NCBI GenBank assembly: GCA_902586025.1
Contig: CACIFV010000002.1
Span: 62,001 to 126,000 of the forward strand
Length of the DNA: 64,000 bases
Direction: 5' to 3'
DNA from: an uncultured Pelagibacteraceae bacterium
Lineage (GTDB): Bacteria; Pseudomonadota; Alphaproteobacteria; Pelagibacterales; Pelagibacteraceae
The notes beneath the pieces are model-generated. The model was not told where the DNA came from. It saw nothing but the letters and a program-made list of their open reading frames with translations, and made no database searches. Position 1 is the first letter of the stretch, and the number at the start of each line of letters is the position of its first letter. Below are positions 1 to 64,000 of this stretch, piece after piece. Both the position numbers and the translations under genes were made by a program.

Positions 1-1054
1 CTCCTAATTGACCTAGTTCAATGTAATCACCTTCTTTAATATTATTAGGTAGAATGAAAGGTCCCTTCATATAATCCATGCTATCACATGTTGGTCCATA
101 AAAATCAAATGAAGTCAATTTTTTTGAAATAATTCTTCCACTTGTAATTATTCTCGATGGATAAACTATATTAGGCACTCCTGCATCAAATAAAGTTCCG
201 TATGTTCCATCATTAATATATAGCTTTTGTTTTTTCCTCAAGTTTACTCTCACAATTGTTGAACCACTTTCCGCTACAATTGCCCGACCTGGTTCACATA
301 TAATTTCTGGTTGTTCTTCTAATTTTAAATTATTTAATGAATTTTTTATTTCCTCAAAATAGGAGTCTAATGATTGAGGAACTAGGTCTGGATAGATTGT
401 TGGAAATCCTCCACCTATATTTATAACATCTGGAACTATTTTTGTTTTTTTTATTATATATTTAATTTCGTTAATCCCTTTTGAATAGGATATTGGATGC
501 ATGCATTGCGAACCCACATGAAAACTTAATCCTATTTTTTTTGCATATTGTTTTGTTAATCTATAAAGCCCTATCGCTTCAGAAGTTTGTGCGCCAAATT
601 TTTTAGATAAATCTATTTCTGCATGTTCATTAGAAACTGCAACTCTTACAAATAACTCCAAATCCTTAGCTTGATTAGTACTATTAAGAATTTTTATTAA
701 TTCATCTTTTGTATCTATTGAAAAAGTCTTAATATTATATTTGAAATATGCTTCGTTTATACTTTCCTTGCTTTTTACAGTATGCATGTAGGAGCATTTT
801 GCATCTGGACTAACATTTCTAATTGCCTCAACTTCTTTAATTGAAGCGATATCAAAATCATTAATTCCACTTTCCACGATAGTTTTCAATACTAATGGAT
901 GTGGGTTAGTTTTAACTGCATATAGGATTTTGCCAGGAAATTTATTCTGAAAAAATTTAGAAGCTAAATTTATAGAATTTCTTCTAATACAATAAACTGG
1001 TTCTGTTGGTTTCAGTTGATTAACTAGTTTATCAACTGATTTAAATTTTTGCAT
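1..1054 (-). CDS. Ornithine/lysine decarboxylase, PLP fold-type III (C-terminus cut by window edge)
   Basis: Likely decarboxylates ornithine to putrescine (polyamine synthesis), in the cytosol. About 351 codons are visible; the last roughly 30 residues lie outside the window. Reading from the ATG at 1054, the PLP-lysine motif YAVKTNPHP comes early, then HVGSQC, the glycine loop INIGGGFP, the phosphate-binding EPGR, and near the end GPTCDSMD, which carries the catalytic cysteine typical of eukaryotic-type ornithine decarboxylases. Diaminopimelate decarboxylase (LysA) shares the fold, but GPTCD followed by SMD and the overall length favour ODC; a lysine/ornithine dual enzyme is possible. It is divergent from the RegA-type regulator with about 146 bases between them. 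Confidence 0.88.
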   Translation of the reverse strand, partial: MQKFKSVDKLVNQLKPTEPVYCIRRNSINLASKFFQNKFPGKILYAVKTNPHPLVLKTIVESGINDFDIASIKEVEAIRNVSPDAKCSYMHTVKSKESINEAYFKYNIKTFSIDTKDELIKILNSTNQAKDLELFVRVAVSNEHAEIDLSKKFGAQTSEAIGLYRLTKQYAKKIGLSFHVGSQCMHPISYSKGINEIKYIIKKTKIVPDVINIGGGFPTIYPDLVPQSLDSYFEEIKNSLNNLKLEEQPEIICEPGRAIVAESGSTIVRVNLRKKQKLYINDGTYGTLFDAGVPNIVYPSRIITSGRIISKKLTSFDFYGPTCDSMDYMKGPFILPNNIKEGDYIELGQLG

Positions 1055-1200
1055 TTAAAGCTCCAAAAAAAAATTTAACAAAAAAAACCGGCATAACTGC
1101 TATGCAAGTTTATATAAAACGAGCATTTATGCAGAAAATGAGCCAATGTAAAGTAAAAATGTACCCTTGAAATAATTTAGAATGTTTCCATATAAGGCAC

Positions 1201-1764
1201 ATGCCAGAAGTAGAAGTATTAAAAAAAATAACAGAATTTGAGGATAAATCTCTACTTATAGTAGATGATGATAACCCTTTTAGAGAAAGACTAGCTCGAG
1301 CGATGGAAAAAAAGGGCTTTTCTGTTTCACAAGCAGAGGGTGTAAAAATTGGAATAGAGTCTGTGAAATCAAAGAAACCTGCTTTCGCAGTTGTTGACTT
1401 GAGACTTAACGATGGAAACGGACTAGAAGTTGTAAAAGAAATCCAGAAAAATAACTCAGAGAGCAGAATAGTGATGCTTACTGGTTATGGAAATATACCA
1501 ACTGCAGTAGCAGCTATTAAAGAGGGTGCAATTGATTATTTGGCTAAACCAGCAGATGCAGATGACGTAGAAAAGGCACTTTTAGCTGATCCAAATAAAA
1601 AAGCTGCTCCACCAGAAAATCCAATGTCCGCTGATAGAGTTAAATGGGAACATATTCACAGAGTCTTCGAATTATGTAATAGAAATGTATCTGAGACTGC
1701 AAGAAGACTTAAAATGCATCGAAGAACACTTCAAAGAATTCTATCAAAAAGATCTCCAAGGTAA
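1201..1764 (+). CDS. regA: RegA/ActR/PrrA-type redox response regulator
   Basis: Response regulator of the RegB/RegA (PrrBA, ActSR) family, which adjusts respiration, carbon and nitrogen metabolism to redox state in alphaproteobacteria. The 187 residues match the family length. Receiver domain about 17-130 with acidic pocket VDDD (22-24), phospho-acceptor Asp66 in VVDLRLNDG, Thr in MLTGYG and Lys116 in YLAKP. A proline-containing linker follows, then a Fis-like helix-turn-helix at about 145-183 with NVSETARRLKMHRRTLQR. The partner kinase RegB is not beside it here. No clear Shine-Dalgarno precedes the ATG. Confidence 0.9.
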   Translation: MPEVEVLKKITEFEDKSLLIVDDDNPFRERLARAMEKKGFSVSQAEGVKIGIESVKSKKPAFAVVDLRLNDGNGLEVVKEIQKNNSESRIVMLTGYGNIPTAVAAIKEGAIDYLAKPADADDVEKALLADPNKKAAPPENPMSADRVKWEHIHRVFELCNRNVSETARRLKMHRRTLQRILSKRSPR

Positions 1765-1766
1765 TT

Positions 1767-2318
1767 CTAAATATATTTTCTAAGTTTAATAATTTTATTA
1801 ACTATAGCTGTTAGTAATAATATCTTAAATAATTCAGCATAAAGAAATGGGTAAACACCAAATTCTAATATTGGTTTATCCCAACCGATTAAATTTCCAA
1901 GCCACAAAATACCCAAAATATATATTACTGATGTTGCAATTATTATTTTTAAAAAATTTAATATATGGTTTTTATCGTATGTAAATATGCCTGCTATCAG
2001 ACATGCAAATATAAAACCTATTAAATATCCCATTGTGGGACCAACAAAATAAGCTAATCCTATTCCTTTTTCTGGTGAGTTAGAAAATACCGGTAATCCA
2101 ATAATTCCTTCTATCAAATAAAAAACTACCGAAAGTACTCCAACTTTATATCCAAAGGAAATTCCTAAAAACAAAACTATAAATGTTTGCATAGTCATAG
2201 GGACTGGATAAAAAGGTATTTTAATTTTTGCAGATATTGTCAATAAAATAGAACCTATTAATGCAAGTATTACAATTTTAATTATTTTATTATTAGAAAT
2301 TGAATTTACTAATTCCAT
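1767..2318 (-). CDS. bioY: BioY-family biotin transporter (S component)
   Basis: Integral membrane protein of 183 residues with about six hydrophobic segments. The family signature region IPFYPVPMTMQT lies near residues 33-44 and the YFVGPTMGYLIG segment in the middle. BioY binds biotin and imports it with the BioM/BioN energy-coupling module, or alone in some alphaproteobacteria. No bioM or bioN is nearby, so this is a solitary BioY in this window. Its stop lies 2 bases from the end of the convergent regulator gene. Confidence 0.9.
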   Translation of the reverse strand: MELVNSISNNKIIKIVILALIGSILLTISAKIKIPFYPVPMTMQTFIVLFLGISFGYKVGVLSVVFYLIEGIIGLPVFSNSPEKGIGLAYFVGPTMGYLIGFIFACLIAGIFTYDKNHILNFLKIIIATSVIYILGILWLGNLIGWDKPILEFGVYPFLYAELFKILLLTAIVNKIIKLRKYI

Positions 2319-2418
2319 TAGCTTTAAATTACTATTTTAATAAAGTTTAATCCACTAATATTTATTAACAGGATGTTTTATTCTTACTATAATACGTCAA
2401 TATATTATAAATTAAATT

Positions 2419-5184
2419 ATGGGTAAAATTAAAAAAACAGATCATTTCTATCTTATTGATGGGTCGGGATACATATTTAGAGCCTATTATGCATTGCCAC
2501 CATTAACACGAAAAAGTGACGGTTTGCCAGTAGGAGCGGTAAGTGGATTTTGTAACATGCTGTTTAAATTATTAGAGGACTCTAAATCTAGCGAAAATTT
2601 AGAAAAACCAACTCATTTTGCAGTAATCTTTGACTCTGCAAGAAAGAATTTCCGAAACGAAATATATTCAGATTATAAAGGAAATAGGTCTGATGCTCCC
2701 GATGATCTTATTCCACAATTCGATTACATTAGAAAATCAGTATTAGCATTCAATTTACCCTCTATAGAAATGTTAAATTATGAGGCTGATGATTTGATAG
2801 CCACCTATGTGGAGCAAATATTAAACGAAGGTGCCAAGGTTACAATTGTATCATCTGACAAAGATTTAATGCAACTTTTCAAAAAAAAGGTTCGTATATA
2901 CGATCCAATGAAGAATAAATTTATATCTAACGACGATGTAATCAATAAATTTGGGGTTGGTCCGGATAAAGTAATTGATGTTCAATCACTAGCAGGGGAT
3001 AGTACAGATAATGTACCTGGAGTTCCAGGTATTGGTGTAAAAACAGCAGCAGAATTAATTAAGGAATATGGAAATTTAGAAAACCTTCTTAAAAACGCAA
3101 ATAAAATAAAACAGAATAAAAGAAGAGAAACACTTTTAGAAAATAAAGATAAGGCTCTGGTAAGTAAAAAACTGGTCACATTAAAAAATGATGTTCCAGT
3201 GAAAGACAAATTGACTGACTTTACCCTAAAAAAAGTAGATGTAAACAAGCTATACAATTTTTTGAGAGAAATGGAATTTAATAGATTATTGAGTTCAGCA
3301 ATTTCGACATATGGTCAATCTAAATTTAGTGATGAAATAGAAGTAAAAAAAGAAACATCTAAAATATCAAAAGATAAATATGTTTTGATTAAAAATTTAT
3401 CTGAAATAAAAGATTGGATGCAAGAAGCCGAAGAAGCTGGTGAATTTTCTATTGATACTGAAACAGACTCTCTTGATCCACATCAGGCAAATTTAGTTGG
3501 TATCTCAATTTCTAGCAAAATAGGTAAAGCTTGTTACATTCCAACAGGTCATATTGATAAAAATAATCTAAATGAAAAAGATGTTTTGAGAATTTTAAAA
3601 CCATACTTAGAGGACAAAAGTTTAAAAAAAATTGGGCAAAATATTAAATTCGATTACATAATATTTCGTAAAAGGGATATAGATATTCAAAGCATGGAAG
3701 ATACGATGTTGATGTCATATGTTTTAGATGCCGGAAAAAATAGACATAACATGGATACCCTTTCAGATATTCATCTAGGTCACAAAACAATTAAATATAA
3801 AGATCTCGTTGGATCTGGAAAAAAAGAAATTAAATTCAGTCAAGTAGAGTTAAATATTGCAAAAGATTATGCGGCAGAAGATGCTGATATAACCTATCGT
3901 TTATATAAAATATTTCTGAAATCGCTTAAATCAGAAAAATTACTAAATATTTATGAAATTTTTGAAAAACCTTTAATTAAAATTTTAGCATCAATGGAAA
4001 TCAATGGCATAAAATTGGATAATAATTTTCTTAAAAAATTATCTGTTAAGTTTGAAAAAAAACTTCAAGATTTAGAAAAACAAATTTTTAAAATTTCAAA
4101 AAAAAAATTTAATATTGCATCGACTAAACAGTTGGGTGAAATAATGTATAATGATCTCAAAATTGCTTCGCTAAAAAAGACTAAAAAAGGGAGTTTTGCA
4201 ACTGGTGCAGCAGTTCTAGAGGATTTAGCTTACAAAGGGAATGAATTTCCAAAATTGGTTTTAGAATGGAGGCAATCTAGTAAATTAAAAAATACGTATT
4301 CAGATTCTTTGCCAGAGCATTTAAATCCCAATACAAAAAGAGTGCATACATCTTTTCTGTTAGCAGCAACTACAACAGGTAGACTTGCATCTAGCGAACC
4401 AAATTTACAAAATATTCCTATTAAAACTGATGAGGGCAAAGATATTCGTAAAGCCTTCATATCAGAAAAAGATAAAAAACTTATATCAGCAGACTATAAT
4501 CAGATCGAAATGCGAATTTTGGCTGATCTAGCCGATGTAAAAGAACTAAAAAAAGCTTTTAAAAATAATGAGGATATTCACTCATTAACTGCTAGCCAGG
4601 TATTTGGTGCAGACATAAAAAAAATTGATGCTGATATGAGGAGAAAAGCGAAAGCTATTAATTTTGGAATAATTTATGGAATATCCCAGTATGGTTTGGC
4701 TAAACAAATTGGTGTATCAAACAATGAAGCTGAAGAATTCTTAAATTCATATTTTATTAAATTTCCAGAAATTAAAGAATATATGAATAACACAATCAAA
4801 TTCTGTAGAAAAAGTGGATATGTAAGAAATATTTTTGGTCGAAAAACTCATATTCCTGGAATCAATGACAAGAATTTTAATGTTAGAAATTTTCAAGAAA
4901 GAGCAGCCATAAATGCACCTATCCAAGGATCTGCTTCAGAAATAATGAGGCTTGCTATGATAAGAATCAATGATGAGCTTGATACTAAAAAAACAAATGA
5001 ATTGAATATGTTGCTTCAAATTCATGATGAATTGATTTTTGAGGTAAGTAATAATGGTACTAAATCTGCCTCGAAAAAAATCAAAGATATTATGACAAGT
5101 GTGAAAGATAGTGAATTGCATTCTTTTTCAATACCATTATCCGTAGACGTAAATATAGGAGAAAACTGGGGCGAGCTTCATTAA
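2419..5184 (+). CDS. polA: DNA polymerase I
   Basis: Repair and Okazaki-fragment polymerase, 921 residues, all three domains present. 5'-3' exonuclease about 1-300 (opening YLIDGSGYIFRAYYA; EADDLIATY; SSDKDLMQL; GDSTDNVPGVPGIG). 3'-5' proofreading exonuclease about 325-510 with DEDD motifs SIDTETDSLDP, GQNIKFDY and DYAAEDADITYRLY, so proofreading looks intact. Polymerase domain to the end: motif A SADYNQIEMRILA, motif B RRKAKAINFGIIYG, motif C QIHDELIFEV. It stands alone between bioY and chvI. Confidence 0.98.
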   Translation: MGKIKKTDHFYLIDGSGYIFRAYYALPPLTRKSDGLPVGAVSGFCNMLFKLLEDSKSSENLEKPTHFAVIFDSARKNFRNEIYSDYKGNRSDAPDDLIPQFDYIRKSVLAFNLPSIEMLNYEADDLIATYVEQILNEGAKVTIVSSDKDLMQLFKKKVRIYDPMKNKFISNDDVINKFGVGPDKVIDVQSLAGDSTDNVPGVPGIGVKTAAELIKEYGNLENLLKNANKIKQNKRRETLLENKDKALVSKKLVTLKNDVPVKDKLTDFTLKKVDVNKLYNFLREMEFNRLLSSAISTYGQSKFSDEIEVKKETSKISKDKYVLIKNLSEIKDWMQEAEEAGEFSIDTETDSLDPHQANLVGISISSKIGKACYIPTGHIDKNNLNEKDVLRILKPYLEDKSLKKIGQNIKFDYIIFRKRDIDIQSMEDTMLMSYVLDAGKNRHNMDTLSDIHLGHKTIKYKDLVGSGKKEIKFSQVELNIAKDYAAEDADITYRLYKIFLKSLKSEKLLNIYEIFEKPLIKILASMEINGIKLDNNFLKKLSVKFEKKLQDLEKQIFKISKKKFNIASTKQLGEIMYNDLKIASLKKTKKGSFATGAAVLEDLAYKGNEFPKLVLEWRQSSKLKNTYSDSLPEHLNPNTKRVHTSFLLAATTTGRLASSEPNLQNIPIKTDEGKDIRKAFISEKDKKLISADYNQIEMRILADLADVKELKKAFKNNEDIHSLTASQVFGADIKKIDADMRRKAKAINFGIIYGISQYGLAKQIGVSNNEAEEFLNSYFIKFPEIKEYMNNTIKFCRKSGYVRNIFGRKTHIPGINDKNFNVRNFQERAAINAPIQGSASEIMRLAMIRINDELDTKKTNELNMLLQIHDELIFEVSNNGTKSASKKIKDIMTSVKDSELHSFSIPLSVDVNIGENWGELH

Positions 5185-5235
5185 TTAACATTTAATTGCC
5201 CAAATTTAAACATTTTAGTATTTTTATAGTTAAAC

Positions 5236-5934
5236 ATGAAACAAACAGTTGCTCTTGTTGATGATGATAGAAATATATTAACTAGTTTAAGTATTGCTTT
5301 AGAGAAAGAAGGTTTTAATATTCAAACTTATTTGGATGGAGAAAGTGCCTTAATAGGTTTATCAAGAAATCCCCCAGACCTTGCAGTTATTGATGTTAAA
5401 ATGCCGAGAATGGATGGTGAGGAATTGCTAAAAAAATTGAGAAAAAAAACGTCCATGCCAGTAATATTTTTAACCTCAAAAGATGAAGAGGTGGATGAGC
5501 TTTTAGGATTAAAACTTGGTGCAGATGATTTTGTAAAAAAATCAGGTGGCTTTTCAACTAAAGTTCTTATTGAAAGAATTCGTGTGCAACTTAGAAAAAA
5601 AGATAATAATTTAGAGGATAATAGAAATATAATTTCACATGGAAAATTAAAACTTGATCCTTCACAGCTGGAGTGTGAATGGGATGGCAAGCAATTACCA
5701 GATAAATTAACAACAACAGAATTCTTAATTGTAAAGGAATTAGCAAAAAGACCTGGAATTATTAAAGAAAGATCTCAATTAATGGATGTTGCTTACAGAG
5801 AAGACACAGATATTGAAGATAGAACAATAGACAGTCACGTAAAAAGGATTAGAAAAAAGTTTAAAAAAGTAGATAATAACTTTTCAGCGATAGAAACCAG
5901 ATATGGTAGTGGTTATCGTTGGAATGTTAAATAA
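5236..5934 (+). CDS. chvI: ChvI-type response regulator (OmpR/PhoB family)
   Basis: Response regulator of the ChvG/ChvI pair, which in alphaproteobacteria controls envelope functions and acid-related responses. 232 residues: receiver domain about 1-120 with DDD pocket (8-10), phospho-Asp in AVIDVKMPRMDG (about residue 53) and conserved Lys in DDFVKKSGG; winged-helix DNA-binding domain about 135-232 ending in IETRYGSGYRWN. It overlaps the kinase gene by one base (TAATG), indicating translational coupling. The gene order and the SGGFS linker after the receiver fit ChvI rather than another OmpR-family member. Confidence 0.9.
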   Translation: MKQTVALVDDDRNILTSLSIALEKEGFNIQTYLDGESALIGLSRNPPDLAVIDVKMPRMDGEELLKKLRKKTSMPVIFLTSKDEEVDELLGLKLGADDFVKKSGGFSTKVLIERIRVQLRKKDNNLEDNRNIISHGKLKLDPSQLECEWDGKQLPDKLTTTEFLIVKELAKRPGIIKERSQLMDVAYREDTDIEDRTIDSHVKRIRKKFKKVDNNFSAIETRYGSGYRWNVK

Positions 5935-7466
5935 TGGCTACTTCAAAATCTAATAATCAATCAATTTTAAAAAAATTTTTAGTTATAAATTTTATTGTTT
6001 TTTTAGTGATAGGTGTATTAACATTATTTTACCTTAACACAGTAAAGCCTACGCTCATTAAAAATAAAACTGCCTCGCACATAAAAATTATTGATAATAC
6101 AACAGAAAATATTGATCGTTTAAAAATAAATTTCTCATCTGAAGATATCAGAGAGTTTCTGTTTTCCACTAAATTTTTATTTCAAAGTATAGATAGAGTA
6201 CAGATATTTGATAGTGAATTTAATCTATTAGGAGATACCGATACCTTAGACTTAGATCCAAATGCTTTCTCAAGAAGTCTAAACATAATTGAAATGAGTG
6301 ACTTAAATAATCAAAGTATTCAAAATAAGAATTTGGAAGAGAGTAATAAAAGTTTTGAAAGTAAAGAAATATTTGAAGATTTAAAAAAGTACTCATATTC
6401 ATCAGATTACGGAAAACCGTTAACTTACTCTAAAGAAAACTATGATCAATTTTTGTTAGTCACTATTAAAAATGTAGTTAGTGAAAACAAAACAATAGGC
6501 TATTTAGCTATTACTGAAAATGCCAATGAAATAAAGGTTGCAATAGATGAAAGAAGAAATTTTATAATCAGAACAGCTTTGCTTGTTGCATTGGTAATTT
6601 TAATTTTTTCATATGTATTAAATAGATACTTCTTAAAACCAATTAAAAATTTGGTTCAATATACAAATATTATAAAAAACAAAAGTAAAGAAAAGACCAA
6701 TATTGGAAATATAAAAAAAAGAAATGACGAATTGGGAAAATTATCAAATTCACTTGACGAAATGACTAATGAATTAAATAAAAGAATTTCTACAGCAGAG
6801 AATTATTCAACAGATCTTTTGCATGAAATCAGAAATCCTTTAGCATCTCTAAAAAGTGCATCAGAAATAATTTCTGAAACAAATGATAAATCTCAAAGAA
6901 ACAAACTAATTAATATAATATCACATGACGTAGAAAGAATTGAAAGATTAATAACTGATTACTCTCAAATGCTAAGAGATGAGGCTGCAATTTCCTCTGA
7001 GAAAATGCAAAAATTAAATTTAAAAGATATTGCTCAATCTGTTGTTGATGATTTTAATAGTATCTATGAAACAAAAAAATCTATTGGGATTAAATTGAAA
7101 TCTAATGGAATTAAAAATTATAGTATCTTAGGGATAGAAAATAGAATTGAACAAATTATTGCAAACTTATTAGAAAACTCAATTTCTTTTAGTGAAAATA
7201 ATCAAGAAATTACCGTTGAAATATCAAAAGATAAAAATGACAAAATTAAATTAGTTGTCGTTGATCAGGGATCTGGATTTAGTGAAAAGGATACAAATAA
7301 GATATTTAATAGATTTTATAGTAATAGACCTGAAAACTTTGGAGAACATTCGGGTTTGGGATTGAATATTGTCAAAAATTTAGTTGAAATTCATGGTGGT
7401 GAAATCAACGCATCTAATAATAAAGATAAAGGGGCAAGAATTGAAATAATTTTCCCAGAAGCATAA
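5934..7466 (+). CDS. chvG: ChvG-type sensor histidine kinase
   Basis: Membrane sensor kinase of 510 residues, partner of ChvI. N-terminal membrane segment about 14-37, a periplasmic sensor region of about 175 residues, second membrane segment about 210-232, HAMP-like linker about 233-290, HisKA dimerisation domain with phospho-His in DLLHEIRNPLASLKS (about 298), and HATPase_c domain with N-box ANLLENS, G1 VVDQGSGF and G2 HSGLGLNIVKNLVEIHGG. In other alphaproteobacteria hprK and PTS phosphotransfer genes usually follow; here ahcY follows directly. Confidence 0.9.
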   Translation: MATSKSNNQSILKKFLVINFIVFLVIGVLTLFYLNTVKPTLIKNKTASHIKIIDNTTENIDRLKINFSSEDIREFLFSTKFLFQSIDRVQIFDSEFNLLGDTDTLDLDPNAFSRSLNIIEMSDLNNQSIQNKNLEESNKSFESKEIFEDLKKYSYSSDYGKPLTYSKENYDQFLLVTIKNVVSENKTIGYLAITENANEIKVAIDERRNFIIRTALLVALVILIFSYVLNRYFLKPIKNLVQYTNIIKNKSKEKTNIGNIKKRNDELGKLSNSLDEMTNELNKRISTAENYSTDLLHEIRNPLASLKSASEIISETNDKSQRNKLINIISHDVERIERLITDYSQMLRDEAAISSEKMQKLNLKDIAQSVVDDFNSIYETKKSIGIKLKSNGIKNYSILGIENRIEQIIANLLENSISFSENNQEITVEISKDKNDKIKLVVVDQGSGFSEKDTNKIFNRFYSNRPENFGEHSGLGLNIVKNLVEIHGGEINASNNKDKGARIEIIFPEA

Positions 7467-7510
7467 ATCTTTGTTGATATATTAAGTGAAATTGTTAAAA
7501 GCCTCTTTCT

Positions 7511-8797
7511 ATGGAAGATTTTAAAGTAAAAGATTTATCCCAAGCGGAATTTGGAAGAAAAGAAATTTCACTGGCTGAAACTGAAATGCCAGGATTAATG
7601 GCTCTTAGAGAAGAATATAAGGGTAAAAAACCTTTAAATGGAGCTCGGATTGTTGGTTGTTTACACATGACAATACAAACAGCTGTCTTAATAGAAACTT
7701 TAGTTGAGTTAGGAGCCGAAGTAAGATGGTCCTCATGTAATATTTTTTCGACACAAGACCATGCAGCAGCAGCAGTTGCAAAAGCTGGCATTCCTGTATT
7801 TGCTTGGAAAGGCGAAACAGAAGAAGAATATTGGTGGTGTGTAAAGCAAACTATTGAAGGAAAAGATGGCTGGAAACCAAATATGATACTTGATGATGGT
7901 GGTGATCTTACAGCACTGATGCACAAAGATTATAAAGAATTATTAAATGATGTTAAAGGTTTATCAGAAGAGACAACTACAGGAGTTTTAGCATTAAAAA
8001 AAATGGAAAGTGAAGGCAATTTACTTGTACCAGCAATAAATGTTAATGACTCAGTAACAAAATCTAAGTTCGACAATTTATATGGTTGCAGAGAAAGTTT
8101 AGTTGATGGAATTAAAAGAGCTACTGACGTCATGATGTCAGGTAAGGTAGCTATTGTAGCTGGATTTGGAGATGTTGGAAAGGGAAGCGCTGCTTCTCTT
8201 CGTCAAAGCGGTGCAAGAGTTATGGTTACAGAAACAGACCCAATTTGTGCTCTCCAAGCTGCAATGGAAGGTTATGAAGTAGTTTTAATGGATGAGATGA
8301 TAAAAGAAGCCGATATTGTTGTTACGGCAACAGGAAATAAAGATATTGTGACAGCTGACCATATGAGAGAAATGAAAGATAGAGCAATTTTATGCAATAT
8401 TGGTCACTTTGATAATGAGATCCAAGTAGATGCTCTTAAAAATTATAAATGGGATGAAATAAAACCACAAGTTCACGAAATTACATTGCCGGATGGAAAG
8501 AGAATTATTTTATTAGCAGAAGGTAGATTGGTTAATCTTGGATGTGCAACAGGACACCCAAGTTTTGTAATGAGTGCTTCTTTTACAAATCAAGTAACAG
8601 CTCAGATAGAATTATGGAATAACTCAGATAAATATGAGAAAAAAGTATATGTTTTACCTAAACATTTAGATGAGAAAGTAGCCAGACTTCATTTAGAAAA
8701 AGTTGGAGCTAAATTAACTAAATTATCAGATGATCAAGCAAAATATATAAGTGTAACACCAGAAGGACCTTATAAACCAGATGCCTATCGCTACTAA
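7511..8797 (+). CDS. ahcY: Adenosylhomocysteinase (S-adenosyl-L-homocysteine hydrolase)
   Basis: Splits S-adenosylhomocysteine to adenosine and homocysteine, relieving product inhibition of methyltransferases; NAD-dependent, cytosolic. 428 residues, normal for the family version lacking the plant/protozoal insertion. Signatures: N-terminal [39 protein letters not shown], the NAD-binding [13 protein letters not shown] (about residue 219), [10 protein letters not shown], and C-terminal YKPDAYRY. The 44-base upstream gap is too short to hold a known SAM- or SAH-riboswitch. Its 3' end overlaps tsaE by 17 bases. Confidence 0.97.
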
Positions 8798-9263
8798 AAG
8801 TAGCAAAATAGATATTTCAAAAGAAATTATCACACAAAAAATTGCTGAAAAAATTGCAAGTAAAGTTAGCAAAAATACAACTTTGCTTTTTTATGGAAAC
8901 ATAGGAGTCGGTAAGACTACATTTATTAAGTATCTAATTAATTATCTTCAAACAAAAAATGGTTTAGAAAAAACAGAAATACCTAGTCCAACTTTTAATA
9001 TTATAAATGAATATAAGATTAATTCTTTGATTGTGAGACATTTTGATCTTTACAGAATTAAAGATAAAAAAGATTTAAATAACTTAGGAATTAATGAAAA
9101 CTCAGAAGATTATGCTAGATTAATTGAATGGCCTGAAATCTTGGGTCAAAATATAGAAAGTACTTTTACATTAAAATTTGAATATGATGAAAAGCTTGAA
9201 AATAGGTACTTAATTATATCTAATAATATTGATTTTAATTTTAATGAATTTGAAAAAATTTAA
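8781..9263 (+). CDS. tsaE: tRNA t6A biosynthesis ATPase TsaE (YjeE)
   Basis: ATPase partner of TsaB/TsaD in making N6-threonylcarbamoyladenosine at tRNA position 37. 160 residues: Walker [11 protein letters not shown] (about 40-49), the TsaE signature [10 protein letters not shown], then RHFDLYRI (Walker B-like) and LIEWPE. The start overlaps the ahcY end by 17 bases and the 3' end overlaps the next gene by about 20 bases, so the group is an operon. In many alphaproteobacteria tsaE sits just upstream of a phosphotransferase and a nucleotidyltransferase, as here. Confidence 0.92.
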
Positions 9264-10176
9264 AAAACTATCAGGAGATGCATCTTTTAGACAATTTTAT
9301 AGAACAAATAATTCAGTATTAGTTTATAGCAAAATTCAAAAGCGATCAAACCTGTTAAATTATGATGCGGTTAACAAAATATTGATTAAAAATAAAATAT
9401 TAGCACCAGGTTTAATTAGACAAAATTATAAAAAAAATTTTATAGAAATTGAGGATTTCGGCAATAAAAACATGTTGGATAAAATTAAATCCTCAAAAAA
9501 CAAATTAAATGAATACAAAAAAATACTAAAAATTTTATATCAAATTCAAAAAATTAAAAATTTTAAAACTCAAAATTTTCTTAAAAAAAAATTTAATTTA
9601 TCAAACTATTCAAAAGCTAAAATACTAAAGGAGTCATACCTTTTTTTGGATTGGTACTTACAAGCAAATAAATTAATTATTCAAAAAGGACATTTAAAAA
9701 AAAATCTCAAAAAAATAATAGATAATTTGTATTTAAATTTAAAAATCAAACACAAAGTGTTTGTACATAGAGATTTTCATGTTTCAAACATGATGTTTTA
9801 TAAAAATAAAATCGCTTTAATAGATAGTCAAGATGCTGTCCAAGGAAATCCAGCATATGATTTGGCCTCACTTATAGATGATGTAAGAATTAAAACTTCA
9901 AATAGTTTTAAGTCAAATATTTTAAAAGTATTTTTTAGTAAATTTAAGTATAAAAATGAATCTCAATTTATTAATGATTTTGAAATTTTATCTGTTTTAA
10001 GAAATCTAAAAATAATTGGTATATTCACAAGACTTGCAAAAAGAGATAAAAAAAGAAAATATCTAAAATTAATACCTTATGCGTGGAAATTAATCGATAA
10101 CCGTATTAAAAATAATCCAAATTTTTATGATTTAAAAAATTTTCTACAAAAAAACCCAAGAATAAAAAAAATATGA
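9244..10176 (+). CDS. amgK: Aminoglycoside-phosphotransferase-fold sugar kinase, AmgK-like
   Basis: Kinase-fold protein of about 310 residues. A TTG at 9229 is in frame, but the ATG at 9244 gives a start closer to the family (LSGDASFRQFYR follows directly). Catalytic loop HRDFHVSNMMF (HxDxxxxN) and metal-binding IDSQDAVQGNPAYDLASL are intact. In Pseudomonas and Caulobacter, AmgK phosphorylates the anomeric carbon of N-acetylmuramate/N-acetylglucosamine for peptidoglycan recycling, with MurU acting next; the downstream nucleotidyltransferase supports that pairing. Substrate assignment is by context, so moderate certainty. Confidence 0.75.
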   Translation: MNLKKFKKLSGDASFRQFYRTNNSVLVYSKIQKRSNLLNYDAVNKILIKNKILAPGLIRQNYKKNFIEIEDFGNKNMLDKIKSSKNKLNEYKKILKILYQIQKIKNFKTQNFLKKKFNLSNYSKAKILKESYLFLDWYLQANKLIIQKGHLKKNLKKIIDNLYLNLKIKHKVFVHRDFHVSNMMFYKNKIALIDSQDAVQGNPAYDLASLIDDVRIKTSNSFKSNILKVFFSKFKYKNESQFINDFEILSVLRNLKIIGIFTRLAKRDKKRKYLKLIPYAWKLIDNRIKNNPNFYDLKNFLQKNPRIKKI

Positions 10177-10865
10177 AAATTAAAACAGCAATAATTTTAT
10201 GTGCAGGATTTGGAAAAAGATTAATGCCATTAACTGAGAAAACACCAAAACCACTCTTAAAAATTAATGAGATTAGCTTATTAGAAAATACTATAAACTT
10301 GATAAAAGTATTAGAAATAAATTCTTTAAAAATTAATACTTTCTATTTAAGTGATAAAATAAAAGATTTTATTTTTTCAAATAATTTTGGTTTAGAAATT
10401 CAAATTATAGAAGATGGTAAACAAATATTAGATACAGGGGGCGGTCTTTTAAATGTAGTAAATAATTCAGTTGAAACAGATTTTATAGTTTTTAATCCTG
10501 ATACTATTTGGAACGTTGAATATGTAAATGAAATTAAGCAGATGGAAAATATATATTTTAAAAATAACTTAGAAAATATTTTAATGGTTGTAAAAAAAAA
10601 TTTAAGTTTTGATAAAAGATTTAAAGGCGATTTTTCTCTGGATGGCAATAATTTAAAAAAGAACAATGATAAAAATTATATTTATACAGGGTGTCAAATT
10701 ATAAATAAAAAAATATTTAAAAATTTATCAAAAAAAATATTTTCAATGAATGAGATTTGGGATAATTACATTAAAAAAGAAAATTTGTATGGTTTCGAGA
10801 GTAGTATTGAGTTTCTTCATTTAACAGATAAAGATATTTACAAAAAACTTATTCAAAAAGGTTAG
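10173..10865 (+). CDS. murU: Sugar-1-phosphate nucleotidyltransferase, MurU-like
   Basis: NTP-transferase of 230 residues, start overlapping the kinase stop by 4 bases (ATGA). N-terminal signature ILCAGFGKRLMPLTEKTPKPL (pyrophosphorylase loop) lies at about 8-29, metal-binding FNPDTIW in the middle and YTGCQIINKKIF later. MurU converts MurNAc-1-P to UDP-MurNAc in the recycling route started by AmgK. No long C-terminal acyltransferase domain, as expected for MurU rather than GlmU. Its stop overlaps the convergent gpmA by 4 bases. Confidence 0.72.
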   Translation: MKIKTAIILCAGFGKRLMPLTEKTPKPLLKINEISLLENTINLIKVLEINSLKINTFYLSDKIKDFIFSNNFGLEIQIIEDGKQILDTGGGLLNVVNNSVETDFIVFNPDTIWNVEYVNEIKQMENIYFKNNLENILMVVKKNLSFDKRFKGDFSLDGNNLKKNNDKNYIYTGCQIINKKIFKNLSKKIFSMNEIWDNYIKKENLYGFESSIEFLHLTDKDIYKKLIQKG

Positions 10866-11572
10866 AATTTAATTAAATCTCTAGATCTACTCTGATCTAG
10901 GTATTTAGCTTCTTTTATATTCTTTTTTTCAAATTTCAAAAGTAAAGGATTTCCTGTTGGTATTTCAAGTTTAGAAATTTCATTGTCATCAATTTTAAAT
11001 AAATATTTTAAAAGTGATCTAATAGAATTACCATGAGCAGATATAATTATATTATCCTGCAAATTTTTCTCTATGTTTTCAACAAAATAGGGCACAACTC
11101 TTTCATAAGTATCTTTAAGAGACTCTGTATCTGGAATTAGGTTACGGGGTATATCATTGTAAATACTTATATTTTTTGGATGGTATGGACTATTTATATT
11201 TAAAGGTTTTGGTGGATTATCCCAAGATCTTCTGAATTTGTGAACTTCTTCTTCTCCTAATTTTTTTCTCATTTCATCTTTGTTTAATCCTGTCAGCGAC
11301 CCGTAGTGTCTTTCATTTAATTGCCAGGCTTTAATCATATTATCTGGTTTTACTCTGATTGTATTTAAAATGAGTTTTAAAGTATCAATCGATCTTAGTT
11401 GATAAGAAGTATAAAAATGTTTGATTTCTAAATTTAATTTTTTTATTAACTCTCCAGCTTTACAGGCTTCCAATTTTCCTTGTGGTGCAAGCTCAACGTC
11501 GACCCATCCTGTAAATTTGTTTTCCAAATTCCATTCGCTTTGACCATGCCTAACAAGTATTAAGTGACTCAT
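10862..11572 (-). CDS. gpmA: 2,3-bisphosphoglycerate-dependent phosphoglycerate mutase
   Basis: Interconverts 3- and 2-phosphoglycerate in glycolysis/gluconeogenesis. 236 residues; phospho-histidine motif LVRHGQSEWNLENKFTGW at about 6-23, LNERHYGSLTGLNKDE (second active-site region) and the second histidine in SAHGNSIRSLLKYL. These are dPGM signatures rather than the cofactor-independent enzyme. It is monocistronic and convergent with the MurU-like gene. Confidence 0.95.
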   Translation of the reverse strand: MSHLILVRHGQSEWNLENKFTGWVDVELAPQGKLEACKAGELIKKLNLEIKHFYTSYQLRSIDTLKLILNTIRVKPDNMIKAWQLNERHYGSLTGLNKDEMRKKLGEEEVHKFRRSWDNPPKPLNINSPYHPKNISIYNDIPRNLIPDTESLKDTYERVVPYFVENIEKNLQDNIIISAHGNSIRSLLKYLFKIDDNEISKLEIPTGNPLLLKFEKKNIKEAKYLDQSRSRDLIKF

Positions 11573-11769
11573 TTACGATTTTGAATATAGATTAACTATG
11601 AATATCATAAAACAATTATTTTACTTATCTACTATTAATTTTTTATTATTTTGCAATTCTACTATTTAATAATTTTCTAAAGATGATTTGAAATAAATGA
11701 TATGTTTGGTAATATATATGTTCTTATATCATTTTTAATTTTTGAAATAATATAATAGGGTAGAAAGCA
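11573..11769. other. 197-base intergenic spacer between divergent gpmA and the DUF1476 gene
   Basis: Very A+T-rich spacer that must contain both divergent promoters. A 23-codon ATG frame runs 11598-11669 on the plus strand and ends in a hydrophobic stretch with a cysteine; it has no visible ribosome site and no recognisable family. A TATAAT-like stretch (aatataatag) lies just upstream of the DUF1476 start. No RNA gene or repeat was seen. Confidence 0.5.
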
Positions 11770-12078
11770 ATGAGTTCATTTGACGAAAGAAAAAAAGGTT
11801 TTGAAAAAAAATTTGCTCATGATGAGGAAAAGCAATTCAAAATCAATGCAAAAAAAAACAAATATTTAGGTGAGTGGGCTTCACAAATTCTTGGATATGA
11901 CGAGGAAAAAAAAAATCAATATATTCAAGATGTAATTAAAGCAGATTTTGCTGAGGCAGGTGATGAAGATGTTTATAGAAAGCTTTATGAAGATTTAAAA
12001 AACAAAAATATATCCGAAGATCAAATTAGAAAAAAAATGCAAGAATGTAATGAAAAAGCAACTACTGAAGTTAGTTAG
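11770..12078 (+). CDS. F1 ATP synthase inhibitor subunit zeta (DUF1476)
   Basis: 102 residues beginning MSSFDERKKGFEKKFAHDEE, the standard opening of the DUF1476 family. In Paracoccus denitrificans this protein is the zeta subunit that blocks ATP hydrolysis by the F1Fo-ATPase, mainly through its N-terminal segment, and it is restricted to alphaproteobacteria. Central conserved region LGEWASQILGYD and acidic DFAEAGDEDVYRKL are present. The downstream nuclease frame starts inside its last codons (29-base overlap). Confidence 0.93.
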   Translation: MSSFDERKKGFEKKFAHDEEKQFKINAKKNKYLGEWASQILGYDEEKKNQYIQDVIKADFAEAGDEDVYRKLYEDLKNKNISEDQIRKKMQECNEKATTEVS

Positions 12079-12562
12079 TTTTCTATTTTTATTTACATTT
12101 GTAGCAACAAATTACTTACTGTCAGAAACAATCCTAATTTCAGATAACGTTAAAATAATTGATGGTGATACAATCTTATTAGATAATAAAAAAATTCGTT
12201 TTTCAGGAATAGATGCACCAGAAACTAAATTTAAAGGAAAGCAACAGTTTTGCCTAAAAAATAAAAAAAAACTTAATTGTGGAAAAATTTCAAAAAATTC
12301 GCTTACAGAAAAAATTATAAATAAAAAATTAAAATGTTTAATCGAGCCCCAAAAAGACTATTTTGGAAGGTATTTAGGTGAGTGTTTTATCAATAATGAG
12401 AGTGTTTCAGCTTACATGGTAAGAAATGGATTGGCCTTTGATTATCCAAAATATTCAAAAAAAAAATATTCTAAAGATCAAATTTATGCAAAAAACAATA
12501 AGCTAGGTTTATGGAGTATGGAATTTGATTATCCATGGATATGGAGAAAAAATAATAGATAA
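12050..12562 (+). CDS. Secreted thermonuclease-family (SNase) nuclease
   Basis: 170 residues with an N-terminal signal peptide or anchor (about 1-24: MKKQLLKLVSFLFLF...) and an SNase domain: IDGDTILLDNKKIRFSGIDAPET carries the Ca-binding Asp, first Arg and catalytic Glu region, and DYFGRYLGEC the second catalytic Arg; AYMVRNGLAFDY and GLWSMEF complete the fold. Likely a periplasmic or exported nuclease that could scavenge phosphorus or nucleosides from DNA/RNA. It overlaps the zeta-subunit gene by 29 bases, an unusually long same-strand overlap. Confidence 0.9.
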   Translation: MKKQLLKLVSFLFLFTFVATNYLLSETILISDNVKIIDGDTILLDNKKIRFSGIDAPETKFKGKQQFCLKNKKKLNCGKISKNSLTEKIINKKLKCLIEPQKDYFGRYLGECFINNESVSAYMVRNGLAFDYPKYSKKKYSKDQIYAKNNKLGLWSMEFDYPWIWRKNNR

Positions 12563-12575
12563 TTTATATTAAACT

Positions 12576-13175
12576 GTGATTCTTTTTAGAAAGTATTTTT
12601 TATTTTTTGGTCTATTATTCTTAACTGCTTGCTCATCAATACCTCAAAATACATCAGATGGTTGTTCAATATTTTCTGATAGGTATCTTTGGTATAAACA
12701 CGCGAAAAAAACCGAAAAAAAGTGGGGAACACCAATCAACTTACAATTAGCAATAATAAAAATGGAATCTGATTTTGACTGGCTTGCTAAGCCTGCGCGT
12801 CAAAAATTATTTAAAGTTATACCTTATAAAAGACCTTCTAGTTCATTTGGATACTCACAAGCTATTAAAGGTACTTGGAAACAATATAAAGATGAGACTG
12901 GAAATAAATATGCTTTAAGAACTAGATTTAAAGATAGTGTTGATTTTATCGGCTGGTATACAAATAAAACAGAAAAAATTTTAAAAGTTTCAAAAAAAGA
13001 TGCTTTCAAACAATATATTGCTTATCATGAAGGCTGGGGAAATTATAAAAATTATAAAAGTAATCAGAAAGTTATTGTATTGGCAAAAAAAGTAGAGGGA
13101 TATTCAAATAAATTCAAGAAACAGCTTAATAAATGTAGTCAATCTTTAACTACTAAAAAATATATTATTTTTTAA
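12576..13175 (+). CDS. Lipoprotein with lysozyme-like (SLT) domain
   Basis: 199 residues; the best start is the GTG at 12576. Signal peptide with lipobox LTAC (Cys about residue 19), then a lysozyme-like domain with candidate catalytic Glu in AIIKMESDFD, GYSQAIKGTWKQY and AYHEGWGNY, which match soluble lytic transglycosylase blocks. Likely a lipid-anchored periplasmic peptidoglycan lytic enzyme; activity not certain. Its last 11 bases overlap the convergent RND pump gene. Confidence 0.8.
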   Translation: MILFRKYFLFFGLLFLTACSSIPQNTSDGCSIFSDRYLWYKHAKKTEKKWGTPINLQLAIIKMESDFDWLAKPARQKLFKVIPYKRPSSSFGYSQAIKGTWKQYKDETGNKYALRTRFKDSVDFIGWYTNKTEKILKVSKKDAFKQYIAYHEGWGNYKNYKSNQKVIVLAKKVEGYSNKFKKQLNKCSQSLTTKKYIIF

Positions 13176-16100
13176 TCAATTGCTTTTCTAGCTCCAGATC
13201 TACTGCATCTATTCTCTTTGTATTTTTTGCTAGTGTTAAATACATAGTTGGCGTTACATATAATGTAAAGAATGTAGAAATAATCATTCCACCAAAGATT
13301 GTTGATCCAACTGCTAATCTAGATGCCTCACCTGCGCCCGGACCTATGTTACCTACTATAAGAGGTAACATTGCAATCATGGTGCTTAATGAAGTCATTA
13401 TAATTGGTCTTATTCTTAATTTACAAGCTTCCATCAATGCTTCCTCAATTTTTGCACCTGTTGTTCGAATTTGATTAGTATAGTCAACGATAAGAATACT
13501 ATTTTTAGTGGATATACCGATTAATATAATCAAGGCGATTTGTGAAAATATATTTATTGAACTATTTAGAAATAAAATGAATACAAGACCTCCAAAAACT
13601 GCAAGAGGCACAGTCAATATAATAATAAAAGGATGGACAAACGAATTAAAAGTAGCAGCCATGACTAAATATGCGGTTATTAATGCTAAAGCGAAAATAA
13701 GAAATATTTCGTTACTAGTCTCTTTTAGTTCTTCGGACTTACCTTTCCAAGTTATTTGATTTTGAGGGGCAACTCTCAACATTACGTCTTCTAAATATTT
13801 TATAGCTTCAGACAATGTGTATTCTTCAGATAAAGCTGCCGATATAGTTACTGCGCGTTGTCTATTATATCTAGGTAATGACTCAGCAGTTCCTTTCTCT
13901 TCAAATTCTACCAGACTTGCAACAGACACTAATTTTCCTGTAGTTTCAGATCTTACAAAAATCTTTGATAAGCCATCTTTATCTCTTCTATCCGCTAAAT
14001 ACTGCTGAAGAATAATGGGGTATTCTCTTCCTTCTTTATTATATGTTGTAACCCTCTTTCCACCGTATAATGTTTCGAGAGTTCTACCAATATTTTCTAT
14101 TGAAACTCCTAAATCATTTGCTCGATTTTTATTTGTGATTAATTTTACTTCAGGTTTATTTTTTGTGTAATCACTTTCAATTCTAAACATATTTCTATTT
14201 CTTCTTAGTTCTCTTAAAACTTGACTTTGAATTTGTTCTAACTCTTCATAATTTGTTCCATAAATCACCATTTGAACTGGTTTATTATAGCTAGAAACTC
14301 TTATAGATTGAGGTGATATAGGAAACGCAAACGTTTCAGGCACACTAACAACTTTTCCAATAGCTTCTCTTAAAACAACTTGTGTACTCTTTTCCCTATT
14401 TTTCCATTCATCTAAAAGTGCAATTATAATAAAGGTATTATATGAAGTTGCGGACTTACCGAAACCAGGTACCCTCATAATTAATCTTTGGTAAGGGCTG
14501 TCTTCTGCTTGTAACAATTTTAATATTCTTCCCTCAATTATTTGGGCCTTTTCTTGTGTGTACTCGAATGAACTTCCTTCATCTGTAGAACCAATTATTA
14601 AATAAGCCCCTCTATCTTCTAATGGTATCAATTCTTTTTTAGTAAAGTTAAATAAATAAACTGAAGCTGCAATTAATAGAATTATAAATATTGAAACTGT
14701 TTTCTGTTTATTAATCCAAAATTTTAAGGTATCGGTATAAAATTCTGTAAAAGATTTAAATCCATTATTGAATTTTTTTACAAAAAAATTAATTTTTTCT
14801 TTTTTATTTAAAAACTTACTTCCTAACATCGGTGAAAGTGTTAAAGCCACAAATGAAGAAACAACTATTGAAAAAGATAGTGCTATTGCAGTTTCTTTAA
14901 ACAAGGTACCAGCTATACCCTTAATAAAAATTAAAGGTAAAAAAACTGCGACTAAAATTAAAGTTGTAGCTATTATTGCAAATGTTATTTGTCTTGAGCC
15001 TTTATAAGCAGCTACAAGTGGCGTTTCTCCTTTTTCAATTCTTGTATAAATTGCATCTGTCATTATTACAGAATCATCAGTTATTATTCCAATTGCTAAA
15101 ATAAAACTTAGGAGGACAAATATATTTATAGAAAGATCAAATATATATAAACCTAAAAACGAACCAATTAAACTTACTGGCAAAGCTACAGCTGGTACAA
15201 TTACAGCTTTAAGGTTTCCTAAAAATAAGTAAATTATTACCACGACCAAAATAAAAGCAATAATTAAACTTTTATAAACTTCCTGTATTGCAGTTCCTAC
15301 GTAAGTTGCTCTATTAAATGCTATTTCTAACTTTAAACCATCTGGTAAAGATTGATTTAAAACGTTTATTTTCTCTTTAATTTGATTTGAAAGTTCGACA
15401 GTTGATGCTCCACTTTTTGCGTATATTCCAATCCCAACTGTTTTTAAATTTGCTGCATTTTTTCTTTGAGCTTTAAATAAAGTTTTCTCAGAAACTGGAC
15501 CAAGTTCAACATTTGCAATATCAGAAAGGGTTGTGACTTTATCTTTGTTTTTCTTAAGAGGAAGCTGCTTGATTGTTTCAATGTTAGAGTAAGACTTATC
15601 AATATTAAGAGTTAAATCTTTGTTACTAGCTTCCAAAGTTCCAGCGGGGATGTTTATATTTTCATTTCTTAATGCTCTCTCGACTTCCTGAATAGTAAGA
15701 TTATTGGCTGCTAATTTGATAGGATCTACCCAAACTCTTACACTTAGCTCTCTTAATCCACCGACTAAAATTCTACCAACATTTGGTACACTCGAAAAGG
15801 CATCTATAAGATATCTTTCAGCATAGTCACCCAAATCTAAATCATTCCAAGTTGGTGACGATAGCGCAACCCACATTGTAGTTGTAAAACCTGCTGCTTG
15901 TTTCAAAATTTGAGGCGGGTTTGCTTGATCTGGCAAATTGTCCGCAACTCTTGATACTCTTTCTCTTATGTCATTTGCTGCATCATCTAAATCTATATTT
16001 GTATTAAAATAAATATTAATTCTACTTCTTCCATTAAGCGAACTAGAATCAATGTTCTTAATTCCTTCCGCTCCTCCTATAACATCTTCTATTTTTTGTG

Positions 16101-16293
16101 TTATCTCTTCATCAACAATTTCAGCTGAAGCAGATTTATAATCAGTTTGTACCTGTACCACTGGAGGCTGAATGCCATCTGGTAATTCCCTCACAGGTAA
16201 TTCCCAAAATACAAAAATTCCAAAAATAATTAGTATCATTGACATTACCCATGCAACGACAGGTCTTTTAATACTAACTTCAGTTATATACAT
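13165..16293 (-). CDS. RND efflux pump inner-membrane transporter (AcrB/MexB family)
   Basis: 1042 residues, normal for hydrophobe/amphiphile RND pumps. Twelve membrane segments expected; N-terminal VSIKRPVVAWVMSMILIIFG. Proton-relay residues are present: two adjacent Asp in TM4 (IGIITDDSVIMTDAIY) and Lys in TM10 (LIGISTKNSILIVDYTN). Sequence style (short VxVDPIKLAANNLTIQEVE, GARIEEALMEAC end) resembles the MexF/VexF group. Works with the upstream membrane-fusion protein; no TolC-type channel in this window. Seven bases separate it from the fusion-protein gene. Substrate unknown. Confidence 0.93.
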   Translation of the reverse strand: MYITEVSIKRPVVAWVMSMILIIFGIFVFWELPVRELPDGIQPPVVQVQTDYKSASAEIVDEEITQKIEDVIGGAEGIKNIDSSSLNGRSRINIYFNTNIDLDDAANDIRERVSRVADNLPDQANPPQILKQAAGFTTTMWVALSSPTWNDLDLGDYAERYLIDAFSSVPNVGRILVGGLRELSVRVWVDPIKLAANNLTIQEVERALRNENINIPAGTLEASNKDLTLNIDKSYSNIETIKQLPLKKNKDKVTTLSDIANVELGPVSEKTLFKAQRKNAANLKTVGIGIYAKSGASTVELSNQIKEKINVLNQSLPDGLKLEIAFNRATYVGTAIQEVYKSLIIAFILVVVIIYLFLGNLKAVIVPAVALPVSLIGSFLGLYIFDLSINIFVLLSFILAIGIITDDSVIMTDAIYTRIEKGETPLVAAYKGSRQITFAIIATTLILVAVFLPLIFIKGIAGTLFKETAIALSFSIVVSSFVALTLSPMLGSKFLNKKEKINFFVKKFNNGFKSFTEFYTDTLKFWINKQKTVSIFIILLIAASVYLFNFTKKELIPLEDRGAYLIIGSTDEGSSFEYTQEKAQIIEGRILKLLQAEDSPYQRLIMRVPGFGKSATSYNTFIIIALLDEWKNREKSTQVVLREAIGKVVSVPETFAFPISPQSIRVSSYNKPVQMVIYGTNYEELEQIQSQVLRELRRNRNMFRIESDYTKNKPEVKLITNKNRANDLGVSIENIGRTLETLYGGKRVTTYNKEGREYPIILQQYLADRRDKDGLSKIFVRSETTGKLVSVASLVEFEEKGTAESLPRYNRQRAVTISAALSEEYTLSEAIKYLEDVMLRVAPQNQITWKGKSEELKETSNEIFLIFALALITAYLVMAATFNSFVHPFIIILTVPLAVFGGLVFILFLNSSINIFSQIALIILIGISTKNSILIVDYTNQIRTTGAKIEEALMEACKLRIRPIIMTSLSTMIAMLPLIVGNIGPGAGEASRLAVGSTIFGGMIISTFFTLYVTPTMYLTLAKNTKRIDAVDLELEKQLIKK

Positions 16294-16300
16294 GTATTAA

Positions 16301-17317
16301 TTATTTTTTATTTTCTTGTTTTTCAGAGTCAGACTTTTTAAATATATTTAATTTTTGTAACCACGCAAACATACTATTCTTGTTTTCTTCATTATCTTTT
16401 TTCTTTTTTCCACCCCAACTAGATTTATTTTGATTAGCTACTTTAGCTCCCTTTTTTATAGGTCTTATTATTAAATTTGGTCTGACTTTTTTTGTACCCT
16501 CAGCAACAACTTTGTCACCAACTTTTAGACCATTTAAAACTTCAACAAAACCCAAGTATCTATCGCCGGTATCAATATTTGTTTTTAATACTTTATTTTT
16601 TTCGTCAACTTTATAGATAAATATGTTATCACCTTCTACTATTGTGCTGGTATCTGGGATACTTAAACTTTCTCTTGTATCATATTTTATTGAAATTTCT
16701 AAAAATGAGCCAGGTAAAATTTCACCGGATGTGTTGTCCATTTTTATCCTTGTTGGTAATGATCTAGTATCCTCACTAATTCGACTAGCTAACGAGTCAA
16801 CTTCACCTTTATAGGTTTTATCTTTGTATCCAGAAAATTTTATATCAACAGGCAAACCAACTTTAATAAATGGCACAAACATTTCAGGTATATCTACATC
16901 ACAATAGATAATACTGGTATTTTCAAGATTAACTAAGATTGAAGATTTTGAAACCTCGATGTCTTCTGAAAACTCTCTTTTTCCAATCGTTCCATCAAAC
17001 TGAGCGGTAATTTTTCTATTTTTAAGTTCTGCAATTACATCACCTTTTTTTACTTTTTGATTAAAGTTGATAGGTTTCAGTATTTCATACTTCTCAATTT
17101 TATAAGATTGTGTTTTAAATGGTCTTGCTGTTCCGTATGTGCTTATTAAATTTTCAAAAACTCTGTTTTCAGCTGCAGTAACAATTATCCCTGGAGGTGG
17201 TCTTTTACTAAATTTCTTCTTAAAATGATTTCCAATCATTGTTCTACCAACAATCACTGTAGCTATAATTAAAAAGAAAATTATTATTATGCTTGTAATT
17301 TTTGTTGATCTTTTCAT
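16301..17317 (-). CDS. RND efflux membrane-fusion (periplasmic adaptor) protein
   Basis: 338 residues: N-terminal membrane anchor (about 8-26), lipoyl/barrel-sandwich halves (INFNQKVKKGDVIAELKN and ITAQFDGTIGKREF), then a beta-barrel and membrane-proximal domain (LSIPDTSTIVEGDNIFIYKV, GLKVGDKVVAEGTKKVRPNL). The alpha-hairpin between the lipoyl halves is almost absent, as in MexH/short adaptors. The lysine-rich C-terminal tail (about 295-338) is low complexity. Gene order msrA-sseA-MFP-RND with gaps of 3 and 7 bases indicates a single transcript. Confidence 0.9.
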   Translation of the reverse strand: MKRSTKITSIIIIFFLIIATVIVGRTMIGNHFKKKFSKRPPPGIIVTAAENRVFENLISTYGTARPFKTQSYKIEKYEILKPINFNQKVKKGDVIAELKNRKITAQFDGTIGKREFSEDIEVSKSSILVNLENTSIIYCDVDIPEMFVPFIKVGLPVDIKFSGYKDKTYKGEVDSLASRISEDTRSLPTRIKMDNTSGEILPGSFLEISIKYDTRESLSIPDTSTIVEGDNIFIYKVDEKNKVLKTNIDTGDRYLGFVEVLNGLKVGDKVVAEGTKKVRPNLIIRPIKKGAKVANQNKSSWGGKKKKDNEENKNSMFAWLQKLNIFKKSDSEKQENKK

Positions 17318-17320
17318 ATT

Positions 17321-18133
17321 TTATATTTTACCATATTCAGCCCATGAGCCATCATAAATGACTGGAAGATACTTATTATTTACTTGAGAATATGCAAGTG
17401 CCAAAACACATGCTGTGATCCCAGAACCGCACGAAAACACAACATTTATTGGGTCATTTAAAGATAAATCGTTAAAATAAGAGGAAATTTCAGATTTACT
17501 TTTAAAAGTAAAATCGTCATTGATAAGGGTTTTAAACGGTAAGCAAGTTGAATTAGGTATTGAACCACTTCTTACATTTTTTCTTGGGTCTGCAGTTGTA
17601 CCATTAAAACGATCTTTGCTTCTCGCATCAACTAAATCAAATTTTTTTTTAATTATATTTTGGTCAATCTGATCTTTGCTCTTAACCATTCCATTATTTT
17701 CTTTTGCTTTATAGCTAGTTGTTTGAATAATTATACTATTAGTAGAAGTTATTCTTTTTTCTTTTTTCCACTTATTAAAACCTCCATCTAAAACATGTAC
17801 TTTTTTTTTATCATGGCCAAAGTAAATTAAATTAAACCATACTCTACAAGCACTTAAAACATCAGAATTATCATAAATCACAATTTCGTCTTCGTTAGAT
17901 ATACCTATAGATGATAGTATATTTTCCCACGAAATAATGTCTGCTAACATATGTGGCAAGTCGGTTGATTTATTACAATTTTCGTCAATATCAAAAAAAA
18001 TTGCATTTGGTATATGCTCTTTATCAAATTCTTCTCTACCACTTCTTTTTGTTGCAGGCATATGCCAAGAGCCATCAATAATTTTTACATTTGAGAGATT
18101 TTTTTCTAGCCACTCAGTTGATATAAGTGACAT
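17321..18133 (-). CDS. sseA: 3-mercaptopyruvate/thiosulfate sulfurtransferase (rhodanese family)
   Basis: Two-rhodanese-domain enzyme of 270 residues moving sulfane sulfur from mercaptopyruvate (or thiosulfate) to cyanide or thiols. Catalytic loop VVFSCGSGITAC (Cys about 235); the CGSG(V/I)TA form is typical of mercaptopyruvate sulfurtransferase, while thiosulfate enzymes usually have CRKGVTA. N-terminal inactive domain includes GSWHMPATKR and HIPNAIFFDID. The start overlaps the msrA stop by one base. Confidence 0.92.
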   Translation of the reverse strand: MSLISTEWLEKNLSNVKIIDGSWHMPATKRSGREEFDKEHIPNAIFFDIDENCNKSTDLPHMLADIISWENILSSIGISNEDEIVIYDNSDVLSACRVWFNLIYFGHDKKKVHVLDGGFNKWKKEKRITSTNSIIIQTTSYKAKENNGMVKSKDQIDQNIIKKKFDLVDARSKDRFNGTTADPRKNVRSGSIPNSTCLPFKTLINDDFTFKSKSEISSYFNDLSLNDPINVVFSCGSGITACVLALAYSQVNNKYLPVIYDGSWAEYGKI

Positions 18134-18579
18134 TAGAAACTTTTTTCCAAGTATTTCTGATGATAATCTTCAGCTTTGTTGTAATTTTTTGATTTTGATA
18201 TTTTAGTAACTATTTTACCTTTGAATTTTTCGTTAATTTCTTTCAATACTTTGTTAGCAATTTTATTTTGATTCTCGTCATGAACAAATATTTCACTTCT
18301 ATACTGAGTGCCAACGTCTGGGCCTTGTCGGTTTAAGGTAGTTGGATCATGAAATTCAAAAAAGTTTCTTATTATTTCCTCATAAGAAATTTTAGTATTG
18401 TCAAATTCAACCTTAACTACTTCTGCGTGATTTGTGTCACCATAACATACTTCTTTATAAGATGTCTTCTCAGTATTACCTCCACAATATCCAACCTCTG
18501 TGTTAATTACTCCATCTAACTTGCTAAATTTTATTTCGGGTCCCCAAAAACATCCAAGTGCTAAAGTTGCTATTTCCAT
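18133..18579 (-). CDS. msrA: Peptide methionine-S-sulfoxide reductase MsrA
   Basis: Reduces the S-epimer of methionine sulfoxide in proteins. 148 residues, a compact version; active-site GCFWG with Cys at residue 10, followed by GVINTEVGYCGG, HAEVVKVEFD, FFEFHDPTTLNRQGPDVGTQYRS (Glu, Asp, Tyr of the active site) and KAEDYHQKYL. First gene of a minus-strand run with sseA and the RND pair. It is divergent from the DMT transporter with 34 bases between start codons. Confidence 0.95.
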   Translation of the reverse strand: MEIATLALGCFWGPEIKFSKLDGVINTEVGYCGGNTEKTSYKEVCYGDTNHAEVVKVEFDNTKISYEEIIRNFFEFHDPTTLNRQGPDVGTQYRSEIFVHDENQNKIANKVLKEINEKFKGKIVTKISKSKNYNKAEDYHQKYLEKSF

Positions 18580-18613
18580 TGCTAAAAATTTTAATTAATC
18601 TAAAGTTATTATC

Positions 18614-19495
18614 ATGCTTTCCAAAAATCAATTAGGCTTTTTTTACATGTTTTTATCAATATGTGCCTTTTCATTTATGGATGTAATAGTCAAATGGTCT
18701 TCAGATTATCCAATTGGACAAGTTATGTTCTTTAGAGGTCTATTTGGTATTTTGCCAATTATTTTTTTAGTTCCTAAGACAAGATTTAAAGATTTTTATA
18801 AAACAAATAGACCTGGATTACATTTAATTAGATGTGGTTCAGGATTGATAGCTTTAGCTGCAATATTTTTGGCACTAAGAAACCTACCACTTGCAACAGT
18901 GACAAGTATTTCATTTGCTGCACCCATATTTACAACTTTGCTATCAATATTTTTATTAAGTGAGAAAGTAGGAGTATATAGATGGGCCGCAGTATTTGTA
19001 GGTTTTATTGGTGTTTTAGTAATTACCCAACCAGGATTTTCTAGCTTAAATATTTATTATTTATTTCCAATAATCTTTTGTATTGGAATGTCTTACGTTG
19101 CAATTACAATTAGAAAACTTTCATCCACAGAACCAGTCTGGTTGATCTCATTTTTTTTTTCTTTTGCAATTACAATTGTTGGAGTTTTATCCATACCATT
19201 TGGTTGGATCATGCCAACTTTCAATGATTTCTTACTTTTATGTACAATTGGCTTGTTGGGAGGAACAGCTAATTTATTATTAAGTCAATCATATAAATTA
19301 TCTGAGGTTTCTCTGGTTACACCTCTTAAATATTTAGGATTAATATTTGCAATATCTTTTGGATACTTTATTTGGGATGAAATTCCCACAATTAAAACAT
19401 TGATGGGCGCTTCACTGGTAATAATATCATCAATCATTATATTTCGAAGAGAAATATATTTAAATAAACAAGTAACGGTAAGTAGAAATGAGTAA
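18614..19495 (+). CDS. EamA/DMT-family transporter
   Basis: 293-residue integral membrane protein with about ten hydrophobic segments arranged as two EamA repeats (about 8-140 and 150-280). The N-terminal FSFMDVIVKWSSDYPIGQVMFFRG and MxFxAPIFTTLLSIFLLSEKVG motifs are typical of drug/metabolite transporters. Substrate unknown. It overlaps the glycosylase gene by 8 bases, so both are co-transcribed. Confidence 0.85.
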   Translation: MLSKNQLGFFYMFLSICAFSFMDVIVKWSSDYPIGQVMFFRGLFGILPIIFLVPKTRFKDFYKTNRPGLHLIRCGSGLIALAAIFLALRNLPLATVTSISFAAPIFTTLLSIFLLSEKVGVYRWAAVFVGFIGVLVITQPGFSSLNIYYLFPIIFCIGMSYVAITIRKLSSTEPVWLISFFFSFAITIVGVLSIPFGWIMPTFNDFLLLCTIGLLGGTANLLLSQSYKLSEVSLVTPLKYLGLIFAISFGYFIWDEIPTIKTLMGASLVIISSIIIFRREIYLNKQVTVSRNE

Positions 19496-20114
19496 GGCAC
19501 CACCATATTGGACAAAAGCTAGAACATATCTTTCAAAAAAAGATAGTATTATGAGATCATTGATAAAAAAATATAAAGATAATAATTTAACTACTAGAAA
19601 AGATGTCTTTTATTCTTTATGTAAAAGTATAATAGGACAACAAATAAGTGTTGCTGCCGCAAACTCTGTCTTCAAAAAATTTGAATTAGCATGTAAAAAA
19701 AAAATTAATCCAAAAATTGTTTCCAAGCTTAAAACTTCACAACTTAAAAAATGTGGTCTTAGTCGGCAAAAAATAAGGGGCATCTTGGAAATGTCTCAAA
19801 AATTTAAAGATAAAACTTTTAATCCAAGATTAATTTCGAAAATGAGCGATGAAGAAGCGATTATATATCTATCAACTTTAAGACAGATAGGAAGATGGTC
19901 AGCAGAGATGATTTTGTTATTTACTTATAATAGGTCTAATATCTGGCCAGTTCAGGATATTGGATTATTAAGAGCAATATCAAACAACTATAAAAAAAAA
20001 TATTTTCCACCTGAAATTTTTATAAAAAAACTTCAAAAAAGATTTTCTCCATACTGTTCTGTTGCAACTTGGTATTTGTGGCGTTCAATTGATGACGATA
20101 CTATTCAGTATTAG
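19488..20114 (+). CDS. DNA-3-methyladenine glycosylase II-type (HhH-GPD superfamily)
   Basis: Base-excision repair glycosylase of 208 residues, AlkA-type core without an N-terminal TBP-like domain. Visible: SLCKSIIGQQISVAAANSV (family opening), helix-hairpin-helix LRQIGRWSAEMILLF and the catalytic Asp in WPVQDIGLLRAI. The tail SPYCSVATWYLWRS fits AlkA/Mag1. Probably removes alkylated purines. It overlaps the convergent DUF1330 gene by 14 bases. Confidence 0.85.
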   Translation: MSKAPPYWTKARTYLSKKDSIMRSLIKKYKDNNLTTRKDVFYSLCKSIIGQQISVAAANSVFKKFELACKKKINPKIVSKLKTSQLKKCGLSRQKIRGILEMSQKFKDKTFNPRLISKMSDEEAIIYLSTLRQIGRWSAEMILLFTYNRSNIWPVQDIGLLRAISNNYKKKYFPPEIFIKKLQKRFSPYCSVATWYLWRSIDDDTIQY

Positions 20115-20397
20115 CACCCTCCACGATAAACATATGTCTTTTTGTAGTTTGTTCTGCATAAGACCAAGCTTTTAAATAATCTTCTGAGTCATGACAAGAT
20201 ATGGCGTTATCATAACTGGGAAATTCCCAAATGACAGTTCTTAATATTTTGTCACCACTATAATATTTTAGTTTGCCTCCTCTAACTACAGGAGTACCAC
20301 CAAATTTTTTTATAACTGGTATTGCATTTTCACCATATTTTTTTAGGTTATCTTGGTCTAAAATCTCTGTATACAAACTTACCCAATATGCCTTCAT
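20101..20397 (-). CDS. DUF1330 family protein (copy 1)
   Basis: 98-residue dimeric alpha/beta-barrel (ferredoxin-like) protein of the DUF1330 family; biochemical role not established. Motifs: opening MKAYWVSLYTEI, GGTPVVRGGKLKYYSGD, VIWEFPSYDNAISCHDSEDYLKAW. A good ribosome site (AAGGAG) lies 5 bases before the ATG. It follows copy 2 by 18 bases on the same strand; the two are related but diverged tandem paralogues. Confidence 0.88.
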   Translation of the reverse strand: MKAYWVSLYTEILDQDNLKKYGENAIPVIKKFGGTPVVRGGKLKYYSGDKILRTVIWEFPSYDNAISCHDSEDYLKAWSYAEQTTKRHMFIVEGANTE

Positions 20398-20415
20398 ATT
20401 TGCTCCTTTGCTAAG

Positions 20416-20706
20416 TTATTCCATTCCTTCAAATATCATATGTTCTCTAATTACATTGTCTTTAAGATATGTTCTTGCCTCAACATATTCTTCAGAATCG
20501 TAACATTTTTTGGCAGTTTCCACGTCTGGGAATTCTGCAAGTGCTATTCTAACCATTTCTCTACCTTCAAGTGCAATGTTATTAGCGCTCCGAGCTAAAA
20601 TTTTTCCAGAATGTTTTAATACAGCTTCTTTTGCTTTATCTGCATATTTTTTCATTCTTTCAGGGTCTTTAATTTCACTGTAAGTTGCAATCCAGTAACC
20701 TTTCAT
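20416..20706 (-). CDS. DUF1330 family protein (copy 2)
   Basis: 96-residue DUF1330 protein, opening MKGYWIATYSEIKDPERMKKY, then LEGREMVRIALAEFPDVETA and CYDSEEYVEARTY. It shares the MK(A/G)YW and F-P-x-x-E/D-x-A blocks with the neighbouring copy. Its ATG is preceded by AAGGAG and lies 27 bases from the divergent phosphoribosyltransferase start, so a short shared promoter region is implied. Function unknown. Confidence 0.88.
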   Translation of the reverse strand: MKGYWIATYSEIKDPERMKKYADKAKEAVLKHSGKILARSANNIALEGREMVRIALAEFPDVETAKKCYDSEEYVEARTYLKDNVIREHMIFEGME

Positions 20707-20733
20707 AATTCTCCTTTTTAATTTTTTTTTTTT

Positions 20734-21270
20734 ATGTTACCAAATTTTATGGCAGAAAAATTAATAATCAATTATGAAGATTATAAATTAGCAGTTGAAA
20801 AGTTAGCTCTTACAATCGAAAAAAATTACAAACCATCTGTTTTAGTCGGAATAATGAGGGGTGCAGCACCTATAATTGATATGCTATCAAGAATATTTAA
20901 ATTGCCCACTGCTTATGTTGTTATTCAAAGTTATTCTGGAGAAACTGTAGAAAATAAACAGGGCGAACTTATTTTTGCAAGAGACATAAGCTCAATAGCT
21001 AAAAACGAAGACTTTAAAAATGTTTTATTAGTGGATGATTTATCTGATACTGGTCTTACATTAAATGAAAGTATTAAATGGTTAAAAAATTATGCTCCAG
21101 TGAAAAACTATATTCAAGAAATAAAAACAGCTTGTCTTTGGAAAAAAAAATCTTCTTCTTTTACTCCAGATTTTTGTCCAATTTTACTAGATGGAGATCC
21201 TTGGATAGTTCAACCCTCAGAATATTATGATGAAATAGATATTAATGGCTTAAAGAAAAAACATTCATAG
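20734..21270 (+). CDS. Purine-type phosphoribosyltransferase
   Basis: 178-residue type I PRTase: PRPP-binding motif NVLLVDDLSDTGLTL (about 99-113), substrate-entry GIMRGAAPI (about 45) and a C-terminal GDPWIVQPSEYYDEID that resembles xanthine-guanine/hypoxanthine enzymes. Likely salvages a purine base to its nucleotide; exact base unknown. An in-frame ATG at 20749 would start the protein at MAEK and may be the true start. A strong hairpin terminator follows directly. The neighbouring nucleoside-type ABC transporter fits a salvage role. Confidence 0.82.
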   Translation: MLPNFMAEKLIINYEDYKLAVEKLALTIEKNYKPSVLVGIMRGAAPIIDMLSRIFKLPTAYVVIQSYSGETVENKQGELIFARDISSIAKNEDFKNVLLVDDLSDTGLTLNESIKWLKNYAPVKNYIQEIKTACLWKKKSSSFTPDFCPILLDGDPWIVQPSEYYDEIDINGLKKKHS

Positions 21271-21271
21271 A

Positions 21272-21300
21272 AAAAGGCCAACTTATATAGTTGGCCTTTT
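21272..21300. terminator. Bidirectional rho-independent terminator
   Basis: Perfect 11-bp stem: AAAAGGCCAAC at 21272-21282 pairs with GTTGGCCTTTT at 21290-21300, with a 7-base loop (ttatata). A-rich before and T-rich after, so it can end both the plus-strand phosphoribosyltransferase transcript and the minus-strand ABC transporter transcript. Confidence 0.9.
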
Positions 21301-21317
21301 AAATTTTTTTTTAAAAA

Positions 21318-22382
21318 TTATTTTGGAATATCTCCTTCAACACCTTTTACATAAACGCTCATTCCAGCTAACATTCCATCATCAGCAACTTTTCCTTCGG
21401 CAACTAATATATTACCTTTTTGGTCGTATATAGGACCTGTGAACGAATGAACTTTTCCTGATGCTAGATCTTTTTGAAGCTGTTCTACTTCTTTAACTAA
21501 GTCAGCACCCATTGCAGAATTATATGGTCCCATAGCAACCATACCTTCCTTTAATCCATGCCATGTATCTTGTTGATTCCATGAACCATCTCTTGCAGCA
21601 ATTGCTCTTTCAACATAATATGGTGCCCAATCATCAATAATTGAAGTCAAAATTGATTTAGGAGCAAATCTCTGCATGTCACTTGCTTGACCAAATGACC
21701 AAACACCTGCCTTCTCTGCTGTTTGAACTGGTGCTGTACTATCTGTATGTTGCATAATTACATCTGCACCTTGATCGATTAAAGCTTGCGCTGCTTCAGC
21801 TTCTTTACCTGGATCATACCAAGTAAATACCCATACAATTTTAGTTTTAATATTTGGATTCACTTTTTGTGCAGCAAGAGTCATTGCATTAATTCCTCTT
21901 ATTACTTCAGGAATTGGAAAAGATGCAATATAGCCAATCGTGTTAGTTTTGGTCATTTTTCCAGCAATATGGCCTAAAAGAGTTCTTCCTTCGTAAAATC
22001 TTGCAGAATAGGTAGAAACATTTGAGTGCTCTCTTTTATAACCTGTTGCGTGTTCAAATTTTACGTTTGGAAAATCTTTTGCAACTTTGTTAGTTGGATC
22101 CATATATCCAAAACTAGTTGTAAAAATTAAGTCGTGGCCAGATTGAGCCAGTTGTCTTATTACTCTTTCTGCATCAGCACCTTCTGGAACACTTTCAACA
22201 AATGTTGTTTTTATTCCAGCTGCCTCTACAGCGTTTCTACCTTCGTGATGTTGAAATGTCCATCCATGGTCACCAGTTGGACCAACATAGACAAAACCAA
22301 CTTTAAAATCCGCATTTGAGTTTACACTAAACCCAAGTAGAAAAATTGCAGAAATTAAATATCTAAAAAAGTTTTTATACAT
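21318..22382 (-). CDS. BMP-family (PnrA-like) ABC substrate-binding protein
   Basis: Periplasmic solute-binding protein of the basic membrane protein/PnrA family, usually for nucleosides. An upstream in-frame ATG at 22430 exists, but the ATG at 22382 is preceded by AGAGGGG and opens a signal peptide directly (MYKNFFRYLISAIFLLGFSVNSNA), giving about 354 residues. Mature protein starts DFKVGFVYVGPTGDHGWTF, the family signature; GIKTTFVESVPEGADAE, DLIFTTSFGYMDP, GADVIMQHTDSTA and GVWSFGQASD follow. Last gene of the transporter operon, 88 bases after the permease, ending at the shared terminator. Confidence 0.93.
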   Translation of the reverse strand: MYKNFFRYLISAIFLLGFSVNSNADFKVGFVYVGPTGDHGWTFQHHEGRNAVEAAGIKTTFVESVPEGADAERVIRQLAQSGHDLIFTTSFGYMDPTNKVAKDFPNVKFEHATGYKREHSNVSTYSARFYEGRTLLGHIAGKMTKTNTIGYIASFPIPEVIRGINAMTLAAQKVNPNIKTKIVWVFTWYDPGKEAEAAQALIDQGADVIMQHTDSTAPVQTAEKAGVWSFGQASDMQRFAPKSILTSIIDDWAPYYVERAIAARDGSWNQQDTWHGLKEGMVAMGPYNSAMGADLVKEVEQLQKDLASGKVHSFTGPIYDQKGNILVAEGKVADDGMLAGMSVYVKGVEGDIPK

Positions 22383-22470
22383 TTTGAATTTCCCCTCTAA
22401 ATTTTTTTTGTGAAGCTTTAAGTTAATCAAAATTCAAAAAAAAAAAATAATTATTTTCGAATAGCTAACA

Positions 22471-23403
22471 TTACTTTTCCTTATAGAATATTCTTCCTAA
22501 GGAGGTTGGAGTATTCAGTTTTATTTTTCTACTGTCACGAGAGATTACAACTAAAACTATTATTGTCATTAAATAAGGTAATGCACTTAAAAATTGAACT
22601 GGTATTCTAAACCCAATTGCTTGCATATGTAATTGTAGAATTGTAATCCCACCAAAAATTAAAGCACCAATTAATACTTTTATAGGACTCCAGGTTGCAA
22701 ATACAACCAAAGCCAAAGCTATCCATCCTCTTCCAGCTGTCATATTTTCAATCCACTGTGGAGTGTATATTAAGGATAGATATGCACCTGCCAAGCCACA
22801 CATGGCTCCTCCATAAAGAATACAACAGTATCTAACTATAATAACATTTATACCTTGATTAGATGCCGAAACAGGCGAATCACCAACAGCTCTAACAACT
22901 AAACCTAATTTAGTTTTTTTCAAAAAATAATTAGTTAAAAATGGTAAAGCAAAAGCAAAATACAATACTATAGAGTGTCCAAATAATATTGGTCCAAAAA
23001 ACGGAATACTTTCTCTTAAACTTGAAAATAAAATTGGAAATTCTTTTCCAGGGATACCAACAAAATTTTTTCCTAACATTGCGGATAAACCAATACCAAA
23101 AATAGTTAATGCCAAACCTGTTGCAACATGGTTTGTAAGAAGAGATTGCGTTAAAAATCCAAAGATTAGTGAAATTATAACTCCTGATAACATAGAGCCT
23201 ACGATTGCTATAAAAAGGTTATCTGTTATTACCATTAAAGCAAATCCAGATATTGCTCCGATTATCATCATTCCTTCGACACCTAAATTTAAAACGCCCG
23301 ATCTTTCAGTAATTAATTCACCTGAAGCAGCAAGTATTAATGGCACAGATGAAGCCATTATCGATCCTATCAGAATTCCTATAAAACTAATGTCTAAGGT
23401 CAT
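22471..23403 (-). CDS. ABC transporter permease, nucleoside/simple-sugar type (second permease)
   Basis: 310-residue membrane protein of the BPD_transp_2 family (RbsC/NupQ-like), with ITERSGVLNLGVEGMMIIGA near residues 32-51, the conserved segment of this permease group. About eight to nine membrane spans. It overlaps the upstream permease gene by 17 bases. Partner of the adjoining permease, double ATPase and BMP-type binding protein. Confidence 0.9.
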   Translation of the reverse strand: MTLDISFIGILIGSIMASSVPLILAASGELITERSGVLNLGVEGMMIIGAISGFALMVITDNLFIAIVGSMLSGVIISLIFGFLTQSLLTNHVATGLALTIFGIGLSAMLGKNFVGIPGKEFPILFSSLRESIPFFGPILFGHSIVLYFAFALPFLTNYFLKKTKLGLVVRAVGDSPVSASNQGINVIIVRYCCILYGGAMCGLAGAYLSLIYTPQWIENMTAGRGWIALALVVFATWSPIKVLIGALIFGGITILQLHMQAIGFRIPVQFLSALPYLMTIIVLVVISRDSRKIKLNTPTSLGRIFYKEK

Positions 23404-24466
23404 TTTTTTTTAAATTTAAATTTTTAACTTTGAAAAAAAGCAAGTAATCAGATGCGAGCAAAAAAAATAAGATCATACCCTGAAAGACTTGGCCAGTATA
23501 TTTTGGTATTTGTAAAAAAATTTGAGCTGTTTCAGCACCGAGGTATGTCAATGCAACAACCAAAGATGCAAAAATTATGCCAAAAGGATTAAGACGACCT
23601 AAAAAAGCAACAATAATTGCAGTAAAACCGTAATCGGGGGATATCATTCTATGCAGTTGTCCAATAGGCCCAGTAATTTCACCAACTCCAGCTAATCCCG
23701 CACAAGCACCACTAATCATAAAAACAACCAAAATCATGGTTTTTCCTTTAAACCCAGCATACTTAGCGGTTTTTAAACTTAGACCAGATACTTTAATCTG
23801 AAAGCCTAAATAGGTTTTATAAAGAATAAACCAACTCAGCATAACTGCTCCAAGAGCTAAAAAAATACCAGCATGAATTCTCAAACCCTCAAATAATAAT
23901 GGCATTCTAGATGAGTCACTAAATTGTCTTGTTTCAGGAAAATTAAAACCTTCAGGATTACTCCATGGCCCAACTACTAAGTAATCTAATAGTAGCTTTG
24001 AAACGTAAACCAACATAAGACTAACTAAAATCTCATTTGTATTAAAATATGTTTTAAGGATTGCTGGGATAAGTGCAAAGATCATTCCCCCGATTGCTCC
24101 AGCAAGTATAACTAAAGGAAGTATATGAAAACCTTCTTGATTATAAAATAAAAGAGCAACTCCACCTCCAACAATTGCACCAAAAGTTAATTGTCCCTCT
24201 GCACCAATATTCCAATTGTTACTTTTAAAACAAAATGATAAACCAATAGCAATTAAGCAAAGGGGTGTTGCTTTGAGTAACAATTCACTGAGTCCATATA
24301 AATTTGAAACTGGAGTTATAAAGTAAAACTTAAGTGCTTCTATTGGATTAAAACCTAAAATATAAAAAATTATACCACCACCTAAAATTGTAAGTATGAT
24401 TGCAATAAAAGGAGTAAAAAAATATAATGCCATTGGTACATCATTTCTTTTTTCAATTTTAATCAA
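23387..24466 (-). CDS. ABC transporter permease, nucleoside/simple-sugar type (first permease)
   Basis: 359-residue BPD_transp_2 permease (NupP-like). Conserved NNWNIGAEGQLTFGAIVGGG at about 84-103 is the variant of the permease motif usual for the first permease in BMP-type systems. Multiple membrane spans. It overlaps the ATPase gene by 8 bases and the second permease by 17, so translation is coupled along the operon. Confidence 0.9.
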   Translation of the reverse strand: MIKIEKRNDVPMALYFFTPFIAIILTILGGGIIFYILGFNPIEALKFYFITPVSNLYGLSELLLKATPLCLIAIGLSFCFKSNNWNIGAEGQLTFGAIVGGGVALLFYNQEGFHILPLVILAGAIGGMIFALIPAILKTYFNTNEILVSLMLVYVSKLLLDYLVVGPWSNPEGFNFPETRQFSDSSRMPLLFEGLRIHAGIFLALGAVMLSWFILYKTYLGFQIKVSGLSLKTAKYAGFKGKTMILVVFMISGACAGLAGVGEITGPIGQLHRMISPDYGFTAIIVAFLGRLNPFGIIFASLVVALTYLGAETAQIFLQIPKYTGQVFQGMILFFLLASDYLLFFKVKNLNLKKNDLRH

Positions 24467-25958
24467 TGGAACCTCCTCCCATTAGAAGTCCTAATTTTTC
24501 TGGAGTCACTTCCTCTGAAGGCATTATTTTTGAGAGCTTGCCTTTGTAAATAACTGCAATTCTATCACTGAGTTTTAATAACTCCTCCGTGTCTGTAGAA
24601 ATCAAAATCGTTGATTTTTCTTGATCATTAATTTTTATAAGTGTTTCATGAATATAATTGATTGCACCCACATCGAGTCCCCATGTTGGATTGTAACAAA
24701 TTAATAATTCTGGAGCTGTAATTAATTCCCTCCCTAAAATAAGTTTTTGCAAATTTCCACCCGATAAAAATTGACTTTTTAATTCTACATTGTCAGTATT
24801 TACCGAGAAATCAGATAAAATTTTCTTAGAATGCTCTTTAATTTTTTTTTCATTTACCAAACCTTTTTCAAAAAAATTTGATGACTTGAAATTATTTAAA
24901 GCTACATTTTCATATATTTTTAATTCAGGTACAGCTGCTTGAGATATTCTATCTTCAGGAGAAAAAGCCATTAAATACTCTCGTCGTTGCTTTGGATTTA
25001 GTTTAGCAATTTCTTTATTTCGAAAAATAATTGATGTATCAGGTGTAATTATTTCCCCACTCAAAATTTGAAAGAGTTCGTTTTGACCATTGCCAGAAAT
25101 ACCTGCTATACCTAAACATTCTCCTTTCTTTACAGAAAAATTTAGATTAACTAAATTTGTTTCAAAAGGATCATCGCTATAAAAATTTAAATGTTTTACT
25201 TTAAATATCTCATCTTTATTTTTGGAAATATTAATTTTTTTCTTAATTTTTGCTAGTTTTTGACCAACCATCTTATTTGCGAGAGTTTCAACTTTTTCAT
25301 TTTGTGTTTGGCTAACAGATACGACCTTACCTTTTCGCATTACTGCAACTTCATCGCATAAAGACAAAACTTCTTTTAGTTTGTGAGTAATGTAAATAAT
25401 TAATATTCCTTCATCACAGAATTTTTTTAAAGATATAAATAATTCCTCTGTTTCTTGTTCAGTCAAAACAGATGTAGGCTCATCCATGATTAGAACTTTA
25501 GGGCTTCTTAAAAGACATCTTATAATCTCAACTTTTTGCTTTTGTCCTGCTGATAAATTTAATACAGGAACATCAAGGTCAATACTAAAGTTATATTTTT
25601 TAAATATTTCATTTATTCTTACCCTTAAACTTTTGTTATCTTCAGTTGCATCTATACTTAAGTTTTCAAATACCGATAAAGTTTCAAATAAATTGAAATG
25701 CTGAAAAACCATTCCAATTTTATTTTTTTTGGCATCGAGTGGTGAATTTAATTTTAAATTTTTTTCATTTAAAAAAACCTCACCATTATCTGGGCTTATC
25801 ACACCAGACAAAATTTTTACTAATGTGGATTTGCCAGCTCCGTTCTCTCCTAATAGTGCGTATATTTTTCCACTTTTAAATTTAAGAGATACATTATCAT
25901 TAGCTATACATCCTGGATATATTTTTGATATATTTGATATTCGTAAGTCTGTTGCCAT
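24459..25958 (-). CDS. ABC transporter ATPase with two nucleotide-binding domains (NupO/RbsA-like)
   Basis: 499 residues with two ABC domains. First: Walker A LLGENGAGKSTLVKIL (about 34-49), signature LSAGQKQKVE, Walker B VLIMDEPTSVL, switch His in IYITHKLKEV. Second: degenerate Walker A GISGNGQNEL, signature LSGGNLQKL and LLICYNPTWGLDVGA, the degenerate pattern expected in the second half of RbsA/nucleoside-type ATPases. Start of the minus-strand transporter operon. Probably energises purine or pyrimidine nucleoside uptake; substrate inferred from the BMP protein. Confidence 0.93.
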   Translation of the reverse strand: MATDLRISNISKIYPGCIANDNVSLKFKSGKIYALLGENGAGKSTLVKILSGVISPDNGEVFLNEKNLKLNSPLDAKKNKIGMVFQHFNLFETLSVFENLSIDATEDNKSLRVRINEIFKKYNFSIDLDVPVLNLSAGQKQKVEIIRCLLRSPKVLIMDEPTSVLTEQETEELFISLKKFCDEGILIIYITHKLKEVLSLCDEVAVMRKGKVVSVSQTQNEKVETLANKMVGQKLAKIKKKINISKNKDEIFKVKHLNFYSDDPFETNLVNLNFSVKKGECLGIAGISGNGQNELFQILSGEIITPDTSIIFRNKEIAKLNPKQRREYLMAFSPEDRISQAAVPELKIYENVALNNFKSSNFFEKGLVNEKKIKEHSKKILSDFSVNTDNVELKSQFLSGGNLQKLILGRELITAPELLICYNPTWGLDVGAINYIHETLIKINDQEKSTILISTDTEELLKLSDRIAVIYKGKLSKIMPSEEVTPEKLGLLMGGGSID

Positions 25959-26096
25959 AGCATTTCTTTAATATAATAAATCAATAACTCAATAATCTTT
26001 AAAATTTCTTATCTTTTCAAATTTGTATTAAATTCAAACAATTTAATGAAAGTTTTGAACAAATTGTTAACATAATTCAACTTTAGGTATGTATTA

Positions 26097-26429
26097 ATGA
26101 TTATTGCTTTTAAAAATAATACTTTATTAAAAAAATTTGTTGCTCTGTTTATCACATTAACAATAATTTTTTTAACTGGATGCCAAACAATTAAAAAGAA
26201 ATCTGATGAAGTGGCTGAAAAAGAGAATGAAAAATTTGGTCAATTCGTTGGAAAAGAAGTTAATGAGATGAGATTAGAATTAGGCTCACCTTCAGAAGAT
26301 TTTGTCAATGAACTTGGAAATGAAATTCTTATCTACAAAACAAAAAAATATGGAATTCCTTGTGAAAGAAAATTTGAGGTGAATGCATCAGGGGTTATTA
26401 TCGGATTTAGCTCTAGTGGATGTATTTAG
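26097..26429 (+). CDS. Small lipoprotein, SmpA/OmlA-like fold possible
   Basis: 110 residues with signal peptide and lipobox LTGC (Cys about 29). The mature part contains GKEVNEMRLELGSPSEDF and LIYKTKKYGIPCERKFEVNASGVIIGF, a layout like SmpA/OmlA small outer-membrane lipoproteins (helical start, then a beta unit). Two cysteines in the mature part (Cys at IPC and SSGC) could pair. Precise function not recognised. A G+C-rich hairpin lies immediately after the stop. Confidence 0.7.
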   Translation: MIIAFKNNTLLKKFVALFITLTIIFLTGCQTIKKKSDEVAEKENEKFGQFVGKEVNEMRLELGSPSEDFVNELGNEILIYKTKKYGIPCERKFEVNASGVIIGFSSSGCI

Positions 26430-26430
26430 T

Positions 26431-26453
26431 CTTGTGGGGACTGGCCCCACAAG
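26431..26453. terminator. G+C-rich hairpin between convergent genes
   Basis: Perfect 9-bp stem CTTGTGGGG (26431-26439) with CCCCACAAG (26445-26453), loop actgg. It sits between the lipoprotein stop and the convergent hsp20 stop at 26462. Neither flank carries a good T-run, so it is an imperfect intrinsic terminator or a 3'-end stabilising structure. It stands out in such an A+T-rich sequence. Confidence 0.6.
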
Positions 26454-26461
26454 CAAGGTAC

Positions 26462-26908
26462 TTATTTAATTTCAATAAGTTTCTTTTTTTTATGTTCTGG
26501 AATAATCCTTTCACATGCAATTGTTAAAAGACCATCTTTTAACTCTGCGCCATTCACTTTTACATCATCAGCAATTGTAAATGATCTCGCAAATTGTCTT
26601 TGCGATATACCTTTGTGGATTATCTCTCCATCTTGGTTTTTGTTTTCACTTCTATCAACTTGTTTAGTTCTTACAGTTAATAGATTATCTTCAAACTCTA
26701 CCTCAACATCTTTTTTGCTAAAACCAGCTAAAGCAACCTCAATTGAGTAGTTATCTTTGCCAGTTCTTCTTATGTTGTAAGGTGGGTAGTTTGATTGCAT
26801 ACTTAAACCACCATTACCCAACATGCTTTCGAACTGGTCAAACATATCGTCAAAACCAATTGAGAAAGGCCGAAGTGAATTGAAAATTGATAAATCCTTA
26901 CTTGTCAT
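26462..26908 (-). CDS. Small heat shock protein Hsp20 (IbpA family)
   Basis: ATP-independent holdase chaperone of 148 residues. N-terminal region SIGFDDMFDQFESML, alpha-crystallin domain about 38-135 (YNIRRTGKDNYSIEVALAGFSKKDVEVEFEDNLLTV) and C-terminal tail with the oligomerisation-type I-x-I/V region reduced to IPEHKKKKLIEIK. The gene is preceded by AAGGAGG at 5 bases from the ATG, an RpoH-like promoter and a structured leader (separate entries). Single gene on the minus strand. Confidence 0.95.
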   Translation of the reverse strand: MTSKDLSIFNSLRPFSIGFDDMFDQFESMLGNGGLSMQSNYPPYNIRRTGKDNYSIEVALAGFSKKDVEVEFEDNLLTVRTKQVDRSENKNQDGEIIHKGISQRQFARSFTIADDVKVNGAELKDGLLTIACERIIPEHKKKKLIEIK

Positions 26909-26910
26909 AT

Positions 26911-26966
26911 TATCCTCCTTTAATTAAGCAAGTTTATTTATTGCTAGCCCCATTAGGCGACTAACA
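26911..26966 (-). promoter_or_regulatory. Candidate ROSE-like RNA thermometer in the hsp20 leader
   Basis: The predicted leader holds two hairpins. A 5' hairpin GUUAGUCGCC / GGGGCUAGC (nine pairs with a bulged G, loop UAAU; about 26944-26966) and a second one in which CUUGCU (centred 26927-26932) faces AGGAG of the ribosome site at 26915-26919. The second has the ROSE hallmark: U(U/C)GCU opposite AGGA with one G bulged. ROSE elements in alphaproteobacteria open on heating to expose the Shine-Dalgarno of hsp20 genes. Pairing was found by eye; no folding was run. Confidence 0.55.
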
Positions 26967-26972
26967 GTAACT

Positions 26973-27000
26973 ATATGGTAATTAATTTTGATATTTCAAG
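26973..27000 (-). promoter_or_regulatory. RpoH (sigma-32)-type promoter of hsp20
   Basis: On the minus strand: -35 CTTGAA (27000-26995), 16-base spacer, -10 CCATAT (26978-26973). This matches the alphaproteobacterial heat-shock consensus (CTTGA, then CYTAT-like with 16-17 spacing). Predicted transcript start near 26966, so the 5' leader is about 58 bases. Confidence 0.6.
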
Positions 27001-27001
27001 A

Positions 27002-29083
27002 TCAGGTGTTTAATTTTCCAGCTATTTTCAAAGCGAATGCGTAGTCAACTGCAATCTCTTCAATTGCTCCATCTCTTCCGGATTTTCCTCCGTGACCTGC
27101 ATTCATTTCTGTTTTTAATAAAAGTAAATTGTTATCTGTTTTGTAATCCCTTAATTTTGCAGTAAATTTTGCTGGCTCATCAAATAATACCCTGTTATCA
27201 CTTAGACTTGTTGTTATCAAAATGTTTGGGTAATCCATCTTTTTTATATTGTTATAAGGTGCATATGAAAATATGTAATCAAAGTGTTCTTTTTTATCTT
27301 TAGCATTTCCAAATTCATCAAATTCGCCGACTGTTAATGGTAAAGAATGGTCTAAGTTTGTGGTCAACGAGTCAACGAAAGGAACAGCCATTACAATACC
27401 CAAAAATAAATCAGGCGCTTGGTTAACAACGGCTCCCATTAAAAGACCTCCAGCAGATCCACCCATTCCAATAATATTACCTTTAGATGTAAACTTTTTT
27501 TCAATTAAAAATTTTGCAGAAGCAATGTAATCTTCAAATGTATTTTTCTTGTTTAATAATTTTCCTTCTTTCCACCATTTCATTCCTTTTTCCATGCCGC
27601 CTCTAATATGAGAAGTTACCCATATAATATCTCGCTCTATTAAACTTATTCTGGTTGAAGAAAAACTTGGTGACATAGAACTTCCGTATGATCCGTATCC
27701 ATATAATAATAATTTTGCAGATCCATCTAATTTAGTTTTTTTATGTCTTGTTATCGTAAGAGGAACCAATCTTCCATCATGAGAGGCACACTCTAGTCTT
27801 TCAACTATATAGTCATCAGAATTATGGCCACTAGGAATCTCTTGTTCTTTAACTAATTTTTTCTCTTTTGTTTTAAGATTGTATAGGTAAGTCCTTCCAG
27901 GAGTTTTTGGTGATGAATATGATAAATAAACGGTATCAGTATTTCTATTTCTTTGGGTTAACGAAACACCAGGTACTATAACTTTTTCATCTGAAAAAAA
28001 TATTTCTTCCTCTTCATTATTTTTTGGATTTCTTAATATTAATTTTGATAATGCATTAGAAGTTTCAGATCTTATAATCCAATTATCTAAGAAAATTAAT
28101 CCACCAATTAAAACTTCATCTCGTGCAGGTATAAATGTTTCCCAGTCCTTTTTTTTTAAATCATTTGTTTTTTCGATCTTAAAATCTTCTGCATCTTCAT
28201 TTGTATGTTTATAGAAATTACCATTCCATGAATTGACCGAATATATTATCCCTCTTTTTCTTTTATCAATTAGTTTTGGTTTTGGAATTATTTCATCTGC
28301 ATTAAAATAATATTGTTCGGACGTATTATGATCTGATGACGTAATAAAAAAATACTTTTCATCAGAACTAAGACCTATTCCTACAGTAAATGCTTCACTT
28401 TCTTCCTTAAAAATAAGAATATCCTTAGTAGTAGAAGCTCCAATTTCGTGCCTGTAAATTTCTCTCGGTCTATGATTGTCATCAAGCTTTGAGTAAAAAA
28501 TATATTTGTCATCTAAACTAAATGTTATTCCGCCACTAGTATTTTCAATTTTTTCACCAACTTGCTCTCGACTTTTAATATCTCTTATATGTATGGTGTA
28601 ATATTCAGATCCTTTTAAATCTAATGAATAAGCTAGCAAATTATCATTATAACTAACTTCTAAGTCTCCAAGCCCAAAATATTCTGTTTTAAGCTTTTCT
28701 TTTTCTAAATCACCATTCCAAATTTCCTCTATTTCTTCAGAGTCAATTTTTTTTCTTAACTTTATTGAATAGTTTCCTTTTGTTGTTGTTTTTGTCCAGT
28801 AGCTATATCTTACATCTTTAAATGGAAGAGACTCATCATCAAGTTTAATTCTACCTTTAATCTCATCAAACAAAACTTTTTGAATTTGCTTTGTATCTGA
28901 CATTTGATGACTAAAATAATCATTTTCATCCTCAAGATATTTTCTAACCTCTGGTAATAATTTTGAACTATCTTTTAATACCTCAAGTATGTTTTCCTGG
29001 TGTATCCAACTATAATCGTCTTCCCAGGTTACGTTGTGACAAGATTTTAATTCTGGTTTTTTTTTAAGCTGTGGTATTTTCAT
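27002..29083 (-). CDS. ptrB: Oligopeptidase B (protease II, S9A serine peptidase)
   Basis: 693-residue cytosolic serine peptidase with an N-terminal seven-bladed propeller (about 70-400) and C-terminal alpha/beta-hydrolase domain. Catalytic Ser in IGMGGSAGGLLMGAV (about residue 543), Asp in TTSLSDNRV and His in NAGHGGKSGR. LLLYGYGSYGSSMSPSFSSTR and HIRGGMEKGMKWWKEGKLL are oligopeptidase B signatures. It cleaves short peptides after basic residues in characterised members. Confidence 0.92.
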   Translation of the reverse strand: MKIPQLKKKPELKSCHNVTWEDDYSWIHQENILEVLKDSSKLLPEVRKYLEDENDYFSHQMSDTKQIQKVLFDEIKGRIKLDDESLPFKDVRYSYWTKTTTKGNYSIKLRKKIDSEEIEEIWNGDLEKEKLKTEYFGLGDLEVSYNDNLLAYSLDLKGSEYYTIHIRDIKSREQVGEKIENTSGGITFSLDDKYIFYSKLDDNHRPREIYRHEIGASTTKDILIFKEESEAFTVGIGLSSDEKYFFITSSDHNTSEQYYFNADEIIPKPKLIDKRKRGIIYSVNSWNGNFYKHTNEDAEDFKIEKTNDLKKKDWETFIPARDEVLIGGLIFLDNWIIRSETSNALSKLILRNPKNNEEEEIFFSDEKVIVPGVSLTQRNRNTDTVYLSYSSPKTPGRTYLYNLKTKEKKLVKEQEIPSGHNSDDYIVERLECASHDGRLVPLTITRHKKTKLDGSAKLLLYGYGSYGSSMSPSFSSTRISLIERDIIWVTSHIRGGMEKGMKWWKEGKLLNKKNTFEDYIASAKFLIEKKFTSKGNIIGMGGSAGGLLMGAVVNQAPDLFLGIVMAVPFVDSLTTNLDHSLPLTVGEFDEFGNAKDKKEHFDYIFSYAPYNNIKKMDYPNILITTSLSDNRVLFDEPAKFTAKLRDYKTDNNLLLLKTEMNAGHGGKSGRDGAIEEIAVDYAFALKIAGKLNT

Positions 29084-29100
29084 TTAAATTTAATTAATTT

Positions 29101-29610
29101 ATGAATATTTTTTTTGCAATACTTATTATCTTTATAATTCTTTATATTTTACTCAATTGGTTTGCCAAAACTTCAACAAAAAAAATATCAAAATTTGTAA
29201 GAATATTTATTATAATTTCTTCAATATTGTTAGCAGTAATAATGGCATATGCTGGAAGGTACATTTTTTCTTTACCTTTTATGTTGGCCATTTTGCCATT
29301 AATAAAGACAAAAGCTGGAATTTCGTTATTTCAATTATTTAGATTATGGGGTCTTTTAAGAGTATTGAAAAATTCTGGAAGGTTTAATTTTAACCAGTTT
29401 AACCAAAACGTTTCATCTCAAGCAATGTCTATTGATGAATCTTATAGAATTTTAAATTTAGACCCTAAAAAAAAATATACAAAAGACGAAGTATTGCAAT
29501 CTTACAAAAAAATAATGAAAAAAATACATCCCGATAGAAGTCCAGAATTAAATAATATTGCAACGTTGGTAAATGAAGCCAAAGAGAACGTTATTAAAAA
29601 TATCAGCTAA
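29101..29610 (+). CDS. Membrane-anchored J-domain protein
   Basis: 169 residues. Two hydrophobic segments at about 3-20 and 35-58 (the second with small residues) anchor it; a J-domain occupies about 112-169, opening SYRILNLDPKKKYTKDEVLQSYK and carrying the essential HPD triad (KKIHPDRSPE). This layout matches Tim14/Pam18-like alphaproteobacterial DnaJ-domain proteins that recruit DnaK to the membrane. Ends overlap the convergent glycosyltransferase gene by 8 bases. Confidence 0.8.
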   Translation: MNIFFAILIIFIILYILLNWFAKTSTKKISKFVRIFIIISSILLAVIMAYAGRYIFSLPFMLAILPLIKTKAGISLFQLFRLWGLLRVLKNSGRFNFNQFNQNVSSQAMSIDESYRILNLDPKKKYTKDEVLQSYKKIMKKIHPDRSPELNNIATLVNEAKENVIKNIS

Positions 29611-30562
29611 TTAAGATCTGAAATTTCTCAAAAATTTTTAAAGGATTTATTCGCTCCTTACCCCCCGTTCCATGAGTAACATTCTCTAGACCATCTGGTA
29701 TAAGTGGATGCATTTTGGAACTATAACTTCCATATATTAGTGGGGTATCCGACATTAAAACAATAGTTTGTTTTCCTAACCCAGCAGATAAATGGCTGAA
29801 ACTTGAGTCATTACAAATAGCAATATTGCAATTTTTTATTACAGGTAAAGTTTCAGAAATACTAAGTTCATTTAATGGAGTACATAAATTTTTATGGTAT
29901 CTTAAAATTTCGTTCATAATTTCAATTTCTTCATTGTTGTTACCTGTAGCTAAAAAAAATCTGCATTTAAAATTTTTTAAACATAAATTCATAAACTCTA
30001 TAAATATTTTTGGTGGAATTCTTTTTGTTGGTCCCGACCCACCAATTCCTAACAATATATTTTTTACTTCATCACTAAAATTAAATTTTAACTTTATCTT
30101 TTGAACATTTTCATCTTTAACATCAATAATAGGTTCACTTTTAATTTCTAAATTAAAATTATTTTTTAATAATTTATTAGCAGCTTCTATAATATGCTGA
30201 TTTTTTTTTTTAAATAATGGATATTGATAAATATCATTAATTCCTGCAAACTTACAAACTAATTTATATCTAAGTGAAGAATTAAAAATTAGTACTTTAT
30301 CAAATCGATATTTTTTAATATCAGAAACTAGTCGAAAAAATCCGTTCAATCCGTCGTGAAAACCTTTCTTAGTTTGATCTCTTTTTAAAATAATAATTTC
30401 ATTAATGTATTTATTATCTTTAATTAAGTGTTCAGCTTTTGAATTTTCTTTTACTAATAAAGTTACTTGACTGTTGTATTTTTTTGCAACGGCTTCTATA
30501 TATGGAAGAAATATTACCATATCACCGATTCCCATTCTGTTTTGAATTGCTAAGATTTTCAT
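29603..30562 (-). CDS. Glycosyltransferase family 9 (heptosyltransferase-like)
   Basis: 319 residues; N-terminal LAIQNRMGIGDMVIFLPYIEAV (GT9 acceptor-side signature) and C-terminal nucleotide-sugar binding region LLGIGGSGPTKRIP and NDSSFSHLSAGLGKQTIVLM (the GT9 D-x-x-x-x-H-x-x-A motif). Members transfer ADP-heptose to lipopolysaccharide core; the acceptor and donor here are uncertain. Divergent from the aldolase-family gene with 48 bases between the starts. Confidence 0.82.
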   Translation of the reverse strand: MKILAIQNRMGIGDMVIFLPYIEAVAKKYNSQVTLLVKENSKAEHLIKDNKYINEIIILKRDQTKKGFHDGLNGFFRLVSDIKKYRFDKVLIFNSSLRYKLVCKFAGINDIYQYPLFKKKNQHIIEAANKLLKNNFNLEIKSEPIIDVKDENVQKIKLKFNFSDEVKNILLGIGGSGPTKRIPPKIFIEFMNLCLKNFKCRFFLATGNNNEEIEIMNEILRYHKNLCTPLNELSISETLPVIKNCNIAICNDSSFSHLSAGLGKQTIVLMSDTPLIYGSYSSKMHPLIPDGLENVTHGTGGKERINPLKIFEKFQILIS

Positions 30563-30610
30563 GTATTTTTAAAACCTTTACTATTTTATATTTTTATATA
30601 AATTTTTGGT

Positions 30611-31495
30611 ATGGGATATTTCAATGGTATTTATGCGGCAAGCCTTTCTATACTTGATAATAATTTACAGTTAGATTGCGAAAAAACATTAAAACATGCT
30701 GAAAATCTAATTGAAAAAGGTTGCCATGGAGTAATATTTTTTGGCAGCACAGGCCAATCTCAATTAATTTCGTTAAGTGAGAAAATTAAACTCATTAATA
30801 TTTTACCTAAGAGCAAACATAAAGATAAATTTATTATTGGAACTGGCCTAAATTCGTTAGGAGATAATATTAATTTGATTAATATTTCAAAATCAATTGG
30901 CTTTGAAAATTTTTTAGTTATGCCACCAGCATACTATAAATATAACGATGATGATGTTTTTAATTTTTATTCTAAATTAATTGAAAATGTCAAAGATTGT
31001 AGAATAATTTTATATAATTTTGAAAAGTTATCTGGATATAAATTTAGCATAGAATGTGTTTCAAAGTTAGCAGAAAGCTTTCCTAAAAATGTTCTCGGAG
31101 TAAAGGATAGTAGTTACAACTTGTATGAAAATTTAAAGATCGAAAATTTTTCTGTCATGCCTGGATCTGAAAGTAAGTTGTTGAAAGGCCTAGAATTAGG
31201 ATGCTCAGGTATTATTACAGCAACAACGAATGTCACCTCTTATTTAGCAAGAGATGTGTATGATAAATTTAAAAATAATTTAAATCAAACATCAAACGAA
31301 AAACTTTGTATGGTGAGAAGTATATTTGACAAATATAATTTGATTTCAGGCTTGCATACATTTATGTGCACAGAAGACTCTGATTTTAAAAATTTGATTC
31401 CACCTTTAAAACTTTTATCAAAAGATGAAGAAAAATTATTTTTCTCAGAATTAGATAAATTAAATTTTAGTATAAATAATCTCAAAGCAGCCTAA
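30611..31495 (+). CDS. DapA/NanA superfamily aldolase or lyase
   Basis: 294-residue TIM-barrel class I aldolase. Schiff-base Lys in LGVKDSSYN (about 164); catalytic Tyr in ILYNFEKLSGY. The GTTGE loop of dihydrodipicolinate synthase is replaced with FFGSTGQSQLISLSEK, and YNxxxLSG looks like N-acetylneuraminate lyase more than DapA. So a 2-keto-acid aldolase (sialic-acid-like or another keto sugar) is preferred over lysine biosynthesis. It overlaps the cfa start by one base (TAATG). Confidence 0.75.
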   Translation: MGYFNGIYAASLSILDNNLQLDCEKTLKHAENLIEKGCHGVIFFGSTGQSQLISLSEKIKLINILPKSKHKDKFIIGTGLNSLGDNINLINISKSIGFENFLVMPPAYYKYNDDDVFNFYSKLIENVKDCRIILYNFEKLSGYKFSIECVSKLAESFPKNVLGVKDSSYNLYENLKIENFSVMPGSESKLLKGLELGCSGIITATTNVTSYLARDVYDKFKNNLNQTSNEKLCMVRSIFDKYNLISGLHTFMCTEDSDFKNLIPPLKLLSKDEEKLFFSELDKLNFSINNLKAA

Positions 31496-32682
31496 TGAAA
31501 CTTATAAATTTTTTAAATGAATTATTTAAAGAAGATGGCTTTATATTAATAGATTATAATTCTAAAAAGCATGTTATAGGAAAGCCACTGAAAGAAATTC
31601 CTATAGAATTACAGTTGTTAGATAAAAGTTTGCATAAAAAACTACTTTTCCATCCAGATCTATATTTTGGCGAGGCGTATACAAATGGTTCTTTAAGATT
31701 AAGAAATGGAACTTTGACAGAATTTCTTGATATAGCTTTTAAAAATATTGGAAGAGCAGATATTAATATTTATGGAAAGATATTAAATAAAATAAAGGGA
31801 ACTTTAAAATACTTAACAAGTTTTAATAAAATTGTTAAATCTAAAAAAAATGTTGCACATCATTATGATATTTCAGAAAAACTATACGATTTATTTCTTG
31901 ATAAAAAAAGACAATATTCATGCGCATACTTTAAAAATGAAAATGACAGTCTAGAAACTGCTCAAGAAAATAAAATCGATCACATAATTAAAAAACTTCA
32001 TATACAACCTAACCAAAAAGTTTTGGATATTGGCTCAGGATGGGGAACACTTGCAATTGACATTGCAAAAAAAACAAAAGCTTCAGTTACAGGAATTACA
32101 CTTTCAGAAAATCAATTAAAATATAGTCAAGAAAAAGCTAAAGAATTAAATTTAGATAATCAAGTTGAATTTAAATTAATAGATTACAGACAATTGAATG
32201 AAAAATTTGATAGGATAGTTAGTGTTGGAATGTTTGAACATGTTGGAAAAAAATTCTATCAAACCTATTTTAATAGAGTGTCTCAAATGTTAAAAAAAGA
32301 TGGGGTAGCTCTAATACACACAATTGGATCAAATCTTCCACCTAGAGACCCGCAGCCTTGGATAACAAAATATATTTTCCCAGGCGGATATACCCCTAGT
32401 TTAAGCGAAATAGCAAGGCCAATCGAGGATTCTGGTCTAATAGCTACAGATATTGAGATTTTAAGGATGCACTATGCCCACACTTTAAGAAATTGGAGAG
32501 AGAGATTCCTATCAAAAAAAGATCAAGTTTTAGAAATGTTTGACGAAAAATTTTTAAGGATGTGGGAATTTTATCTTACAAGTTGTGAAATGGCTTTTAA
32601 ATGGGGAGATCAAGTTGTATTTCAACTTCAGCTAACTAAAGATATAAGATCTGTTCCTAATACTAGAGACTATATTTATTAA
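31495..32682 (+). CDS. cfa: Cyclopropane-fatty-acyl-phospholipid synthase family methyltransferase
   Basis: 395 residues: N-terminal lipid-binding part (about 1-110) and SAM-binding Rossmann domain opening KVLDIGSGWGTLAIDIAKK (about 173-191), with GITLSENQLKYSQEKA, VSVGMFEHVGKKFYQTYF and GGYTPSLSEI, all Cfa family blocks. It methylates unsaturated acyl chains in membrane phospholipids in characterised members. Coupled with the upstream aldolase gene. Confidence 0.92.
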   Translation: MKLINFLNELFKEDGFILIDYNSKKHVIGKPLKEIPIELQLLDKSLHKKLLFHPDLYFGEAYTNGSLRLRNGTLTEFLDIAFKNIGRADINIYGKILNKIKGTLKYLTSFNKIVKSKKNVAHHYDISEKLYDLFLDKKRQYSCAYFKNENDSLETAQENKIDHIIKKLHIQPNQKVLDIGSGWGTLAIDIAKKTKASVTGITLSENQLKYSQEKAKELNLDNQVEFKLIDYRQLNEKFDRIVSVGMFEHVGKKFYQTYFNRVSQMLKKDGVALIHTIGSNLPPRDPQPWITKYIFPGGYTPSLSEIARPIEDSGLIATDIEILRMHYAHTLRNWRERFLSKKDQVLEMFDEKFLRMWEFYLTSCEMAFKWGDQVVFQLQLTKDIRSVPNTRDYIY

Positions 32683-32711
32683 AAATTAGCTGATAAAGCT
32701 GTATTTCTTAA

Positions 32712-33911
32712 ATGAAAAAAAAGAAAAAAAAACCTAAAAAAAAAAAAATAAAAATAAAGGTTAAAAAATCAAAAAATAGATCCAAGTTAAAATTTAAAAA
32801 AAAAAAATCACAATTTAAAAAAAAAAAATTTAAATTAAAAAAAAAAACGACAAAAAGATTAAACCAAAGAAAAAAAATTAAAAAAGTTAAAAAAAAGATA
32901 ATTCCTGAAAAGGGTATAATTTCAAGAACAGTTAGACTTGAGGAAGATTTAAAAAATAAGTTTTCTTTCAAATTTAATTTTAATTTACTGGCTATAGATA
33001 AATTAATACAAAAGTTTTTTCAAAGTATAGAATTTAGATTAATTCGTTTTAAAGAGATAAGAGCTGAGGAAAAAAGACAAATTAAACTAGAGAAAATAGA
33101 ACAGACAGAAAAAGAAAAAATCGAAATTGAGAAACAAAAGAAAGCAGATGAAGCAGCTTTTTTAAAAGAAAAGGAAATCCAGTTAAAACAAGAGCAAAAA
33201 TTAGAAAGAGAAAGAGCAAAGGATATAAAATTATTTTTAAAAAAAGAACAAGCCATACTAAGAAAAGAGCAGGCGGAGAGACAAAAGAAATTTTTACAAG
33301 AATTAAAATTAGAAAAACAAATCGAAAAATTTAGAATAAGAGAGGTAAAAGAACTAGAACAACTAGAAAAATTAGCTTTAAGAGAAAAGAGAGAGGATTA
33401 TTCAGGATTACAAGAGCGTATCGAAAAACTAAAATTAAAATATCAACAAATAAGAGATCAAAAAATAAGAGAACGAGTTGAGGCGCTAGGTGTAGAAACA
33501 CAAGAAGGAGACGATAGAGCAAAATTACTTCAAAGAGAAAGAGAGTATAATTTAGCTAGGCAAAAAATTGAGTTTGCACTTGAAAGTTTTTATAGAAGTG
33601 CGAATAGTTTAGTTTTTCAACTTAATAAAAGATATATAACTAAACATATGTCTATCTTGAGATGCATAGATAGAAGATTTGAAACTGGAGAGATTTTTAT
33701 AAAATGGGATGAAACAATTGATGATGATTGGTTAATACTAATTTATATTAAAGATAATTCTCCAGACGAAGGTATAGTCATTGAAGATAAAACAAATGAA
33801 GAAAAAAATATTTCACATGAATTTAAACCAAGCGAAATTTTTAAAGCGTCAGATTTAATGGTAGATTCATTAACGCAGCTGATTGCAAAAAAAAGATCTA
33901 AGAATAATTAA
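32712..33911 (+). CDS. Lysine-rich coiled-coil protein of unknown function
   Basis: 399 residues, not recognised. Residues 1-60 are almost only Lys with some Ile/Phe/Leu/Arg/Ser (opening MKKKKKKPKKKK), strongly basic. Residues about 105-270 are charged helix (Glu/Lys/Arg/Gln heptad-like), a predicted long coiled coil. Residues about 275-385 look folded: SFYRSANSLVFQLNKRY, CIDRRFETGEIFIKWDETIDDDW and LIYIKDNSPDEGIVIED, with clear hydrophobic patterning. So the N-terminus may bind nucleic acid or acidic surfaces, while the C-terminal domain is unknown. The whole frame is open with normal codons in the folded part, so it is likely a real gene. Stop overlaps the convergent TPR gene by 4 bases. 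Confidence 0.75.
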   Translation: MKKKKKKPKKKKIKIKVKKSKNRSKLKFKKKKSQFKKKKFKLKKKTTKRLNQRKKIKKVKKKIIPEKGIISRTVRLEEDLKNKFSFKFNFNLLAIDKLIQKFFQSIEFRLIRFKEIRAEEKRQIKLEKIEQTEKEKIEIEKQKKADEAAFLKEKEIQLKQEQKLERERAKDIKLFLKKEQAILRKEQAERQKKFLQELKLEKQIEKFRIREVKELEQLEKLALREKREDYSGLQERIEKLKLKYQQIRDQKIRERVEALGVETQEGDDRAKLLQREREYNLARQKIEFALESFYRSANSLVFQLNKRYITKHMSILRCIDRRFETGEIFIKWDETIDDDWLILIYIKDNSPDEGIVIEDKTNEEKNISHEFKPSEIFKASDLMVDSLTQLIAKKRSKNN

Positions 33912-34456
33912 ATTTGTTGGTCTTTGATAATTTTTTCTATTAACTTAATATTTTCTCCACTTTTTATTAATGGATAAATAGATTTTGCTTTTCTTAGGTC
34001 ATCAACTGCCTTTTCATATTCCTTTAAGCTTAAGTATATTTGCGCTCGTCCGGATAATGCTCCAAAATGTCTTGGCTCTAGATCTAAAACTTTCTCAATA
34101 TCATCTAATGATTTCTCATAATCACCTAATATAAATAGTAATGTCGCTCGTTTATTCCAACCTTCTGCCCATTTAGGGTCCTCATTAATCACATCTGTAA
34201 ATAGTTTTAATGCCATTCTATACTTCTGATGGTACATGGAATAAGTTCCGTTCTCTAATTTGTTCGTCAGATAATCATTGTTTGGATGTCTTGTCCAATT
34301 ATTCCAAATTTGATCCTCTAGCTTTTCTGCTTGTTGTAAATTTTTTGCATTAAGCAATTCTTTAAACAATATATTTAAATTGTCCGAATACACATTATTT
34401 GTACTGATAAATAAAAATATAATTATAAAACTTATATATTTTTTAATCACTGACAT
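33908..34456 (-). CDS. Secreted TPR-repeat protein
   Basis: 182 residues: signal peptide about 1-24 (FIIIFLFISTNNVYS), then two to three TPR units, e.g. YRMALKLFTDVINEDPKWAEG, GDYEKSLDDIEKVLDLEPRHFG and KEYEKAVDDLRKAKSIYPL. Likely a periplasmic scaffold; no specific function recognised. Its start overlaps the end of the upstream regulator gene by 14 bases, so the two are probably co-transcribed. Confidence 0.82.
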   Translation of the reverse strand: MSVIKKYISFIIIFLFISTNNVYSDNLNILFKELLNAKNLQQAEKLEDQIWNNWTRHPNNDYLTNKLENGTYSMYHQKYRMALKLFTDVINEDPKWAEGWNKRATLLFILGDYEKSLDDIEKVLDLEPRHFGALSGRAQIYLSLKEYEKAVDDLRKAKSIYPLIKSGENIKLIEKIIKDQQI

Positions 34457-35867
34457 ATACAGATACTCCTCTTGAATTAATGTCTACATCAAATTTTTTA
34501 TGTAATGGTGGAAAAGCTCTTTGAGAACAATCCAGTCTATCACAAGTTCTACATGAAACCCCTACAGGTATCTCTGATTTTTTATCATTCAAATCTAAGT
34601 TTTCAGTATAAACAAAATCTTTTGCATATTTGGCTTCACATCCAAGTCCAATAGATAACATGCTTTTTTTTTGTCCATATCTTCCTATACCTTTTTCAAC
34701 TGTTCTTGCTATACATACATACTTTTCACCATTAGTCATTTTACTTACTGCTGCCTGTATAACACCAGGTCTAGAAAAAGCTGAATACACATTCCATCGA
34801 GGACAAGCACCACCATAACGTGGTATTTCAATGCCTGATAATGAAAATCGTTTTGAAATATTACCAGCGACATCAACTCTCAAAAAATGAAAAGGAACTC
34901 CAGGTAATTTTGGATCATTCAAACATGTTACTCTATGTGTGACTTGTTCAAATGAAGTTGCAAAAGTATTTTGCAATAACTCCAAATCATATTTAAGTTT
35001 TTTACATTCAGAATGAAATAATTTGTAGGGCATTAAAATTGCTGCACCGCAATAATTTAATAAAGCAACTTTTGTTAATTTTTTCGATTCTTCATTTGGA
35101 TAATTAAAAGTATCAAGATAAGAATTTATTATATCACTAGCTCCCTCTTGTACAATTTGAGCCGCAGCATGTAATTTTTTTGTTTCCAAAGACAAATAAT
35201 CAGACAATAGCAACTTTCTATTTTTGTTATCGTAAATTTTTGAAAAGGGTTTTCCTTCCTCAGGAATTATATCTTGCACTTCAATTTTATACTCTGATTT
35301 TAAATAATCACATAAAGCAATATACCTTGTTCTATTATTTTGTTTTATTTGTTCAAAGATTTGATTTGCAAATTCCTCTAGTTTTGGAAAAAAATTTCTA
35401 TTTTCTTGCAAAAAATCTGAAATTACTTCTCCAGGAAATGAGTTTTTTCTATTATCTACAATTTTTCCTGAAAGTTTTTCAATTTTATTAACCAATTCAT
35501 GATCTTTTTTTTTCAAAATGTCTCCTAATCTTATTAGAGCCTTACCAATTTTTGGATTGCTATTTGCTAGATCTTTAACTTCTGGACCAACTATATCCAA
35601 ATCTTCAAAAAGTTGATCATCAAGCAATTCTGAAATTGTGTTGACCATATTGATATCTGATTTATTTGTTAGATCGCTAATGTTGATGCTTAACTCCTCA
35701 CAAATTTTTAAAAGTAATTCCCCGTCAATTTTTCTTTTACCTCCCTCGATTAAAGCTAAATAACTCGGTGAAATGTTAAGTTGTGAGGCTAGTTTGTTTG
35801 CCTGCATGCCTAGCTGTCTTCTAAAAGCTTTTATTTTTGGCCCAATATTTAATTCTACTTGACTCAT
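34443..35867 (-). CDS. ScfR/RamB-type transcriptional regulator (XRE HTH + IrrE-like + DUF2083)
   Basis: 474 residues. N-terminal Cro/C1 helix-turn-helix about 10-65 (LGMQANKLASQLNISPSYLA), a linker, an IrrE/ImmA-like domain about 150-310 in which the metal-binding HExxH is degenerate (LHAAAQIVQE), and DUF2083 at the C-terminus with a cysteine-rich GVSCRTCDRLDCSQRAFPP. This architecture defines the short-chain fatty acyl regulators: RamB controls aceA/aceB in Corynebacterium glutamicum, ScfR controls glyoxylate bypass or propionate genes in other bacteria. Divergent from aceA (isocitrate lyase), which supports that role. Multiple TTTGTAAA elements lie just before its start. Confidence 0.88.
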   Translation of the reverse strand: MSQVELNIGPKIKAFRRQLGMQANKLASQLNISPSYLALIEGGKRKIDGELLLKICEELSINISDLTNKSDINMVNTISELLDDQLFEDLDIVGPEVKDLANSNPKIGKALIRLGDILKKKDHELVNKIEKLSGKIVDNRKNSFPGEVISDFLQENRNFFPKLEEFANQIFEQIKQNNRTRYIALCDYLKSEYKIEVQDIIPEEGKPFSKIYDNKNRKLLLSDYLSLETKKLHAAAQIVQEGASDIINSYLDTFNYPNEESKKLTKVALLNYCGAAILMPYKLFHSECKKLKYDLELLQNTFATSFEQVTHRVTCLNDPKLPGVPFHFLRVDVAGNISKRFSLSGIEIPRYGGACPRWNVYSAFSRPGVIQAAVSKMTNGEKYVCIARTVEKGIGRYGQKKSMLSIGLGCEAKYAKDFVYTENLDLNDKKSEIPVGVSCRTCDRLDCSQRAFPPLHKKFDVDINSRGVSVYVSD

Positions 35868-35873
35868 TTACTA

Positions 35874-35978
35874 TTTGTAAACTTTGTAAATTATTATTTA
35901 CAAAAAATTTATTGTATTTACTAGCTTTTTAACATTTTTTGTAGATTTTGTAAATATTGTAAATTATAAAGTTTACAT
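35874..35978. promoter_or_regulatory. Cluster of TTTGTAAA operator-like repeats, 9-base spacing
   Basis: Seen directly: TTTGTAAA at 35874-35881 and 35883-35890 (9-base step), inverted TTTACAAA at 35897-35904, then TTTGTAGA (35938-35945), TTTGTAAA (35947-35954) and ATTGTAAA (35956-35963), again at 9-base steps. A further partial inverted element GTTTACAT sits at 35971-35978. The second copy in context reads AAACTTTGTAAA, one base from the RamB operator AACTTTGCAAA as I recall it. The first block lies 6 bases from the regulator's start, so autoregulation is likely. Binding inferred, not shown. Confidence 0.65.
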
Positions 35979-36138
35979 GGACAAAAATACTATAAAAAAC
36001 ATTGAAACTAGTTCTCAAACTACAAATCACCAAGAGCACCAAGAGCATAGAAGCAGAGGGGTTTATTTAAGAGATGACCACTGCGATTGGGGATCAAGTG
36101 GAATGAATGAGTTTACAGAAGAATATAACGAAAAGTAA
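35977..36138 (+). CDS. Small ORF upstream of aceA, 53 residues
   Basis: ATG at 35977 to TAA at 36138, 53 residues, preceding aceA by 26 bases on the same strand. N-terminal half is polar (Asn/Gln/Thr/Glu/His repeats QEHQEH), then the compact C-terminal [20 protein letters not shown], which looks conserved-domain-like. No Shine-Dalgarno precedes it; the ATG is next to the repeats. Family not recognised. Could be a leader peptide, a small regulatory protein or metal-binding peptide (His/Cys/Asp), or a chance frame. Confidence 0.5.
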
Positions 36139-36152
36139 AAAGAATTAGTTTT

Positions 36153-36160
36153 AAAGGAGG
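36153..36160 (+). promoter_or_regulatory. Strong Shine-Dalgarno of aceA
   Basis: AAAGGAGG, 4 bases before the aceA ATG at 36165. Most genes in this window lack such a site, so high translation of aceA when transcribed is implied. Confidence 0.8.
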
Positions 36161-36164
36161 AATA

Positions 36165-37439
36165 ATGTCAGCCGAGAAAATCTCGTACGAGTTGAAAAGA
36201 TTTGCAGGAATACAAAGGGATTATAAGCCAGAAGAAGTAGAAAGGTTAAGAGGATCCATTAAAATTGAGTATTCAATGTGTAAACAGCAATCTCAAAAGC
36301 TCTGGAGATTGTTAAATACAGAGCCATATGTAAACACGCTTGGATCTTTGTCGGGAAACCAAGCCGTTCAACATGCAAAAGCAGGTTTAAAAGCGATTTA
36401 TTTAAGTGGTTGGCAAGTTGCAGCAGACGCAAACAGTGCTGGTGAAATGTATCCTGATCAATCTTTATATCCTTACGACAGTGCACCTAAATTAGTTGAG
36501 TCTATGAATAATTCTTTAATTAGAGCCGATCAAATTCAGCATATGGAAATAGCAGATGGAGATATGAATAGCAGCGAAAGAACCGACTACATGTTGCCAA
36601 TTATTGCAGATGGCGAGGCAGGATTTGGTGGACCGTTAAATGTATTTGAGCTAACAAAAAAATTTATAAAAGCTGGCGCAGCCGGAGTTCATTTTGAAGA
36701 CCAACTAGCTAGTGAAAAAAAATGTGGACATATGGGCGGTAAGGTACTTGTTCCTACTGGAACCATGGTCCGAAATCTAAAAGCAGCAAGATTGGCAGCT
36801 GATATTGCCGACGTTCCTCTCATTATTCTTGCAAGAACAGATGCCAACGCTGCGAAACTAATTACAAACGATTTTGATGAAAATGACAAACCGTTTTTAA
36901 CAGGAGAAAGATCACCTGAAGGCTTTTATTATGTTAAAGATGGTATTGATCAAGCAATCTCAAGAGGGTTAGCTTATGCACCTTATGCGGATTTAATATG
37001 GTGTGAAACTGCAACACCTAATTTAGAAGAAGCAAAAAAATTTGCTGATGCAATACATGCAAAATTTCCTGGCAAGATGTTAGCTTATAATTGTTCTCCA
37101 TCATTTAATTGGAAGAAACATTTATCTGATGATGACATTGCAACATTTCAAACTAAAATTGGGATGATGGGGTATAAATTTCAATTTATAACTTTAGCAG
37201 GTTTCCATACGCAAAATATTGCTATTTTCGAGCTTGCAGAAAAGTATAAAAAGGAAGGTATGACTGCTTACTCTAGAATACAACAAAATGAATTTGCTAG
37301 AGAAAAAGATGGATATACCAGTGTTAAACATCAACGAGAAGTTGGGACTTCTTATTTTGATGCAGTTTCCAATACAATAAGTTCTGGAAAGAGCTCCACA
37401 ACAGCAATGGAAGGCTCTACAGAATCTGAGCAATTTTAA
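36165..37439 (+). CDS. aceA: Isocitrate lyase
   Basis: Splits isocitrate into glyoxylate and succinate, the first step of the glyoxylate bypass that lets cells grow on acetate or fatty acids. 424 residues, standard for bacterial enzymes. Visible: substrate-binding [20 protein letters not shown], catalytic [11 protein letters not shown] with the active-site Cys, RTDANAA, and NCSPSFNW. Under likely control by the divergent ScfR/RamB-type regulator. 3' end overlaps the convergent J-domain gene by 4 bases. Malate synthase is not in this window. Confidence 0.97.
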
Positions 37440-38155
37440 TTACTCTTTAGCTTTTGGATTTGATCCCAGGCTGAATTAATAGCTCTCATTTTCTTTTTAC
37501 TTTCCTCAATAACTTCCTGAGGAACTCCTTTACTTAGAAGTAAGTCAGGATGGTGTTCTTTACTTAATTTTAAATATCTTTTTCTAATATCTGTAAGATT
37601 ATCATCAGGTTTGCTCTCTAATACCACATATGGATTGAGTTTATCTGATGATTTTCTACCCTCAACTATTCCATTGAACTGGGCGTTACTAAGACCAAAT
37701 AATTGAGAAACATGTTGTATCATTCTAAATTCTTGATCACTTATATTTCCATCAGCTTCTGCAATATAAAATAATATATTAATGACTTCTTCCAATACAT
37801 TTATATTTCCTTGATAAATCTGAGCTATTTGTTTTGCATATGGCTCGTAACCAGTGCTTTCTTCTTTAGCTTTGTTAAAAATTTTTCCAACTTGATCTAA
37901 TTCATGTTCTGGAATTTTGAGTTTATCTTTTACCGCTATTAATTCCTCTCTACTAACCTGACCGTCTGCTTTACTCAGTTTCGCTGATAAAACTATAAGA
38001 GCTAATGCAAAAACTTGTTGAGGTTGTGCAAAAGATTTAAATGATGATCTTGATCTTGATACTTTTCCACCAATTAAGGAACCTAATAGCATTCCAAACG
38101 GCCCTCCTAAAGAAAAACCGATCATCCCGCCAATTAAACTTCCCCAGATAGACAT
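37436..38155 (-). CDS. djlA: DjlA-type co-chaperone (TerB domain + J-domain)
   Basis: 239 residues. N-terminal glycine-rich hydrophobic segment (about 1-30, [20 protein letters not shown]) suits a membrane-inserted anchor; TerB-like helical domain about 45-165 ([36 protein letters not shown]); J-domain about 170-239 with the HPD in [14 protein letters not shown]. This arrangement matches DjlA, which stimulates DnaK and affects capsule or stress signalling. Short gap (32 bases) from the divergent small membrane protein gene. Confidence 0.88.
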
Positions 38156-38187
38156 ATAAAAAAAATTTAATATAATTTAATATATTT

Positions 38188-38481
38188 ATGTTCTCAACTT
38201 TTTTAGCTTTAACATTTTTATTTTTAATGTTTATGTGGTCATTGGCTTGGGTAAATTATTACAATAAACTAGATAAAAGATTTGGTTCATCTTTATGGAG
38301 ATGGAGTTATGATTATCCAGTGCCAGGTGATAGAGATATTTCTTTTCTTGATGATAAAAAATTTGTTATTTTAAGAAGAAAGAGAAATAGAGCAGTTACA
38401 GTTATGTATTTTATTCTATTTTTCTCTTTTTTCATATTTTTATCTTTCGTAACCCAGATTTTATACGCTATTCAAAATTAG
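38188..38481 (+). CDS. Small membrane protein of unknown function
   Basis: 97 residues with two clear membrane helices (about 3-22 and 73-95), and a polar, aromatic central loop (RFGSSLWRWSYDYPVPGDRDISFLDD). Not recognised. Divergent from djlA and overlapping the convergent DCC-family gene by 4 bases. Confidence 0.65.
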   Translation: MFSTFLALTFLFLMFMWSLAWVNYYNKLDKRFGSSLWRWSYDYPVPGDRDISFLDDKKFVILRRKRNRAVTVMYFILFFSFFIFLSFVTQILYAIQN

Positions 38482-38822
38482 TTTAGTTGATGTTTATTTT
38501 TTAAATACAAAAAGAACGCTACAATTTCATATCCAACATAAAATAATTGGTAAATGACTGGGAGTTTAAAAAATTTATAAAGAAACTTGTATTTTGGAAT
38601 ACTTTTCCAAATAAGTAAAAAAGCATCAATGCCCACATAGATTTTTCCATCTTGTTCCACATGAAGTCTTCTTAGTAGCTCTTTATCAGTTTTTTTTGTT
38701 TCTAATTCAGCATTTTTATTTTTAGTAATGTCTATCCAATTCAAATTTTCTATGTTTTCTTTTTTATAAATATTAATTTCTGCTCTGCAGATTTTGCATG
38801 AATTGTTAAAAAAAACCTTCAT
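38478..38822 (-). CDS. DCC-family thiol-disulfide oxidoreductase-like protein (DUF393)
   Basis: 114 residues. Opening MKVFFNNSCKICRAEINIYKK corresponds to the DCC family motif (usually YDGxCxxCxxE); here the Asp-Gly is Asn-Asn, while the CxxC pair is retained. IYVGIDAFLLIWKSIPKYKFLYKFFKLP is the second conserved stretch, followed by a membrane-like C-terminus. Likely a thioredoxin-fold protein; substrates unknown. Confidence 0.82.
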   Translation of the reverse strand: MKVFFNNSCKICRAEINIYKKENIENLNWIDITKNKNAELETKKTDKELLRRLHVEQDGKIYVGIDAFLLIWKSIPKYKFLYKFFKLPVIYQLFYVGYEIVAFFLYLKNKHQLN

Positions 38823-38907
38823 AATTAAACTATATTTGAATATTTTATTTTTACAAATGTGCCAAATAAGCAGTTGATATATTAATAATCACTATTACAT
38901 TCTTAAA

Positions 38908-40320
38908 ATGTCAAATTTCTTCAAAGAAACAGATATAGATACATCACAAGCTGAAGCAATTGTTACTGAAACCTTAAAAAATTGTGATGATGGAGAATTA
39001 TATTTAGAAAATCATAAATCTGAATCTATTGTTTTAGATGATAATAAAATCAAGAGCTCAACTTATAACTCTGATCAAGGATATGGTTTCAGAGCTGTGA
39101 CAGGAGAGGTTGTTGCTTACTCTCATTCTAATGATATTTCAAAGGAATCATTAAGAAAATCAAGTGAGAATTTAAAAGATACGTTAAAGTCAAAAAAAGG
39201 AACTTATAATCACGAAATTCCTAAAACTAATAGCAAATATTACGAAAACATTAATCCTATAGAAAGCAAGACTTTCAACTCGAAAATAGATTTGCTGAAT
39301 AGTGTTAATAACTATTTAAGATCAAAAGGCTCAATTGTAAATCAAGTAACTGCAAATTTTCTAGGTGAACATAAATCAATAGAAATTATTCGTTCTGATA
39401 ATCAAGTTTTGAAAGATGATAGGCCATTAGTAAGATTTAACGTTTCCGTCGTTTTAGAGAAAGACGGAAAAAAAGAAACAGGTGTTTATGGAGTTGGAGG
39501 AAGACAAAGCTATGATGACTATCTAAAAGATGGAAGCTGGAAAGATGTATGTGATGAAGCTTTTAGAATCGCAAATGTGAATTTAGAAAGCAAACCAGCA
39601 CCAGCAGGAGAAATGAAAGTTGTTTTAGGTCCTGGATGGCCGGCAATTTTAATTCACGAAGCGATCGGACATGGTCTTGAGGGAGATTTTAATAGAAAAA
39701 AAACTTCAGCTTTTCATAATTTAATGGGGCAGCAAGTAGCAAGTGAAGGAGTTACAATTGTAGATGATGGCACATTACATCAAAGAAGAGGAAGTTTAAC
39801 GATAGATGATGAAGGAACACCTACTGAAAATACAGTTTTAATAGAAAATGGAATTTTAAAGAACTATATGCAAGACCGTTTAAACGCTCGTTTGATGGGA
39901 ACTAAGTCAACAGGTAGCGGAAGAAGAGAAAGTTATAAACATGTCGTTTTACCTAGAATGAGAAATACAATGATGTTGTCAGGTAAATATTCGCAAGATG
40001 AAATGATAAGTTCAGTTGATAAAGGTATTTTCGCTGTAAGTTTTGGGGGAGGACAAGTAGACATAACTTCAGGAAAATTTGTCTTTAACTGCACAGAAGC
40101 ATACGAAATCAATAATGGTAAAATTGGATCACCAATTAAAGGTGCTACATTAATTGGAGATGGACCATCAATTTTAAAAGAAGTTTCATTAGTGGGTAAT
40201 GATATGAAATTAGATCCAGGTATTGGAACATGTGGGAAAGCTGGACAGGGTGTTCCAGTAGGAGTAGCTCAGCCATCAATTCTTATAAATAAGATGACTG
40301 TTGGTGGAACAAAACTTTAA
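38908..40320 (+). CDS. tldD: TldD, metalloprotease subunit
   Basis: 470 residues. TldD holds the catalytic Zn site of the TldD/TldE(PmbA) heterodimeric peptidase: HExxxH is present in ILIHEAIGHGLEGD (about residue 252), with further ligand region in GTCGKAGQGVPVG. Known roles are trimming microcin B17 leader peptide and degrading CcdA; in free-living bacteria it digests unfolded peptides. The next gene is its partner with 5 bases between. Confidence 0.95.
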   Translation: MSNFFKETDIDTSQAEAIVTETLKNCDDGELYLENHKSESIVLDDNKIKSSTYNSDQGYGFRAVTGEVVAYSHSNDISKESLRKSSENLKDTLKSKKGTYNHEIPKTNSKYYENINPIESKTFNSKIDLLNSVNNYLRSKGSIVNQVTANFLGEHKSIEIIRSDNQVLKDDRPLVRFNVSVVLEKDGKKETGVYGVGGRQSYDDYLKDGSWKDVCDEAFRIANVNLESKPAPAGEMKVVLGPGWPAILIHEAIGHGLEGDFNRKKTSAFHNLMGQQVASEGVTIVDDGTLHQRRGSLTIDDEGTPTENTVLIENGILKNYMQDRLNARLMGTKSTGSGRRESYKHVVLPRMRNTMMLSGKYSQDEMISSVDKGIFAVSFGGGQVDITSGKFVFNCTEAYEINNGKIGSPIKGATLIGDGPSILKEVSLVGNDMKLDPGIGTCGKAGQGVPVGVAQPSILINKMTVGGTKL

Positions 40321-40325
40321 TCTAA

Positions 40326-41642
40326 ATGATAAGGGATCAGGAATTTTTAAGAGATATAGCGTCTTATTGTATTGAAAACTCTAAAAAACTAGGAGCCACG
40401 GATGTGGGTGTAAAAGTAATTCACTCTGTTTCAGAAAATGTTAGTTTTAGAAATAAAAAATTAGACGAGTCAAATAGAGCAGATAGTTTTGCTGTCAATT
40501 TAACTACTTATATAGAGAAAAAAAAATCAAGCATTAATTCATCAGATTTATCTAAATCAAACTTAGAAAAACTAATAGAACGTTGTATTGATGCTACAAA
40601 AATTACTCCATCAGATGAAAATAATTCGTTACCAGATAAAGATTTAATGTCTAAAGAGATAAGAGACCTTAATCTCTATGATGAAACACATTATCCAAAT
40701 GATAAAAAGATTGAATTTTTAAAAAAAGTTGAAGAGACAGCAGCAAAGGACAAAAAAATAGTTAATACTGAAGCTGGTTTTACCGAAAATAAAAATAATT
40801 TTATACTAGCAAACAGCAATGGTTTTTTTGGTGGATACAAAACGTCAAATTTTTCATCTTCATGTGTAGCAGTATCAAAAATTAATGCTGCAATGGAGAG
40901 AGATTATGAGTTTGGTAGCACAAGATTCTTGCAAGATATGATGAAACCAGAAGAAATTGGAAAAATAGCTGCCAACAAAGCAATAAAAAAGTTAGGTCCA
41001 AAAAAAATTAAGAGTGAAAAAATTGGAGTAATATTCGATAAAAGAATTTCCAAAGGTATATTAAGTACACTAGCAAGTGCAATTAGTGCGAGTGCTATTG
41101 CAAGAGGAACTTCTTTTTTAAAAGATCAAATCAATTCTGAAGTTTTTCCAAATTCAATTAATATCATAGATGATCCAAAAATTGAAAAAGGATTAGGTTC
41201 TCAAAATTTCGACAGCGAGGGCGTTGAAACAAATTCTCTGAAACTAGTTGAGAATGGTATTTTAAAAAATTATTTAATTGATACTTATTATGGTAAAAAG
41301 TTAAATTTAAAATCTAATGGTAGGTCTGGAGGAACAACAAACTTATACTTTGAAAACGGTACCTTAAGTTTTAAGGATTTGCTAAATTCAGAAAAGAAGT
41401 TTCTATACATAACAGAGACTATAGGCCATGGAGGTAATATTATTACAGGAGATTACTCAGTTGGAGCGTCAGGATTTATGGTTGAGGATGGAGAATTAAC
41501 TTACCCAGTAAGTGAAATAACTATTGCTGGAAATTTTAAGGAAATGTTCAAGAATATTACTTTGGCAAACGATCTAGAGATGAAGTACTCTACAAATGCT
41601 CCTACACTTTTGATTAATCAAATGACAGTAGCGGGAAAATAA
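40326..41642 (+). CDS. pmbA: PmbA/TldE, partner subunit of TldD
   Basis: 438 residues, the non-catalytic partner of TldD; shares the overall fold but lacks HExxxH (the corresponding region contains LASAISASAIARG). C-terminal NLYFENGTLSFKDLL and GANxVTGDYSVGASGFMVEDGE-type block (here ETIGHGGNIITGDYSVGASG) typify PmbA. Follows tldD by 5 bases, so co-transcribed. Stop is immediately adjacent to that of the convergent gene. Confidence 0.93.
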   Translation: MIRDQEFLRDIASYCIENSKKLGATDVGVKVIHSVSENVSFRNKKLDESNRADSFAVNLTTYIEKKKSSINSSDLSKSNLEKLIERCIDATKITPSDENNSLPDKDLMSKEIRDLNLYDETHYPNDKKIEFLKKVEETAAKDKKIVNTEAGFTENKNNFILANSNGFFGGYKTSNFSSSCVAVSKINAAMERDYEFGSTRFLQDMMKPEEIGKIAANKAIKKLGPKKIKSEKIGVIFDKRISKGILSTLASAISASAIARGTSFLKDQINSEVFPNSINIIDDPKIEKGLGSQNFDSEGVETNSLKLVENGILKNYLIDTYYGKKLNLKSNGRSGGTTNLYFENGTLSFKDLLNSEKKFLYITETIGHGGNIITGDYSVGASGFMVEDGELTYPVSEITIAGNFKEMFKNITLANDLEMKYSTNAPTLLINQMTVAGK

Positions 41643-42320
41643 TTATTGAATTTTTTTTAGTCTATATTCCCATAAACCCATTCTTTTATAGGCTACTTTT
41701 ATAATCAATGCTTTTTTCTTATCATACCATACTTCAAAATTTAATTTTTTATCATCAGGTAGATTTGGGTCAGTAGAAAATAGTCTAAAGTGTTCAACAT
41801 CATATTCTTTATTATAAAGTTTAATTTTTTCTTTTCCTAAAAATTCTATGTTTTGTTTTTTTACACTTCCAGATAATGGACTTATTTGTGTCTCAGTTTG
41901 CAAAATTCTATGATTCCACCAATGGCCGATTATATTTTCTTTATCCGCCTCACCCTTATATGATGAACCATCAATTATAAACTTCTCTTTTTTTTCATTA
42001 AAAATTAAATTTACAAATTTTCTCTTATTGTTTTGAAATGTTTCCGAGTTAAATGCAATTAATTGGTCTCCAATATATTCTTCAGTACCTCTACTATTTA
42101 TGGAGAACACTGTAACACCCAATAATTTTACATTGAAACTAGTCTTATTTTTAACAATAAATTTATTTTCTTCTTTTTTAAATGTGAAAATACTTTCTCC
42201 AATTTTTTCATTATCTTTAAATATCTCCATTTCTATGTTTGTATAATTTTTATAGTGGTCAGTATGTGCTTGCAAAAAAAGAGGAGATAAAACCAACAAT
42301 ATTACTAAGAATTTTCTCAT
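41643..42320 (-). CDS. Secreted DUF6134-like protein
   Basis: 225 residues with an N-terminal signal peptide (MRKFLVILLVLSPLFLQAHT). The rest is beta-rich: KDNEKIGESIFTFKKEENK, FSINSRGTEEYIGDQLIAFNSETFQN, NIIGHWWNHRILQTETQISPLSGSV. This pattern resembles the alphaproteobacterial DUF6134 family (periplasmic, jelly-roll-like); name is from memory, so moderate. Function unknown. Confidence 0.65.
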   Translation of the reverse strand: MRKFLVILLVLSPLFLQAHTDHYKNYTNIEMEIFKDNEKIGESIFTFKKEENKFIVKNKTSFNVKLLGVTVFSINSRGTEEYIGDQLIAFNSETFQNNKRKFVNLIFNEKKEKFIIDGSSYKGEADKENIIGHWWNHRILQTETQISPLSGSVKKQNIEFLGKEKIKLYNKEYDVEHFRLFSTDPNLPDDKKLNFEVWYDKKKALIIKVAYKRMGLWEYRLKKIQ

Positions 42321-42399
42321 TATTTCATATCATTTTAATTAACTTGTTTGAACTTTATATAGAATTTTTATGTTTAAAAGATAAATAGTCTAAAGAATT

Positions 42400-43047
42400 A
42401 TGTTTTTAACCATTAAAAATATACCCTCAAAATCTTGGAGCTCAGAAAAACCTTTAAATTTAAAACCTAAATTTACAACTTTTATACTTTTATGTGTTGG
42501 ATTAACTTTATTTGGGTTGGGAGAGGGTCTTTTATTAGTTTCTACTACTGGTAATTCTCCATGGTCTGTTCTTGCAGAAGGGTTATCAAACATATTAAAT
42601 ATTTCGATCGGATTATCTACATTCATAATAAGTATTATTGTTTTAGGGTTTTGGTTTCCACTAAAACAAAAACCAGGAATTGGTACAATTCTAAATATTT
42701 TAATTATAGCAGCGATAATTGATTTGACGCTTTTTCTTTTTGATCCTCCTTTAGCTACTTTTTCAAAATATATTCTTGCTGTATTTTCTGTTTTGCTTGT
42801 CGGTCTAGGAAGTGGGATATATTTAATTGCAAATTTAGGTCCTGGTCCAAGAGATGGATTGATGACAGGTCTAACAAAAAAAACTCAACTTCCTATTGCT
42901 TTAATTCGAGCTACTTTGGAAATTTCAGCTGTTATATCTGGTTGGTATTTGGGAGGAACTGTTGGTTTGGGTACTATAATATTTGCATTTGGTATAGGTC
43001 CTGCAGTAGCTTTAGGAATTTATATTGTGGATAAAGTTACGAAGTAA
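42400..43047 (+). CDS. YczE/YitT-family membrane protein
   Basis: 215 residues with about five membrane helices; GLGEGLLLVSTTGNSPWSVLAEGL and LGPGPRDGLMTGLTKKTQLPIALIR are typical of the YczE/YyaS/YitT family. These proteins have unknown transport or membrane-organising roles. It sits alone on the plus strand, followed 60 bases later by another small membrane protein. Confidence 0.78.
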   Translation: MFLTIKNIPSKSWSSEKPLNLKPKFTTFILLCVGLTLFGLGEGLLLVSTTGNSPWSVLAEGLSNILNISIGLSTFIISIIVLGFWFPLKQKPGIGTILNILIIAAIIDLTLFLFDPPLATFSKYILAVFSVLLVGLGSGIYLIANLGPGPRDGLMTGLTKKTQLPIALIRATLEISAVISGWYLGGTVGLGTIIFAFGIGPAVALGIYIVDKVTK

Positions 43048-43107
43048 ATGTTTTTAGTGGACAATTAGTCGATTGTTAATATTGAATAAAAATTGTAAAT
43101 ATAAATT

Positions 43108-43563
43108 ATGTCTATAAAAAATTGGATGAAAGAATCGGCGAATATACTATTTGACGATAGTAAAAATGATTTAAGAGCCCTTCCCAAAACTGTGAGACTA
43201 CAAATATTATTAGTTTTAAGTTTTATATGGACAACAGTATTTAGTTTATACGTATTTTCTTATGCCACTTTTGCATTTGGTTGGGCAGGTACATATGTTG
43301 CTCATATAGGTTTAATATTTGCTGTTTATTATACGTTTAAACAATTTCATAGAGCTGAAGCAAAAGCTGTTAGTGTTTTTAAGACAAAAAATTTTGATCC
43401 ATTTAAAATAATGACAATTGTTTTTGTCATAGTTTTTATTTTTGTTTTCTCAAAAGGAATTGAAGTATTGACAAGAACTAACTCTTACTCAATTCCATAT
43501 GACGGACCCAGTAAATCAGCGTTTGAAAAGTGGCTGCCTTTTACCAAAAATAAATCTGAATAA
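43108..43563 (+). CDS. Membrane protein of unknown function
   Basis: 151 residues, three hydrophobic segments about 33-50, 57-75 and 100-120. The N-terminal 30 residues are polar (KESANILFDDSKNDLRALPKT). No family recognised. Ends 5 bases from the convergent typA stop. Confidence 0.65.
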   Translation: MSIKNWMKESANILFDDSKNDLRALPKTVRLQILLVLSFIWTTVFSLYVFSYATFAFGWAGTYVAHIGLIFAVYYTFKQFHRAEAKAVSVFKTKNFDPFKIMTIVFVIVFIFVFSKGIEVLTRTNSYSIPYDGPSKSAFEKWLPFTKNKSE

Positions 43564-43568
43564 TAATT

Positions 43569-45395
43569 TTAAGAAGCTTCAGATAATTTAGAGAGCTTTT
43601 TTCTCTCATGAGGATCAAGCACAGCTTTCCTTAATCTGCATGAATTTGGTGTAATTTCTAGTGCTTCATCAGAATTTAACATACTCAATTGTTCAGCAAT
43701 AGACATCTTTCTTACGGGAGTTAAAACAACATTTTCATCTGTTCCTTGTGTCCTCATATTTGTAAGTTTTTTACCTTTCATGACATTTATAATCATATCA
43801 CCAGGTTTAGGTGACAATCCCACAATCATACCTGAATAAACTGGATCGTTATGAGTAACAAACATTTCTCCTCTTGCCTGTAGATTATAAATTGCAAATG
43901 CTACTGCTTTTCCTTGCTCCATAGAAATTAATGCACCATTTCTTCTGCCTTCCATATCTCCCTCAAATTTTCCATAGGAATGGAATATTCTGTTTATTAC
44001 TCCTGTTCCTTTAGTTAGAGTAAGAAATCTACTAGTGTATCCCATTAAACCTCTAGTTGGTGCATGAAAGATTAATCGTTTTTTATTTTTTCCAGTATCT
44101 TTAAGATCTATTAACTTTCCTTTTCTTTTATTCATGGAGTCTATAACTTTTGAAGAAAACTCTTCGTCAAGATCCATAGTAATTTCTTCAATGGGTTCTA
44201 ATTTTTCACCATTTTCATTTTTTTGAAATAAAACTCTAGGAGGGCTTACTGTCATTTCAAACCCTTCACGTCTCATTTGTGTCAATAATATTTCTAACAT
44301 CAATTCACCTCTTCCGCTTATTTCAAATGAATCTTTGTTTTCATTTTCTGAAAATGAAATCCCGACATTATTTTGAGCTTCTTGAACTAATCTCTCTCTA
44401 ATTTGAGTACTTGTAAGTTTTTTACCCTCAGTACCAGCTAATGGAGAACTATTTACTGTAATCTTAATAGACATCGTTGGAGGATCAATCGGGGTTGCTT
44501 GTATTGGTGTATCTACCTCAGTATCACATATAGTGTCAGCAACATTTGCTTTTTCTAAACCAGCGATAACCACAATATCTCCAGCTTCGCCAACTTCTAT
44601 TGGCACTTTTTTTGTCCCCTCGTATCTAAATATTTTAGTCAACCTTCCCTCATCAACTTTTTCTCCATCAAGATTGATTGCCTTAATTTGTTGGTTTGCT
44701 TTTGCAGTACCTTGTGAAATTCTACCAACTAAACTTCTACCTAGAAAACTATCTGCATATAAAAGTGTCGAAAGCATTGCAAAAGGCTTGGACTTGTCAA
44801 ATTCTGCTGGCTTTACATGATCTATTACTAAATCTAATAATGGATTTAAGTTCTCTCTTGGGCCATCTATTTCGTTAGATGCCCAGCCAGATCTTCCACT
44901 TGCGTAAATAACTGGAAAGTCTAATTGCTCTTCGTTGGCATCTAAGCTGACAAATAAGTCAAAAGTCTCATTTAAAACTTCATCGGCTCTTTGGTCAGCT
45001 TTGTCTAATTTATTAATAACTACGATTGGTTTAAGGCCTTGTTTAAGTGCTTTAGCTAATACAAATTTAGTTTGAGGCATTACCCCTTCAGCTGAATCTA
45101 TTAATAATAATGCACCATCAGCCATACTAAGAACTCTTTCAACTTCTGCAGCAAAATCCCTGTGTCCAGGTGTATCAATAATATTAATTCTAGAATCTTT
45201 CCAATTTATTGAAGCTGGTTTGGCAAGAATTGTAATACCTCTTTCCTTTTCAAGTTCGCCGGAGTCCATCAGTCTTTCATCAACAACTTCATTTTCTCTA
45301 AAAGAACCACTCTGTTTCATTAAGTTATCAATCAAAGTAGTCTTGCCATGGTCAACATGAGCAATTATGGTGATGTTACGTATTGATATTGTCAT
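43569..45395 (-). CDS. typA: TypA/BipA ribosome-associated GTPase
   Basis: 608-residue translational GTPase related to EF-G/LepA, active in ribosome assembly and stress or cold adaptation. G1 IIAHVDHGKTTLIDNLM (about 8-24), G3 DTPGHRDFAAE, G4 VVINKLDKADQRADE; domain II VGRISQGTAK; C-terminal TRGLMGYTSRFLTLTKGTGV and MFVTHNDPVYSGMIVG, which are BipA-specific. Starts about 40 bases downstream of the groEL terminator. Confidence 0.96.
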   Translation of the reverse strand: MTISIRNITIIAHVDHGKTTLIDNLMKQSGSFRENEVVDERLMDSGELEKERGITILAKPASINWKDSRINIIDTPGHRDFAAEVERVLSMADGALLLIDSAEGVMPQTKFVLAKALKQGLKPIVVINKLDKADQRADEVLNETFDLFVSLDANEEQLDFPVIYASGRSGWASNEIDGPRENLNPLLDLVIDHVKPAEFDKSKPFAMLSTLLYADSFLGRSLVGRISQGTAKANQQIKAINLDGEKVDEGRLTKIFRYEGTKKVPIEVGEAGDIVVIAGLEKANVADTICDTEVDTPIQATPIDPPTMSIKITVNSSPLAGTEGKKLTSTQIRERLVQEAQNNVGISFSENENKDSFEISGRGELMLEILLTQMRREGFEMTVSPPRVLFQKNENGEKLEPIEEITMDLDEEFSSKVIDSMNKRKGKLIDLKDTGKNKKRLIFHAPTRGLMGYTSRFLTLTKGTGVINRIFHSYGKFEGDMEGRRNGALISMEQGKAVAFAIYNLQARGEMFVTHNDPVYSGMIVGLSPKPGDMIINVMKGKKLTNMRTQGTDENVVLTPVRKMSIAEQLSMLNSDEALEITPNSCRLRKAVLDPHERKKLSKLSEAS

Positions 45396-45439
45396 TTGCG
45401 CGCTCTTATATATTCAAAATATTTTTTTTCAATTCAAAA

Positions 45440-45467
45440 AAAAAGGGCAGTAAAAACTGCCCTTTTT
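45440..45467 (-). terminator. Rho-independent terminator of groES-groEL
   Basis: Perfect 11-bp stem AAAAAGGGCAG (45440-45450) with CTGCCCTTTTT (45457-45467), six-base loop. On the minus strand it is followed by a run of about nine T, ending the groESL transcript 27 bases after the groEL stop and separating it from typA. Confidence 0.9.
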
Positions 45468-45493
45468 GAATTTTTTTTTGAGTAAAATTGGGA

Positions 45494-47161
<1,668 letters not shown>

Positions 47162-47168
47162 TTATTAA

Positions 47169-47462
47169 TTATTTACCTGTTGCAATACCCATAATGTCAG
47201 ATTCTTTCATTATGCTGTACTCTTTACCATCAATTTTAACTTCTGTTCCTGACCACTTACCGAATAAAACTTTATCTCCTACTTTAACGTCCATAGGTAT
47301 TAGTTTTCCATCTTCAGTTTTTGCACCTCCGCCGACAGCAACAACTTTACCTTCTTGAGGTTTTTCTTGAGCTGTATCTGGAATAATTATGCCACCAGCA
47401 GTTTTTTCGCTGCTATCTAGAACTTCTATTAAAACTCGGTCATGTAACGGTTTAAACTTCAT
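47169..47462 (-). CDS. groS: Co-chaperonin GroES
   Basis: 97 residues, heptameric cap of Gro[15 protein letters not shown] opening, mobile loop [20 protein letters not shown] and [14 protein letters not shown]. Preceded by AAAGGAG at 6 bases. First gene of the operon, with an RpoH-like promoter upstream. Confidence 0.98.
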
Positions 47463-47488
47463 ACGAATTCTCCTTTAAATTAGCAGTC

Positions 47489-47517
47489 ATATAGAGACAT
47501 ATTTAATAATTTTCAAG
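47489..47517 (-). promoter_or_regulatory. RpoH (sigma-32)-type promoter of groES-groEL
   Basis: Minus strand: -35 CTTGAA (47517-47512), 17-base spacer, -10 CTATAT (47494-47489), close to the alphaproteobacterial heat-shock promoter. Transcript start would fall near 47482, about 20 bases before the groES start. No CIRCE inverted repeat was found, so heat control is likely by sigma-32 only. Confidence 0.55.
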
Positions 47518-47584
47518 ATCTTGAATAAAAATTATGGTCTAAAAAACCCAAGAATAAAGCATATTTTTAAGCTATACCTCAAGT

Positions 47585-48400
47585 ATGCCTCAAAACTTAG
47601 ACAAAGATGGATTAAGATCTAAAATAAATAGTTACGAATTATTTTTTATCGACATATGGGGAGTGATCCATAACGGATTACAAATTTTTGAAGATTCTAT
47701 TGAAGTATTAGAAAATTTAAAAAAAAATAATAAAGAGTTTGTATTACTTACCAATGCTCCAAGACCAAATTCTACAGTTATTGATTTTTTAAAAAAAATA
47801 GGACTCAAAAAATATTATGAAGATGTATACACCTCAGGAGAAGCTTCATTAAAATATTTAATGGAAAATTTTCTAAATGCAAAATTTTATCATATTGGAC
47901 CACCAAGAGATTTTGACTTATTTAAAAGATTTGAACAAAATAAAGTTAGTAATATTAGTCAAGCTGATTATTTTATTTGTACAGGGTTATTTGAAGATCA
48001 TGAGACAAAACTTGAATATTATAAAGACTTACTTCAGAAATTTTCAAATAAAAAATTTGTGTGTACTAATCCAGACCTAATTGTTGATAGAGGAGATGTT
48101 AGAGAGTTTTGCGCTGGATCAGTTGCAAAAATATTTGAGGAAATTGGTGGGAAAGTAATTTACTTTGGAAAACCTTATCCTCCAGTTTATAATTTATCTG
48201 CTAACATAAATGGTAAAAATGTTTTATGTATCGGAGATAATATGAATACAGATATAAAAGGAGCTAATATTCAAAATTTTGACAATTTGTTAATAACGAG
48301 TGGTATACATAAAAAAGAATTAAGTAGTTTAAATATTGATAAATTAGAAAAAAAATATGGAGTGAGTGTGAATTACACTCAAACAAAATTAAAATGGTGA
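47585..48400 (+). CDS. HAD-superfamily phosphatase, class IIA (TIGR01459-like)
   Basis: 271 residues, NagD/4-nitrophenylphosphatase-like group. Motif I is FFIDIWGVIHNG (nucleophile Asp; the usual second Asp of DxD is Trp, a form I recall for this alphaproteobacterial subfamily), motif II LLTNAPRPN, Lys in YFGKPYPPVY, motif IV LCIGDNMNTDIKGA. Substrate unknown; often found near ribF, as here (7-base overlap). Confidence 0.85.
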   Translation: MPQNLDKDGLRSKINSYELFFIDIWGVIHNGLQIFEDSIEVLENLKKNNKEFVLLTNAPRPNSTVIDFLKKIGLKKYYEDVYTSGEASLKYLMENFLNAKFYHIGPPRDFDLFKRFEQNKVSNISQADYFICTGLFEDHETKLEYYKDLLQKFSNKKFVCTNPDLIVDRGDVREFCAGSVAKIFEEIGGKVIYFGKPYPPVYNLSANINGKNVLCIGDNMNTDIKGANIQNFDNLLITSGIHKKELSSLNIDKLEKKYGVSVNYTQTKLKW

Positions 48401-49320
48401 ACAAAATTAAAATTTATAAAAATTTTGAGATTTTAAAAAAACATCAAAATGCCATGATACTAATTGGTAATTTCGATGGATTACACTTAGGCCATCAAAA
48501 ATTATTCAAAGAAGCAAAAAGATATAAAAAAAAATATAATTCTAAAATTGGAGTGGTGACATTTGATCCAATTCCAAAAATGTACTTTAATAAAAGTATT
48601 ACGAATTATCGACTTTCAAATCTTAATCAAAAAAGCAGATATTTTAGTGATTATAATGTTGATTTTTTAATAAATAAAAAATTTGATAAAAAATTCTCTA
48701 AAATATCTTGTCATAATTTTATTAAAAATATTTTATGCAAAAAGTTAAGCGCAGATTATATTTTTGTTAGTAATAATTTTAGATTTGGAAATAAGAGAGA
48801 GGGGGACGTAAATCTATTAAAAAAACTTCAAAAGAAATATGAATATAAATTAATTAACCCAAAACCATTATATAAAAAAAATAAAATTATTTCTTCAACA
48901 TTAATAAGAAAATTAATCGAAAATGGTAATTTAAAAATTGCAAATCAACTTTTATCTAGAAATTGGTCAATAGAAGGTGTCGTTGAAAAGGGTAGAATGA
49001 TGGGAAGAAAAATTGGTTTTCCGACGTGCAACATAAATATAAAAAACTATGTAATACCAAAAGTAGGAGTTTATGCAGTTGATGTTTATATCGAAAAAAA
49101 CAGAAAAAAGATCAAAGGAATAGCAAATATTGGTTATAGGCCTACTTTTAATCAAAAAAAATTATTATTAGAGGTAAATTTATTTAAATTTTCTGGAAAT
49201 CTTTATAATAAAAATCTAACTATTAATTTTACAAAATTTATTAGAGGAGAAACCAAATTTAAAAATATTGATGCTTTAAAAAAACAGATAAAGAAAGATA
49301 TTAAAATTGCCAAAAGATAA
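48394..49320 (+). CDS. ribF: Bifunctional riboflavin kinase / FAD synthetase
   Basis: 308 residues making FMN and FAD from riboflavin. FMN adenylyltransferase part about 1-180 (LIGNFDGLHLGHQKLFKEA; STLIRKLIENGN) and flavokinase part about 185-305 (GRMMGRKIGFPTCNI with PTxN; GIANIGYRPTFN; LEVNLFKF). Overlaps the HAD gene and runs into ileS with 6 bases between, suggesting one transcript from HAD to pgi. Confidence 0.95.
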   Translation: MVNKIKIYKNFEILKKHQNAMILIGNFDGLHLGHQKLFKEAKRYKKKYNSKIGVVTFDPIPKMYFNKSITNYRLSNLNQKSRYFSDYNVDFLINKKFDKKFSKISCHNFIKNILCKKLSADYIFVSNNFRFGNKREGDVNLLKKLQKKYEYKLINPKPLYKKNKIISSTLIRKLIENGNLKIANQLLSRNWSIEGVVEKGRMMGRKIGFPTCNINIKNYVIPKVGVYAVDVYIEKNRKKIKGIANIGYRPTFNQKKLLLEVNLFKFSGNLYNKNLTINFTKFIRGETKFKNIDALKKQIKKDIKIAKR

Positions 49321-49326
49321 AATATC

Positions 49327-52080
49327 ATGAGCAAGGAACATATAAATCTACCTAAAACAAAATTCTCAATGAAGGCAAATTTGCCAAACAAGGAGCCAAA
49401 TTACATTGAATTTTGGAAGAAAATTGACCTGTACAATTTGTTAAGAAAAAAAAGTAAAGGGCAAGAAAAATTTGTGCTTCATGATGGGCCTCCATATGCA
49501 AATGGAAATATTCATATGGGTACCGCTTTGAATAAAATTTTAAAAGACATAATTACAAAATTTCATCAAATGGATGGAAAGGACTCAGTTTATGTTCCTG
49601 GATGGGATTGCCATGGGTTGCCTATCGAGTGGAAAATTGAAGAACGATATAAAAAGAATAAAAAAAATAAAAATGATGTTCCAATAATTGAATTCAGAAA
49701 AGAATGTAGGGAGTTTGCAAACAAATGGATAGATGTTCATAAAGGAGAATTTACAAGACTTGGGGTAATTGGTGATTGGGAAAACTACTATTCAACAATG
49801 TCATTTGATGCTGAAGCTCAAATAGTCAGAGAACTTGGAAAATTTCTTAAAGAAGGAAGCCTTTATAGAGGTTACAAGCCAGTTCTTTGGTCTACTGTTG
49901 AAAAAACAGCTTTAGCTGATGCTGAGGTTGAATACATGGATCATGTTTCAGATACTATTTATGCTGCATTTAAAGTGAAATTTTCAAATTTAGATATAAT
50001 TAAAGGTGCTGACGTAATAATTTGGACTACAACTCCTTGGACTATTCCTGCAAATAAAGCATTAGCTTACAATGCTAGTCTTAAATATGTATTGCTTGAA
50101 ATTAATGATAACAAAAATTTTATTGATAGAAAAATAATAATTGCAAAGGACCTATTGGAACCTTTTAAAAAAGATACCTCTATAGAAAATATTAAAGTTT
50201 TAAACGAATTTTTAGGAAAAGATTTAAATGGAACTATTTGCAGTCATCCATTTTCTAAAATGGAATATAATTATGATATTCCTATGTTTGAGGCTAATTT
50301 TGTAACTACTGAACAAGGAACAGGTATCGTGCACTGCGCTCCAAGCCATGGACCAGATGACTTCAATCTTTGTTTAAATAATAATATCAAAGCAATTGAA
50401 ACAGTTGATGGTGATGGAAAATATACAAGTGAAATTAAACTTTTTGAAGGTTTACATATTTTTAAGGCTAATAACTTAATTATAGAAAAATTAGATGAAC
50501 AAAAAAATTTAGTAACAAATGGAAAACTAACTCACTCTTATCCTCATTCTTGGAGATCAAAAGCTCCACTAGTTCATAGGGCAACGCCACAATGGTTTAT
50601 ATCAATGGAAAGTCACGGGTTAAGAGATAAAGCATTAAAAGCTATCGATAAAACAGATTTTTATCCTTCTAAAGGAAAAGAAAGAATAAAATCAATGATT
50701 GAAACTAGACCAGACTGGTGTGTATCAAGACAAAGAGTTTGGGGTGTGCCACTACCAATTTTTATTTCAAAAAAAACTGGCGATGTTTTAGTTGATGATG
50801 AAGTATTTGAAAATATTGCAAAAATTTATGAAAAAGAAGGTTCTGATTGTTGGTTTAATGATGATTATCAGATCTTTCTTGGAGACAAGTATAAAGCAGA
50901 AGATTATGAAAAATTATCAGACATAGTTGAAGTTTGGTTTGACAGTGGATCCACCCACTCTTTTGTTTTAGAGAAAAGAGACGACCTCAAATGGCCAGCA
51001 TCTATGTATTTAGAGGGCTCAGATCAACATAGAGGATGGTTTCACTCCTCATTACTTGAATCATGTGGAACAAGAGGAGTCGCTCCATTTGAAAGCATTC
51101 TTTCTCATGGTTTTGTTGTAGATGGAAAAGGTCTAAAAATGTCAAAGTCAACAGGTAACGTTATTGCTCCACAAGATATATTAAAAAAATATGGAGCTGA
51201 TATATTAAGAATTTGGGTTGCATCTTCAAATTATGCTGAAGATTTAAGAATAGATTATTCAATTTTAGATCAACACGCTGAGTCTTATAGAAAAATTAGA
51301 AATACATTTAGATATCTATTAGGAAATATTCAAGATCAATACGAAAATCTTGATCTAGAAAAAGTTAAATTTGAAAACTTTGATTCTCTTGAAAAATTTA
51401 TGCTTCATAGAATTTATACAATAAATGAGAATTTTAAAAATAATTTTAAAGTTTATAACTTCCATAATTTATATAAAGAATTACTAAATTTTTGCACAGT
51501 TGAGCTTTCTGCTTTTTATTTCGATATCAGGAAAGATACTCTATATTGTGACGCTTTAAATTCCGATAAAAGAAAGAACTGTATAACTCTTTTAAATATT
51601 ATTTTGCAGTGTCTCCTAAAATGGTTTGCACCAATATTATCATTTACAACTGAAGAAATTTATCAACTAGTTAAAAAGGAAAAAGATAGCCAAAGTATCC
51701 ATTTACAAAATTTCGTTTCAGTTCCTAATTCTTGGAACGATGAAGAACTTAGCTCAGATTGGGATTATGTTAAAAAAATTAGAGATGAGGCAAATATTTC
51801 AATAGAGAATATGAGGGCCGAAAAGTCAATTGGTTCAAGTTTAGAAGCAACAATTGAGATAAAATTAAATAAAGAATTTTACGATAAGGCAAAAAATATT
51901 AATTTTTCTGAAATTTGTATAACCTCATCTGCCTCTGTAATCAAAGATGAAAATTTAAAAAATAGTATTGATGTAGTTGCAAAAAAGGCCCAAGGAAATA
52001 AATGTCCTATTTGTTGGAAAATTTTTGAAACGAGTTGTGAAAGACCAAATTGTGGACTTTTAAATACTAATGGGAAATGA
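49327..52080 (+). CDS. ileS: Isoleucyl-tRNA synthetase
   Basis: 917 residues, class I synthetase. HIGH motif variant [14 protein letters not shown] near residue 57, editing domain with [15 protein letters not shown] and [21 protein letters not shown] loop in [12 protein letters not shown] (about 605), and the C-terminal zinc finger CPICW...CERPNCG. All domains present. The lspA frame overlaps its end by 11 bases, as in many proteobacteria (ribF-ileS-lspA order). Confidence 0.98.
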
Positions 52081-52567
52081 AAAATTAAATAAACTTCTTA
52101 TAGGTTTTGTATTTTTAGTTGTTTGTTTTGCTTTAGATAGGCTATCAAAAATTTATATTCTAAATATATTAAATAATGAAGTACAAGTTGATCTTTATAT
52201 AAATCAATTTTTAAATATCTATTTAGTTTGGAATACAGGGATAGGATTTGGTTTATTTTCATCAGAAGATAAACTTTTCTATAATATCATTACTGCAATT
52301 ATAGTCATTATAAACTTAGTAATATTGTATTTCGCTTTCATTGAGTCAAAAATTAAATCATTTTTTTTAATGATAATATTAGGAGGCTCTTTAGGAAACT
52401 TATTTGACCGAATTTATTACAGAGCTGTTCCAGACTTTATAGATTTAAATTATGCTGGATATCATTGGTTTATCTTTAATGTAGCTGACATATTTATAAC
52501 AATTGGTATTATATGCCTTATTTTATCTGAATTTATATTCTATAAAAAAAAAGATGAAAAAAATTAA
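52070..52567 (+). CDS. lspA: Lipoprotein signal peptidase (signal peptidase II)
   Basis: 165-residue inner-membrane aspartyl peptidase that cleaves prolipoproteins. Four membrane spans; catalytic Asp residues in [21 protein letters not shown] and [11 protein letters not shown], and the N-terminal DRLSKIYI and [13 protein letters not shown] blocks. Overlaps both ileS and the downstream lipoprotein gene. Confidence 0.96.
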
Positions 52568-52871
52568 ACTAAATTTAATCTTATTAATCGCTTTAGTGCC
52601 ATTATTAACTTTTTGTGGTGGAGTTAGAGATGCTTTAGAAGGTAAAAAAAGATCTGAACAAAGTGACGAATTTCTTGTAAAAAAAAAAAATCCTCTCCAA
52701 ATGCCACCTGACATGAATAAACTTCCAATGCCAGGAGATGATTTGGAAGTAAGTAGTCAATCAAATGACAAAGAAGTAAAAGATTTACTCAAAATAAAAG
52801 ACGATAATAATTCTGAGGACTCTAGTAGCGGGTCAGATTTATTAAATAATATGAAGAAGAAAATCCAGTAA
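52554..52871 (+). CDS. Lipoprotein, DUF3035-like
   Basis: About 105 residues from the ATG at 52554 (a longer in-frame version from 52503 would lie inside lspA and lacks a signal peptide). Signal peptide with lipobox LTFC, then [20 protein letters not shown] and a [19 protein letters not shown] segment, the conserved core of the alphaproteobacterial DUF3035 family found after lspA. The C-terminal tail is Asp/Ser/Asn-rich. Function unknown; BAM-associated lipoproteins of similar type exist (inference). Confidence 0.75.
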
Positions 52872-52874
52872 TTA

Positions 52875-54047
52875 ATGGAGACAAAACATATTATCTACAA
52901 AAATTTCAATAATAAAAATAAACAATTAAATAAAAAAAAACTTAATAATTTCATAAAGTTTAAAAATTTAATTGAAAAATATCCTTTATTAAAATCTCTA
53001 ACAAATAATTATAATTATTCATTTCAGAAAAAAAATTTACTAAATTTCAAAAAATACTATGAGTATAATTTAATAGGAATGGGAGGATCTATACTAGGCG
53101 CACAAGCCATTTATGATTTTCTTAGTCATAAAATCAAAAAAAAATTTTTCTTTTATAATAACTTACAGAACATAAGAATAACAAAATCAAACAAAAAACG
53201 TTTAAATATAATTATATCAAAATCAGGTAACACCCTAGAAACATTATCAAATTTAAACCTGATCTTATCAAAACAGAAAAGAAATAAAAATTTAATAATT
53301 ACTGAAAAAAAAAATAATATTCTTAGAGCTATGGCGAATAAACTGAGATCTGATGTAATTGACCATAAAAATTACATAGGAGGAAGATATTCAGTATTAT
53401 CTGAAGTTGGAATGGTACCAGCAGAATTGATGGGTTTAAATGAAAAAAAATTTAAAAGATTAAATTATCTAATAAAAAATAAAAAATTTATTAATTTTTT
53501 AATTGAAAATGTCTCTTCAATTTACTCAAATATTATTAAAGGAAAAAAAAATTGTGTAATTTTAAATTATGATGAAAAATTAAATAACTTTTTGAAATGG
53601 TACCAGCAATTATCTGCTGAAAGTTTAGGAAAAAAGGGTAAGGGTTTCTTTCCTATAATCTCTACAATGCCAAAGGACAATCATAGTCTTTTACAACTAT
53701 ATTTAGATGGCCCAAAAAATAATTTTTTTAGTTTTTTTTTCTCTAGAGATATAAACCAATTTAAATTTAATAATGCTTTTATAATTGATGGATTAGAACA
53801 TTTAAAAAAGAAAAGTTTGGATCAAGTAATGTATGCTCAAAAAAAAGCTACGCAAAATGTATTTAATAAGAAAAAATTATCATTTAGAAGTTTTGAAATT
53901 AAAAATAAAAGTGAGGAAACTTTAGGTGAACTATTTACATTTTTTATTTTAGAAACACTAATGCTAAGCTCCTTATTGAATGTAAATCCAATTAACCAAC
54001 CTTCTGTTGAATTGATTAAAATAGAAACAAAAAAAATCCTAAAATAG
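52875..54047 (+). CDS. pgi: Glucose-6-phosphate isomerase (short form)
   Basis: 390 residues, about 60-160 shorter than common bacterial Pgi. Visible: LIGMGGSILGAQAIYDF, the SIS-like IIISKSGNTLETL, GGRYSVLSEVGMVPAEL, the catalytic Glu in QQLSAESLGKKGKG, and His in MPKDNHSLLQLYLDGP. So the catalytic core is kept and peripheral segments are trimmed. Converts glucose-6-P and fructose-6-P. Ends with a 9-base convergent overlap with rsmD. Confidence 0.88.
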   Translation: METKHIIYKNFNNKNKQLNKKKLNNFIKFKNLIEKYPLLKSLTNNYNYSFQKKNLLNFKKYYEYNLIGMGGSILGAQAIYDFLSHKIKKKFFFYNNLQNIRITKSNKKRLNIIISKSGNTLETLSNLNLILSKQKRNKNLIITEKKNNILRAMANKLRSDVIDHKNYIGGRYSVLSEVGMVPAELMGLNEKKFKRLNYLIKNKKFINFLIENVSSIYSNIIKGKKNCVILNYDEKLNNFLKWYQQLSAESLGKKGKGFFPIISTMPKDNHSLLQLYLDGPKNNFFSFFFSRDINQFKFNNAFIIDGLEHLKKKSLDQVMYAQKKATQNVFNKKKLSFRSFEIKNKSEETLGELFTFFILETLMLSSLLNVNPINQPSVELIKIETKKILK

Positions 54048-54605
54048 TAATTTACCAAATATTATTTTTGATAAACCATATTTTTTTTCTCTAAGAACTT
54101 TAAAATCTTCTATAAAATTTTCTTTAAATTTCTTATTTCTATGTATTACTATTAATGTACTTTTGTGAGCAATTTTTAAGTCTAAAATTTTCCTTAATAA
54201 TTTATTTATATTTTTATCTTTAAATGGTGGATCCAAATAAATTAAATTAATTTTTTCATTATCTATATTTTCTTTAGAAATTTCATATGCGTTTATTTCC
54301 TTGATAACTGAAACTTTATCAATTTCTAACTCCTTAATGTTTTTCTCTAAAATTTTCAAAGATGGTTTGTAATTTTCAAAAAAAAAAACTTTTTTTACTC
54401 CTCTAGACAAACATTCAATGCCAAACGAACCAGAACCGGAAAATAAATCCAAAACTACGTCATTTTTGAATTTAATTTTTTCATTCTTAGAATGCTCTAA
54501 AATATTAAATATCGACTCTCTAACCATATCCTTTAAAGGTCTTGTTGTTTTATCTGTAGGATTATGAATTAATTTCCCTTTTAGTTTTCCACCAATTACT
54601 CTCAT
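54039..54605 (-). CDS. rsmD: 16S rRNA (guanine-966-N2) methyltransferase RsmD
   Basis: 188 residues. Opening MRVIGGKLKGKLI, SAM-binding VLDLFSGSGSFGIECLSRG, catalytic LIYLDPPFKD (D/NPPF). Methylates 16S rRNA during 30S assembly. Overlaps purD by 4 bases (ATGA), so co-transcribed. Confidence 0.95.
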   Translation of the reverse strand: MRVIGGKLKGKLIHNPTDKTTRPLKDMVRESIFNILEHSKNEKIKFKNDVVLDLFSGSGSFGIECLSRGVKKVFFFENYKPSLKILEKNIKELEIDKVSVIKEINAYEISKENIDNEKINLIYLDPPFKDKNINKLLRKILDLKIAHKSTLIVIHRNKKFKENFIEDFKVLREKKYGLSKIIFGKLLF

Positions 54606-55867
54606 TTATCTATGACTTTATGACCTATATCTGATCTGTAAAAACCATCTTCCCAATTCAATTTATTAATCTGATTGATGATTTCTTTTCTACTTGATAA
54701 ATAACTATCTGAGATATTCACAAAATTTATTACTCTACCTCCAATTGCTAAAATTTTGTTTCCAGAACTTTTTGTTCCAGCATGAAAAATAAAGTTATCT
54801 TTAGTTGATTTGAATTCTTTTAAATTTTTAATTTCAACATTCTTATTATATTTTTCAGGATATCCTTTTGAGCATAAAGCAATGCACATACTTTTTTTAT
54901 TTTTCCATTTTATTTCGTGGGTCTTTAATTTTGAATTACAACAAGAATTTATTATTTCCAATAAATCACTGTCAACCAATGGTAATATAGTTTGGCATTC
55001 AGGATCACCCATCCTGACATTATATTCAATTAGGTATGGTTCATTACTTTTTATCATTAAGCCGGCATATAAAAAACCGACGTACTTCTCATTCATTTCA
55101 CTTATAGCTTTTAACGTTGGCTCAATTATTTTGTTTAAAATTTTATTCTCTAAATCATCATTAATTAAGCTTGATGGTGAATAAGCTCCCATTCCTCCTG
55201 TATTTTTTCCAGTATCACCCTCACCAACTCTTTTATGGTCTTGAGCTGTATTAAAAGTTTTATAACTAATTCCATCTGAAATAATAAAAAAACTCATCTC
55301 ATCACCTTCAAGGAATTCTTCGATTAATACTTGATCTGCTTTCCCAAATTTACCGTCAAATATTTCATTAACAGCAGTTTTAGCCTCATCAACATTTTGA
55401 CAAATATAAACACCTTTACCTGCAGCAAGAACATCTGCTTTTACAACAAGAGGAAAATTAGATGACGATAAAAATATAAATGAGTCTTCTTTGGATTTAC
55501 AAATTTTAAATTTAGCAGTTGGTATGTTAAATTTCTCACAAATTTCTTTTGTAAATATTTTTGAGCCTTCTAATTGAGCTACTTTTTTTCTAGGACCAAA
55601 AACTTTAATATTTTTTGACTCTAGGAAATCTACTAATCCTTCGACTAATGGTTTTTCTGGACCAACAATCACTAATTCGATTTGTTCTTTCTTAATAAAA
55701 TTATACAAATCTTGAAAATTTTCCAAATTTAAATCAATATTTACAGAGATTTCTTCGGTACCAGCATTACCTGGTATTGAATATATTTTTGTTATTTTTT
55801 TTGAATTACTTAAGTGATGAACTAAAGCATGTTCTCGTCCTCCACTACCAATAATTGCAATTTTCAT
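54602..55867 (-). CDS. purD: Phosphoribosylamine-glycine ligase
   Basis: 421 residues; purine pathway step 2, ATP-grasp enzyme. IGSGGREHALVHHL at the N-terminus, FPLVVKADVLAAGKGVYIC, EEFLEGDEMSFF, GGMGAYSPS and LIEYNVRMGDPECQTILP are all present. First gene of a purD-rsmD pair, divergent from the DUF2093 gene by 22 bases. Confidence 0.97.
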   Translation of the reverse strand: MKIAIIGSGGREHALVHHLSNSKKITKIYSIPGNAGTEEISVNIDLNLENFQDLYNFIKKEQIELVIVGPEKPLVEGLVDFLESKNIKVFGPRKKVAQLEGSKIFTKEICEKFNIPTAKFKICKSKEDSFIFLSSSNFPLVVKADVLAAGKGVYICQNVDEAKTAVNEIFDGKFGKADQVLIEEFLEGDEMSFFIISDGISYKTFNTAQDHKRVGEGDTGKNTGGMGAYSPSSLINDDLENKILNKIIEPTLKAISEMNEKYVGFLYAGLMIKSNEPYLIEYNVRMGDPECQTILPLVDSDLLEIINSCCNSKLKTHEIKWKNKKSMCIALCSKGYPEKYNKNVEIKNLKEFKSTKDNFIFHAGTKSSGNKILAIGGRVINFVNISDSYLSSRKEIINQINKLNWEDGFYRSDIGHKVIDK

Positions 55868-55889
55868 TTAGTAAATATATATCTTAAAT

Positions 55890-56087
55890 ATGTTAAATAA
55901 GTTAGCTAAATTAAAATACTTAGCAAATAATTTTGAGATCATTGAAGATGGTGATCATGTGATTTGTGCTATCTCACAAAAAAAAATACCACTTGAAAAC
56001 TTAAATTACTGGAATGTTGAAGAACAGGAAGCCTACTTTTCGCATGTTGAGGCCTCAATAAAAAGAGATTTATTAGACAAAAACTGA
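55890..56087 (+). CDS. DUF2093 family protein
   Basis: 65 residues; conserved central part GDHVICAISQKKIPLENLNYW and EEQEAYFSH matches the alphaproteobacterial DUF2093 family, short proteins of unknown function that often lie near purD or xseA. The CA/SxxKIPL pattern hints at a small metal- or nucleic-acid-binding fold, but only one cysteine is here. Ends at the base before the convergent lpxL stop. Confidence 0.82.
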   Translation: MLNKLAKLKYLANNFEIIEDGDHVICAISQKKIPLENLNYWNVEEQEAYFSHVEASIKRDLLDKN

Positions 56088-56948
56088 TTATGTTTTCCAT
56101 CTATTATGGGTCCAGATCCACTGGTCTACATTTTTTAAAATCATTTTTTCAAGTATTTTATTTAGATGTTCGGTAATCTCTTTAATTGATTTATTGTTCC
56201 CAATTTTGATTGGTTCTGAAACAAACATTTTGAAATAATTATTTTTTCTTCTCTCTATATAAATTGGCACTAGATCACATTTATATTTTTTAATTAATTG
56301 TGCGGGTATGGTCGTAGTGCTAGCTGGTTTACCGAAAAAATTAATTTTTATACCTTCTCTTACTCTTTGGTCAATCATTAGAGCTACTGAGTTACCTTTC
56401 TTTATATTTTCAATAATCTGTCTTGTGCCTGATCTTCCTTTTTTAATTTGATTTTTGCATATAAAATTTTCTCTAATTTCTTCCATAGTTTTGTTAAGGA
56501 ATACGTTATTTAGCGGTCTATAAATAGCGCACAAATTTATACCAGCTTTTTCTATTTGGAGCGCCATTAATTCAAAATTATTGAAATGACCAGATATAAA
56601 TACAGCACGTCTTTTTTCTCTCTTAATTTTGTTCAGGTTTTCAAGACCGTCTATTTCAATAAATTTACTTAATTTGTTATTTCTAAATGCTTTAAGAAAA
56701 GGATATTCAGCAAGTATTCTTCCATAATTTCCATATATTTTGCTGATAATTTTATTGTAATTTTTTTTGTCTACAATGCCAGATTGTTCCAAATTATTTT
56801 CAATTAACTTTTTTGATCTAAATATTGGTCCAAACAAGCGTCCAATAAAATCTCCCAAATTAGATCCATTTTTATAACCAATTATAATTAGTATAAAAAA
56901 AAACAATTTTATTAAAATAAATTCAATTAAATAAAAAAACTTCCTCAT
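56088..56948 (-). CDS. lpxL: Lipid A biosynthesis acyltransferase (LpxL/HtrB family)
   Basis: 286 residues; adds a secondary acyl chain to lipid A at the inner membrane. N-terminal membrane anchor (about 5-25), catalytic H(x4)E in ISGHFNNFELMA, then RPLNNVFLNKTMEEIR, GNSVALMIDQRVREG and FFGKPASTTTIPAQLI, all typical. Its ATG overlaps the stop of the frame-corrected lpxK by 4 bases (ATGA). Whether it is LpxL- or LpxM-type is not clear from sequence. Confidence 0.9.
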   Translation of the reverse strand: MRKFFYLIEFILIKLFFFILIIIGYKNGSNLGDFIGRLFGPIFRSKKLIENNLEQSGIVDKKNYNKIISKIYGNYGRILAEYPFLKAFRNNKLSKFIEIDGLENLNKIKREKRRAVFISGHFNNFELMALQIEKAGINLCAIYRPLNNVFLNKTMEEIRENFICKNQIKKGRSGTRQIIENIKKGNSVALMIDQRVREGIKINFFGKPASTTTIPAQLIKKYKCDLVPIYIERRKNNYFKMFVSEPIKIGNNKSIKEITEHLNKILEKMILKNVDQWIWTHNRWKT

Positions 56949-57869
56949 AATTTCTTTAATAAAAAATTTTTAAATTCTTTTTCTTTTTCAATTTTTAATC
57001 CTATTTTTAAAAATTGGATATTTTTTTTTTGTATATTTGATAATCGATTGTAGTCTTTTTCAGTTGTTATAATTTTTAATTTATTACTTTTAGCCATATT
57101 TTTTATATTTTTTTATATCAGAATTTTTATATTTATAATGGTCTGGAAAAGTCATTATTTTTTTTATCTTAAAATTATATTTTTTTAATGTTTGTTGAAA
57201 TTCTAAAGGATTACCTATACCTGAAAAAACTAGAAAGTTGTTTTTAAATTTAAAAGAATCAAGATTTTTAGGAGTGTATTTAGCTCTAAATATTTTTAAA
57301 TTTGGATTTAATCTCTTTAGAGTTTTTTCGAAACTTTTATTATTTTTTTCACCATTAAGAAATGCAAGATCATAATTTAAAATATTTGTAATTCTTTCCC
57401 TTAATGGCCCAGCAGGCAAAACTAGTCCATTTCCAACTAGCTCTGAACTATTAAAACAAGCAATAGAAATATCATAATTTAAACTTTTATCTTGTAAACC
57501 ATCATCTAATATAGCTAACTGGTATTTTTTTCTCTCAGCAATTCTCAGCGCGATATCTCTAAAACTTAAACAAATTAGATTTCCATATTTTGATAAAATA
57601 TTTTGCTCGTCAATTTGATCAATATATTTTTTTTTAATAAATACAGTTTTAAACTTATATTTTAACATATCATTTATTTTTAAAACTAAAGGTGTTTTTC
57701 CAGTTCCACCTAAGTAAATATTTCCAACACAGATTGTTTTTATTTTGAAATATTTTTTTGGACTTAAAGATTTAAAAAAATTAAAAATAATTGTTATCAA
57801 ACTAAATGGTAATAGTAATAATGATATGAAATTGAAACTATCCCAAAAAATGGGTCTTTTTACTTTCAT
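56945..57869 (-). pseudogene. lpxK: Tetraacyldisaccharide 4'-kinase LpxK, interrupted by a frameshift
   Basis: LpxK phosphorylates the lipid A precursor at the 4' position. The first frame gives 259 residues (57869-57090): Walker A VGNIYLGGTGKTPLV, LDDGLQDKSLNYDI, LPAGPLRERITN, and MTFPDHYKYKNSDI, then a premature stop. The missing C-terminus (AKSNKLKIITTEKDYNRL and on to LLKKL) continues one base out of frame to a TGA at 56945-56947. The shift occurs at two A-runs on the coding strand (T7 at 57108-57114 and T6 at 57099-57104 of the plus strand); removing one A restores a normal protein of about 307 residues. The ATGA overlap with lpxL supports the restored frame. Could be a sequencing/assembly error, transcriptional or ribosomal slippage, or real inactivation; slippage or error seems likelier because lipid A synthesis is normally essential. 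Confidence 0.85.
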
Positions 57870-59098
57870 TATAAATAATTTTTAATTTCTTTAACGTTAT
57901 TTTCAAAAATTTTAGCACCTAAATAATTAATTTTATTAAGTTTACTATTTGATATTTTGTAATTATGATTTTTTACAAATACATTTTCCATTTGATCAAT
58001 ACTTTTAATCTCTGAAGATATTTTTAAAATTTTTAATTCTTTATATATTTCTTTAAAATTATTTACTTTTTTACCATGCATCACATAATTACCCATTCTT
58101 ACAGCTTCTAATGGGTTTTGTCCTCCATGGTTTACTAAAGATCCGCCAATAAATGTTACATTTGAAAGTCTTAAAAATTTTGACATCTCTCCATAAGTAT
58201 TAACAATATATATGTCACAATTTTCAGACGGTTTATGTCCGCTTGATCTTTCGGTAACTATCAGTTTTAATTTTCTAAGTTCTTGCTTTATATCCTCTGA
58301 TCTATTTATGTGACGCGGAACCAATATAGTAATTAAATTCTTAAACTTTTTCTTTAATTTTAAATGTAATTTTCCAATGATTTTTTCTTCATTATAATGA
58401 GTGCTGGCTGCACAGAATACTTTTTTATTTTTAAAATATTTTTGAACATTTTCCTTCAAACTTTGTTTATCATTTTTGAAATACTTTAAATTTCCTACAA
58501 ATTTAATTTTTTTAACACCCAATCTTTTTAAATAATTTTGGGTTTCTTGATTTTGAGGTAAAGCTATAGTTATTTTACTAAAAACATTCTTTGCAAAAGA
58601 TGAAAAGATTTGCCATCTTTTGAAACTTTTACTCGTAATTCTAGCATTGATTAAAATAAGAGGAATTTTTTTTGAATTTATTCTTTCATACATATTAGGC
58701 CAGATTTCAGAATCTACAAATATTGCAATTTTTGGTTCCCAATAATTTAAAAAGTTATTGCATATAAATCCAATATCAAATGGATAGTAAATATGAGTTG
58801 TTTTCTTTAATGGTTTCTTTGCAATTATTGATGCAGAACTTAAAGTAGATGAAGTAAGTAAAATTTTTTTTATAGATTTGTCTTTTTCAAACTTATTTAT
58901 CAAAGGTAGAATGCTCATGATTTCCCCAACACTTGCACCATGAAACCATACAGTTGTATCAGTCTTTTTTAAATTATAATAAGCGTATTTTTCTAAGATT
59001 CTTCTCCAATCTTCCTTTCCATTAATCATTCTTAAAAATAATATAAATGGAGAGATTAAAAAAAAAATAATTCCTAATATATTATACAAAAAATACAT
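57869..59098 (-). CDS. waaA: 3-deoxy-D-manno-octulosonic acid (Kdo) transferase
   Basis: 409 residues, adds Kdo to lipid A. Membrane anchor at the N-terminus, VWFHGASVGEIMSILPLI (GT30 motif), ILLTSSTLSSASI, FVDSEIWPNMYERI, CAASTHYNEEKII, LVPRHINRSEDI, GGSLVNHGGQNPLEA. Overlaps msbA and lpxK by one base each. Confidence 0.95.
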   Translation of the reverse strand: MYFLYNILGIIFFLISPFILFLRMINGKEDWRRILEKYAYYNLKKTDTTVWFHGASVGEIMSILPLINKFEKDKSIKKILLTSSTLSSASIIAKKPLKKTTHIYYPFDIGFICNNFLNYWEPKIAIFVDSEIWPNMYERINSKKIPLILINARITSKSFKRWQIFSSFAKNVFSKITIALPQNQETQNYLKRLGVKKIKFVGNLKYFKNDKQSLKENVQKYFKNKKVFCAASTHYNEEKIIGKLHLKLKKKFKNLITILVPRHINRSEDIKQELRKLKLIVTERSSGHKPSENCDIYIVNTYGEMSKFLRLSNVTFIGGSLVNHGGQNPLEAVRMGNYVMHGKKVNNFKEIYKELKILKISSEIKSIDQMENVFVKNHNYKISNSKLNKINYLGAKIFENNVKEIKNYL

Positions 59099-60840
59099 TA
59101 GTTATTTTTTATTTGTCTCTCGTAGAAGTTTTTATAAAGCAATGAATTTTTGATTAGAACATCATGTTTCCCTGAGGATTCTATAGAACCTTTATCAACA
59201 ACATAAATTTTTTCTGAATTAAGAATAGTTGATAGTCTATGAGCAATAACTACTGTTGTTTTATTTTTTGTTAATTCCTCAATAGCTTTTTGTATTTTTT
59301 CTTCTGTTTCAGAGTCAAGAGATGAAGTTGCTTCGTCGAGAAGAATTATTTTGCTATCCTTTAACAAAGCTCTCGCTATCGAAAGTCTTTGCTTTTCACC
59401 ACCTGATAATTTTACTCCATTTTCCCCTATAACAGTCTGAAATTTATTTTCTAATTTTTCTATAAAATCTGTACACATTGATATTTTTGCAGCTGTAAAA
59501 ATTTCTTCGTCACTCGCCTCAGGTTTGGCATATTTTATATTATTAAAAATAGTATCATCAAAAAGTGTTGTATTTTGATCAACAATAGATATTTCTTTCC
59601 TTAATGATTTAAGATTTACGTTTTGTACTTTTTGATTATCAATTAGAATTTCCCCAGAATCTGCATCATAAATTCTTGGTATTAAATTTAATATTGTAGA
59701 TTTGCCAGATCCGCTGTGGCCTACTAAAGCTGTCATTTTTCTGCCAGTTATATCAATATTAATATTTTTAAGGACTATATTGTTAAGATTTGACTTATAA
59801 CTAAAATTAATATTTTGAAATTTTATTGATGCATCACTTATATCTAATACTTTGCCATTTTCATTTGACGAAATCTTATTTTGTTGATCTATAATTGGCA
59901 GTATTCTTTTTCCGGCAGACAAACCTTGACCAAATGAAACATTTACATTCGCCAATGATTTAACTGGTTGATATGCAAGCATCATTGCAGCTAAAAAAGA
60001 AAAGAAATTATTTATACTTAGTTGATCATTCATAATTAATTTACCAGAATAAAAAATTAATATTGCAATCATAATTCCAGTTACAACTTCCATAATAGGT
60101 GTTGACCTTATAAATACACTATGAATTTTTATTGTTTTTTCTTTTAGGTCGTTTACAAATTTTTCTGATCTTTCATTTTCATAATTTTCTCTTTGAAAGA
60201 TTTTTATAATTTTGTGGTTTTTAAAAATATCAATTAAATATTTGTTTAAATCACCAGATTTTTCTTGTGCTTCTGTTGCAACTTTTGCAACACGCTTACC
60301 TAATTTTTTTGCAGTAATTGATGCAATAGGAAGCATAATTAAAGCTATAAGAGAAAGCCTCCAATTTTGTAAGAACATCACAAATAATAAGCCAATTAGC
60401 GTTAAGCCATCCTTGAATAAATTTAAAACTGCGTTACTTAACATCCCAGTTATTTGGTTTACATCAAAGTTGAGATTTGAAATATATTTACCTGAATGTT
60501 TATCTTCAATTTTTTCAGTATCAGCTTTTATGAAAGCAGATAACATATCGATTTGAATATTTTTTTTTACTTCTTCTGCAGTTTTTATCATTAAAACTTT
60601 TGCCAAATATAGAGATATACCTTTAGTAGCAAAAGCTATTATGATTAAAAGTGGAATTATGAAAATTAAACTTTGATCTTTATTTATGAAAATTTTTTCT
60701 ATTGCAGGATCGAGTAACCATGCTGTTGCAGATGTGGCACTAGCAACCAAAATAGAAAACACTATAGCAAGTATTATTTTTTTAAGATGTTTTGTTGTAT
60801 AATCATTATACAATCTCTTTATGATATCGATATTTTTCAT
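59098..60840 (-). CDS. msbA: MsbA-type lipid A exporter ABC protein
   Basis: 580 residues: six-span membrane domain (about 15-310) fused to an ATPase domain with Walker A VGHSGSGKSTILNL (about 373), signature KLSGGEKQRLSIARALL, Walker B IILLDEATSSLDSE and switch IAHRLSTIL. The position beside waaA-lpxK-lpxL supports lipid A-core export (MsbA) rather than another ABC exporter. Confidence 0.92.
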   Translation of the reverse strand: MKNIDIIKRLYNDYTTKHLKKIILAIVFSILVASATSATAWLLDPAIEKIFINKDQSLIFIIPLLIIIAFATKGISLYLAKVLMIKTAEEVKKNIQIDMLSAFIKADTEKIEDKHSGKYISNLNFDVNQITGMLSNAVLNLFKDGLTLIGLLFVMFLQNWRLSLIALIMLPIASITAKKLGKRVAKVATEAQEKSGDLNKYLIDIFKNHKIIKIFQRENYENERSEKFVNDLKEKTIKIHSVFIRSTPIMEVVTGIMIAILIFYSGKLIMNDQLSINNFFSFLAAMMLAYQPVKSLANVNVSFGQGLSAGKRILPIIDQQNKISSNENGKVLDISDASIKFQNINFSYKSNLNNIVLKNINIDITGRKMTALVGHSGSGKSTILNLIPRIYDADSGEILIDNQKVQNVNLKSLRKEISIVDQNTTLFDDTIFNNIKYAKPEASDEEIFTAAKISMCTDFIEKLENKFQTVIGENGVKLSGGEKQRLSIARALLKDSKIILLDEATSSLDSETEEKIQKAIEELTKNKTTVVIAHRLSTILNSEKIYVVDKGSIESSGKHDVLIKNSLLYKNFYERQIKNN

Positions 60841-61709
60841 TAAGTTAATTTTCCTACTAACAATATTATTAAAATAATAAGACCCAAAAGATTATTGCTT
60901 TTAAATTTTGCTAAGCAGTCATTTCCACTTTCGGTTTTTAATTTAAGAGATTGAAAAATTAACAAATGAGTTAAAGGTATTATCAAGGCAATGTAATATA
61001 AATAATTAAAATTCATTTTATAACCAACAAGAAACAATGATATTAAAAATATAATGTAACAAAACGATATAAATTTTTTTGGGTTATTTTTAAATTTAAT
61101 CGATGTTGATTTAACTCCAATTATTTCATCATCATTAATATCTTGATATCCATATATTGTGTCGTAACCTAATGTCCAAAATGTGGCTCCTAAATAAAAT
61201 ATAATTGGTACTATAGAAACTTCATTTTGAATGGATATCCATGCCAAAACTAGACCGTAATTAAAAGTAATACCTAAAAAAAGTTGAGGCCAGTAAGTAA
61301 ATCTTTTCATTAATGGATATGTAAAAGCCAGCGGCATTGAAAGAAGAGCCATATAAATGGTAAATTTATTAAAATTTATCAAAACTAAAAACGCGATTAA
61401 ACATAAGATTGCAGCATATATTGCAGCATTAAACACAGAAATTTTTTCTGACGCGATAGGTCTATTTTTTGTTCTTTCGACTAACTTGTCAATTTTTCTA
61501 TCACTTATATCGTTAACAATACATCCTGCTGATCTCATTAGGACAGATCCAGAAAAAAATAAAAAAGCATAAATAAAATAAGTATTTAAAGAAAGAGAAA
61601 AATCATATGAAATTGTTAAACCCCAAACACATGGCCAAAATAGAAGCATGAAACCAATTGGTTTATTAAGTCTTGTTAATTCAATAAAAATTTTAACCTT
61701 TTCAGACAT
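60840..61709 (-). CDS. ubiA: 4-hydroxybenzoate polyprenyltransferase
   Basis: 289-residue membrane prenyltransferase in ubiquinone synthesis. First Asp-rich motif NDISDRKIDKLVERTKNRP (about 67-85), second YGYQDINDDEIIGVKSTS, and N-terminal RLNKPIGFMLLFWPCVWGL. Overlaps msbA by one base; first gene of the lipid A run. Confidence 0.94.
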   Translation of the reverse strand: MSEKVKIFIELTRLNKPIGFMLLFWPCVWGLTISYDFSLSLNTYFIYAFLFFSGSVLMRSAGCIVNDISDRKIDKLVERTKNRPIASEKISVFNAAIYAAILCLIAFLVLINFNKFTIYMALLSMPLAFTYPLMKRFTYWPQLFLGITFNYGLVLAWISIQNEVSIVPIIFYLGATFWTLGYDTIYGYQDINDDEIIGVKSTSIKFKNNPKKFISFCYIIFLISLFLVGYKMNFNYLYYIALIIPLTHLLIFQSLKLKTESGNDCLAKFKSNNLLGLIILIILLVGKLT

Positions 61710-61758
61710 AATTTACTTGTAAATAACAAAGCGTAGATTCATAATCAAACTGATTCGC

Positions 61759-62166
61759 ATGAATATTGATTACACTGTTACCGCATTAATGTTTCCCGCC
61801 ATTCCTCTTATTATGGCTGTCTATAGTAACAGATTTCATACATTAAGTGGTTTGATTAGAAAAATACACGACGAATATGTTTTTGAAAAGCATACTCCTC
61901 CAGAGTGGAAGCAGCAGCTAATTAATTTAAATGATAGGGTAAAAAATTTAAGGATTACTATACTTTTTGCAGCATTTGGTTTCTTATTTAATATGCTTAC
62001 AGTTTTTGCTCTTTATTTAGAGACATATTTTTTAGCTAGAATAATATTTGGCTCTTGTTGTTTATCGATGATGGTATCAATAATATTTTTTATAAGAGAA
62101 ATACAAATCTCGACTAGAGCGTTAAGACTTCATCTTTCAGATATGGATGATCAATTTAAGGAATAA
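61759..62166 (+). CDS. DUF2721 family membrane protein
   Basis: 135 residues. Membrane helices about 8-26, 70-90 and 95-115 with AALMFPAIPLIMAVYSNRFHTLSGLIRKI-type opening and the C-terminal REIQISTRALRLHL. Matches the DUF2721 family; function unknown. 3' end overlaps the convergent oxidoreductase by 11 bases. Confidence 0.8.
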   Translation: MNIDYTVTALMFPAIPLIMAVYSNRFHTLSGLIRKIHDEYVFEKHTPPEWKQQLINLNDRVKNLRITILFAAFGFLFNMLTVFALYLETYFLARIIFGSCCLSMMVSIIFFIREIQISTRALRLHLSDMDDQFKE

Positions 62167-63127
62167 TAACTGCTGGTCCAGTTAAAATTCTATTCTCTAA
62201 ATCTATGTGAGCTTGTTTAGCTTCACTTAATTTATATTTTTTAGAAACTTCAATTTTTATTTTCCCTGAGAGAACTGCATCAAAAACCAATTTGGCAGAT
62301 TTTTCTAATTCATCTCTTGTAATTGTATAATGCATTATTGACGGTCTTGTAAAAAAAAGACCTTTTGTATTTATATGTTTTTTGACATCTATAGTGTGAA
62401 CATATCCAGATGCATTTCCAAATGCTACCATCATCCCTCTAATTTTTAAACATTCTATTGATCCCTCAAAAGTTTTTGCTCCAACACCATCATAGACAAC
62501 ATCTATTCCGTTTTTACCTACTATTTTTTCAACTTCTTCCACAAAATTATAATCTGTATAATTGATGACATGATGACACCCATTTTTTTTTGCTATTTCA
62601 ACTTTTTCTTTAGATCCAACTGTTCCAATGACTTCACATCCTAATGCATTAGCCCATTGGCATAACATTTGACCAACACCACCAGCTGCAGCATGAAATA
62701 AAACTTTATCTCCTTTTTTTACAGCATATGACCTGTGTAATAAATATTCTGATGTTATTCCTTTCAATAAAATACAGGAAGCTATTTCATCTGAAATACC
62801 TTCTGGCACCGTGACTAATTTTTCTTCTGGCATTATTTGTTTTTCTGAGTATCCACTTATTGGAGCAGATGCATGACTTACTCGATCTCCAACTTTAAAA
62901 AGACTTACTTCAGAGCCAATTTCTTCAACTACTCCAGATGCTTCTAGTCCAAGTCCACTTGGTAATTCAATCGGATACAAACCTGTTCGATGGTAAACAT
63001 CAATATAATTAAGTCCAATTGACAAATTTTTAACGAGAACTTCCTTTGGACCAGGTTTACCGATTTTAATATCCTTGTATTCTAAGACTTCTGGGCCACC
63101 AAACTTTTCAAATCTTATAGCTTTCAT
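62156..63127 (-). CDS. qor: NADPH:quinone oxidoreductase (zinc-free MDR family)
   Basis: 323 residues; NADPH-dependent reductase of quinones or enals. N-terminal MKAIRFEKFGGPEVLEYKD, GLNYIDVYHRTGLYP, GLGLEASGVVEEIG, cofactor-binding AAAGGVGQMLCQWANALG (about 151-168). No structural zinc cysteines, as expected for Qor. Follows the pirin gene by 2 bases. Confidence 0.9.
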   Translation of the reverse strand: MKAIRFEKFGGPEVLEYKDIKIGKPGPKEVLVKNLSIGLNYIDVYHRTGLYPIELPSGLGLEASGVVEEIGSEVSLFKVGDRVSHASAPISGYSEKQIMPEEKLVTVPEGISDEIASCILLKGITSEYLLHRSYAVKKGDKVLFHAAAGGVGQMLCQWANALGCEVIGTVGSKEKVEIAKKNGCHHVINYTDYNFVEEVEKIVGKNGIDVVYDGVGAKTFEGSIECLKIRGMMVAFGNASGYVHTIDVKKHINTKGLFFTRPSIMHYTITRDELEKSAKLVFDAVLSGKIKIEVSKKYKLSEAKQAHIDLENRILTGPAVIIP

Positions 63128-63129
63128 AT

Positions 63130-63975
63130 TTACTTTACAAAATTACCATTATGATAATCATCAATTGCTTGAAGTATTTCTTGTTTAGTATTCATGACGA
63201 ATGGACCACCTCTTGCAATCTGTTCTCCTATCGGTTTTCCAGATATTAGTAAAAATTTAGCGTTTGTTAAAGCAGTTACTTTTAAGTTTTCACCTTTAGA
63301 TAATAAAATTAATGTAGAGTCTTTAACACTTTCATGTTTATTGTTTCCAATTTCTATCTCACCTTCAATTAAATATATGAATGAATTGTGTGTGGATGGA
63401 ACTTGATGATTAAAAATTTTACTTTCATTTAATTCTACATCAAAATAAATTGGATCGACATTGTGTTTTTTTATTGGACCTTCTGAATTTTCAAATTTTC
63501 CAGCTATTACTTTTATAATTTTATCTTCATCCTTATGTGTGCTCATTTTATCAGAGTCTATATAATGGTATTCTGGTTTGCTCATCTTTTCGCTAGCAGG
63601 CATATTAATCCATAATTGAAAACCATGAAGTTTTCCATCATTCATAGCTGGCATTTCAGAATGTATTATTCCACTGCCAGTTTTCATCCACTGTACATCT
63701 CCTGCGGTCATTTTTCCTTGACCACCTGTACTATCTTTATGTTCAAAACTCCCAGCTAACATGTATGTAACCGTTTCAATTCCTCTGTGTGGATGAGGAG
63801 GAAAGCCTGCAATATAATCATCTTTATTTTCTGAACCAAATTCATCTAACATCAAAAATGGATCATAATAATTTGGTTCAACACCAATACTTCTTTTTAA
63901 TTTAACTCCGGCACCATCTGATGCTGGTGTTGGATCTATAATTTTTTCTACTTCGATATTTGTCATGTTGTTCAT
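63130..63975 (-). CDS. Pirin family protein
   Basis: 281 residues; bicupin. Metal ligands are intact: HPHRGIETVTYML (two His) and TGSGIIHSEMPA (His and Glu). Pirins include quercetin dioxygenases and redox-sensing regulators; this one may act with the downstream quinone reductase (inferred from the 2-base gap). First gene of this pair; 25 bases remain to the window end with nothing recognisable. Confidence 0.9.
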   Translation of the reverse strand: MNNMTNIEVEKIIDPTPASDGAGVKLKRSIGVEPNYYDPFLMLDEFGSENKDDYIAGFPPHPHRGIETVTYMLAGSFEHKDSTGGQGKMTAGDVQWMKTGSGIIHSEMPAMNDGKLHGFQLWINMPASEKMSKPEYHYIDSDKMSTHKDEDKIIKVIAGKFENSEGPIKKHNVDPIYFDVELNESKIFNHQVPSTHNSFIYLIEGEIEIGNNKHESVKDSTLILLSKGENLKVTALTNAKFLLISGKPIGEQIARGGPFVMNTKQEILQAIDDYHNGNFVK

Positions 63976-64000
63976 ATAGGATATATCTAAATTAAATCAA

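Follow-up and report, generated by a model that had tools for sequence, protein, structure and literature searches.

Between a divergently transcribed ScfR-family regulator gene and the isocitrate lyase gene aceA, genomes of one SAR11 group carry a conserved array of six TTTGTAAA-type half-sites. A sequence-only reading of the same DNA had proposed the repeats as the regulator's operator; their conservation, their restriction to this locus and the enrichment of half-sites at related ScfR loci bear this out to the point that they are probably its operator. With a probability of about 0.7, we propose a local autoregulatory ScfR switch, in which the regulator would repress both promoters through the six half-sites until an acyl-CoA ligand or the loss of an Fe-S cluster intervenes. 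Oligotrophs with reduced genomes are described in part of PMC13198564 as having relatively few transcriptional regulators. The locus described here offers a testable mechanism, with a regulator that has Fe-S-ligand cysteines, a well-defined candidate operator and one locus in the genomes searched.

The half-site array

The window, that is, the whole stretch of 64,000 nucleotides analysed, covers G000:C2:62001-126000 of a genome that is 82.97% complete. The regulator gene (34443-35867, minus strand; 474 aa) and aceA (36165-37439, plus strand; 424 aa) form a divergent pair. The latter was identified as isocitrate lyase by PRK15063 (727.8 bits, cut-off 562), and its Shine-Dalgarno sequence was read as AAAGGAGG (36153-36160, plus strand). 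Elsewhere in the window, a 399-aa ORF with a very lysine-rich start (MKKKKKKPKKKKIKIK...) occupies 32712-33911, and a phenylalanine-rich ORF (32708-32971) lies antisense to it.

Exact copies of TTTGTAAA start at 35874, 35883 and 35947 on the plus strand and at 35897 on the minus strand, and ATTGTAAA follows at 35956. On the plus strand these are R1 (35874-35881), R2 (35883-35890, 9 bases past R1), R5 (35947-35954, placed by sequence and conservation) and R6 (35956-35963, 9 bases past R5). R3 (35897-35904, minus strand) is inverted and reads TTTACAAA on the plus strand. A second inverted half-site, R4 (35917-35924, minus strand), was overlooked by the sequence-only reading; the copy in the window's species is degenerate (TTTACTAG on the plus strand), and the majority form is TTTACAAG in 31 representative regions less than 85% identical to one another. 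The GTAAA core of R1 and the TTTAC of R3 are present in 31/31 representatives.

Sequence and coordinates of the repeats had been given correctly in the sequence-only reading. Its third downstream copy, TTTGTAGA at 35938, is present but is not kept as a half-site, with G at 35941 in 20/31 and G instead of A at 35944 in 30/31 representatives. Conservation at this place belongs to an extra element (35941-35946, plus strand; T in 31/31 at 35942, G in 30/31 at 35944), which is not a TTTGTAAA half-site and possibly has a -35 or UP role. The likeness of the second copy to a RamB operator (AAACTTTGTAAA), put at one base off, hangs on C35882 and is lost in most relatives, as 27/31 representatives have T there. 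Finally, the region had been taken as intergenic; it holds the repeats and also a conserved 53-aa ORF.

The number of exact half-sites, four, compares with a mean of 0.15 after dinucleotide shuffling of the intergenic DNA, and none of 5000 shuffles reached four. Likewise, the two tandem pairs with a 9-base step were reached in 0/5000 dinucleotide shuffles. The word TTTGTAAA is not enriched in the whole window (20 found, 17.09 expected); its clustering, not its frequency, is the special trait. The lack of window-wide enrichment, together with the overlap of some half-sites with -35- or -10-like positions, would suit an origin by chance or as merely AT-rich promoter sequence. Such an origin is exceedingly improbable and was rejected on the shuffles, the near-fixed spacing and the box conservation.

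For conservation, 150 loci were taken, 146 of which had both the regulator start and aceA (L025, L026, L027 and L029 did not). With four sister-genus loci (L142-L145) excluded, the remaining 142 loci comprised 132 distinct intergenic regions; some genomes had been fetched twice, and 31 loci (L111-L141) stand outside the counts. All six cores matched in 131 of the 132 distinct regions of this SAR11 group, one free base being allowed in the R2 core; in the exception, L157, the R1 core is altered. The core-to-core steps were 9 (R1-R2), 11 (R2-R3), 20 (R3-R4), 33 in 115 regions or 34 in 16 (R4-R5) and 9 (R5-R6). Counted between box starts they are 9, 14, 20, 30 or 31, and 9, so that only the distance between R4 and R5 has a play of one base. 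Across the 31 representatives the boxes were 91-99% conserved (R5 96%, R6 91%), against 72% for the spacers. An array whose length is held while its sequence drifts is characteristic of a defined protein-DNA complex. Comparison with relatives had been suggested along with the sequence-only reading, and both the repeats and the 9-base step were kept.

The four sister-genus loci all have ATTTACAAGC at the R4 position. Additionally, L142 and L143 have a downstream GTAAA pair at a 9-base step, and one member of this pair is intact in L144 and L145.

The exact tandem pattern WTTGTAAAYWTTGTAAA was scanned in 11 genomes, 10 of the same genus and G061 of another genus, alongside a reversed-pattern control. 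The pattern was present in 8/11 genomes and the control in none of the 11. Seven of the 10 same-genus genomes had a match, and in these no match fell outside the regulator-aceA intergenic region; G061 had two matches at the locus and one inside an ORF that looked lpxB-like by eye. The exact pattern was absent from G062, G074 and G091, and its absence from G062, which does have the locus, counts against the switch model. With up to two mismatches, matches elsewhere were close to the level of the reversed control, and no regulon is claimed on such counts; weaker targets may exist elsewhere, given that mismatch matches lie near background. One-mismatch matches do occur elsewhere in the window's genome (e.g. 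G000:C4:32747), and another, G000:C1:216548, was dropped as a further target because it lies inside a membrane-protein-like ORF. A genome-wide check at acs, glcB and prpC had also been suggested; in the same-genus genomes that have the exact pattern, the scan indicated no second target. In the genomes searched, the array looks like that of a single-locus autoregulatory switch.

The regulator and its relatives

The regulator carries an HTH domain at residues 12-66 (HTH_3, E 2.5e-9), an IrrE-like domain at 212-313 (Peptidase_M78, E 2.6e-8) and a ScfRs domain at 316-471 (PF09856, E 2.3e-59), each above the Pfam cut-off. The protein had been called RamB/ScfR-type. Its membership of the ScfR family and its divergence from aceA stand; the NCBIfam RamB model NF038139 gave 358.8 bits against a curated cut-off of 700, so that by this rule it does not count as a RamB equivalog. 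The relevant part of PMC10370305 sets class 2 RamB proteins apart from the Corynebacterium type.

The regulator aligned to M. tuberculosis PrpR structures (E 1.9e-62), with C355, C439, C442 and C447 at the [4Fe4S] ligand positions of PrpR as given in part of PMC6765138. Both cysteine motifs were found in 135/136 complete regulators (109 distinct sequences); in a wider class set, 29/29 loci had all four cysteines, which indicates a family trait and not a SAR11 invention. The regulator probably carries an Fe-S cluster; it also probably binds a CoA-ester ligand. In one genome (G174:C2:118297-119719) the regulator was matched as two overlapping pieces (residues 1-406 and 396-474), possibly through a frameshift or assembly error.

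The class set comprised 289 genomes, 63 of which had a regulator match at E up to 1e-60, and gave at least 30 loci, 27 of them outside this family. An aceA match lay on the divergent side in 21/27 of these other alphaproteobacterial ScfR loci (one just 30% identical). Within 130 bases upstream of the 27 ScfR genes, TTTGTAAA, TTTACAAA or TTTGCAAA occurred 25 times against 1.2 expected, about 20-fold, and the largest count in 1000 shuffles was 6. The half-sites were spread over 14/27 loci, with none in 13, and a 9-step tandem was present in 4/27 (L200, L220, L221 and L225).

Some of these loci differ in gene content. At L200 (G338), a TTTACAAA tandem of 9-base step lies upstream of the related ScfR gene, and the locus contains no match to aceA; on its divergent side lie a short ORF and, by eye, an opposite-strand ORF resembling choline-dehydrogenase-type oxidoreductases. 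L211 and L213 share another small ORF (MQDQNNRT.PPQEDYCTIIAPSMAEAMRQFTARGLDREGYSIAGRVGRH...) in the divergent region, between regulator and aceA.

Two in-frame tandem HTH domains, 88-91 residues apart, were found at the regulator start in 18/146 loci (L015, L019, L020, L022, L023, L024, L085, L089, L090, L091, L092, L101, L106, L159, L162, L172, L176 and L180); this kind makes up 15/136 complete regulators. In a tree of HTH domains, the first copies formed one clade (18/18, support 0.97) and the second copies another (16/16, support 0.95), which suggests one duplication. In a tree built from the remainder of the protein, double-HTH regulators were scattered among those with a single HTH, a pattern suggestive of spread by recombination. 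The double-HTH form is a natural regulator variant with two DNA-binding heads. An extended palindromic R4 (TTTACAAG[TC]AAA) was present in 13/13 double-HTH and 1/18 single-HTH representatives. A causal link between the two was considered and dropped: recombination that spread a single duplication could take the adjacent operator with it, and the extended R4 is found too in G061, an outgroup with a single HTH.

A small open reading frame ahead of aceA

An ORF of 53 codons (35977-36138, plus strand), overlooked by the sequence-only reading, lies between the array and aceA. A search of 147 genomes of the order detected the small protein in 68 and the regulator in 69 (both at E up to 0.001), and aceA in 70 (E up to 1e-50); comparison of the lists placed all three in 67 genomes. 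The exceptions were G126 (aceA and the small protein, no regulator), G130 (aceA only), G148 (a piece of the regulator only) and G065 (regulator and aceA without a match to the small protein). The small protein of G126 begins at contig base 158, so the regulator may fall off the contig there. All three were missing from nine same-genus genomes that are 92-98% complete (G074, G091, G112, G146, G150, G163, G175, G009 and G177). Hence small ORF, regulator and aceA are present or absent together in nearly all genomes searched. The regulator was also absent from 24/24 genomes of another family (f2) in a first search of relatives, and the small protein occurred in 3/289 class genomes, all of this family.

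A scan of genome contigs gave 519 stretches encoding a relative, and the best 80 of the 519 were used. The C-terminal core is nearly invariant. Over 20 core codons, 79 distinct nucleotide versions gave 22 amino-acid versions, and most invariant residues were encoded by several codons. Over 15 core codons in 62 distinct versions, synonymous pairwise differences numbered 10313 and nonsynonymous ones 2300, the pairs not being independent. This codon variety and the excess of synonymous differences indicate selection on the protein. The core pattern was matched in 142/146 loci (unmatched in L143, L173, L177 and L180). No Pfam or NCBIfam family was matched by any of 12 small-protein members at E up to 1, and AlphaFold2, run with 12 sequences, gave no confident fold (mean pLDDT 57.8, pTM 0.15). 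The locus thus points to a conserved 53-residue protein outside Pfam and NCBIfam. Rfam gave no structured-RNA match in the window at gathering thresholds.

No Shine-Dalgarno-like word was present within 18 nt of the small-ORF ATG in 130 distinct regions (two of the 132, L062 and L085, are outside this pattern count). Such a word precedes aceA in 83/130 regions, an approximate figure because aceA starts were extrapolated from alignments. A probable -10 element, TTATAAA (35964-35970, plus strand), is placed by its near-constant distance to the ATG, which follows the conserved TATA by 8 nt in 117/130 distinct regions (11 nt in five, 2 or 9 nt in one each, at least 37 nt in six). This constancy, together with the lack of a Shine-Dalgarno word, suggests that the small-ORF mRNA is probably leaderless.

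The small ORF is the first in its unit, short, probably leaderless and placed right before aceA, as might be expected of a leader or attenuator whose translation matters and not its product. The conservation of its core as protein makes this distinctly unlikely, and so does the occurrence of a related DWGxSG core in three of the four sister-genus loci (L142, L144 and L145), where a Shine-Dalgarno-like sequence stands ahead of the ORF. In two sister genera (L142 and L143), a second, different small ORF of the NIESNCVS... type occupies the same slot; G061 (L142) has both kinds.

Sign of regulation and known ScfR systems

We infer binding, the cluster, the ligand, the sign of regulation and the transcription start. 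The RamB/PrpR-type regulator would bind the six half-sites, arranged as two 9-base tandem pairs with two inverted sites between them, so that one pair stands at each promoter and the regulator controls its own gene as well as the divergent small-ORF-aceA unit. If transcription starts at the small-ORF ATG (35977), R5-R6 would lie at -30 to -14, where binding should block RNA polymerase; for this reason, a repressor of both promoters is proposed. R1-R3 would cover the likely promoter of the regulator, with R1 proposed to lie over its -10, and would provide self-repression. The regulator would be released by an acyl-CoA ligand or once its Fe-S cluster is lost, and both promoters would then be turned on.

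Published P. ubique data touch on this model. The sequence-only reading had suggested an acyl-CoA/acetate switch; the P. ubique expression data consulted deal with iron and with light in carbon-starved cells. In the part of PMC2864753 that lists transcripts at least 50% higher under iron limitation, SAR11_1240 (aceA) rose 1.58-fold (p 0.091), SAR11_1242 ('Transcription regulator') 1.60-fold (p 0.054) and SAR11_1239 2.47-fold (p 0.006), with sfuABC adjoining. The joint rise of aceA and SAR11_1242, on weak statistics, fits derepression or the loss of an Fe-S repressor. We take G066 to be P. ubique HTCC1062: its gene order fits loci 1236-1242, the sfu genes being assigned from their order and by eye; its regulator lies at 1,184,000-1,185,421, and SAR11_1248/1249 at about 1,189,853 (PMC2704228, in part). 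The small ORF would then be SAR11_1241, a tag missing from the iron table of PMC2864753 as far as that source was available and not found in the literature searched. In the accessible passages of PMC2704228, on structured RNAs of P. ubique, mentions of isocitrate, aceA, SAR11_124 and glyoxylate concern other loci. Downstream of aceA in G066 (L196/L240), sfuC-sfuB-sfuA lie on the same strand; this order was found in 1/16 genomes over about 5.6 kb and was dropped as support for a role of iron.

Expression of isocitrate lyase per SAR11 cell is given as higher in iron-limited water in passages of PMC6618146, with reference to Beier et al. 2015, community-level transcripts being without such a pattern. 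In the part of PMC11069385 concerned, the glyoxylate-shunt genes named as iron-responsive belonged to Alteromonadales, and the response of SAR11 was in genes of iron transport, so that the iron reading is not supported there. Moreover, a phosphoproteome study reported insignificant abundance changes across conditions for most enzymes of both cycles, including the glyoxylate cycle (PMC13198564, in part). Expression of SAR11_1242 was higher in light when cells were starved of carbon, and relaxed 'Fur-like' repeats were noted upstream of it and of other genes (PMC3090418, 2011, in part). That work may have noticed the present repeats under another name, as its tandem-plus-inverted definition would fit R1-R2-R3.

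The repressor sign may be wrong, since both P. denitrificans RamB and M. tuberculosis PrpR activate. The regulator might instead activate aceA, with the liganded protein at R3-R4 (-80 to -53) recruiting polymerase and R5-R6 serving silencing or fine-tuning. R4 is close to a classical activator position. The R3-R4 step of 20 bases is constant in all 131 six-core regions, and P. denitrificans RamB, an activator, binds CoA esters (PMC10370305, in part). This alternative is possible but on the unlikely side: R5-R6 lie over the predicted core promoter and are among the conserved boxes, and joint derepression would explain the rise of both divergent genes in the P. ubique array no less well. A different objection would make the repeats iron boxes of the Fur or Irr type and not ScfR sites, in keeping with the 'Fur-like' motifs upstream of SAR11_1242 and with the rise of aceA and SAR11_1242 beside sfu genes under iron limitation. 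A globally used iron box would be expected again at iron genes, but in the same-genus genomes that have the exact pair it was found at this locus only; across the class, ScfR loci are enriched in these half-sites. The pair is also missing from G074 and G091, which lack regulator and aceA, though likewise from G062, which has both. We consider Fur or Irr boxes very unlikely.

Within the proposed repressor switch, the regulator could be a direct sensor of iron or Fe-S status, losing its cluster under iron stress, leaving the array and so turning on the small protein and isocitrate lyase, with the small protein modulating isocitrate lyase or the regulator. A comparable modulator logic is that of CP12 in the Calvin cycle. 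This extension is speculative and rather doubtful; if true, SAR11 would have a circuit confined to one locus for the glyoxylate shunt that iron reportedly drives in the ocean.

Among the literature matches listed, from a search with most subscription journals outside its coverage, neither a ScfR/RamB regulator in SAR11 nor the small protein was found; a 'ramb' match in PMC5069961 was an author name within a reference. According to the part of PMC10370305 available, P. denitrificans RamB, a class 2 ScfR, resembles the SAR11 regulator in family, in divergence from glyoxylate-cycle genes and in paired boxes. It differs in its activating role and in requiring two boxes of nearly the same sequence separated by an 18-bp spacer; the steps in the SAR11 array are 9, 14, 20, 30 or 31, and 9. 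Its operon consists of malate synthase followed by isocitrate lyase, and that part of the paper mentions no small ORF. R. sphaeroides PccR is likewise a ScfR and governs propionyl-CoA assimilation (as cited in parts of PMC6765138 and PMC10370305).

A close comparison is offered by M. tuberculosis, as described in part of PMC6765138. The PrpR operator consists of TTTGCAAA and TTTGCgAA one base pair apart and is also found upstream of icl1, so the 9-base step, which the sequence-only reading had taken as undescribed, was already known. Like PrpR and RamB of M. tuberculosis, the SAR11 protein is a ScfR with predicted CoA-binding and [4Fe4S] parts and has boxes one base pair apart, as in the 17 bp upstream of icl1. 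This 17-bp layout recurs in R1-R2 and R5-R6, at the 9-base step in 131/132 regions, with TTTGTAAA replacing TTTGCAAA. Unlike the PrpR operator, the SAR11 array has a C to T change in the box, two tandem pairs and two inverted sites, and its locus has a divergent promoter and an added small ORF; PrpR itself activates. The pocket differs as well. Phe155 sets the ligand choice of PrpR, M. tuberculosis RamB has His155, and characterised members have Phe, His, Trp or Tyr at this position (PMC6765138, in part), whereas the aligned SAR11 residue is Gly146, in a register taken from chain starts and not from a structural alignment.
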